The notes under the pieces: generated by a model | The model's input: the letters and a program-made list of their open reading frames with translations, nothing else | Databases searched by the model: none | Told to the model about the DNA's origin: nothing | Program-made: the position numbers and the translations under genes | Shown here: piece after piece, positions 1 through 32,662 of the stretch | How the letters are laid out: every line of letters starts with the position of its first letter | Position numbering within the stretch: position 1 is the stretch's first letter | Origin: a virus | IMG/VR virus record: IMGVR_UViG_3300038405_000127 | Span: 1 to 32,662 of that record | Length of the DNA: 32,662 nt | Direction: 5' to 3' (one strand)

Positions 1-239
1 ACATTGTAAGTATTATTAAATTTTTCAGTCACTTCAATAATTTCTATTTCACCAGGAATTTGAATGACACATAGGCCATTGTCTTTTAATAATTTCTGAG
101 AAACTTTAATTACTTCACCCAAATCGGCATATTTGTGATTGTATCCTTGGCTATTTCTTTCAGCCTGTTCTACAGCTCCTTGGACTATTGACAAGGCTGA
201 AAATAATTCTCCGAGTTGTTCAGATTTTTGAATTGTCAT
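1..239 (-). CDS. erf: ERF-family single-strand annealing protein, partial
   Basis: Reading the minus strand from an ATG at 239 gives 79 codons that stay open to the window edge, so the C-terminal part is missing. The N-terminus has the look of the ERF superfamily of phage annealing recombinases: a helical start, then an ALSIVQG..V..AERNSQGYNHKYADLGEVI segment (the KYADL block is the family hallmark), then a KLLKDNGLCVIQIP segment. ERF proteins anneal complementary single strands during phage recombination and genome circularisation. A strong Shine-Dalgarno (GGGGAG, complement of 246-251) precedes the ATG, and the gene follows the upstream minus-strand gene by 13 nt, so it is probably the last visible member of the minus-strand operon. 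Family assignment rests on sequence feel only, but the KYADL context is distinctive. Confidence 0.75.
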   Translation of the reverse strand, partial: MTIQKSEQLGELFSALSIVQGAVEQAERNSQGYNHKYADLGEVIKVSQKLLKDNGLCVIQIPGEIEIIEVTEKFNNTYN

Positions 240-252
240 TTCTAATTCTCCC

Positions 253-675
253 CTATGGTATTTCTTTATATCTTTCTTCATACCTATATTCTTGTTGATC
301 TTGCTTTATCATCTGAAGCCATTCATCTACAGTTTGCAAAGATTGTGGCATTAAACCTGTATATGGCTTTTCTTTCAAACTATGTTGCAAATATGATGTA
401 TCATATGGATGCCATGCATAAATTATTTCTCCCACTTCATTTTGAGCTACTGTTGGCATCCAAATGCGCATTTTTAATTGTTCTTGCCTATTATTGATTA
501 TGACTATTGCTCCAACAAGATCAAAGGCTACCCACTCATTATTTTGGCTATCCCACATTTCTTTTTTGAAATTTTCAAATGGCTTTGTCTTGACCTCTGT
601 ATCATTTTTAGCTATATCTTTTAGCAAAGTTCTATTAAAATTTCTAACATTATTATCTTTAATATCTTTCCACAT
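253..675 (-). CDS. Unknown 140-aa protein of the early minus-strand operon
   Basis: I do not recognise this 140-residue protein. It starts with a charged helix rich in Lys, Asn and Asp, has a short hydrophobic beta stretch (VAFDLVGAIVII, residues about 49-60), and ends with a Gln/Glu/Tyr-rich charged tail. There is no signal peptide or membrane segment and no cysteine motif. A GGGAG ribosome site lies about 11 nt before the ATG on the minus strand. It sits immediately upstream of the ERF-like annealing gene and downstream of two other small minus-strand genes, so a role in early replication or recombination is possible but is inferred from position only. Confidence 0.7.
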   Translation of the reverse strand: MWKDIKDNNVRNFNRTLLKDIAKNDTEVKTKPFENFKKEMWDSQNNEWVAFDLVGAIVIINNRQEQLKMRIWMPTVAQNEVGEIIYAWHPYDTSYLQHSLKEKPYTGLMPQSLQTVDEWLQMIKQDQQEYRYEERYKEIP

Positions 676-720
676 CTTTTCTAAGCTCCCTTTCTGGTGT
701 TGATCTGTATGAATTACTGT

Positions 721-993
721 TCATTTTTTCTCTCCTTTATTCTTATTTTCATTAGATTCTAAAATCGCACGATAATTTTCTATGATAAATTTCTTAAAAT
801 TCTTATGAGATTCATCAAGTGCTTTTTCCAATTCTTCAATGGTGCATCGGCTATGCTCAATAATAAGCTCAGCTAATATTGTCGTTAAAATGGTTGATTT
901 ATCGCTGATCTTTTGATTCTTGAGCACCTCTTGCACCTTTATTTCTAGTTCAAATAGTTTATCGATATGTTCTTCTGTGTTAATTTCTTCCAT
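721..993 (-). CDS. Unknown 90-aa acidic helical protein
   Basis: A 90-residue, mostly helical, highly charged protein with many Glu and Lys residues and a central ILTTILAELIIEHSRCTIEEL helix pair. No known domain is recognised. The start is well supported: an AGGAGG site lies about 7 nt upstream of the ATG on the minus strand. It is the second gene of the minus-strand operon that reads from the divergent promoter near 1320-1348 toward the ERF-like gene, with a 45-nt gap to the next gene. Small acidic proteins are common in phage early operons, but no function can be assigned. Confidence 0.7.
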   Translation of the reverse strand: MEEINTEEHIDKLFELEIKVQEVLKNQKISDKSTILTTILAELIIEHSRCTIEELEKALDESHKNFKKFIIENYRAILESNENKNKGEKK

Positions 994-1008
994 TTTTCTC
1001 CTCCTTTT

Positions 1009-1284
1009 TTATATAGCTATCATTTCTAACACTGAAAACGATGGAAGTTTGTCTAAGAAATCTCTTGCCTTCACTTCCGAATCAAAGAAGTGCCACCGTT
1101 CCTTGGATGTTTCTACCACAAAGCAATTAATCTTTGCAAAATAGTGTAGATTCCATCCTTGATCATCGACCGCATCAATCATCTTATCTACGGTTAAGCT
1201 TGAGAACTTTTGCACCTTATTATTTACATCTCTCTGAGTGTTGATACTAAATCCCCAAAATTCTTTTCCATCTCTATCCATCAT
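1009..1284 (-). CDS. Unknown 91-aa protein, first gene of the minus-strand early operon
   Basis: A 91-residue protein of alpha/beta composition with many aromatic residues (WGF, WNLHYF, RWHFF) and no membrane segment. No family is recognised. The gene begins with two ATG codons; the first (1284) is preceded by AAAGG at about 9 nt. It is the promoter-proximal gene of the minus-strand operon: a consensus-like promoter (TTGACA, 17 nt, TTTAAT) lies just upstream. Being first after a strong early promoter suggests early expression; function is unknown. Confidence 0.7.
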   Translation of the reverse strand: MMDRDGKEFWGFSINTQRDVNNKVQKFSSLTVDKMIDAVDDQGWNLHYFAKINCFVVETSKERWHFFDSEVKARDFLDKLPSFSVLEMIAI

Positions 1285-1319
1285 CCTATTGACCTTTCTT
1301 TAATTTACCTAACAACCCT

Positions 1320-1348
1320 ATTAAAACATAGACAAATGCATCTGTCAA
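1320..1348 (-). promoter_or_regulatory. Sigma-70-like promoter for the minus-strand early operon
   Basis: On the minus strand a perfect -35 TTGACA (complement of 1343-1348) is separated by exactly 17 nt from a -10 TTTAAT (complement of 1320-1325). It drives the 1284-to-1 gene set. The -35 box abuts the perfect palindrome at 1349-1370, which is therefore well placed for an operator. Confidence 0.7.
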
Positions 1349-1370
1349 CAACTTTTTTTAAAAAAAGTTG
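1349..1370. promoter_or_regulatory. Perfect 22-bp palindrome between divergent promoters (candidate operator)
   Basis: The sequence reads CAAC, seven T, seven A, GTTG: a perfect 22-bp palindrome. It directly adjoins the -35 box of the minus-strand promoter and lies 26 bp upstream of the plus-strand -35 box. A dimeric regulator could control both early operons from here. Its A/T tract centre would also be strongly bent DNA. It could alternatively act as a weak hairpin, but no gene ends nearby. Confidence 0.55.
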
Positions 1371-1396
1371 AAAAAAATTTACATATCAAAAAAATA

Positions 1397-1425
1397 TTGA
1401 CAAATATCTATCATTCCGTTATTTT
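1397..1425 (+). promoter_or_regulatory. Sigma-70-like promoter for the excisionase-like gene and tRNA
   Basis: A perfect -35 TTGACA (1397-1402), a 17-nt spacer and a -10 TATTTT (1420-1425) precede the ATG at 1453. It probably drives the HTH gene and, by read-through, the tRNA-Asn 8 nt after it. Confidence 0.6.
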
Positions 1426-1452
1426 GTAAAAAAATATAGAGAGAATTAACAG

Positions 1453-1701
1453 ATGTGTATAGATGAAGACAGGATTACCATTAAAGAGGCTGCTAATCTT
1501 TTAAAGGTGCACCGGATTACCTTACGTAAATGGATATCAGATTATGAATCCATTCAGGAAAAGTTGGACAATGGGGAACAATTAACCTCAGAGGAAAAAA
1601 AATATCGATGCCCTCCTTTTGGAAGGATGGGTAGTATGATTATCTTTTCAAAGAAGAGAATAAAAAAATTCCTTGAGGAAACACTCCCTAAAGATTCATG
1701 A
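1453..1701 (+). CDS. Excisionase/MerR-type helix-turn-helix DNA-binding protein
   Basis: This 82-residue protein has the layout of an excisionase-type winged helix (HTH_17-like). Residues 8-28 (ITIKEAANLLKVHRITLRKWI) form a helix-turn-helix, and a basic MIIFSKKRIKKFLEE element at residues 62-76 matches the usual end of this family, where a strand is followed by a helix that caps the fold. Such proteins bind DNA as recombination directionality factors or small regulators. It is read from the divergent promoter region and is followed closely by a tRNA gene. No integrase is visible in the window, so a role in excision versus transcriptional control cannot be separated. Start chosen at the only ATG after the promoter; the ribosome site (GAGAG) is weak. 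Confidence 0.75.
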   Translation: MCIDEDRITIKEAANLLKVHRITLRKWISDYESIQEKLDNGEQLTSEEKKYRCPPFGRMGSMIIFSKKRIKKFLEETLPKDS

Positions 1702-1709
1702 TAAATTAT

Positions 1710-1785
1710 TCCTCGATAGCTCAGTCGGTAGAGCAATTGACTGTTAATCAATGGGTCGTTGGTTCGAGTCCAACTCGAGGAGCCA
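1710..1785 (+). tRNA. tRNA-Asn (anticodon GUU), CCA encoded
   Basis: A complete 76-nt tRNA cloverleaf. The acceptor stem TCCTCGA (1710-1716) pairs perfectly with TCGAGGA (1775-1781), followed by discriminator G (1782) and an encoded CCA (1783-1785). The D arm contains AGCTCAGTCGGTAGAGC, the anticodon stem ATTGA/TCAAT (1736-1740/1748-1752) encloses the loop CTGTTAA with anticodon GTT at 1743-1745, and the T arm contains GGTTCGAGTCC. It decodes both AAC and AAT. It lies 8 nt after the HTH gene and has its own terminator hairpin. The virion fibres of this phage are extremely Asn-rich, a possible reason to carry it. Confidence 0.96.
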
Positions 1786-1790
1786 TAAAA

Positions 1791-1816
1791 AAACCCTCCG
1801 TGAAGAGGGCTTTAAG
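1791..1816 (+). terminator. Terminator hairpin after the tRNA
   Basis: CCCTC (1794-1798) pairs with GAGGG (1805-1809) around a CGTGAA loop, preceded by an A run and followed by CTTTAA. It sits directly behind the tRNA CCA end, where transcription of the HTH-tRNA unit would be expected to stop. The U run is short, so efficiency is uncertain. Confidence 0.6.
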
Positions 1817-1867
1817 GATAAAATCAACTCTCGTATCTTATAAGTGATTTCATTAACCTAATCCTTA
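1813..1867 (+). ncRNA. Nested inverted repeats behind the tRNA (possible structured RNA)
   Basis: TAAGGAT (1813-1819) is complementary to ATCCTTA (1861-1867), and inside it AAATCA (1821-1826) is complementary to TGATTT (1845-1850). This makes a possible two-tier stem in an otherwise gene-free stretch (1786-2149). No match to a known RNA class is recognised; the stems are short and AT-rich, so the call is weak. Confidence 0.25.
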
Positions 1868-1958
1868 TGCCACATTTCCTGAATTTCTAAAAGAATTTTT
1901 CATTCCAAATAATTTTTGTTGACAACGCAAAGGTTCACAATGCATCTTGGGAAAAGAA

Positions 1959-1981
1959 AAAGGCTCCACGAGGGAGCCTTT
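1959..1981. terminator. Strong hairpin, probable bidirectional terminator
   Basis: AAAGGCTCC (1959-1967) pairs perfectly with GGAGCCTTT (1973-1981) around a 5-nt loop. On the plus strand it ends in a short T run; on the minus strand the stem is followed by TTTTTCTTTT, a better terminator. It lies in the 364-nt gene-free stretch 1786-2149, upstream of the replication promoter, and may insulate it. Two further imperfect inverted repeats (AAGAAG/CTTCTT at 1992-2011, GAGATG/CATCTC around 2016-2057) follow, with no obvious product. Confidence 0.6.
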
Positions 1982-2087
1982 ATCAATAGAAAAGAAGCCA
2001 CGAAACTTCTTGTAGGAGATGGTGTTTTCAAAAAGCAAGAGAAGAAAAAACATCTCAAAGTCTTTTTACCATCCCCTAAAAGTAGTT

Positions 2088-2116
2088 GTCAATAATTTTT
2101 TTTCTGTTGATATAAA
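2088..2116 (+). promoter_or_regulatory. Promoter of the replication initiator gene
   Basis: A -35 TTGTCA (2088-2093), a 17-nt spacer and a -10 TATAAA (2111-2116) precede the ATG at 2150. The -10 box forms the first half of an AT palindrome (2111-2128), so binding there would block the promoter. The region around the -35 (TGTCAATAATTTTTT) resembles the -35/T-tract region of the minus-strand early promoter (TGTCAACAACTTTTTTT at 1343-1359). Confidence 0.6.
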
Positions 2117-2133
2117 AAATTTTTTATAAACAG
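2104..2133. promoter_or_regulatory. Extended palindrome over the replication promoter (candidate operator)
   Basis: TATA, five A, then A/T centre and TTTTT ATA form a perfect 18-bp palindrome (2111-2128). Outside it, CTGTT (2104-2108) is complementary to AACAG (2129-2133) after a 2-nt asymmetric bulge. The palindrome covers the -10 box and probable start site of the promoter for the replication gene, the expected place for a repressor or autoregulator. Confidence 0.5.
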
Positions 2134-2149
2134 AAAGGAATTAATAATT

Positions 2150-3352
2150 ATGGACAATCATTCAAATAACGATAAAATTTTATCTAATCTACCCAAAGAG
2201 TTAGATCAAGAAGAACTTTCATTTTTCTTTTATCAGACAAGGTCAGCCGCACAAGAATATCATACAATTGCATGCCAACCTATTTATCAAGAAATGACTG
2301 GATCATATTTATCTGGAGTTGTTCTTTCTCAAATAATTTGGTGGTGTGATAACAATGGTGGTGAATTTGAAAAGTCTGACAGAGATTTTGCAGAATGGAT
2401 TAATTGTGGATATGATGCTTTTTTAGCTGCAAAAAATCTCATCATTAATAAATTGAAATTATTTTGTGTAAAAAAAGGTAGATTTGGAACCACAGTCTAT
2501 TATTCTACCAGAGATAGCATTACCAGATTCCGAGAATCTTTTTCAAAAAATAAGGTTGCCTATCCCCCTCGCAAGAAAAAATCTTATTTCCAAAACAATA
2601 ATAATGTTGATATAAATTTATCTAAAACTGTGGATAAACCTATGGATAATGTGGATAACCCAAATATTGTTACTCAATTTACACAAGAGGGTTACGGAAA
2701 ATCCACAATCAGGGTTAGGGAAAATCCACAACCATATAAAGATATATTAGATAATAAAACAAACCATCCATGTGAGAACAAATCCAGATCTGTAGAACAG
2801 GGGATGGATGGATTTAAAAATCATGATGAAGAATTTGAAAGGCAGGCTAGGGAATTCAGGGATATCTTTCCCAATCATGCAAAGAAAGCTGGGATAAGGC
2901 TCGTTAGAGATGCTCTCAAAAAGGCTCTTGTCAAGAAATCATTCGAATTTTTGGCAGAACACGCTAGAAATTTCGTAGGCAATTGCAACACAACCGATAA
3001 AAGTTTTGTGACATGCGCTCACACCTGGCTTAACACAGAAATGTGGCCTAAAGAAAAACCGCCGTCCACCTACGCGATTTTTTGGAGAATTATCGAGGAA
3101 AAAACAGGAAAAGAAAATTTTGATCGATATTTTGGATGGAAAAACTGTCGAACTTCATTGGATGGAGTAGAGATAATACTAGATTATCACGATCCAGAAA
3201 AAAAAGATTTCGTACAGAGAAACTTTTGGAATGTTCTTTCGGAATCTCGCACCAAAATCCCTGAATTGATTGGAAAAAAAATTATATTATCCCTTTCTGA
3301 GGCAGGAAAATATCGATCTGAAATTATTAATCGCTATAAGTTGGCTAGTTAG
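2150..3352 (+). CDS. Phage replication initiator with N-terminal winged helix and DnaA-N-like C-terminus
   Basis: This 400-residue protein has three recognisable parts. Residues about 38-120 look like the winged-helix N-terminus of phage/plasmid replication proteins (YLSGVVLSQIIWWCDNNGG...). Residues 225-300 match the common phage replication module with an F..IFP...KK.......AL motif and an end motif HTWLNTEMW. Residues 308-383 resemble the DnaA domain I fold (FWRIIEEKTGKENFDRYFGW, then EIILDY and a final GKKIILSL strand), which in DnaA contacts helicase or loader proteins. The linker encodes a repeated VDKP.MDNVDNP stretch whose DNA carries DnaA-box-like 9-mers, a candidate origin. An AAAGGA site lies 10 nt before the ATG. 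The 3' end overlaps the convergent repressor gene by 8 nt. Precise family uncertain; replication role likely. Confidence 0.75.
   Translation: MDNHSNNDKILSNLPKELDQEELSFFFYQTRSAAQEYHTIACQPIYQEMTGSYLSGVVLSQIIWWCDNNGGEFEKSDRDFAEWINCGYDAFLAAKNLIINKLKLFCVKKGRFGTTVYYSTRDSITRFRESFSKNKVAYPPRKKKSYFQNNNNVDINLSKTVDKPMDNVDNPNIVTQFTQEGYGKSTIRVRENPQPYKDILDNKTNHPCENKSRSVEQGMDGFKNHDEEFERQAREFRDIFPNHAKKAGIRLVRDALKKALVKKSFEFLAEHARNFVGNCNTTDKSFVTCAHTWLNTEMWPKEKPPSTYAIFWRIIEEKTGKENFDRYFGWKNCRTSLDGVEIILDYHDPEKKDFVQRNFWNVLSESRTKIPELIGKKIILSLSEAGKYRSEIINRYKLAS
2629..2770. other. Candidate replication origin inside the initiator gene
   Basis: Two perfect DnaA boxes TGTGGATAA (2629-2637, 2650-2658) and one single-mismatch copy TATGGATAA (2641-2649) are followed by two 20-bp direct repeats (2689-2708 and 2712-2731) that differ at one base and are spaced 23 bp, each ending in AAAATCCACAA, itself a reverse DnaA-box-like core. 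An AT-rich stretch (about 2731-2765) follows and could be the unwinding element. Placement of an iteron origin inside the initiator gene is known from lambdoid phages (ori within O). The coding constraint on the VDN-type linker could create part of this by chance. Confidence 0.6.
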
Positions 3353-3632
3353 GGTCATCACCGTGAAGAATATAATTTTCATTGACCTCATCAGGGGGAA
3401 GATTAAAACGATAGATGAACAAGGTTGCCAGAAGTTTCGCTTTGGAAATGGACATAGGATTTTTTCCAGATTCCAGTTTTTCCAGAGTAGTAACGTTAAA
3501 TCCAGTCAATTGGTAAAATTTATTTCTGCTCAGTTTAAGTTTGTTGCGAATGTTTTTTAGCCGTTCCCCAGGCGTTGTCAAAGTTTGATGATACATTGGC
3601 TTATTAACTTCGATTAAAGGTTTTGATTCCAT
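3345..3632 (-). CDS. XRE-family helix-turn-helix repressor
   Basis: With the start at the ATG at 3632 (MESKPLIEVNK...), this encodes 95 residues containing a Cro/CI-type helix-turn-helix: TPGERLKNIRNKLKLSRNKF, then YQLTGFNVTTLEKLESGKNPMS, then a third helical element. This is the classic XRE order in which the recognition helix ends near LEKLESG. An in-frame upstream extension to 3830 would be hydrophobic and would begin upstream of its own promoter, so it is rejected. It is transcribed divergently from the gene at 3778 across a 23-bp palindromic operator and overlaps the end of the replication gene convergently. It is a likely autoregulated lytic/lysogenic or early-gene switch. No C-terminal cleavage domain is present, so it is not a LexA-type repressor. 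Confidence 0.8.
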   Translation of the reverse strand: MESKPLIEVNKPMYHQTLTTPGERLKNIRNKLKLSRNKFYQLTGFNVTTLEKLESGKNPMSISKAKLLATLFIYRFNLPPDEVNENYILHGDDPN

Positions 3633-3716
3633 GATGAGCCTACGTTTTCTCTCTTTTGAAGGCAATAAAATTTTCTTCAAATTTTTTTTGTTGCATCTCA
3701 GAAAATCGTATGATAA

Positions 3717-3755
3717 ATATAACATATAGACATAAAAAATGTCTATAGATAAAAT
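3717..3755. promoter_or_regulatory. Interlocked divergent promoters sharing one palindromic operator
   Basis: TATAGACAT (3725-3733) and ATGTCTATA (3739-3747) form a perfect 9-bp inverted repeat around AAAAA. Plus strand: -35 TAGACA (3727-3732), 17 nt, -10 TAAAAT (3750-3755). Minus strand: -35 TAGACA (complement of 3740-3745), 17 nt, -10 TTATAT (complement of 3717-3722). Both -35 boxes lie inside the palindrome, so one bound repressor dimer would control both the XRE gene and the operon beginning at 3778. Confidence 0.7.
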
Positions 3756-3777
3756 CAATAGAAGGAGGAAGTTAAGT

Positions 3778-4452
3778 ATGAAGATGCACAAAGGATATGT
3801 TGTTATTCCAAGCCAGTCTAATCCTAACATTGGTCTTGTGAAATTTATTGATGAGGGTTCATGCCAACATAAGCCATTTGAGGAAAAAATATATTGTCAG
3901 ACTTTCAAAAATGAAGATGGATTTATTGTACATATGGAAAGGATTGAGAAGGATAGGTACACGCTACATGCTTCGCATTCTTTCAATCATCTTCACGACA
4001 AAATTTCTATGACGATAGAGGATAACTACGACGGCAAAGGAAAAAGTCTGATTTGTAGCTTAAATCCATTAGATGTAGATGATTTCTTGTATTTCGTCGA
4101 TGATGATGAGTTTCTCTTAAAGATATGCATACTTCATTTCTACGTAAGCCTTATGGGAACATTGATGAGCATATCCAAGAAAAGAAGGATCAAAAATATC
4201 ATTCTCTTCGTTGATAATGACTACATTGAGAATTTGGAATGTTATGATCTCATTGTATCTGATATCTCCCATGCAGGTCCTTACTTAACAAGAATGGATA
4301 TTCCCCTTAATGGACAAAATATATCTAAATTTGATAAGTTTGTTGAGAAAACAAAACAACTATTTCCTCAATGGTTGTGGGAAGAGTCAAAAAATAATAT
4401 CAATGCTCGGCGATATATGATATTAAACCCATGTAAAAACATTTTTAGGTAA
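3778..4452 (+). CDS. Unknown 224-aa protein, first gene behind the repressor-controlled promoter
   Basis: The start is placed at the ATG at 3778, which has a perfect AGGAGG 9 nt upstream; an in-frame ATG at 3739 lies inside the operator and is upstream of the expected transcript start. The 224-residue product is alpha/beta, with a hydrophobic stretch (FLLKICILHFYVSLMGTLM) about two thirds of the way along that is too charged at its edges for a clear membrane helix, followed by basic KKRRIKN. No family is recognised. Because the predicted transcript begins almost at the ribosome site, it should be the immediate target of the XRE switch; function unknown. Confidence 0.75.
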   Translation: MKMHKGYVVIPSQSNPNIGLVKFIDEGSCQHKPFEEKIYCQTFKNEDGFIVHMERIEKDRYTLHASHSFNHLHDKISMTIEDNYDGKGKSLICSLNPLDVDDFLYFVDDDEFLLKICILHFYVSLMGTLMSISKKRRIKNIILFVDNDYIENLECYDLIVSDISHAGPYLTRMDIPLNGQNISKFDKFVEKTKQLFPQWLWEESKNNINARRYMILNPCKNIFR

Positions 4453-4478
4453 AATTTATTTAAAGGAGGTAAGGTAAA

Positions 4479-4619
4479 ATGAAAGATATTGCAGATAAGT
4501 ACTATGCTTATTACACCGATCTAGACGGTAATATTGAGTGTGAAGTACATAAAATAAGCCCCAAGGAAATAATGAAGTTAATATTTAATAAAGAATTTAT
4601 AAGTAAATGCGGAAAATAA
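4479..4619 (+). CDS. Small 46-aa protein, truncated paralogue of the next gene
   Basis: A 46-residue reading frame with an excellent ribosome site (AAAGGAGG, 8 nt before the ATG). Its sequence aligns along its length with the N-terminal half of the next gene's product: shared D.YYAY.TDL.G.I...VH.IS..E..KLIF. It then ends shortly after the shared segment. The pair therefore looks like a tandem duplication in which this copy lost, or the other gained, the C-terminal half. Function unknown. Confidence 0.65.
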   Translation: MKDIADKYYAYYTDLDGNIECEVHKISPKEIMKLIFNKEFISKCGK

Positions 4620-4633
4620 AGGAGGTAACTGAA

Positions 4634-4930
4634 ATGAATAAAAAATTAAATATTTGTGATACATACTATGCATACCATACTGATTTGGAGGGAACCATCA
4701 TGGATGGTGTCCATGAAATAAGCAGCAATGAAGTTTTGAAATTGATATTTCAAATAGATACATACAATGAATCTGACGTTACATATTATCCGGAAAACGA
4801 ATATGATTCCGGTGGAAAGCACTGGTTTACATTTGATGTATTAACTATAAATAGTAAAGGACAGTGTTGGAGAGTCTATAAGAGCCTTGATTGTGCATTA
4901 GAGGCTTACCAGCGTTTTACTAATCAATAA
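4634..4930 (+). CDS. Small 98-aa protein, full-length paralogue of the preceding gene
   Basis: Start chosen at the ATG at 4634, preceded by AGGAGG (4620-4625); an in-frame ATG at 4607 lacks such a site and lies inside the preceding gene. The N-terminal half (residues about 9-45) is homologous to the 46-aa product just upstream (YYAYHTDLEGTI, VHEIS, EVLKLIF). The C-terminal half adds a beta-rich segment with HWFTFDVLTINSKGQCWRVYKSLD. The gene is AT-rich and acidic in product. It is spaced 12 nt from the next gene. No known family; presumably an early phage protein. Confidence 0.7.
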   Translation: MNKKLNICDTYYAYHTDLEGTIMDGVHEISSNEVLKLIFQIDTYNESDVTYYPENEYDSGGKHWFTFDVLTINSKGQCWRVYKSLDCALEAYQRFTNQ

Positions 4931-4942
4931 AGGAGGTACCCT

Positions 4943-5818
4943 GTGGTAAGTCATAATGGAGAGAAGATTAAAATCGTATTGAAGGACTTGTTAAAAGAAT
5001 ATGAGAAATCCTTGACTGTATATTATAGTTTACAAGAAGAAATAGGAAAGGTTAAAGAAAAATTGGATCCTTTACAAAGTGCAATTGACTCTCTAAAAAA
5101 ACTTTTATCTCAGGAAGAGTTAAAAGAAATAAATCTTACTTTCAAAGAGATACAATCAATTGACAAAAACTCACGTCAGATATCTTATAAAATAATTGAA
5201 GGTGGCACCAATCATGTTCCTTTCTTACAAGCTATTGATACTGAAGACTATTCATCACCAAATAATGATTTTGGACATGAACCTTTATCAGAAGGCGAAC
5301 GAAATCTCATGAAGAATAAAAGTATCACGGCTTCAACTATTGAACTTATAAAGAAAAATGGGCCAATGAAAGGAAAAACGCTCTTTAATGCTTTGAGAGA
5401 GAATGGATTAACTATAAGGGGAAAAAAGCCATACGATACAATGAGAGCCACGTTGGGAAAAAGTCCAAAAGTCAAATTAATTTGGACTATACCTGGCGAT
5501 AGATTTTCGACTAAATGGGATTTAGTAGAGGAAAAATCTTCTATTATACCTGTTTCTCATGATGGAAATGAGAAAGATGAATTAGAAAAAAAGCCTTACG
5601 AAGGGATGTCCATTTTGGAATCGTGTATGGATGCTCTCATTGAGAAAGGTCCTTTATCATCAAAAACTCTCCTTGATATTATTAAAAAAAGAGGTTCAAC
5701 CGTAGGAGGGCAAAAGCCATTGAATACTATGATGAATGTTTTAGCAACAGCGATGAGAACTAGAGGAATTGTATCTCGAAAAGGTATAGGAGAATCATCA
5801 ATATGGAAATTGCCATAA
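4943..5818 (+). CDS. DNA-binding protein with coiled coil and two HARE-HTH-like winged helices
   Basis: A GTG start at 4943 is favoured by AGGAGG at 4931-4936. The 291-residue product begins with a coiled coil (about 8-75), then a linker, then two homologous copies of a winged-helix unit: residues 126-194 (STIELIKKNGPMKGKTLFNAL...GKKPYDTMRATLG...WDL) and 222-290 (SCMDALIEKGPLSSKTLLDII...GGQKPLNTMMNVLA...WKL). The spacing and the G-P-[MLX]-.-[GS]-K-T-L pattern resemble HARE-HTH domains, known from ASXL proteins, RNA polymerase delta subunit and restriction or modification proteins and thought to bind DNA. A coiled-coil dimer would present four winged helices. It overlaps the RusA-like gene by 16 nt. 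The role, transcription factor or DNA organiser, is inferred. Confidence 0.65.
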   Translation: MVSHNGEKIKIVLKDLLKEYEKSLTVYYSLQEEIGKVKEKLDPLQSAIDSLKKLLSQEELKEINLTFKEIQSIDKNSRQISYKIIEGGTNHVPFLQAIDTEDYSSPNNDFGHEPLSEGERNLMKNKSITASTIELIKKNGPMKGKTLFNALRENGLTIRGKKPYDTMRATLGKSPKVKLIWTIPGDRFSTKWDLVEEKSSIIPVSHDGNEKDELEKKPYEGMSILESCMDALIEKGPLSSKTLLDIIKKRGSTVGGQKPLNTMMNVLATAMRTRGIVSRKGIGESSIWKLP

Positions 5819-6351
5819 GAATTCCATATCCTCCGTCTGTTAATGAGACATATTACAATAGAAAATCACTATCTAAGGATGGTAACTCCGAATTCGGAAA
5901 GAGAACATCATGGGGACCAATACCTTTACCCAATAATAAAAATCTTGCATGGGAAGGAGAAACTACCTTTTTAAAAGGACTTGAGTGGAAAACGGACAAC
6001 AAACGAGGAAGAGGTCTGACAAAAGAGGCCAGAAACTATAGGAAGATGGTGGCTAATCTTATCAGATATTCTTTCCTATCAACGAATTTCGGAAAGGAAA
6101 AGGTAAAGTTAACCATTCTTGATTGCCAAGTTAAAGCCAGAGGGGATAACCACAACTGCATCAAGATCGTGGCTGATGCTATCGAACTTTCTGGCATCAT
6201 AAAAAATGATAAACAGATTGTAGCATCAGAAATTATACCTTATCATACATCTCCCAAGAATGAATGGATTATAAAGCTAGAATTATATGACCATGAAACG
6301 AATCATGAATCATTAAAAAGATTCCTTACCAAAACAAAGGAAATAAAATGA
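5803..6351 (+). CDS. rusA: RusA-like Holliday junction resolvase with altered active site
   Basis: The 182-residue product starts with a typical RusA strand and loop (IRIPYPPSVNETYY) and has the catalytic region KARGDNHNCIKIVADAIELSGIIKNDKQIV at residues 111-140. RusA resolves four-way DNA junctions that arise during phage recombination and packaging. In the usual D-x-D-N-x-x-K pattern, D115, N118 and K121 are kept but the second Asp is His117; the later DD pair reads N135-D136. It is longer than common RusA proteins (about 120-140 aa) through an insertion around residues 20-65. It overlaps the preceding gene by 16 nt and the next by 4 nt (ATGA). It fits with the ERF-like recombinase at the window start. 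The His substitution makes activity uncertain. Confidence 0.75.
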   Translation: MEIAIRIPYPPSVNETYYNRKSLSKDGNSEFGKRTSWGPIPLPNNKNLAWEGETTFLKGLEWKTDNKRGRGLTKEARNYRKMVANLIRYSFLSTNFGKEKVKLTILDCQVKARGDNHNCIKIVADAIELSGIIKNDKQIVASEIIPYHTSPKNEWIIKLELYDHETNHESLKRFLTKTKEIK

Positions 6352-6998
6352 TAATAGAGAAATTTTATACATGGCATGAAATGTGCAAGATATTCCGAGA
6401 TAAATTTAACTCTACACCAGAGGAAGTAAGATATTGGGTCAAAGGATCGGTCGAAAGAAAGAGAGGACATACAGCATATTCTTTACCTAATATATATCCC
6501 TATATTTCTGATATTCCTCTGAATAACGACGAAAGATTTGGATCACAGTATCTTGGCATAAATACTGAAAACACACATTTTCATCCTGAAGTATGTTTCT
6601 ATCCTAAATCGACAGTTGATTTATTCCATCATCATTCCCATAGGTTCGTATACTTTCGGGAGTTACCATTAAGAGGATGGGGTAACTTTAAATTAAATGA
6701 GAATGAATCAAATTTGAGGAAGACAATCTTAGATGCAAATGAAGTGGGTATCCTAAGATATTACGACAAAGAGCTAGATGATTTCACATTAAATGTTACG
6801 CGGCTTTGGTCTTCCTCTTCAACTTATAGAACTATGAGGTGGAGTTCGTATCTTGAAGAAGATAACCATTTCCTAACCAATGATACTTTCTTTCTTCTAT
6901 ACGATATCATAGCAGTGGAAAGGTCTTTCTTTGGTAAGGATAGAAATTTGTGCCTCAAAGAACTATATCCAGATGAAACTTTTAAGGAAGAAGAATGA
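6348..6998 (+). CDS. Unknown 216-aa protein in a translationally coupled operon
   Basis: The protein has 216 residues, is rich in aromatic residues and His (FYPKSTVDLFHHHSHRFVYF), and is predicted soluble. An HHH.H cluster near residue 93-97 could bind metal but no complete catalytic motif is recognised. The first ATG overlaps the RusA stop in an ATGA, and its own stop overlaps the next start the same way, so its level is probably tied to its neighbours. Function unknown; gene order suggests an early/middle DNA-metabolism role. Confidence 0.7.
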   Translation: MIIEKFYTWHEMCKIFRDKFNSTPEEVRYWVKGSVERKRGHTAYSLPNIYPYISDIPLNNDERFGSQYLGINTENTHFHPEVCFYPKSTVDLFHHHSHRFVYFRELPLRGWGNFKLNENESNLRKTILDANEVGILRYYDKELDDFTLNVTRLWSSSSTYRTMRWSSYLEEDNHFLTNDTFFLLYDIIAVERSFFGKDRNLCLKELYPDETFKEEE

Positions 6999-7375
6999 AT
7001 AAAAAAAACAAAACCATTAAACCTATCCAGAATATTAAGCCTACAAATAATATAGATCGTCTCTTATCTATGCTTAATGATCCATCAACATCATGTAAGT
7101 TCTGGAAATCTATAAATGAAGAATGTGACATCAGCGGAATAAGACGCGTGAATAGAAAGTGTACCAAAGTCATGAATGAACATGGATTTAATCCAAAGCC
7201 TATCGAAACTGAAGAAGTTTTATTTAAATATTATAATATAGATATTTGTGATACTATCGATAGAGCAAACGAAGAAGATATAAAAAAAGAAGAAGAATTA
7301 AAGTCAAAAGGTATAAGATACATCAAAAGTCATGATGTGGATTATATATTTGAAGTCATAAGGGGAGACAAATGA
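6995..7375 (+). CDS. Unknown 126-aa charged protein
   Basis: A 126-residue Lys/Glu/Asp-rich protein with no membrane segment. It has a poly-basic N-terminus (MNKKNKTIK) and an acidic helical segment (EEDIKKEEELKSKG). No family is recognised. It is joined to both neighbours by 4-nt ATGA overlaps. The operon position between the RusA-like and DUF5681-like genes suggests a phage middle gene, but nothing in the sequence gives its function. Confidence 0.65.
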   Translation: MNKKNKTIKPIQNIKPTNNIDRLLSMLNDPSTSCKFWKSINEECDISGIRRVNRKCTKVMNEHGFNPKPIETEEVLFKYYNIDICDTIDRANEEDIKKEEELKSKGIRYIKSHDVDYIFEVIRGDK

Positions 7376-7920
7376 AAATAAATCAGCTTTGGAGATCAAA
7401 GAAAAAGACTATTGTCCCCACTCTTTTAAGTGCCATACCTTCCATAGATGATCCAAAATCTTTTTATAAACCTATCATGAAAATTTTATCAAAGAATAAT
7501 ACAGACTTTGACGTTGCTATAACAAGTAACAAATATCTACAGTACTCTGTTTTTTATGATCCTAGTCAGTCTGCTTATTCTGCATATGATTTATCAATCG
7601 ATATTTATAAATTATATCCGATTGAAGAAAGATTTTTAGACATCGATGGGTATGATATAGGTAATGCATTAGTTTTCTTTAAGGGAAAAAAAATGATTCA
7701 TTCAGACATGCAGACTCTTTTAGGAAATAAAATGCCAAAGAGATGTCATATCGAAATTGACATTGATAATCCACCTGATAATTTAATACAACTTCTCAAA
7801 CCTAAACTCGAGAATATATTATTGTGGAAAGAAGGTGAAAAGGACAAGCTTTACAAAGATTTATGTAGAATTAAAGAAAAAGAAAATAAATCGAGTGATT
7901 TGGTAGGAAATAAAGAATGA
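7372..7920 (+). CDS. Unknown 182-aa protein
   Basis: A 182-residue soluble protein with an N-terminal basic segment (WRSKKK), several YS/YD motifs (QYSVFYDPSQSAYSAYDLSIDIY), a central FFKGKKM turn and a highly charged C-terminal helix (KLYKDLCRIKEKENK). No domain is recognised. ATGA overlaps link it to the genes before and after. Function unknown; it immediately precedes the candidate small terminase gene. Confidence 0.65.
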   Translation: MKINQLWRSKKKTIVPTLLSAIPSIDDPKSFYKPIMKILSKNNTDFDVAITSNKYLQYSVFYDPSQSAYSAYDLSIDIYKLYPIEERFLDIDGYDIGNALVFFKGKKMIHSDMQTLLGNKMPKRCHIEIDIDNPPDNLIQLLKPKLENILLWKEGEKDKLYKDLCRIKEKENKSSDLVGNKE

Positions 7921-8363
7921 ATTCTGCCGAAGGAGCACTCTTGAGACATGGAGTAAGAGGAAATACAGGTAGACTTACTCCAAATAAAACAACTAATGCA
8001 AAAAGAATATTGGGAGACGATAGAGTTAGCTCTTTAATAGAGATGCATTGGGATATTGCGAATAATTGCGAGAAGATTGAGCAAAAGGTAAGTGCACAAC
8101 AGTTTTTACTTAATAAACTCTTTCCTAATGCAAGGAGTAATACGGTTAAGATTGAACTAAAGCGAGTAGAATGCATACAAGATATATCAGATAATGAAAA
8201 CATTGTGATGGCTTCTATTTGTGCGGGTGAAATGACACTCGATGAAGGTGATAGATTATTCCAGCTGCTTCAGCAAAAGAGAGCTACCCATGAAGCTATG
8301 GATGTTGTAGAACAGGTTAAATTATTGCATCAGCGGATGAAAGATGCTGGACTGATTACTTGA
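7917..8363 (+). CDS. DUF5681-like protein, candidate terminase small subunit
   Basis: The 148-residue product has the shape of a large phage/prophage family with a basic glycine-rich start (here RLTPNKTTNAKRIL), a central LLNKLFPNARSNTVKIELKRVE segment corresponding to the usual 'L.RL.P.R....V.FELP.IE', and a C-terminal 'I.AGEMTLDEGDRLFQLLQQKRATHEAM' segment corresponding to the usual 'V.SGELTPSEA..L..L......ALE'. These proteins are typically encoded next to large terminases and are proposed to act as small terminase or packaging factors; that role is inferred, not proven. It is the last gene of the ATGA-coupled operon, 761 bp before the large terminase. Confidence 0.55.
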   Translation: MNSAEGALLRHGVRGNTGRLTPNKTTNAKRILGDDRVSSLIEMHWDIANNCEKIEQKVSAQQFLLNKLFPNARSNTVKIELKRVECIQDISDNENIVMASICAGEMTLDEGDRLFQLLQQKRATHEAMDVVEQVKLLHQRMKDAGLIT

Positions 8364-8500
8364 TATATAAAAATTTAATAAATTTTATTGATTTAATGTT
8401 GTTGATGACATTCATCCTAGTGTATTTTATACTATATTCTAAGCTAGCACATAAATTTTGGGAATTGCCATTGGCTGATCTTTTTGCTACTATCCATTAA
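8360..8500 (+). CDS. Possible 34-46-aa hydrophobic peptide
   Basis: From the ATG at 8396 (or a TTG at 8360 overlapping the previous stop) a short frame runs to TAA at 8500. The core, LLMTFILVYFILYS, is a plausible single membrane helix followed by a short polar tail (KLAHKFWELPLADLF). No good ribosome site precedes either start, and the stop lies in the arm of the first hairpin of the following array. It could be a small membrane peptide, for example holin-like, or chance in AT-rich DNA. Confidence 0.25.
   Translation: MIYKNLINFIDLMLLMTFILVYFILYSKLAHKFWELPLADLFATIH
8369..8387. repeat. Degenerate copy of the AT inverted repeat
   Basis: AAAAATTT, three nt, AAATTTTA: a shortened-spacer relative of the TAAAATTT/AAATTTTA repeat that precedes late genes. 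It lies just after the candidate small terminase gene. Lower confidence because the spacer is 3 nt and one half-site carries an extra A. Confidence 0.35.
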
Positions 8501-8689
8501 TCCTTGGGCTATCATATCAATCTAAAATTTACCTCATTTGTCGCTGGTCCAAGGATTATGCGAACCTCCATAGTTGTTATCATCCTCGATGGAGGTTCAC
8601 TTATCATCCCATTTAATAAAATTAAGTAACCTTTGTATTACTTAATTTTCCTTTAGTAACATAATCACAAAAAAATGTTACTTAAAAAA
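8498..8689. other. Array of four inverted repeats between convergent genes
   Basis: The non-coding stretch 8364-8689 holds four perfect inverted repeats in a row: TAATCCTTGG/CCAAGGATTA (8498-8507, 8549-8558), GAACCTCCAT/ATGGAGGTTC (8562-8571, 8589-8598), AAAATTAAGTAA/TTACTTAATTTT (8618-8629, 8638-8649) and AGTAACAT/ATGTTACT (8655-8662, 8675-8682). The third, with 8-nt loop and flanking T/A runs, is a good bidirectional terminator for the convergent genes on both sides. The first two have no U run and look more like folded RNA or protein sites. The motif TTA(A)GTAAC occurs four times in alternating orientation. Confidence 0.6.
8618..8649. terminator. Bidirectional terminator between convergent genes
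   Basis: A perfect 12-bp AT-rich stem (AAAATTAAGTAA with TTACTTAATTTT, 8-nt loop) ends in T runs on both strands. It lies between the plus-strand operon ending at 8363 and the minus-strand gene ending at 8690. Confidence 0.6.
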
Positions 8690-9070
8690 TCATTTAATAA
8701 TTGTTGATTCTCTTATTAAGGGCATCCAAGCAATACCCTTGGATTTTTCTATAAAGGTTTCCAAATTTCCTTTAACAATTAATTTGTCCTTATTATGATT
8801 GAAAATACAGTAAAACTCTTCCCATTTATCGTTGCATATTTTAATTATTTCCTCTTCTTTTATATTTTCATGTATAAATATATTATGATGACTATCTTCA
8901 TCATGTGATATATTTATTGCGAGATTATAATAAACATATCTTATTCTACCCGTCCAAATATTCCCTTTGTTTTCTTTAAATGCATAGATATAAACTCTCC
9001 CCAATTTGATTCTTTCTGCGAACCAAATACCCGCTATATGATGATTCATTTTGAATTTTATCATTAACAT
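8690..9070 (-). CDS. Unknown 126-aa protein on the minus strand, possible moron gene
   Basis: A 126-residue protein with HHIAGIWFAERIKLGRVYIYAFKENKGNIWTGRIRYVYYN at residues 10-50, a beta-rich start, and a charged helical middle (IKEEEIIKICNDKWEEFYCIF). No family is recognised. The start is uncertain: ATGs at 9070 and 9064 both lack a clear ribosome site, and MNHHIAG is another option. It points against the flanking late genes and is more AT-rich than they are, with its own terminator on the 3' side and the AT inverted repeat on its 5' side, which fits an independently expressed accessory (moron) gene. Confidence 0.6.
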   Translation of the reverse strand: MLMIKFKMNHHIAGIWFAERIKLGRVYIYAFKENKGNIWTGRIRYVYYNLAINISHDEDSHHNIFIHENIKEEEIIKICNDKWEEFYCIFNHNKDKLIVKGNLETFIEKSKGIAWMPLIRESTIIK

Positions 9071-9100
9071 AAAGGAAATATCTTTTTTGTTTACATTACA

Positions 9101-9121
9101 TAAAATTTAATACAAATTTTC
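9101..9121. repeat. AT inverted repeat, copy 1 (before terminase)
   Basis: TAAAATTT (9101-9108), 5 nt, AAATTTTC (9114-9121). This is the first of six strong copies of a shared intergenic inverted repeat that precede late-gene blocks. It ends only 3 nt before the terminase ATG and lies between divergent genes, so it could influence both. Confidence 0.6.
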
Positions 9122-9124
9122 TCC

Positions 9125-10768
9125 ATGAATGTATCATCCGCCAATTCTCTTATCAAACGCTTAATTGATGCCTTTGAGACGCCACAGATAGAAAGAAGCC
9201 AAGAGGTCATCGAAGAAGCGGAAATGATGGAAGAGGATTTCCATACATTTGTCAAGTACGCTTGGCCCATAATGGAACCTGGGACAGAATTTATTGATGG
9301 ATGGCACATACAAGCGGCCTGTGAACATCTTGAAGCTCTCTATAATCTTGATATTAGAAAACTCTTATGGAATGTTCCGCCTGGGACATGTAAATCAAGT
9401 ATCTTTGCTGTGGCTTATCCTGGATGGTTATGGGCGAAGAATCCAACCTTTCAATCTATGTTTTCTTCTTATGGATCGAAACTATCTACTCGTGACAGTG
9501 TAGCATGTCGTCGTCTTATAGAGTCCAAATGGTATAAAGATAGATGGGGACATAAAATCCAACTCACTGATGATGTTAATACAAAATTAAGGTTCGATAA
9601 TAAACAAGGTGGATATCGTCTTGCAACCAGTATAAAGGGAGCTGCCACAGGAGAACACGTTGACCTTATAGGATTTGATGACCCAAATAGTGCGGCTGAT
9701 TCAGAATCAGAAGTAAAAAGAGAGGGAACGAATGACATCTGCGATCGTGTTATGTCCACTCGATTCAATAATCCTAAGACGGGCAGAGTTTGTATTGTTC
9801 AACAACGTCTCCATTCCCAAGATTACTCTGGTCATATTCTGGCCAAAGGAATGGATGATATCGTCCACTTTTGTTTACCAATGGAATTTGAGATTTCACG
9901 AAAATGTGTGACAGTTCCTCTAAAGAGTACAGAAGGTAAGAAGTGGCGTGATCCTCGAAAAGAAGAAGGAGAGTTACTGTGGCCTGAGTTTATGGATGAC
10001 GATTATGTATCAAAGCTTAAGATTAACCTTAAGACTGAATACAACATCGCGGGCCAGCTTCAACAACGACCTGCTCCTGCCGAAGGTGGAATATTAAAGA
10101 AGAGTTGGTTTAAGTGGTGGAAAGAAGCCGCTCCTCCTCAATGTCATTTTGTATTGCAATCTTGGGATACTGCATTAAGCACGAAACCTGATGCTTGTTA
10201 TAGTTGCTGCACAACATGGGGAGTTTTTAATGATCAATATAATGTCTCTCAAGTAATCCTCCTTGATACATGGCATGGGCGCGTCGAGTACCCTGATTTA
10301 AGAAGAATGGCTACTCGACTCGCTCACAATTATCATGACACGCATATCGACTATCCAACCCCAGAAGATTATGTCCTTAAACCTGATATGATTCTTATTG
10401 AAGCTAAAGCGAATGGCTTATCTCTGATTCAGGATTTAGGAAGGGCGGGATTAATCGTCAATAGATTCGACCCTATAAAACATGGAGGAGGGGATAAGGT
10501 TGTGAGAGCAAGATTAATGAGTCATGCTTTGGAAGCGGGGAAAGTATGGGTACCAGCAAAGCCACCACATTTTACATCACTGAGAGGATATGCAGATATT
10601 TTCGTTGAAGCTTGTGGATCATTCCCTAATGATGAGGATTCAAGAGATTTTGTTGACAGTATGAGCCAAGCCATAATAAAGTTGATGAGTTCGGGATTGA
10701 TAGGAAATCCTGATGATGAAGAGTTAATTACAAATTATAAAAGCTGGAATAATGAAAAATTTTATTGA
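9125..10768 (+). CDS. terL: Terminase large subunit (packaging ATPase and nuclease)
   Basis: The 547-residue protein is a clear TerL motor. The ATPase half has an N-terminal FVKYAWPIMEPGTEF..GWHI segment, a Walker A loop NVPPGTCKS at 83-91 and a Walker B LIGFDDP at 181-187. The RNase H-like nuclease half has SWDTA (D348), ILIEAKANG (E426), GGGDKVVRA and DFVDSMSQA (D508, D511). It pumps phage DNA into proheads through the portal and cuts the concatemer. The length is usual for the family. No clear Shine-Dalgarno precedes the ATG at 9125, because the AT inverted repeat ends 3 nt before it; translation may be leaderless or start later, but residues 1-40 look normal for the family. The next gene is 13 nt downstream. 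Confidence 0.95.
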   Translation: MNVSSANSLIKRLIDAFETPQIERSQEVIEEAEMMEEDFHTFVKYAWPIMEPGTEFIDGWHIQAACEHLEALYNLDIRKLLWNVPPGTCKSSIFAVAYPGWLWAKNPTFQSMFSSYGSKLSTRDSVACRRLIESKWYKDRWGHKIQLTDDVNTKLRFDNKQGGYRLATSIKGAATGEHVDLIGFDDPNSAADSESEVKREGTNDICDRVMSTRFNNPKTGRVCIVQQRLHSQDYSGHILAKGMDDIVHFCLPMEFEISRKCVTVPLKSTEGKKWRDPRKEEGELLWPEFMDDDYVSKLKINLKTEYNIAGQLQQRPAPAEGGILKKSWFKWWKEAAPPQCHFVLQSWDTALSTKPDACYSCCTTWGVFNDQYNVSQVILLDTWHGRVEYPDLRRMATRLAHNYHDTHIDYPTPEDYVLKPDMILIEAKANGLSLIQDLGRAGLIVNRFDPIKHGGGDKVVRARLMSHALEAGKVWVPAKPPHFTSLRGYADIFVEACGSFPNDEDSRDFVDSMSQAIIKLMSSGLIGNPDDEELITNYKSWNNEKFY

Positions 10769-10781
10769 CAAGGAGTTTAAA

Positions 10782-11840
10782 ATGAAAACATTTAATAAAT
10801 TAGTTATAATTTTATTAACTTTTTTAAATTTTGATATACAAGGATCAGATGAAACTCCCAAAGATGATGAAAAAATATCTTTACATCAATATCTTTTAGT
10901 AGATGATCCCACTCTTTCTCCTAATGTTAAAAATGAATTAGCTGAGTATGTTTTTGGCATATACAAACAAATAAATGCCGAAAAAGAAATAACATGTAAT
11001 ATGAGAGAGGAAAAAAATAATTTATACACTTTGTTAGATAATTTATCTAAGGAAAATTCAAGTTTATTGGATTCAATAGAATCATTTCAATCTCAATTGA
11101 ATTTATCAAATAAATTATATAAAGACCAGTCAAACGAATTTCAAATAAAATTTGATCAAATAAAAAAACAAAACAATTGTTTAGAGAAAGAAATAAAAAA
11201 ATGTAGAATTGATAATTTTGAAATTATGAATAAATATGAAAACTCCGTAGATGCGATACGAGATGAATATGTTGAAGAAATAAATGAATATAAACTCAAA
11301 ATTAATATTCTAAATGAAAAAATTGTATATAGTGAAAATATAATTATCCATCATCAAATGACCATTGAAGAAAATGAAAAGAAAATTAATCAGTTAGAAT
11401 TAAAAAATAAAATTAAAGATGAAGAATATTTAAAATTGAGGCAATCTTATCAAGATGACTTATTATTATTGGATGAAAATTATAAAAAAAATCTAGAAGA
11501 GCAAAGAAAAACAGATTTAGATGAAAGAAAAAAAATTATTGATATGATAAAAGAAGAAAAAAATAGAGAAAGTCTAGAAAAGAAAAAAAGGGAAAATGTT
11601 AATCAAATGCTAATAAGTGAGATTGATGAATGGAAAGTTCTTCATCAAGAATCATTAAAGGACGTTGAGAAAGAAAAAAAGAAAGTTGATATGTCTGAGC
11701 AAGAAAGGCAAAAGCAAGCAGAAGAATTTAGAAATAAAGATAAGACAGGAAAAAAGTTAGAAGAAGCTGGTAAACAAGTGGCAAAAGAAACTCAAAGAAT
11801 AGGCAGCCAAATCAATTCTGTACGCAAAAAGATTATTTAA
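10782..11840 (+). CDS. Exported coiled-coil protein of unknown function
   Basis: Starting at the ATG at 10782 (AAGGAG 7 nt upstream), the 352-residue product has a classical signal peptide: MKTFNK, a hydrophobic LVIILLTFLNF core and a possible cleavage after DIQG. The rest is almost entirely a long Lys/Glu/Asn-rich coiled coil (about 70-330) ending in a QINSVRKKII tail. Its codon choice is extremely A-rich compared with the terminase and portal that flank it, suggesting later acquisition. An exported fibrous protein between terminase and portal is unusual; possible roles include periplasmic lysis control, superinfection exclusion or change of the host surface, all inferred. It converges with the following minus-strand gene, sharing 4 nt at the stops. 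Confidence 0.7.
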   Translation: MKTFNKLVIILLTFLNFDIQGSDETPKDDEKISLHQYLLVDDPTLSPNVKNELAEYVFGIYKQINAEKEITCNMREEKNNLYTLLDNLSKENSSLLDSIESFQSQLNLSNKLYKDQSNEFQIKFDQIKKQNNCLEKEIKKCRIDNFEIMNKYENSVDAIRDEYVEEINEYKLKINILNEKIVYSENIIIHHQMTIEENEKKINQLELKNKIKDEEYLKLRQSYQDDLLLLDENYKKNLEEQRKTDLDERKKIIDMIKEEKNRESLEKKKRENVNQMLISEIDEWKVLHQESLKDVEKEKKKVDMSEQERQKQAEEFRNKDKTGKKLEEAGKQVAKETQRIGSQINSVRKKII

Positions 11841-12412
11841 TGTAATGTTATCTTATTCTCAAGGCTTTCATAGCATTCTCTGACTTTGAAAGCCTTTCTT
11901 AATTCTTCCATTGTTGTTGATTCAAGAAATACCATTACTTCATTTATTTGATGTATTTTAGGTTCACTGAGATATGAGTTTGAAAGAAGAATAGACGCTA
12001 TGTCGAAATAAGATGGCGCAAGTTGTTTTAACATAAATACAACCATACAATATCTATCCCCACTAACATAAACCGTTTGATCTTTATAATTATTAATGAA
12101 AGAGATCAATTCGTCTGATTGTGTAAAAGAGAAAGATAAGATTGTAAGGATATTCATGAAGTGTTTGACTATAAACTTATGATAGGGGTCGTCAACTTGC
12201 TTTTCTGGGTCTATTTCAAGAGATTTACAGATGTCAGCCAATAATATGGATAAATCCTTTCCAAAAGTATCTGAGATCATCTTTGCACACTGGATATAAT
12301 GGAGATAAGTTTCTCTATTCGAATCGTCGATCATGATGGTTGGTAACTTTTCAGACTTTGTATAGAGATCACACTTGCTTAAATCTGCGTTATTTATGAG
12401 TTCTTTAATCAT
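11837..12412 (-). CDS. Unknown 191-aa protein on the minus strand
   Basis: The minus-strand frame is open to 12517, but the ATG at 12412 (MIKELINNADLSKCDLYTKSEK) is preceded by AAGGA at 8 nt, while the upstream ATG at 12517 has none, so the shorter 191-residue form is preferred. The product is helical, with a long run of alternating hydrophobic and polar helices (FIVKHFMNILTILSFSF, QTVYVSGDRYCMVVFMLKQLAPSYFDIASILL) and no membrane segment. No family is recognised. It interrupts the terminase-portal order on the opposite strand, as accessory (moron) genes often do. Confidence 0.6.
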   Translation of the reverse strand: MIKELINNADLSKCDLYTKSEKLPTIMIDDSNRETYLHYIQCAKMISDTFGKDLSILLADICKSLEIDPEKQVDDPYHKFIVKHFMNILTILSFSFTQSDELISFINNYKDQTVYVSGDRYCMVVFMLKQLAPSYFDIASILLSNSYLSEPKIHQINEVMVFLESTTMEELRKAFKVRECYESLENKITLH

Positions 12413-12516
12413 TTTTTCGATCCTTAAATTAAGATAAACGAATGAAGGAATCATAAGCCATAATTTAAGGGTAGGGAACAAGTTTTGGGTTTGTAAAGTA
12501 AAACTTCTCTGATACA

Positions 12517-12537
12517 TAAAATTTGTGTATAATTTTA
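12517..12537. repeat. AT inverted repeat, copy 2 (before portal)
   Basis: TAAAATTT (12517-12524), 5 nt, TAATTTTA (12530-12537). It overlaps a -10-like TATAAT (12528-12533) and ends 19 nt before the portal start; no good -35 box is seen 17 nt upstream. Confidence 0.6.
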
Positions 12538-12556
12538 TTATTTAGAGAGGGTACCT

Positions 12557-14881
12557 ATGGACGACGAACAAAACGAATTTCAAGAAGATTACCTATACCG
12601 AGCGCCATCTATCTTAGATCAGATCAATATAAATGAAATAGACATCAATGATGATGAGCCTGTTTTCATACAACCCTCTTATGACGGCCATAACGAAAAT
12701 CTAGCCGAAAAACTATCCGAAAGTGTCTTAGGAAAGATATCCGCTCGTCTTCTCGACGATATTGAAAACGATCTTATATCCCGTAAGGATTGGGAATCTG
12801 GTTTAAGTGAAATCCTAAAACAACTCGGCATTGTTATTGATAAGAGAACATTTCCTTTTGATGGAGCATCTGGCTCTTACTCTCCTATTGTTATGCGGAC
12901 AGTTGTTGAATTTTATGTCAACGCAGTGCCTGAACTTCTTCCTTTAGAAGGGCCTGTAAAACAATACATCATTGGCGATACTACGGATGAACTAGAAGAA
13001 ATAGCTTCACGCGTAGAAGAATGGGCTAATCATTATTTCACGCAAGATGCTCCTGAATTCTATAATGATTTTAAGAAAATGTTGATGTGGCTTGGAACTA
13101 TTGGAGATGCCACACGTAAGACGTACTTCGATCCTATTCTAAAGAGACCAACATCATCCTACCTTCTTCCTCAAGACTTTATCGTTAAATATGGTACCAC
13201 TAGTCTTGATACATGTGAACGCATGACAGAAAGACATCAATTTAACAAGATGGAACTTTCCCAATATCAGAAGGTGGGCCGGTTCAGAGATATCAATATA
13301 TTTGTTGATGAAGAGGGAGAAAATTCTAATCTAGAGAAAACAATAGATTATGTAGAAGGAATGACGACTCCTAACTATGAAGATGGGGATTTATTCACAA
13401 TCTACGAATCACATGTTCATTTGGATATTTCTGAGATCGAAGAAGAGGATAGTGATGATCAATCCTACAATGGGACAGAAGGATTAAAAGAAAGAAACTT
13501 TCGTCCTTATATTGTCTACGTAGATAAGACAAGCCGAAAGATATTGGGTCTTTATCGTAACTGGGAAGAAGGTGATAAGGATTATAAGAGAGATGATGTT
13601 TATACGCACTATATATATATAGAAGGTCTAGGATTCTATGGTTTTGGTGCTGCTCATCTCATAGGTGGTCTGGCAGATGCTAGTACGAAATTATTACGAC
13701 AAACAATAGATGGTCAGACGCTATCTAATTTTCCTGGTGGACTGCGCACCAAAGGCATGCGTGCTGTTGATAATAATCTAAAAGTTGGACCAACAGAATT
13801 TATTGAAATTGATACAGGTGGCTTACCTATCCAACAGGCCATCATGTTAATGCCTTATAAGGAACCATCACCTTATATTAATGAGTTGAGAAAAGAGCTG
13901 GAAGCGTCAGCATCCGGAATTATGGGAGCTGCTAACGCGCAAATAGCAGATTTTAATCCAAATGTTCCTGTTGGAACCACGTATGCAATGCTTGGTCTCA
14001 TTTACAAAGTGCAAAGCACAGTTATCCGTGGTATCCGTGATTCCTTATCAAAAGAATTCAAACTATTTTATAAATTATTCGCAAAGCACCTTCCTGATGA
14101 AGAATATGAGTTTGATACGGCTGGTGGCTCATCTTTTATTAAGGCTGATTTCTTCCGCGAAAACATAAGTATTATTCCTGTTGCTGATCCTCACGTGACA
14201 TCTGAAGTCCAAAGATTAATGAGAAGTCAGATGTTGGTAGATAATGCCAATCAAGCTCCTGATCTTCATGATCGATATCAGGCTTATAAAATGTTCTATG
14301 AAGCGCTGAAATTGACGAAATCCCAAATTGATCAACTTTTGCCACCTAAAGAAGAAACTATTCCACTCGATCCTGTTACTGAGAATCAAAATCTTATTCA
14401 AGGGAAAACCGCAGAAGCATCTATTGATCAAGATCATGAATCACATATGATTATCCACGGCTTATTGCTTAGTGATTCAAATATGACACCAGAAGTTGCA
14501 GCATTAGTACAAGCCCATATGGCAAAGCACCAATCATTTAAATTTATGTTAGAAATGCAACGCATTACTGGTGTTCAATTACCTGAAAATCCATATGAAT
14601 TGCCGATGGAAGTACAAAATCAGATAGCTATGATGGTTGCCAATGCTGTCCTTCAGCAACAACAGCACCAACAAGAACAATTGCCGCCCCCTATTGATCC
14701 CGCGCTGGTTATGTTGGAAGAAGTCAAAGTAAAAGATAAAGGAATCGATGAAAAGGCTAAGGCTGATCAGCTAAAAGCCCAGACAGAAGCCTTTAAAGCA
14801 CAACTCAATTATGAAGCTGAAATGAAGAAGATTGAGGTCAATGAGAAAGAGTTGGAATTGAAATCTCAGGGACTTATTTAA
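12557..14881 (+). CDS. Portal protein
   Basis: The 774-residue protein is a phage portal of the long type with a C-terminal helical barrel, as in P22-like and related short-tailed phages. Supporting marks are its position after terminase, an N-terminal acidic segment, the TFPFDGASGSYSPIVMRTVVEF stretch, the central GFYGFGAAHLIGGLADASTKLLRQTIDG segment (typical portal wing/stem), and a C-terminal coiled-coil region with H.AKHQSFKFMLEMQ, a QQQQHQQEQLPPPIDP linker and a final EAKADQLKAQTEAFKAQL...K helix. Twelve copies would form the channel through which DNA passes. GAGAGGG precedes the ATG. An inverted AT repeat lies immediately upstream. Confidence 0.9.
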   Translation: MDDEQNEFQEDYLYRAPSILDQININEIDINDDEPVFIQPSYDGHNENLAEKLSESVLGKISARLLDDIENDLISRKDWESGLSEILKQLGIVIDKRTFPFDGASGSYSPIVMRTVVEFYVNAVPELLPLEGPVKQYIIGDTTDELEEIASRVEEWANHYFTQDAPEFYNDFKKMLMWLGTIGDATRKTYFDPILKRPTSSYLLPQDFIVKYGTTSLDTCERMTERHQFNKMELSQYQKVGRFRDINIFVDEEGENSNLEKTIDYVEGMTTPNYEDGDLFTIYESHVHLDISEIEEEDSDDQSYNGTEGLKERNFRPYIVYVDKTSRKILGLYRNWEEGDKDYKRDDVYTHYIYIEGLGFYGFGAAHLIGGLADASTKLLRQTIDGQTLSNFPGGLRTKGMRAVDNNLKVGPTEFIEIDTGGLPIQQAIMLMPYKEPSPYINELRKELEASASGIMGAANAQIADFNPNVPVGTTYAMLGLIYKVQSTVIRGIRDSLSKEFKLFYKLFAKHLPDEEYEFDTAGGSSFIKADFFRENISIIPVADPHVTSEVQRLMRSQMLVDNANQAPDLHDRYQAYKMFYEALKLTKSQIDQLLPPKEETIPLDPVTENQNLIQGKTAEASIDQDHESHMIIHGLLLSDSNMTPEVAALVQAHMAKHQSFKFMLEMQRITGVQLPENPYELPMEVQNQIAMMVANAVLQQQQHQQEQLPPPIDPALVMLEEVKVKDKGIDEKAKADQLKAQTEAFKAQLNYEAEMKKIEVNEKELELKSQGLI

Positions 14882-14886
14882 TCATA

Positions 14887-14906
14887 TAAAATTTTATCTA
14901 ATTTTA
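14887..14906. repeat. AT inverted repeat, copy 3
   Basis: TAAAATTT (14887-14894), 4 nt, TAATTTTA (14899-14906). An extended -10-like TGTTATAAT (14907-14915) follows immediately; it could be a promoter for the His-rich protein gene. Confidence 0.55.
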
Positions 14907-14936
14907 TGTTATAATAAGACATGAGTAGCTCTCAGA

Positions 14937-14965
14937 CTATGAATGGGTCATTCATAGATATTTTT
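14937..14965 (+). terminator. Hairpin with T run after the portal gene
   Basis: CTATGAATG (14937-14945) pairs with CATTCATAG (14949-14957) around GGT, followed by ATATTTTT. It reads as a terminator for the portal transcript. It also falls within the expected leader of the next gene if the TGTTATAAT at 14907 is used, so it could attenuate that gene. Confidence 0.6.
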
Positions 14966-14990
14966 AATGTTAACATTTAGAGGAATTAAA

Positions 14991-15413
14991 ATGGGAAGAA
15001 GTATGCGTGAAGATGATCTCTCAGGAAGGGACGTCGGACTTATTGGTGAAAAGCCAGAGAAAGTTCATAGTTATGAAAATTCAGGGTTCAAAGCTCTTGA
15101 ATCAATTATGCAGGACGATTACCCTGCGACCAATATTGGAACTGTAGAATGTGCCACACGTCATGGTGTCGGTAATTATAAAGCTGAGAAATCCGCAATG
15201 CATGTTGCAACACGCGGTAGCAGTCATGAAGGACATAAGCATCACAAGAGCGGCATCGTTCATACTCATCATGAAAAAGAAGGGCATCCACATCACACAA
15301 GAAAGATGGATGTCGCAGAACCAGCGAGCTTTAAAAAGGGTGGTCATGCCATGGCTAAGCATCACAAGTTTGCTGCTGGCGGTGTTGGCAAAATAAGAAA
15401 AGGTGTATATTAA
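14991..15413 (+). CDS. Histidine-rich small phage protein
   Basis: The start is the ATG at 14991, with AGAGGAA 6 nt upstream; an in-frame ATG at 14967 has no site. The 140-residue product has many His residues in clusters (EGHKHHKSGIVHTHHEKEGHPHHTRK at about 78-103) and ends in a Lys/Gly-rich tail (FKKGGHAMAKHHKFAAGGVGKIRKGVY). A tail of KKGG...KFAAGG...G.Y type is found in small virion-associated phage proteins. Metal binding by the His clusters is plausible but inferred. It is followed by two terminators and a gene-free stretch. Confidence 0.65.
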   Translation: MGRSMREDDLSGRDVGLIGEKPEKVHSYENSGFKALESIMQDDYPATNIGTVECATRHGVGNYKAEKSAMHVATRGSSHEGHKHHKSGIVHTHHEKEGHPHHTRKMDVAEPASFKKGGHAMAKHHKFAAGGVGKIRKGVY

Positions 15414-15420
15414 TATTGTA

Positions 15421-15456
15421 GGGTGAGATTTAGTTCTCCTTTTCTCACCCCGCTTT
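15421..15456 (+). terminator. Terminator hairpin after the His-rich gene
   Basis: GGGTGAGA (15421-15428) pairs perfectly with TCTCACCC (15443-15450), followed by CGCTTTACTTTT. The loop is 14 nt. Confidence 0.6.
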
Positions 15457-15514
15457 ACTTTTACCAAAATTATATAGAGGAATCATTCCTCCTTATTTGA
15501 TCAGTTAATGCAAG

Positions 15515-15549
15515 AAAGGGTGGGTACATTTAATACCCACCCTTTTTTC
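15515..15549 (+). terminator. Strong rho-independent terminator
   Basis: AAAGGGTGGGTA (15515-15526) pairs perfectly with TACCCACCCTTT (15534-15545), with a 7-nt loop, followed by TTT C. It is the strongest terminator in the window and separates the packaging/portal block from the head-assembly block. Confidence 0.85.
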
Positions 15550-15554
15550 TTAAC

Positions 15555-15634
15555 TCAGGAAAGAAGATAATCTAGATATCTGTTCATGAATTTCCTGATA
15601 TACCTTGCATGTAGCAAACTTTTAATTATCTTCT
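15555..15634 (+). ncRNA. Possible small structured RNA between terminator and promoter
   Basis: AGAAGATAAT (15562-15571) pairs perfectly with ATTATCTTCT (15625-15634). Inside are TTGC/GCAA (15605-15608, 15614-15617) and TATC/GATA. A competing stem, TCAGGAAA/TTTCCTGA (15555-15562, 15591-15598), shares one base with the first. The gene-free stretch 15414-15764 otherwise holds terminators, an AT inverted repeat and a promoter. Such a switchable fold could be an RNA element, but its class is not recognised. Confidence 0.3.
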
Positions 15635-15670
15635 CAATCGTATCATAATACCAAAGCATTCTTTTATCAA

Positions 15671-15691
15671 TAAAATTTAAATTAAATTTTC
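15671..15691. repeat. AT inverted repeat, copy 4
   Basis: TAAAATTT (15671-15678), 5 nt, AAATTTTC (15684-15691). It is immediately followed by a TTGACA -35 box at 15694. A further half-related copy (TAAAATTTAATTT, 15731-15743) lies just before the next gene. Confidence 0.6.
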
Positions 15692-15693
15692 TA

Positions 15694-15722
15694 TTGACAC
15701 TTTATCCTGTCTCCCTTAATGA
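15694..15722 (+). promoter_or_regulatory. Promoter for the head-assembly/chaperonin operon
   Basis: A perfect TTGACA (15694-15699), a 17-nt spacer and TAATGA (15717-15722) give a fair sigma-70 promoter upstream of the small gene at 15765 and the GroES-like gene behind it. It follows an AT inverted repeat directly. Confidence 0.5.
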
Positions 15723-15764
15723 TAAGTTTGTAAAATTTAATTTAATTTAAAGAAAGGTTTAATC

Positions 15765-16007
15765 ATGTCCGTTGAAAAATTTAAAGAAGCTATCCTGACT
15801 CCTCTTATGGAATCCATCCAACAGCACAAAGCAACGACTCTAGGAATGCTTCAGACAGAACAGAACGTCTTAAAGCAATTCTATAGAGCAGAAGGGCTAG
15901 AAGCTGCCGCTAGTTTTATTATTGGTACATATAATAATATGTTTAATCCGCAGCCTCCTGCTGATTCTTCATCTGCTAACGTTGAAATTATTCCACCACA
16001 GGCATAA
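15765..16007 (+). CDS. Unknown 80-aa small protein
   Basis: An 80-residue protein with an amphipathic helical region (FKEAILTPLMESIQQHKATTLGMLQTEQNVLKQFYRAEGLEAAASF) and a Pro/Ser-rich C-terminal tail. No family is recognised. AAAGG lies 9 nt before the ATG. It is the first gene after a terminator-promoter boundary, and the GroES-like gene starts 3 nt after its stop, so the two are probably translated together. A helper role in head assembly is a guess from position only. Confidence 0.65.
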   Translation: MSVEKFKEAILTPLMESIQQHKATTLGMLQTEQNVLKQFYRAEGLEAAASFIIGTYNNMFNPQPPADSSSANVEIIPPQA

Positions 16008-16010
16008 TTT

Positions 16011-16418
16011 ATGCGGGCACTTCCTACAAATGAAATAATACGCAATTTCCTAGGGGAACAGCATTCTGTTTCCCTGGGATGGCGCGTACTCGTCAAAGTC
16101 CACAGTTTTGGTGATCATTATGTTTTAGAGGATGGATCAAAAAGTATTCTCGAAAGACCTGATGTTGCTAAAGAAAGGGATAAAATGCAACTTGGAGTGG
16201 GTCAGATTCTTATGATGGGAGATGCTGCATTCAAAGGTGAAAAATTCAAATATTGGGAAGTTATTCCTCAGGTTGGTGATTTCGTCAAATGGGAAAAATA
16301 CTCAGGGACATTCGATACTGAAAATGGAGTCGATCTGGTAGACCTTCAGGATTATATGATCATCAGAATTGTCAAAAATCCAGATACATCCAGCTATCAT
16401 AACTGGATTGGAAATTAA
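16011..16418 (+). CDS. GroES-like co-chaperonin
   Basis: The 135-residue product reads like the phage variant of the Cpn10/GroES fold. Residues 22-31 (LGWRVLVKVH) match the first strand of GroES. The region 32-60 is the expected mobile loop and contains SIL, a possible counterpart of the IVL/IIL tripeptide that docks onto GroEL. Residues 62-70 (GVGQILMMG) match the 'G.VLAVG' strand, 86-98 (PQVGDFVKWEKYS) match 'VKVGD.V.F..Y.', and 111-122 (LQDYMIIRIVKN) match the last 'ESDILAIV' strand. GroES caps GroEL and closes its folding chamber. T4 gp31 is a distant phage GroES, so the role is plausible. A GroEL gene lies 2 kb downstream in the same direction. Similarity is by eye only. Confidence 0.7.
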   Translation: MRALPTNEIIRNFLGEQHSVSLGWRVLVKVHSFGDHYVLEDGSKSILERPDVAKERDKMQLGVGQILMMGDAAFKGEKFKYWEVIPQVGDFVKWEKYSGTFDTENGVDLVDLQDYMIIRIVKNPDTSSYHNWIGN

Positions 16419-16429
16419 AAGGCTATTTA

Positions 16430-17581
16430 ATGTCAGAACAAGATCAAGGCAATAAAACTACTCAAATTATGTATCAGATGGCTACTGAGCCAATCTTTGG
16501 AATGGATTCCAGTTTAAAACAACCAGAAAATGTTACATGGGAAATAGGAAGCCTTCGAGATGATGAAGTCGATGAGACTCAAGTTGAACCCCAAAATCAA
16601 ATAGAAAATCCTCTGATACAACCTGAGCAGGAAAAAGAAATCCAAGATTTACCTGCTGAAAAAGAGGAACAAGAGACACTTGCTGATTTTGATTCAGATG
16701 ACGAAAAAGAAAAAGTTAAAAAAAAGAATCGTACATCTGAGAAAAAAAGGATAGCTGATCTCACCAGGCAATTGAAACAGGCTCAAAGCGTAGCGCATGA
16801 TGTATTGAACCGAAATCAGTATCTTGAGAAAAAACTGAGTGAAAAACAAAAACAATCCCTTGAACAAGAAGAAAACTTACTCACTTCTCAAAAAGAACGA
16901 GTTAAGAAATATCTAACGGATGCGATCGAAGAGGGTGACCCTCAAAAGATAGCAGAAGCTAATGATCTTTTGAGTCAATATAATGCTCACTTGGCTTTGA
17001 TTGAAGAAAATAAAAGAAATCAAAAGTCAAATATTACTCCTGAATATAAGGTACCTCAATCATATAATAACCAAGAACAGTATCAAAATGATCCTTCACA
17101 CTATCAAGAATTTAATGAAAATGCACAAGATTGGTTAGAAAAAAATGCGTGGGCAAATCCTTATTCTCCTGATTTCGATCAAGATTTACATACAGAAGCC
17201 GATGAATTTTCCATAAAGTTGGCAAGAAGATACAAGATTTCTGGTAAAGGTGATGAAATAGGAAGTAGTGAATTTTTTGATGAAATTAGTTCCTATATGC
17301 GAGATCACTATGAAAGAAGCTATGAACAACCCCTAGAAAAACGTCAGCCATTAAAGGGTAAGATACAAATGAAGGCAGACAATACCAAAGTTGCTCCTGT
17401 AAATAGAAGTTCTTCGCCTGCTGAACCTCCGAGAACTTCTAGAGATATAATATTGTCTCAAGATCAAAAAGAAGCCGCTCACGCATTAAAAGGAATAATA
17501 AGAGATCCAAAGACAGGACAAAAAATTCTGGATAATGAAACCTTAGAGAAAATTTATAAGAAAAATCTCATGAGAGGATAG
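16430..17581 (+). CDS. Capsid scaffolding-like protein
   Basis: The 383-residue protein is very acidic at the start, has a coiled-coil region (about 93-165: KKKNRTSEKKRIADLTRQLKQAQ, LEKKLSEKQKQSLEQEENLL) and a Trp/Asn middle (W235..W241, NPYSPDFDQDL), then a disordered Pro/Ser/Arg stretch and a compact C-terminal helix motif (341-383: ILSQDQKEAAHALKGIIRDPKTGQKI...EKIYKK). This layout and the position between portal and coat fit a phage scaffolding protein, whose C-terminus often binds coat. A second, partial copy of its C-terminal motif occurs in the next gene. AAAGG precedes the ATG at about 10 nt. Assignment by layout, not by a catalytic signature. Confidence 0.6.
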   Translation: MSEQDQGNKTTQIMYQMATEPIFGMDSSLKQPENVTWEIGSLRDDEVDETQVEPQNQIENPLIQPEQEKEIQDLPAEKEEQETLADFDSDDEKEKVKKKNRTSEKKRIADLTRQLKQAQSVAHDVLNRNQYLEKKLSEKQKQSLEQEENLLTSQKERVKKYLTDAIEEGDPQKIAEANDLLSQYNAHLALIEENKRNQKSNITPEYKVPQSYNNQEQYQNDPSHYQEFNENAQDWLEKNAWANPYSPDFDQDLHTEADEFSIKLARRYKISGKGDEIGSSEFFDEISSYMRDHYERSYEQPLEKRQPLKGKIQMKADNTKVAPVNRSSSPAEPPRTSRDIILSQDQKEAAHALKGIIRDPKTGQKILDNETLEKIYKKNLMRG

Positions 17582-17965
17582 ATGATAGAAAATCCATCAG
17601 AAGAGATATTTAAAAGAATTTGTGAAGAACAATTTAAGCCTATTTTTAGAAGATATAAAATAGAAAGTAAGTTAAAAAGAATAATTTATCATTTGTATAA
17701 ATCATTGTTTTTATTTAGATATATAAAATATATATTATTCAAAAAAGGTATTTGGTACAACGATATAAGTCTTACATCATATCAAAAGCAAACAGCAGAT
17801 AAGATGATGGGACATATTTATGATCCGAAAACAGGAAAAAAAATAATTAATCGATCAAAACTTAGAAATATTTATAAAGTATTTGCAATAGATATGGTTA
17901 TAAAAGGCGAAATTGGTTGGGAATCGATAAACTTTACAAGAGGCAATAATGAGAAAAAAAACTGA
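17582..17965 (+). CDS. Small protein containing a second copy of the scaffold C-terminal motif
   Basis: A 127-residue Lys/Ile/Tyr-rich product. Residues 62-101 (SLTSYQKQTADKMMGHIYDPKTGKKIINRSKLRNIYK) align with residues 341-377 of the preceding scaffold-like protein (ILSQDQKEAAHALKGIIRDPKTGQKI...EKIYK), including an identical DPKTG core. It starts on the base after the previous stop; GAGGA precedes. Its N-terminal half is basic and has a hydrophobic YHLYKSLFLFRYIKYILF stretch. Base composition is more AT-rich than its neighbours. It may be a partial duplication that now acts as a coat- or scaffold-binding modulator; this is inference. Confidence 0.6.
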   Translation: MIENPSEEIFKRICEEQFKPIFRRYKIESKLKRIIYHLYKSLFLFRYIKYILFKKGIWYNDISLTSYQKQTADKMMGHIYDPKTGKKIINRSKLRNIYKVFAIDMVIKGEIGWESINFTRGNNEKKN

Positions 17966-18512
17966 AGATGAGAGAGAAGAAATGTCAGAATCAAGGCCAA
18001 TCGGTGGATGGGACGATGAAAGAGAAATTAGTATTGCCTCAGAAAGAACAAGGCAAGACGATAAGCGCGTAAATTTTGCCAGAAAGCCTTCTCGTCACAG
18101 AGGTAATCTATGGTTTCCTGAAGAACAAATTCCTGTTGGTTGGATATATGGTTGGTTTACGGAACGTCTCTTGGGTGAACCTCAAAACGACAATCTACAA
18201 GAAGCTTATGAGAATGGATGGGATTTCGTAAAACAGAGTGATCATCCTGAATATATGATCAGAGAACTATATGCAAATTCAGATAATCGGATTCGACGTC
18301 GCAATAATATCCTCATGAAAAAACCAAAGAAGGATTATGACGCAGATCAGCAATATTATCAGGAAGAAACAGAAGCTAAGGAAAGAGAAGTTTCTCAGTT
18401 AACTGATCTCTATGGTCATGCTCCAAATGATCCAAGATATGTTCACGGCAGTAAGTTTATTGTTGAAAATTCTACCACATATAATCCCAACTACGTTCAT
18501 AAAAGAGGATAA
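17949..18512 (+). CDS. Phage virion-assembly-region protein, unknown
   Basis: The 187-residue product overlaps the preceding gene by 17 nt and is followed by GroEL after 2 nt. It is Arg/Asp/Glu-rich with a central KPSRHRGNLWFPEEQIPVGWIYGWFTERLLGEPQNDNLQEAYENGWDFVKQSD motif. A segment of this type, basic then Trp-Ile-x-x-Trp and ending in 'A.ENGWDFV', is common in small phage proteins encoded close to coat genes, but no function is established. GAGG lies before the ATG. It is conserved-looking and probably real. Confidence 0.65.
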   Translation: MRKKTEDEREEMSESRPIGGWDDEREISIASERTRQDDKRVNFARKPSRHRGNLWFPEEQIPVGWIYGWFTERLLGEPQNDNLQEAYENGWDFVKQSDHPEYMIRELYANSDNRIRRRNNILMKKPKKDYDADQQYYQEETEAKEREVSQLTDLYGHAPNDPRYVHGSKFIVENSTTYNPNYVHKRG

Positions 18513-18514
18513 TA

Positions 18515-20284
18515 ATGCTCCCAAAAATCATACACTTTGGCGATGAAGGCCGTGAAAAGATAGGCGAAGGTATTAAGATACTAACAGATGCCGTTAAATC
18601 TACATTAGGCCCTCGTGGACGTAATGTGCTCATCGGAAATAAAGGTATGAGGATGAGATTCACCAAAGATGGTGTCTCAGTTGCCAAAGAAGTATGTCTT
18701 TATGATGAAATCCAAGATGCAGGCGCTCATATAATTAGAGAAGCAGCTCTTAACACATGCAATAAAGTAGGAGACGGAACAACGACAGCCACGGTTATTG
18801 CTCAAAATATTATTAGCAATGGTATATCCTGTTATAAAGATAAAATTCCACCCATTGCACTTAAAATAGGAATAGAAAAGGCACTCGAAAAAGTACTGGA
18901 ATTTCTCAAATCTCATTCTAAAGAAATTCAATCAGATGAAGATGTTATAAACATAGCGACAATTTCTGCAAATGGTGATAGAGAATTAGGTAAAATTATT
19001 GCTGATACCTTTAAGAAAGTTGGAAAAGATGGCGCTGTCACTATAGAAGAATCTTCCTCTGGTAATACGGAAGTATCAATTGTTGAAGGATTGCAACTTG
19101 ATAAAGGATATATAAGTCCATACTTTGTCACAAATCCTGCAAAGATGACTTGTGATCTTGATAATCCATATATTCTTATTTATGATAAAAAGATTTCTAC
19201 TTTTTATCCTTTGTTAAGTTTATTTGAATCGATCGCCAAATCCCATGATTCTCTTCTTATCATTGCCGAAGATGTAGATCACGAAGCATTGGGAATGTTG
19301 GTCAAAAATAAAATGAGTGGGCTTCTGAAAGTAGCTGCTATTAAAACACCTTCTTTTGGAAAGCATAGAGATTATCTTATGGATGATCTTAACGTAATGA
19401 CAGGGTCTATGATTGTCTCAGACCATACAGGAATAAAGCTAGAAAGCATCGTAAAAGAGATGCTGGGACGAGCTAAGAAAGCTATCATTTCCCAAGATAA
19501 AACGATTATTATGGGTGGTTATGGAAAAAAGGAAGATATTCACGCAAGATGCGACTTTTTGCAGCATGAAATTGATAATGCGGAAAATGAAGCTGATAAA
19601 AATCATTTCTACGAAAGACTTGCTAAGCTAAATCATGGGGTTGCTGTCATTAAAGTTGGTGGAACAACGGAATTTGAGGTTAAAGAGAAAAAAGATCGTG
19701 TTGAAGATGCTGTCCATGCGACAAGAGCAGCTTTAAAGGGTGGAATTTTACCAGGGGGTGGAATTTCTTTGCTTCGAGCTTCACATTATCTTAATTCTTT
19801 AGATTTTTTGAATGAAATAGATAATCATGAAACCCCAGTTTGTTACGATATGGGAGTGGCTCATGGAATTTATCTTATTGAAAAGGCTTTAAAGGCTCCT
19901 TTTAATCAGATAATGGAGAATGCGGGCCTTATTCCTGAAGAGATTGAAGAAACATTGATATCTATTGGTAAAGGTCCTTCAGAAAACCCAGGCTCAGCTT
20001 ATGGATACAAAGATTTGATATCCCAAAGTAAAGCTACAAATATAAGCATTGAAGAAGAAAAAGAAAAACAATTTAATCAGGGATATGATGCCCTCAATTT
20101 CAAATATGTAGATATGGTAGAGGCCGGTATCATCGATCCCACAGATGTTGTCCTTACATCATTTAAAGATGCTGTCTCTATAGCATCCATGATGTTATCA
20201 ACCAATGTTGTTATGATTGAAGAGAATGAAATTACGATTAATGATCTTCATTCACCTTCAAACCCATATAAAATAAGGATTTGA
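18515..20284 (+). CDS. groEL: Phage-encoded GroEL (Hsp60 chaperonin)
   Basis: The 589-residue product is a full-length group I chaperonin. Residue numbering coincides with E. coli GroEL for the ATP site: STLGPRGRNV (29-38), D52 in TKDGVSVAKE, GDGTTT (86-91), and D398 in VEDAVHATRAALKGGILPGGG. The substrate-binding face keeps Y199, Y203 and F204 (KGYISPYF). It differs by an approximately 35-residue charged insertion at about 500-535, before GIIDPT, and a C-terminal tail ending NPYKIRI in place of the GGM repeats. It would fold phage capsid or fibre proteins in a phage-specific chamber. It lies just before the coat leader and 2 kb after a GroES-like gene. AGAGGA precedes the ATG. Confidence 0.95.
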   Translation: MLPKIIHFGDEGREKIGEGIKILTDAVKSTLGPRGRNVLIGNKGMRMRFTKDGVSVAKEVCLYDEIQDAGAHIIREAALNTCNKVGDGTTTATVIAQNIISNGISCYKDKIPPIALKIGIEKALEKVLEFLKSHSKEIQSDEDVINIATISANGDRELGKIIADTFKKVGKDGAVTIEESSSGNTEVSIVEGLQLDKGYISPYFVTNPAKMTCDLDNPYILIYDKKISTFYPLLSLFESIAKSHDSLLIIAEDVDHEALGMLVKNKMSGLLKVAAIKTPSFGKHRDYLMDDLNVMTGSMIVSDHTGIKLESIVKEMLGRAKKAIISQDKTIIMGGYGKKEDIHARCDFLQHEIDNAENEADKNHFYERLAKLNHGVAVIKVGGTTEFEVKEKKDRVEDAVHATRAALKGGILPGGGISLLRASHYLNSLDFLNEIDNHETPVCYDMGVAHGIYLIEKALKAPFNQIMENAGLIPEEIEETLISIGKGPSENPGSAYGYKDLISQSKATNISIEEEKEKQFNQGYDALNFKYVDMVEAGIIDPTDVVLTSFKDAVSIASMMLSTNVVMIEENEITINDLHSPSNPYKIRI

Positions 20285-20325
20285 GAAATAAAAAACACAT
20301 TAGAAGACGGCCTATATTTTATTAC

Positions 20326-20359
20326 ATGGATAACAATTTTTGGGTGTGTGTTTATCCAT
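20326..20359 (+). other. Inverted repeat after GroEL with a repeated ATGGATAA motif
   Basis: ATGGATAA (20326-20333) pairs with TTATCCAT (20352-20359). A third TTTATCCATAAA occurs near 20439-20450. It may be a weak GroEL terminator or protein site; no U run follows the stem. Confidence 0.35.
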
Positions 20360-20394
20360 TTGTTTCTTTCTTGTATGGAACACTGATTTAAAGG

Positions 20395-20415
20395 TAAAAT
20401 TTTACGTAAATTTTA
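20395..20415. repeat. AT inverted repeat, copy 5 (before coat region), perfect
   Basis: TAAAATTT (20395-20402), TACGT, AAATTTTA (20408-20415): the only copy with two perfect half-sites. It precedes the decoration/coat genes by 218 nt. Confidence 0.65.
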
Positions 20416-20463
20416 TTTTTATACCTTCTTTATCCATAAATAATATGTTATTATTCGATTTGA

Positions 20464-20633
20464 AACTGTCGAGAGTCCTAAGGAATTGTTACCTCCTCTT
20501 CACTCTCGATAGTTCGTCCCTTCGGGTTGATGTCATTTGAACGAGAAGTTAAAGAACCTCCTTGTTCTCATATAGTGCCTCACTGGCGCACAAAATCTTA
20601 CACTACAATTTAATATTTTTTAGGAGCTAACCA
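20464..20633 (+). promoter_or_regulatory. Long structured leader upstream of the coat operon
   Basis: In the 349-nt gap between GroEL and the decoration-like gene, AACTGTCGAGAGT (20464-20476) pairs with ACTCTCGATAGTT (20502-20514) over 13 bp with one G-U. CCCTTCGGG forms a small hairpin near 20518-20526, and GTGCC/GGCGCAC forms another near 20576-20591. CCTCCT occurs in the loop of the first stem and CCTCC again near 20557, both complementary to the AGGAG ribosome site (20623-20627) of the decoration-like gene. The layout suggests translational or transcriptional control of coat synthesis; no known riboswitch class is recognised. Confidence 0.45.
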
Positions 20634-21254
20634 ATGACTTATGGCGTAAATGCGCCTCTAGGGCTACAGGCATGCAGTTATGGCCTTAATGCACCATGGA
20701 CAGGCGCAGTACAAATTTACAATATTCCAATCGTTTCGCCAACTGTTGGATATGCAACAAACTTATTCTTAGGCGATCTCGTTACATTTAATAATGGTTT
20801 TCTCAATAAATATACACCAGGGGGTGGTCTAGCGACAGCTCCAATCGGTGTTTATTGGGGATGTACTTTCACAGATGGATCAGGTGTTGTCCAGATTCAG
20901 AAATACTGGCCCGCATCTCAGTCAATTATGGCAGGAAGTTATCCAATTGCTAATGTAATTACTGATCCAAACGCAATATTTACCATTCAGCTATCTAATA
21001 CACTTGCATGGTCGAATTTGGACAAGAATGCTGATGTAACATTTGCAACACCAGGTAATCCTTTGACGGGAGAATCTGGAATGATGTTAGACACAACAAC
21101 TGTTGCAACTAATGCAACCCTTCCACTTCACATCATTGATTTTGATCCAATCCCAGGAAATGTACCAAATCCTGGTGGAACAAGCATTCAGTACGCAAAC
21201 GTACGCGTAAAGATGAATGCAACATCAATCAATGCTGGCGCACAAGGAGTATAA
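20634..21254 (+). CDS. Head decoration-like structural protein
   Basis: The 206-residue, Gly/Asn/Thr-rich beta protein sits directly before the coat gene, the usual place for a decoration or stabilisation protein. Motifs such as GDLVTFNNGFLNKYTPGGGLATAPIGVYWGCTF and a following QKYWPASQSIMAG...ANVITDPNAIFTIQ agree with the structural proteins found next to coat genes in short-tailed phages. AGGAG lies 6 nt before the ATG and the coat gene follows 4 nt after the stop. Decoration is inferred from order and composition. It would be highly expressed with coat from the structured leader. Confidence 0.6.
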   Translation: MTYGVNAPLGLQACSYGLNAPWTGAVQIYNIPIVSPTVGYATNLFLGDLVTFNNGFLNKYTPGGGLATAPIGVYWGCTFTDGSGVVQIQKYWPASQSIMAGSYPIANVITDPNAIFTIQLSNTLAWSNLDKNADVTFATPGNPLTGESGMMLDTTTVATNATLPLHIIDFDPIPGNVPNPGGTSIQYANVRVKMNATSINAGAQGV

Positions 21255-21258
21255 ATAA

Positions 21259-22164
21259 ATGGCTATCATTACATTACAATCAATCCAAAATCTATTGCGT
21301 CCAGGTCTGGCGGCTGTTTTTGGTGACTACATGGTCTATCCCGATCAGTGGAAAGAAATCTTTACTAGTCATGTTTCAAATAAAGCTGTTGAATATGAAG
21401 TCGAAATGAGGCTTCTACCTATGGCTCAATTTAAAGCAGATGGTGGAGCAGTTCAATATGGTGATATGGCTCAGGCATATACAACTTCCTATTTCCATAG
21501 GAACTTTGGTATTGGCTTCCAGATCACAGCTAACGCAATTCGCGACAACTTATACAAGGATTCTTGGCCGCGTGCAACTGAATCAGGAAAAGATTCTATG
21601 CGCCAAGCTAAAAATATCCAAGGTGCATCCGTTTTGAACAATGGTTTCAATCCTAACTTCCCAGTTAGCGATGGTCAGCCTTTGTTTTCAACTGCTCACC
21701 CTGTTAATGGAAATGTAGTTCCAAACACATTTGCATTGCCAACTCAGTTAAATGAGACATCATTGCAAGATGCATTGATTGGAATTCAGAAGTTCTTGAA
21801 CGTAGCAGGCCTTCGTGTTGCTTTGCAGTGTGAAAAACTCATCGTTCCTCCTGAACTTCAGTTTACTGCAAATGTTCTTCTTGAATCCAAGTATCGTACA
21901 TCAACAGCAAATAATGATATTTCAGCTATTTACAATCTAAGTAGTGTTCCAATGGGTTATAGGGTCAATCAATTTTTGACAAATCCAAACCAGTGGGTAT
22001 TACTTACAAATGAAAGTAATGGATTCAAATTTTATGAACGTGACCCTCTGACAATTGATATGTTTACCGATACTACTACTCGTAACTTAAATGTTACTTT
22101 CGTAGAGCGTTATTCTTTCGGTTGTTCTAACTGGCGCGCAACCTTTGGTTCAGCAGGAGTATAA
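21259..22164 (+). CDS. Major capsid protein (HK97 fold)
   Basis: The 301-residue product has the features of an HK97-fold coat protein of the Mu gpT-like kind: an N-terminal helix (LQSIQNLLRPGLAAVFGDYM), an extended E-loop-like stretch, DGQPLFSTAHPVNGNVVPNTF (155-175 region, the common FST.HP motif), and a P-domain strand EKLIVPPELQFTANVLLESKYR near residue 195. It ends in VTFVERYSFGCSNWRATFGSAGV. Hundreds of copies form the icosahedral head. It has a GGAG site and starts 4 nt after the decoration-like gene. Usual length for the family. Confidence 0.85.
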   Translation: MAIITLQSIQNLLRPGLAAVFGDYMVYPDQWKEIFTSHVSNKAVEYEVEMRLLPMAQFKADGGAVQYGDMAQAYTTSYFHRNFGIGFQITANAIRDNLYKDSWPRATESGKDSMRQAKNIQGASVLNNGFNPNFPVSDGQPLFSTAHPVNGNVVPNTFALPTQLNETSLQDALIGIQKFLNVAGLRVALQCEKLIVPPELQFTANVLLESKYRTSTANNDISAIYNLSSVPMGYRVNQFLTNPNQWVLLTNESNGFKFYERDPLTIDMFTDTTTRNLNVTFVERYSFGCSNWRATFGSAGV

Positions 22165-22167
22165 AAA

Positions 22168-23598
22168 ATGAGTATTAGTGTACCATCAAAAGGCACCCAC
22201 TTTTCTGACGGTGTAAGGACTGGCCCTATCATTGGGACATCCTTCGTACCAGGTCCAAATGTGTTAACACCGTCTTTGATGGTGCCTACTCCATTTGACC
22301 AATCTTCACCTGGTATATTCAATACACCAATGTCATTTCTGGATATGATCCCAGCACCGGTGAGCACCAATGCTATAGCTTTGGCGCAAACCCCTGCGGC
22401 AGCTGGTTATTTGAATCTTCAGACGCTAAATAGTCCACAAATCACCATTCAAACATACCATAGCATCCCGAACGTCCTCGTCCTGGATTCTGCCCGTAAC
22501 TTAACAATTACAGGTTCAGTTGGGACAACTTTGTCTCAGTTTACTGTATTTGGATGGGATTTTTATGGAATGCCAGTTGTAGAGCAGATTACAGGACCCG
22601 TTGGTGCTGTGATTGTTTCTGGTAATAAGACTTTTAAGTATATCCGTGCGATTTATTCATCTGCTGGAACAACTGCAAATATCACTGTTGGTGTGGGTAA
22701 TACATATGGTCTTCAACATCTTGTGACAAGCCAAAATTATGCATTCGTTCCTTATTGGAATGGTCGACCTGATGCCGTTGTTACTGTTAATACTTTGGCA
22801 AACAATCCGATAACAACAGTTACAGGACAGTCTTTAGTAACGGTTTCGGTGGCTGGTGCCACAACAGGGCCAACCACGACAGCAGGTTTTGTTGTTGGTG
22901 AATGGATTACGATCTCAGGAGCAACAACAACAGGCGGTATTACGGCAGCTCAGTTGAATATCTCAGCTCAGATTGTCTCAATTCCGAGCAATACGACATT
23001 TACATATAATACATATGGTGTTGCCACAGCTAATGCGGTTGGTGGTGGGGCGGCAGTACTTAACACTTTTTCTAATACACTCGTAACGGGAGACCAGCGA
23101 ACTGCAACCGCCACAACATTGGATGTTAGAGGAACTTATACTCCTTCTTATGCTGCTGATGGTTTTGCAAGATTGACGATCAATTACTATAGCGCGAGTG
23201 GCGATGCACGTAATTTTAATAATGCATCTACTGGTACAATTAATCTCATGAACAATCCAATAACGACAACCAATGGATCAGCCACTGTTTCTGTTTATGC
23301 TCCTAATCACCAGTTAATTGGGCCTATACCATCACCTCAAGGTCAATTAACACCAGGAGATAGTATAACCCTAATAGGCGCGACAACAACTAATAATATC
23401 ACAGCAGCACAATTGAATATTACAGCACCAGTAACAATCATTGATGCCAATAATTTCTCTTTTGTTTCAAATGGTGTAGCCAATGCAAATGGTCAGGGAG
23501 GCGGTGCGAATATAACTATGACTCCTCGATTTGGTGATTTGTATGACTCAACTATAGGTAGATTTGGTGTCTCTCAGTACAGCATACCTCTGTTCTAA
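22168..23598 (+). CDS. Virion structural protein with two inserted Ig-like repeats
   Basis: The 476-residue product starts 3 nt after the coat gene. A core region (about 95-195) has VLDSARNLTITGSVGTTLSQFTVFGWDFYGMPVVEQITG..., homologous to the next protein. Two copies of a beta-rich domain are inserted: residues 211-296 (NNPITTVTG...VGEWITISGATTTGGITAAQLNISA...FTYNTYGVATANAVGGGA) and 361-449 (NNPITTTNG...PGDSITLIGATTTNNITAAQLNIT...FSFVSNGVANANGQGGGA). Such modules are typical Ig-like or adhesive add-ons on phage virions. It may decorate the head or tail. Position suggests a head or neck protein; exact place unknown. Confidence 0.7.
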   Translation: MSISVPSKGTHFSDGVRTGPIIGTSFVPGPNVLTPSLMVPTPFDQSSPGIFNTPMSFLDMIPAPVSTNAIALAQTPAAAGYLNLQTLNSPQITIQTYHSIPNVLVLDSARNLTITGSVGTTLSQFTVFGWDFYGMPVVEQITGPVGAVIVSGNKTFKYIRAIYSSAGTTANITVGVGNTYGLQHLVTSQNYAFVPYWNGRPDAVVTVNTLANNPITTVTGQSLVTVSVAGATTGPTTTAGFVVGEWITISGATTTGGITAAQLNISAQIVSIPSNTTFTYNTYGVATANAVGGGAAVLNTFSNTLVTGDQRTATATTLDVRGTYTPSYAADGFARLTINYYSASGDARNFNNASTGTINLMNNPITTTNGSATVSVYAPNHQLIGPIPSPQGQLTPGDSITLIGATTTNNITAAQLNITAPVTIIDANNFSFVSNGVANANGQGGGANITMTPRFGDLYDSTIGRFGVSQYSIPLF

Positions 23599-23610
23599 GG
23601 ATTAAAAGGA

Positions 23611-24264
23611 ATGGCAAGATTAATTACGTTATCTTTTCCTGCTTCTAATACGACCTTTTTTGCAACGACAGTATCAGGTGTAGGACCAGTAGCGACTATT
23701 CTTCTTTCCATTCCTTATCCTCTAGTCTTCCCTAATTTGGCTAGAACCATCACTTTAAGCTCTTTAAATGATAATTCTGGAACGGTTTTTACGATTACAG
23801 GTACAGATCAATTCGGGAATGTTATTTCTGAAAATGGAGCAGGCCCTAATAATAGTACTGTCACAACTGTAAATAAATTTCATACTATTACAAATATTTC
23901 CGCAAGTGGTAATTGGACAAATCTGAGTATTGGAAGTGGAAGCACAGGCACTTTCCAATGGATAAAGGTTAATACATTCAATATTGATCCCAATATCACT
24001 ATCACAGGTGAAGTTACCGGAACAATCAATTATACGATCAATCAGACTATTGATAATCTTGAGTATTATCAAACGGCTGGATCAACATTTACACATGTTG
24101 TTAATACAATGCCAGTTTCATTTCCTGTAACGGCAGCTCTGACAGCAGCTACCACAAATCAAATTTATACTCTGACAACTCCGACAACTGCTCTGCAAGG
24201 AATTGTAAATTCTTCTACTGGCGGTTCATTAAACATCAACATCTTGCAGCAAGGAATTATTTAA
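23611..24264 (+). CDS. Virion structural protein, paralogue of the preceding core domain
   Basis: The 217-residue Thr/Asn-rich beta protein shares with the preceding gene a domain of the form 'TLSS...FTITGTDQFGNVISE..GP....TV.TVNKFHTITNIS' that corresponds to TITGSVGTTLSQFTVFGWDFYGMPVVEQITGPVGAVIVSGNKTFKYIRAI. It lacks the Ig-like insertions. The two probably arose by duplication. It carries no signal peptide. The next gene starts in its stop codon (TAATG overlap). Role in the virion is inferred from position. Confidence 0.65.
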   Translation: MARLITLSFPASNTTFFATTVSGVGPVATILLSIPYPLVFPNLARTITLSSLNDNSGTVFTITGTDQFGNVISENGAGPNNSTVTTVNKFHTITNISASGNWTNLSIGSGSTGTFQWIKVNTFNIDPNITITGEVTGTINYTINQTIDNLEYYQTAGSTFTHVVNTMPVSFPVTAALTAATTNQIYTLTTPTTALQGIVNSSTGGSLNINILQQGII

Positions 24265-24467
24265 TGGCTGACAATAAATTTATTCAAAAAGCAATCAAAC
24301 ATCCTGGAAAGCTTCATAGAGATTTGGGTGTACCTATGGGAAAGAAAATACCGGAAGCAAAATTAGAAAAGGCGGTTCATAGCAAGAAACCTTCTTTAAG
24401 AAAAGAAGCTGTTTTGGCTGAAACATTGAAAGGTTTGCCTCGTCATCGTGGCTCACGTTCAAAATAA
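24264..24467 (+). CDS. Small basic phage protein with the KHPGKLHRDLGV motif
   Basis: A 67-residue basic protein. The motif FIQKAIKHPGKLHRDLGVPMGKKIPEAKLEKA belongs to a small protein family present in many tailed phages near coat and adaptor genes; its function is not established. It starts within the TAATG stop/start overlap of the preceding gene and is followed by the adaptor gene with 21 nt between. Its C-terminus is Arg-rich (RHRGSRSK), so contact with nucleic acid or acidic coat surfaces is possible. Confidence 0.75.
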   Translation: MADNKFIQKAIKHPGKLHRDLGVPMGKKIPEAKLEKAVHSKKPSLRKEAVLAETLKGLPRHRGSRSK

Positions 24468-24488
24468 AAGGAAAGTTAGGCTGATAAA

Positions 24489-25544
24489 GTGGCATACAGT
24501 CAAACATTCAATTTCGGACAAGGTACTCTTGTTGAAGCGTTTGTTAAAGACGCATTCGAACTATGTGGGGTATCTGGTGCTGATATTTCTGGCTTACAAA
24601 GTGATTCAGCTCTTCTAAGTCTGAATTTCCTGCTTTCCAATTGGGCAAACAAGGGATTGAATCTCTTTACAGTCCAAAAGTCCATGATAGGATTGAATGT
24701 TGGACAACCAACTTATCCTTTAAATTCCTATACAATCAAGGTTACAGAGGTAACAGCGAGTAACAATACGGTCTTATCTGGGGGGGTTGCTTTCTCGAGT
24801 GCTGGTGGTACGGCATCTAATGCATTTAATGGTTCGCCTAATCCTGCATCTCCTTGTACTCAAACATCGCCTAATGGGTATGTTTCTTACACATATCCAA
24901 CAGGAAATACACCTTCCGTTTATTATGTCGGAATCGTTTCTAATGTGAGTATTAATTATGATCTTTTGGTTGAATATTCCTTTGACGGAAATGTTTGGCT
25001 ACAATCTTTAGATATTGGTTCCAAATATTATCCTGTTGGTCAAACTGTTTGGGCTGCCATCAATTCTCCTATCAATGCACAAAGTTATCGTATCAGAGAA
25101 ACAGGTGGCGCAACTTTAAATCTTCAACAGATTTATTTCTCAATGCCTAACTTTAGTCGAATCTTAACACCTATTTCTCGTGAAGAATGGATGTCTTATC
25201 CAAACAAACAGGTACAAGCCACACCATCCAGCTTTTATCTAGATAGGCAGATTAATCCGACACTGAATTTATGGCCAACTCCTGATAATAGCTATCAAAC
25301 ACTCGTTTTTAACCAACAAACAGCGATTATGGATGTAACATCCTTAAATCAAAATATCTTTATTCCTCAAAGATTCATGAATGCATGTCGTTTTGGATTG
25401 GCTTACGAAATGGCTTTGAAATTCGCTCTTGATCGAGTTGATCGTCTTCAAGACCTCGCAAGGACATCTTATGAGTGGGCTGCGATTGAAGATGAAGAAA
25501 AGACACCCGTTAGAATTCAACCCAATATGTATTCGTACACGTGA
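24489..25544 (+). CDS. P22 gp4-like head-tail adaptor with a discoidin-like insertion
   Basis: The start is GTG at 24489, the only start that gives the family N-terminus. The 351-residue product matches P22 gp4-type adaptors: FVKDAFELCGVSG..ISGLQSDSALLSLNFLLSNWANKGLNLF at 18-60, REEWMSYPNKQVQATPSSFYLDRQINPTLNLWPTPDN at 231-267, and a C-terminal helix. These proteins bind the portal and begin the tail. Residues about 90-218 are an insertion not usual in the family. It has a FNGSPNP...VSYTYPTG...YYVGIVSN...YDLLVEYSFDGNVWLQSLD...QSYRIRE pattern like F5/8 type C (discoidin) carbohydrate-binding modules. Such an adhesive module on a neck protein is odd. Domain call by eye. Confidence 0.75.
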   Translation: MAYSQTFNFGQGTLVEAFVKDAFELCGVSGADISGLQSDSALLSLNFLLSNWANKGLNLFTVQKSMIGLNVGQPTYPLNSYTIKVTEVTASNNTVLSGGVAFSSAGGTASNAFNGSPNPASPCTQTSPNGYVSYTYPTGNTPSVYYVGIVSNVSINYDLLVEYSFDGNVWLQSLDIGSKYYPVGQTVWAAINSPINAQSYRIRETGGATLNLQQIYFSMPNFSRILTPISREEWMSYPNKQVQATPSSFYLDRQINPTLNLWPTPDNSYQTLVFNQQTAIMDVTSLNQNIFIPQRFMNACRFGLAYEMALKFALDRVDRLQDLARTSYEWAAIEDEEKTPVRIQPNMYSYT

Positions 25545-25555
25545 GGATATAAAAA

Positions 25556-25978
25556 ATGTTTCCACACGGTAGATTTGTAAGGATCGATGAGAGAAACCCA
25601 GATGCGGTTGCTAGATGTGATCGTTCAGGTCAACTTTGCAATTATAACGATCTTGTAAAGCAAATGGATTATCGAGGATTGGGTCTAATTTGGACTGGCC
25701 TTTACGTCAATAAATATTTTCTCGATGTTCCAAACCCTCAAAGTCTTAATCCAGTTATCCGACCTGATCCCCCTCCGTTGCAACATCCACGTCCATGGCA
25801 AACAACACAAGATGTTTGGCCGACGCAAAGCCAACCATGGAATACCCCCCCATCAAATTGCATAAATTCATCTACGACTTGTAGTGGCTCCGGTTATCCC
25901 ATTTGGGCTTCTTGGGGTGATTGGGAAAATCAAGTCGGCGCTGTTGGTCAACCAACACCACAAACGGGAGATAATTAA
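25556..25978 (+). CDS. Small phage structural-region protein with a degenerate zinc motif
   Basis: The 140-residue product begins with GRFVRIDERNPDAVARCDRSGQLCNYNDLVKQMDYRGLGLIWTGLYVNKYFLDVPNPQ and has a Pro/Trp-rich C-terminal half (RPDPPPLQHPRPWQTTQDVWPTQSQPW). A common phage family has C-D-R-C-G...L...WRGLRVC..C.D..HPQ...P...D..PV..PRP; here CDRS and LIWTGLYVNKYF replace the zinc-binding Cys pairs, so the zinc site is apparently lost. GAGGA lies 6 nt before the ATG. Function is unknown; it lies between adaptor and tail protein genes. Confidence 0.65.
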   Translation: MFPHGRFVRIDERNPDAVARCDRSGQLCNYNDLVKQMDYRGLGLIWTGLYVNKYFLDVPNPQSLNPVIRPDPPPLQHPRPWQTTQDVWPTQSQPWNTPPSNCINSSTTCSGSGYPIWASWGDWENQVGAVGQPTPQTGDN

Positions 25979-27451
25979 ATGACTATTCCTATGCCTATGG
26001 TGACACAAGGACTTTCAACCTTATCACCCGCTTCTACATACCCAGATTTGTTAGTGATCAATAATGCAGGTCAAGGTTTAAATAATACACCGGCTCAAAT
26101 CCAAGATGGTCTTGGAAATACCACAAACATGACAATTAGCTCAAATTATATCAATTTTGATAGAGCAGTTGGGCAGTTTAAATTGGATGGGATTCCTCTT
26201 ACAGCAAGTGCAGCGACACTCAATGGAATTTCTGATGTAGCCAGTGCTCAATATATTTTAACGGCTCCCAATGGTCAGTTAACTAATGGATCAACTTTAG
26301 CTGCTAATAATGGAATCAGCCTGTCTTTATCATTAGGACAAGTTCTAATTCATCCTGATCCGACAAATCCACTTTATGGTATTGCCCAACTTAATGCCGC
26401 AGATACAGGACTTGTCGTTTATAATGGAGGCGTTTTCTTTGATGCAGTTAATCTTTTATCAGATGCAACAATTAACATTGTAAATCCTAGCGGAACTACG
26501 GGATCTCCTACCTTTAATGTTGTATCAGATACAAATCGTCAACGTGTGAATGTTGAACTAGATGGCGTTTTTCAAAGTCAAAAATCTCAGATAAACTTTA
26601 TTCCTGGTACAAATACAGGAATCACCGTTGTTGATAATCCGGCTCAAAATAGAACAGATGTAACAATTTCTACAACACCCCAATTTTCATTTAACTATTT
26701 TGGAAGTGTATATGCTTCAACAACGGTAGCGGGCGGTAATTTAAATGCTACCTATAATAATGGAACTGGAACATTAACTGAAATAGGGAATGGTGCTTTT
26801 ATGACGGATGGAGTTACTCCTCCTATAAACTCCATCATTCTTGTTAATAATCAAACGAATGCAGCTCAAAATGGTCTTTATGTATTAACGGCTACAGGAA
26901 GTGTAGCTGCTCCATACGTTCTTACAAGATCACCCAATTTTAATTCACCCGCTAATATAAAAGCTGGAACCTTTGTTATTGTTCTCAATGGAACTTTGCT
27001 TGCTGGTACAGGATGGTTTGAAACGGATATTGTAAATACAGTCGGGACAGACCCCATCAATTTTGTTCAATTCAATTTAACGGGTTCATTAACACAAACT
27101 TTAACCGTTTCTCAAGCTGCTCATGGTTTAGCCGTAGGAAATGTTATCAGGATAAATAATGGGGGAAATTATGTTAAAGCTCAGGCAGATAATCAGGCAG
27201 ATTCAACCTGTGTCGTAGGAATCGTTATTTCCGTAATTGATGTGAATAATTTCATATATCAATATGGAGGAATTGTGACGGCTCTTGCCGGTCTTACCCA
27301 AGGCTCCTCTTATTTCTTAAGTCCTACAACTGCTGGAGCATATACAACAACGCCCCCTACAGTAGCAGGTCAAGTCGTATTGCCCTTATTCAGCGCACTT
27401 TCCCCAATATCGGCTTTATGGCAACCAAAATCAGCAATCCAACTCATGTGA
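25979..27451 (+). CDS. Tail fibre or tail-spike-like protein
   Basis: The 490-residue product starts on the base after the previous stop (GGGAG 9 nt upstream). It is Asn/Thr/Gly-rich beta sequence. Around residues 246-365 (ASTTVAGGNLNATYNNGTGTLTEIGNGAF...LVNNQTNAAQNGLYVLTATG...LTRSPNFNSPANIKAGTFVIVLNGTLLAGTGWFETD) it has the widespread phage fibre domain seen in 'vLATTTNI...G..TIDGV...GDRVLVKNQT...NGIYVV......W.RA'. The C-terminal region (LAGLTQGSSYFLSPTTAGAYTT) is another frequent fibre tail module. Probably one of several receptor-binding or baseplate-attached fibre proteins. N-terminal residues would attach to the tail. Confidence 0.75.
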   Translation: MTIPMPMVTQGLSTLSPASTYPDLLVINNAGQGLNNTPAQIQDGLGNTTNMTISSNYINFDRAVGQFKLDGIPLTASAATLNGISDVASAQYILTAPNGQLTNGSTLAANNGISLSLSLGQVLIHPDPTNPLYGIAQLNAADTGLVVYNGGVFFDAVNLLSDATINIVNPSGTTGSPTFNVVSDTNRQRVNVELDGVFQSQKSQINFIPGTNTGITVVDNPAQNRTDVTISTTPQFSFNYFGSVYASTTVAGGNLNATYNNGTGTLTEIGNGAFMTDGVTPPINSIILVNNQTNAAQNGLYVLTATGSVAAPYVLTRSPNFNSPANIKAGTFVIVLNGTLLAGTGWFETDIVNTVGTDPINFVQFNLTGSLTQTLTVSQAAHGLAVGNVIRINNGGNYVKAQADNQADSTCVVGIVISVIDVNNFIYQYGGIVTALAGLTQGSSYFLSPTTAGAYTTTPPTVAGQVVLPLFSALSPISALWQPKSAIQLM

Positions 27452-27461
27452 GGATAAATAA

Positions 27462-30400
27462 ATGACATCAGATGTATTTTCAACAGTTGTAAATAGATTA
27501 AATGGTGGGCCTGCTGATCTGGGATATGTAGATTTAGGGGATAATAATAATTTTATTCAATTAACACCAGACGGAATTAATCCTTCGACAGTAATTTTTG
27601 GTATTTGGGAAGGTACTCCTATTATGCCTCAATGGGGTGGGACGGGTGTTGCAAATACAAATACGAGCACAATAACTCTTGGAGGGCCAATTACCTTTTC
27701 TGGTGCTTTTCCTTTTATAGGAAATTTAACAGGATCAACCAATGTAACATTTCCAACTTCTGGTACTTTATTATCAACAAGTATTCTGCCTCTTTCTTTA
27801 GCAAATGGTGGGACAGGTGCTAGTTTAACAGCAAAACCAGGTGGAATATTTTATTGTGGTTTGACAGCCGCAGGCATATCTAATCCAACCTTAACTGCTA
27901 ATCAAGTTTTGGTCTCAGGAAGTGGCCTTTCTTTATCTCCTACTTGGACAAGTCGATTAATTGATGATGCAAACTCAAATCTATTTCTTGGAATAACGGC
28001 TGGAAATACGACTCTTACTGGAAGCTTCAATGTTGGCCTTGGTGATAATGCTGGGACAGGTTTGACAACAGGATCATTAAATACACTTTGCGGTTATGTA
28101 GCGGGACATTCTATAACTTCAGGTACGGGAAATTCTGCCTATGGAGGAGAATCTTTAATATTAGAGACAACTGGAGCTGCAAATAGTGCTTTTGGTAATT
28201 TAGCCCTTCAAAATCAAGTTGGCGCCATAAATAATAGTGCATTTGGTTACGCTGCCGGAAATCTTATATCAAGTTCTACTAATAACTCAATTTTTGGTTT
28301 TGGTGCATTACAACGGGAAACGACTGGTGGATTCAATTGTGCTTTCGGTTCTTTGTCCCTTCAGAATCAACATCAAGTTCTTGGGACAAGTGCTTTCGGA
28401 TACAGTTCAGGTAATTCTATAACGACTGGATCAGACAACTCAATTTTTGGATATACCGCTTTATTCACTGAAAATACTGGGTCTTTTAACTGTGCGTTTG
28501 GCACTAATGCATTAGGTTCTCAACATGGAATATCAGGATCAAGTGCTTTTGGGTGGCATGCTGGTGAAAGCATTACAACGGGAAGCTCAAACAGTGTATT
28601 TGGTTTTAATGCGTTAGCAAATAATACGACCGGCGGTTTTAACTGCGCTTTTGGTTATAATTCTCTTTTCGGATGTGAACCTTCAGTTGGTAATACAGCA
28701 TTTGGATATATAACAGGAAGCTCATTAACTATTGGTCAAGGTAATAGTATTTTTGGAAGTGGGGCTTTAGCCACTGAGTCCGGTGGTTCTTACAATTGTG
28801 CTTTTGGTCTAGCTGCTCTTGCTCATCAAAATCATATAGTTGGATCATCGGCATTTGGATATCAAGCTGGAACAGCACTTACATCGGGTGTTAGAAACAG
28901 TATTTTTGGTTATTCTTCTTTGCAAGCTGAAACATCCGGTGAAAATAACTCATCATTTGGATATCAATCTCTTGCTGCGCAGAATGGAGCATCTAGTAAT
29001 AGTGCATTCGGAGCTTTATCGGGTGCTTTCTTAACAACTGGAGAATTTAACAGTATATTTGGTGCTTTTGCACTTCAATTTGAAACAACAGGAGGATTTA
29101 ACTGTGCATTCGGTAATTTTGCTCTTCTAACCCAAATTGGGGCAACGAGTAATAATGCATTTGGATATAGTGCTGGAACACTTTTAAGTACAGGAAGTAA
29201 TAACTGTATTTTTGGTACAAATTCCTTAGCCACCGAAACAACAGGAAGTTCAAACTGTGCTTTTGGGGTAAATTCTCTTCAGCATCAAATGGGTGTTAGT
29301 GGAAATAGTGCATTTGGACATCTTGCCGGACAACATATTACAACAGGAAATAGCAACAGTATTTTTGGAAATAGTGCTTTATCTATTGAGACAACAGGAA
29401 GTTCAAACTGTGCTTTTGGGGTAAATTCTCTTGGAAATCAATTAGGTGCACAAAATAATAATGCATTCGGATTTAACTGTGGAGGAACTTTAACAACCGG
29501 AAGTTTTAACAGTATTTTTGGGTCAAATGTTTTGCTCGGAGAATCAACTGGAAGCCAAAATTCTGCTTTTGGCTATAATTCTCTGATGAATCAAAATGGT
29601 GTAACGGGAACTTGTGCTTTTGGATATGGTTCTGGTTCTTCGTTAACAACCGGTGCTAACAACAATATGTTTGGAACGAGGTCATTGTTGTCGGAGACCA
29701 CGGGCCAATTCAATTGTGCATTTGGTAATAATTCTCTTGGGTTACAAGTTGGAGCTAGTAATAACACTGCATTTGGATATAATACTGGTTTAAGCCTTAC
29801 AACGGGTGCCTCAAATTCTATATTCGGAGCAGATAGCTTAGGTAGTGAAACGACGGGTTCAAACAACGCTGCTTTTGGTTATCATGCTCTCTTTAACCAG
29901 AATTTAGCAAGTAATACAACTGCAATAGGTTATCAAGCCGGTTTAGCAATTACAAGTGGATCAAATAATACATTCTTGGGAGCAAATACCAATGTAAGTG
30001 TTGGAACATTAACGAATGCGACTGCCATTGGCTATAACACAACAGTTGGCCAGAGTAATTCTCTTGTCTTGGGAAATGGTGTGAATGTTGGTATAGGAAC
30101 ATCTACGCCGAACACAAGTGCCATCCTTGAACTGAACTCAACAACAGGTTCCCTGCTTCTTCCTCGTATGACTGATACTCAGCGTAATGCTCTTACACCT
30201 GCTGCTGGAATGCTTATCTATGATACGACTTCAAATGAAGTTGAATTCTATAATGGTAGTATGTGGGTTAATACAGGAGGAGGAACTAGTACCACCTGGA
30301 TAAATCAAACTACCGGCTCTGCTACGTTAGCTCCTGGTATGAGCTATCTTATTAATAATGGTGCTTCTCTTGTAACACTGACCCTTCCAGTAGCTCCAAA

Positions 30401-30623
30401 TCTTGGTGATACCTATGAAATTGCTGGTTTTTCATCTGGTGGCTGGAAAGTAGCCCAGAATGTAGGTCAGCATATTCAATTTTCTTCTACGTCAACAACA
30501 GCTGGTGTTACAGGATATGCTGCGAGCGCTCAACAATATGATCGTATTTTAATTACATATGCTGCAAGCAATACCTTCTTAGGTGTCGTCTTAGTATGTA
30601 CAGGGGCCATTAGTATTAATTAG
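27462..30623 (+). CDS. Giant repetitive tail fibre with 39 consecutive 17-residue repeats
   Basis: The 1053-residue protein has an N-terminal attachment part with the phage-fibre pattern WGGTGVANT...TLGGPITFSGAFPF...NVTFPTSGT, then residues 190-852 form 39 uninterrupted 17-residue units in three alternating types: NSIFGxxALxxETTGxx, NCAFGxxSLxxQxGxxx and NSAFGYxxGxxITTGxx, a 51-residue superperiod. These resemble YadA/trimeric-adhesin head-like repeats and would build a long left-handed beta-roll or triangular beta-helix fibre. The unit then shortens to 14 (ATAIGYNTTVGQSN, SLVLGNGVNVGIG) before a C-terminal module SAILELNSTTGSLLLPRMTDTQRNALTPAAGMLIYDTT. That module is common in fibre ends. 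GAGGA precedes the ATG. Confidence 0.85.
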   Translation: MTSDVFSTVVNRLNGGPADLGYVDLGDNNNFIQLTPDGINPSTVIFGIWEGTPIMPQWGGTGVANTNTSTITLGGPITFSGAFPFIGNLTGSTNVTFPTSGTLLSTSILPLSLANGGTGASLTAKPGGIFYCGLTAAGISNPTLTANQVLVSGSGLSLSPTWTSRLIDDANSNLFLGITAGNTTLTGSFNVGLGDNAGTGLTTGSLNTLCGYVAGHSITSGTGNSAYGGESLILETTGAANSAFGNLALQNQVGAINNSAFGYAAGNLISSSTNNSIFGFGALQRETTGGFNCAFGSLSLQNQHQVLGTSAFGYSSGNSITTGSDNSIFGYTALFTENTGSFNCAFGTNALGSQHGISGSSAFGWHAGESITTGSSNSVFGFNALANNTTGGFNCAFGYNSLFGCEPSVGNTAFGYITGSSLTIGQGNSIFGSGALATESGGSYNCAFGLAALAHQNHIVGSSAFGYQAGTALTSGVRNSIFGYSSLQAETSGENNSSFGYQSLAAQNGASSNSAFGALSGAFLTTGEFNSIFGAFALQFETTGGFNCAFGNFALLTQIGATSNNAFGYSAGTLLSTGSNNCIFGTNSLATETTGSSNCAFGVNSLQHQMGVSGNSAFGHLAGQHITTGNSNSIFGNSALSIETTGSSNCAFGVNSLGNQLGAQNNNAFGFNCGGTLTTGSFNSIFGSNVLLGESTGSQNSAFGYNSLMNQNGVTGTCAFGYGSGSSLTTGANNNMFGTRSLLSETTGQFNCAFGNNSLGLQVGASNNTAFGYNTGLSLTTGASNSIFGADSLGSETTGSNNAAFGYHALFNQNLASNTTAIGYQAGLAITSGSNNTFLGANTNVSVGTLTNATAIGYNTTVGQSNSLVLGNGVNVGIGTSTPNTSAILELNSTTGSLLLPRMTDTQRNALTPAAGMLIYDTTSNEVEFYNGSMWVNTGGGTSTTWINQTTGSATLAPGMSYLINNGASLVTLTLPVAPNLGDTYEIAGFSSGGWKVAQNVGQHIQFSSTSTTAGVTGYAASAQQYDRILITYAASNTFLGVVLVCTGAISIN
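28029..30017 (+). repeat. 13 tandem 153-bp (51-residue) coding superrepeats
   Basis: Within the fibre gene, 39 units of 51 bp follow in perfect register, grouped in threes (153 bp). Units vary at the protein level (only F-G, the leading N and the T-T-G turn are strong), so they are old or diversifying. Local DNA blocks between neighbouring units are still very similar, for example GGAAGTTCAAACTGTGCTTT near 29243 and 29397. Confidence 0.85.
30045..30230 (+). repeat. Fibre end module, copy 1 of 3
   Basis: This stretch encodes VGQSNSLVLGNGVNVGIGTSTPNTSAILELNSTTGSLLLPRMTDTQRNALTPAAGMLIYDTT. Two other copies lie at about 31270-31455 and 32528 to the window end. Copies 1 and 3 share a 54-bp exact DNA match (30114-30167 and 32596-32649); copies 1 and 2 share several blocks of more than 30 bp. 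Confidence 0.8.
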
Positions 30624-30625
30624 TA

Positions 30626-30646
30626 TAAAATTTTATGACAATTTTA
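30626..30646. repeat. AT inverted repeat, copy 6 (before the second fibre)
   Basis: TAAAATTT (30626-30633), 5 nt, CAATTTTA (30639-30646). The last bases overlap the AGGAG ribosome site, which leads to the ATG at 30658, so this copy sits in the translation-initiation region of the second fibre gene. Confidence 0.55.
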
Positions 30647-30657
30647 GGAGTAAGAAA

Positions 30658-32662
30658 ATGCCAACAACAGTTAATCAACTAGGTACGACAGACCCAATCC
30701 AAGTTATATATGGCGGCACGGGTCTTGCTACAATACCTATCAATGAAATTTTATATTCTTCAGCACTTAATACTTTATCTGGGTTAGCTCCTGTAAGCAA
30801 TGCAGTTTTAACAACGACTGCTGGCGGCGCGCCTATATATGAAACCCAACTTGATCCTACTAAGGGAGGAACAGGGGTCAACAATGGAACAAATACTCTT
30901 ACATTAGGATCAAATGTAACGTTTGATGGTCCAGGTGCATATGTATTCGGTGCTGTTGCTGGGCCTGTAACAATTACTTTTCCAACATCAGGTGTTGTAG
31001 AAACACTTCCAACTATTACGGCAAATTATCAAACTTTAGGCTCAGGAACTGGTACAGCAGATTGGCTAAGTAGATATTTCGATGATGGTACTAATTTATT
31101 TGTAGGAACGTTAGCAGGGAATACTTCTCCTGGGGGTACTAATAATACAGCATTTGGTGTTTCCGCTGGATCATCTATTACAAGCGGATCAAGCAACACC
31201 TTAATTGGACAACATGCCAATGTAATATCCGGTACTATATCTAATGCTACAGCTATTGGCGCAAATGCCCTTGTTGGCCAGAGTAATTCTCTTGTCTTGG
31301 GAAATGGCGTTAATGTTGGTATAGGAACATCTACGCCGAACACAAGTGCCATCCTTGAGCTTAATTCCACCACTGGGTCTCTTCTCCTTCCTAGGATGAC
31401 TGATACTCAGCGTAATGCTCTCACTCCTGCCGCTGGTATGCTTATATACGATACGACTTTTAATGCTTTAGAAGTTTATACAGGGTCTGTATGGGCAACA
31501 TTAGGAGCAGGCGGTGGACTTCCTCCTATAACCTCCAATTTCCAACTTTTGAGTTCTTTTACAGGTACTCCTACATGGTTTAGCCGTTACATTGAATCAA
31601 CTGGTAATTCCAATTTATCATTAGGAACTTTTGCCGGAAACTCTTCCATAAGCGGAACTGTTAACACATTTGTAGGAGTAACATGCGGGACCGATGTTAC
31701 GACCGGTACTAAAAATACAGCTATGGGCGCAGGTGCTTTTGTTGTTGCGACTACTGATTCAGCCAACACAGCCATAGGAGTAAATTCACTCAATCAGTTG
31801 AATGGAAGTAGTGGAGGAAACACGGCATTAGGTTCGGAAACAGGTTTTGATCTTACAACCGGTAGTCACAACACTGTTGCTGGATATAGGGCTTTATTTG
31901 CAGAAACGACTGGATCAAATAACGCTGCTTTTGGGTATCAAGCTCTCTTGAATCAACTTGGTGTTTCTGGTTCAAGTGCCTTTGGCTATGGAGCAGGTAA
32001 TAGCATTTCTACAGGTACAGGCAATAGTTGTTTTGGATATACAGCTTTATCACAAGAAAATTCAGGATCACGCAACTCAGCTTTTGGATATCAATCTCTT
32101 CAAATTCAGCAAAATACAGGGGTAGGTGTCAATGACAATAGTGCCTTCGGTTATAATACTTTAACTGCGGAAACGACTGGCGGAAAAAATTCTGCCTTTG
32201 GGAGTCTAGCCCTTGCTTCTCAACATGGAGTTGTGGGAAGTTCTGCCTTTGGCTATCAAGCAGGTACTTCAATCACAGTTGGAATAGAAAATAGCACTTT
32301 TGGGTCACAATCTTTAGCTAATGAAATTGGTGGAAGCCGAAACTCAAGTTTTGGATATCAAGCTCTTTTTTCATCAAGTAATAATAATGATAATACAGCA
32401 TTAGGTTTTCAAGCGGGATTTGGGATAGGTGCAGGCCCAGGAATAGGTCAAAATACACTAATAGGTTCTCTAGCTGATGTAACCGCTGTCGTTACGAATT
32501 CAACAGCCATTGGTTACAATACAAAAGTTGGTCAAAGTAACTCTATCATTCTTGGAAATGGTTGCAATGTTGGTATAGGCACATCGACACCAAATACAAG
32601 TGCCATCCTTGAACTGAACTCAACAACAGGTTCCCTGCTTCTTCCTCGTTTAACAGATGCTC
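30658..32662 (+). CDS. Second giant tail fibre, partial at the window end
   Basis: From the ATG at 30658 (AGGAG 7 nt upstream) the frame is open for 668 codons to the window edge with no stop, so the 3' end lies outside. The N-terminal part repeats the first fibre's modules: GGTGLATIPINEILYSSALNTLSGL, then TLGSNVTFDGPGAYVFG...VTITFPTSGV. It then carries two blocks of NxAFGY-type repeats, each ended by the module VGIGTSTPNTSAILELNSTTGSLLLPR(M/L)TD. The first block is short (about 31140-31320) and the second long (about 31614-32530), with two slightly longer units (such as NSAFGYQSLQIQQNTGVGVND). The protein is likely a longer adhesin/fibre. It shares nearly identical DNA with the first fibre, including a 54-bp exact match. 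Confidence 0.8.
   Translation, partial: MPTTVNQLGTTDPIQVIYGGTGLATIPINEILYSSALNTLSGLAPVSNAVLTTTAGGAPIYETQLDPTKGGTGVNNGTNTLTLGSNVTFDGPGAYVFGAVAGPVTITFPTSGVVETLPTITANYQTLGSGTGTADWLSRYFDDGTNLFVGTLAGNTSPGGTNNTAFGVSAGSSITSGSSNTLIGQHANVISGTISNATAIGANALVGQSNSLVLGNGVNVGIGTSTPNTSAILELNSTTGSLLLPRMTDTQRNALTPAAGMLIYDTTFNALEVYTGSVWATLGAGGGLPPITSNFQLLSSFTGTPTWFSRYIESTGNSNLSLGTFAGNSSISGTVNTFVGVTCGTDVTTGTKNTAMGAGAFVVATTDSANTAIGVNSLNQLNGSSGGNTALGSETGFDLTTGSHNTVAGYRALFAETTGSNNAAFGYQALLNQLGVSGSSAFGYGAGNSISTGTGNSCFGYTALSQENSGSRNSAFGYQSLQIQQNTGVGVNDNSAFGYNTLTAETTGGKNSAFGSLALASQHGVVGSSAFGYQAGTSITVGIENSTFGSQSLANEIGGSRNSSFGYQALFSSSNNNDNTALGFQAGFGIGAGPGIGQNTLIGSLADVTAVVTNSTAIGYNTKVGQSNSIILGNGCNVGIGTSTPNTSAILELNSTTGSLLLPRLTDA
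31270..31455 (+). repeat. Fibre end module, copy 2 of 3
   Basis: Internal copy inside the second fibre gene. Its protein is nearly the same as copy 1, while its DNA differs by many third-position changes after about 31355, so it is older or was partly converted. Confidence 0.75.
32528..32662 (+). repeat. Fibre end module, copy 3 of 3 (cut by the window end)
   Basis: The copy near the window end begins VGQSNSIILGNGCNVGIGTSTPNTSAILELN and contains a 54-bp exact DNA match (32596-32649) to copy 1, 2482 bp upstream in the previous gene. Confidence 0.75.

Follow-up and report, generated by a model that had tools for sequence, protein, structure and literature searches.

Linker codons of a phage replication initiator gene as a probable origin with DnaA boxes, iterons and AT-rich DNA

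The theta-replication origin of the phage analysed here probably lies within the linker codons of its own replication initiator gene and would consist of DnaA boxes, palindromic iterons and an AT-rich unwinding element, as our sequence analysis suggests. The DNA is the IMG/VR virus record IMGVR_UViG_3300038405_000127, a linear fragment, and the whole stretch analysed (positions 1-32,662, 32.7 kb) is called the window below. We read the arrangement as an in-gene origin of the lambda type with an added host-DnaA module ahead of the iterons. The proposed blocks would be the host DnaA boxes at 2629-2658, the iterons for the phage initiator at 2688-2733 and the AT-rich unwinding element at about 2734-2759. 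A further stretch that melts easily lies at 2584-2623. A preliminary description of this DNA had placed the boxes, the repeats and an AT-rich stretch all within the linker-coding part of the initiator gene, and our coordinates bear this out (Table 1). Its comparison to the lambda O gene, in which the origin is inside the initiator gene, is also supported by the relatives discussed below.

Table 1. Coordinates of the initiator gene and of the elements of the proposed origin in the window.
Feature	Position	Strand	Details	Basis
Replication initiator gene P0001	2150..3352	+	400 aa	phrog_270 match; weak homology to L004 initiator
AT-rich, easily melted stretch	2584..2623	.	Directly 5' of the boxes	99th percentile instability of record
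DnaA box, perfect	2629..2637	-	TTATCCACA (TGTGGATAA on +), codes Val-Asp-Lys	Sequence match
DnaA box, one mismatch	2641..2649	-	TTATCCATA (TATGGATAA on +), codes Met-Asp-Asn	Sequence match
DnaA box, perfect	2650..2658	-	TTATCCACA (TGTGGATAA on +), codes Val-Asp-Asn	Sequence match
Iteron copy 1	2688..2710	+	Imperfect palindrome within 2690-2710	Repeat analysis
Iteron copy 2	2711..2733	+	Imperfect palindrome within 2713-2733; offset from copy 1 by 23 bp	Repeat analysis
AT-rich stretch, proposed DNA-unwinding element	2720..2759	.	After the iterons	97.5th percentile instability of record; similarly placed in most of the relatives examined
C-terminal domain, may resemble DnaA domain I	3035..3349	+	Predicted helix-helix-strand-strand-helix	Mean pLDDT 54

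The window contains clustered consensus DnaA boxes beyond chance. The three boxes share one orientation, span 30 bp and sit in the codons of the disordered linker, two of them perfect and one with a single mismatch, exactly as had been described. The two perfect ones are the only copies of TTATCCACA in the whole 32.7-kb record. When the protein was held fixed and the synonymous codons were redrawn from the usage of the phage, in which GTG makes up just 8% of the Val codons, at least two boxes were obtained in 26 of 20,000 draws; the window was picked for its boxes, hence its chance figures are after the fact and the independent evidence is that of the relatives. A chance cluster in an AT-rich gene seems extremely improbable to us. 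Single boxes do arise by chance, as 400 records simulated with an order-2 Markov model contained 0.55 perfect boxes on average, but 0/400 had a pair of perfect boxes together with a one-mismatch box in the same orientation within 30 bp, and the pattern recurs in relatives that were not selected for boxes.

The two repeats reported 3' of the boxes were recovered at the spacing of 23 bp, as 23-bp units that are 91% identical, and just these two units lie between the codons of the two protein domains. The palindrome has the form GGTTnnGGA-AAA-TCCnnAACC. The peptides encoded by the two differ (YGKSTI and VRENPQ); since the spacing of 23 is no multiple of three, the copies are read in different frames and repetition in the protein cannot explain them. 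The preliminary description had seen opposite AAATCCACA cores in the repeats, a claim we do not retain, as these cores are two positions off TTATCCACA and can more easily be read as the TCC half of the imperfect palindrome. TCCACA in the iterons was likewise rejected as an extra DnaA site, the palindrome half being the simpler explanation and the motif being missing from the iterons of L102, L214 and L300. The AT-rich stretch described after the repeats is indeed present, and the stretch directly 5' of the boxes, absent from that description, is the least stable 40-mer of the initiator gene. The proposed check by cumulative GC skew was run, with the minimum found at 1417, ~1.2 kb from the boxes, where it coincides with a switch in gene direction and the curve stays nearly flat to 2800, so the skew is uninformative either way in this fragment. 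An inverted repeat lies at 2101-2136, just 5' of the initiator start codon, and its TGTTGATATAAA recurs exactly at 2605-2616, beside the DnaA boxes; it may serve as an operator or as another site for the initiator.

The protein P0001 matches the family phrog_270 "replication initiation protein" with E=2.8e-5 (4.3e-8 in the record search), which is its sole informative family match, and it has no Pfam or NCBIfam assignment, including no match to a Pfam winged helix. Its putative domain order is an N-terminal winged-helix-like domain, the disordered linker with the putative origin, a helical middle part and a C-terminal alpha-beta domain. No close relatives were found in IMG/VR, the GTDB genomes and the named phages; the nearest match is the L004 initiator, to which residues 47-136 show weak homology (26% identical). 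This L004 protein, encoded at 2454-4295 in the closest terminase relative, is a 615-aa protein with apparently two phrog_270 matches, and its linker holds several 23-bp iterons and no DnaA boxes. The structure predicted for the whole of P0001 has a mean pLDDT of 36, too low for use. That the C-terminus resembles DnaA domain I, as had been suggested, is plausible but unproven. In its favour are the predicted order of the elements and the C-terminus of the L006 initiator, which matches PF11638 (DnaA_N) with E=6e-5 and 20.4-23.9 bits, below the curated cut-off of 24.6. A shuffle test of the C-terminus is divided, with 4/1000 versus the B. subtilis domain I supporting the resemblance and 703/1000 versus that of E. 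coli speaking against it. Also on the negative side, P0001 has no Pfam match to PF11638 and the C-terminal model has no Foldseek match at E <= 0.001.

We collected relatives through the terminase. The large terminase gene of the window lies at 9125 and the portal gene at 12557, and the terminase searches gave 63 related loci; 65 loci entered the first cluster count and 34 whole records the later searches. At least two perfect boxes within 500 bp were present in only three of the 65 loci, namely the window, L001 and L013, in every case inside the initiator gene and in the same orientation relative to it. A phrog_270 search detected the initiator gene in ten of the 34 whole records, and four of these ten (the window, L001, L013 and L019) have in-gene box arrays in the linker; the linker of L019 has five VD[NK] motifs, three of which are perfect boxes. 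L010 has its box cluster just upstream of the initiator gene instead of inside it. No box cluster was found in five of the ten initiators (L004, L006, L017, L024 and L041), nor were there boxes inside the initiator genes of the named phages checked first, so the boxes are optional. When the 34 records were searched for pairs of boxes within 30 bp, such pairs turned up only in the initiator genes of the window, L013 and L019 and in an intergenic region of L005; the reversed pattern, used as a control, was absent. Two arrays outside genes were also observed. Repeated DnaA-box pairs, one box perfect and three with one mismatch, lie in intergenic DNA 5' of the L010 initiator gene (L190, 494-667). 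The L005 record has an intergenic array with AT-rich flanks (L345, 1501-1605), containing three perfect boxes and one with a single mismatch, upstream of a 153-aa gene; judged by its sequence, it looks like a phage origin of the oriC type outside a gene.

The relatives L001, L013 and L019 were found through the terminase and not through their boxes. Redrawing their synonymous codons, 20,000 times each, gave 2, 596 and 66 hits, respectively, and VD[NK] motifs in other genes of these contigs use the box codons in 0/17 cases. We also scanned viral contigs for VD[NK]xVD[NK]xVD[NK] in any codons, the matches listed being a sample. Among these matches, 25 of the 38 distinct reading frames have two or three exact TGTGGATAA boxes per triple. 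The 25 listed box frames include 11 that match phrog_270, several that match further O-like or DnaD-like families, one that matches MazG and a few that are short and may not be genes, and PF13730 is the commonest Pfam domain among them. The 13 listed frames that use other codons are of various kinds, with RecT, primase, helicase and some replication proteins among them. A first scan for direct box pairs had given 88 clusters, mostly intergenic arrays, 61 of them lacking a reading frame of 80 aa, so an in-gene origin cannot be deduced from the presence of boxes by itself.

One frame of the codon-blind scan, the L280 initiator, belongs to a related initiator type. A protein search with it gave 18 loci, and we compared 11 distinct sequences of 82-100% identity. 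All 25 of the 25 linker motifs in these 11 homologs are exact boxes, T-GTG-GAT-AA, although being related by descent they have no simple probability attached. Elsewhere in the gene, Val is encoded by GTG in 46/256 cases and preceded by T in 48/256, and Asp is encoded by GAT in 113/166. The codons of invariant residues differ over the gene in 28% of the pairwise comparisons, and the homologs have between 1 and 3 boxes. The comparison of codons shows codon-level selection on the boxes in the L280 family. The preliminary description had proposed to compare synonymous positions with relatives, and the boxes turn out to be kept beyond coding need in this family, with support from L001, L013 and L019. 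It had also named amino acids that are kept while the boxes are lost as the result to count against an origin; the opposite was found wherever the comparison was run, on initiators other than the window's own.

These data also bear on the possibility that Val-Asp-Asn/Lys is a functional peptide motif or a simple coding repeat of the linker, with the boxes a by-product. It could be noted for this explanation that the in-gene boxes of the examined O-like initiators are read in the VDN/VDK frame, but the other two same-strand frames of TGTGGATAA have a stop in one case and Trp-Ile in the other, which explains the frame without any peptide function. Moreover, codon usage falls far short of explaining the fixation of T-GTG-GAT, other proteins have VDK repeats in other codons and the box number varies freely among close homologs. 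We therefore regard a peptide origin of the boxes as very improbable.

The order of boxes, then repeats spaced 20-24 bp, then AT-rich DNA was observed in seven genes (the window, L001, L013, L102, L214, L303 and L317), and the repeats are palindromic in most of them. For the window, L001 and L102, some of the spacings cannot be divided by three; these repeats are thus read in different frames and cannot be repeats of the protein. The iterons of the relatives are palindromes of unrelated sequence, as is expected of the sites of phage initiators. In 9 of 24 box genes the least stable 40-mer is located 40-140 nt after the last box, compared to 0 of 13 controls, the interval having been chosen after the layout was inspected. 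Sequence comparison shows that this order of elements recurs in several highly diverged O-like initiator genes; one of the box-bearing relatives, L102, resembles annotated O proteins of the lambda type. The phrase "DnaA boxes as iterons", used in the preliminary description, is unsupported because the boxes and the iterons are separate elements, forming separate blocks.

Several known systems resemble the proposed origin in part. In ori-lambda, four palindromic iterons are followed by AT-rich DNA inside the O coding sequence, and this origin is not known to contain DnaA boxes. The O gene is like the window in that an initiator gene carries its own origin, with iterons and AT-rich DNA in the coding sequence (PMC5043065 for the location of ori-lambda within O), whereas the window has DnaA boxes by the iterons, two iterons rather than four and no recognised partner like lambda P. 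In bacterial oriC, as in the window, TTATCCACA boxes in one orientation lie beside AT-rich DNA; the boxes of the window differ in lying within a phage gene for a protein other than DnaA, together with phage-specific iterons. The RepA_N plasmids (e.g. pSK41), and pPR9 with its PF13730 initiator, have a winged-helix N-terminus, an origin in the linker and a separate C-terminal domain (PMC5703833). They share with the window the design of the linker as origin but without boxes: pSK41 has four Rep boxes, and the same review states that plasmids of staphylococci had yielded no DnaA boxes (PMC5703833). PF13730 is matched by the box-bearing L019 initiator and, below the cut-off, by that of L001. In the Staphylococcus phages 77 and 85, the linker codons of an annotated replication initiation gene likewise contain repeats and AT-rich DNA, but there are no DnaA boxes in that gene, which is followed by a DnaC-like loader gene. 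P1 oriL lies inside repL, with an AT-rich element and in-gene DnaA sites (PMC9948254), and is in these three respects like the window. It differs from our reading of the window in that changing two of the DnaA sites did not significantly affect replication in a reporter assay, while changing the AT-rich region did (PMC9948254). By analogy, that study is the closest experimental precedent and also a warning that in-gene DnaA sites can be dispensable. In the literature searched, largely outside the subscription journals, we found no description of O-like phage genes with arrays of DnaA boxes apart from P1 repL.

An alternative hypothesis could be that the boxes are DnaA sites outside an origin role, through which the host protein represses or times initiator transcription, or which titrate it, the origin being the iterons and the AT-rich DNA or lying elsewhere. 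DnaA also acts as a transcription factor, the P1 sites are dispensable, and iterons occur without boxes in L004 and, with AT-rich DNA, in phages 77 and 85. Against this stand the location of the boxes in mid-gene and not at promoters, the fixed order in which they directly adjoin iterons and AT-rich DNA across several highly diverged genes, and the boxes of L005 in an intergenic AT-rich block that resembles a chromosomal origin. On balance we consider a role outside the origin rather unlikely.

If the linker is the origin, the winged-helix domain of the initiator would bind and bend the iterons, and host DnaA on the adjacent boxes would help to open the AT-rich DNA. The host DnaB helicase would then be loaded, perhaps via contacts of the C-terminal domain of the initiator with DnaA or DnaB. 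Such contacts are proposed because the window has no recognised gene for a helicase or loader. No partner loader of the lambda P type was seen beside P0001 among the neighbouring genes searched, in a record that is a fragment and has many proteins with no match. More generally we speculate, with less than even confidence, that diverged O-like phages repeatedly acquired an oriC-like DnaA module in their linker codons, giving dual-key origins that need the phage initiator and host DnaA on adjacent sites, and that the DnaA domain I-like tail of a subgroup may join the host DnaA-DnaB pathway without a phage loader. If true, TGTGGATAA read as Val-Asp-Asn/Lys in an O-like linker and followed by palindromic iterons and AT-rich DNA would be an origin locator for uncultured phages, and this signature would predict from sequence alone which phages need host DnaA. 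It would also mean that protein linkers can be shaped by a DNA-level code, and would offer a direct route to testing the cooperation of phage and host initiators.

Some other features of the record were observed. An excisionase-like helix-turn-helix gene (1453-1785) is directly 5' of a tRNA-Asn gene, which could mark an attachment site. Two adjacent small genes at 4481-4930 look like tandem paralogs from reading their sequence (YYAYYTDLDGNIE and YYAYHTDLEGTIM). A coiled-coil-like gene at 10752-11840 lies in an island of 25% GC, far more AT-rich than the remaining record, and a large tail-fibre-like protein encoded at 27462-30623 contains many near-repeats of the type NSIFG..AL..ETTGS.NCAFG. 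The window also encodes a phage GroEL-like chaperonin (18515-20284), whose best identity to phage GroELs is about 43%, and the L001 contig has a GroEL-like gene in the same gene order.
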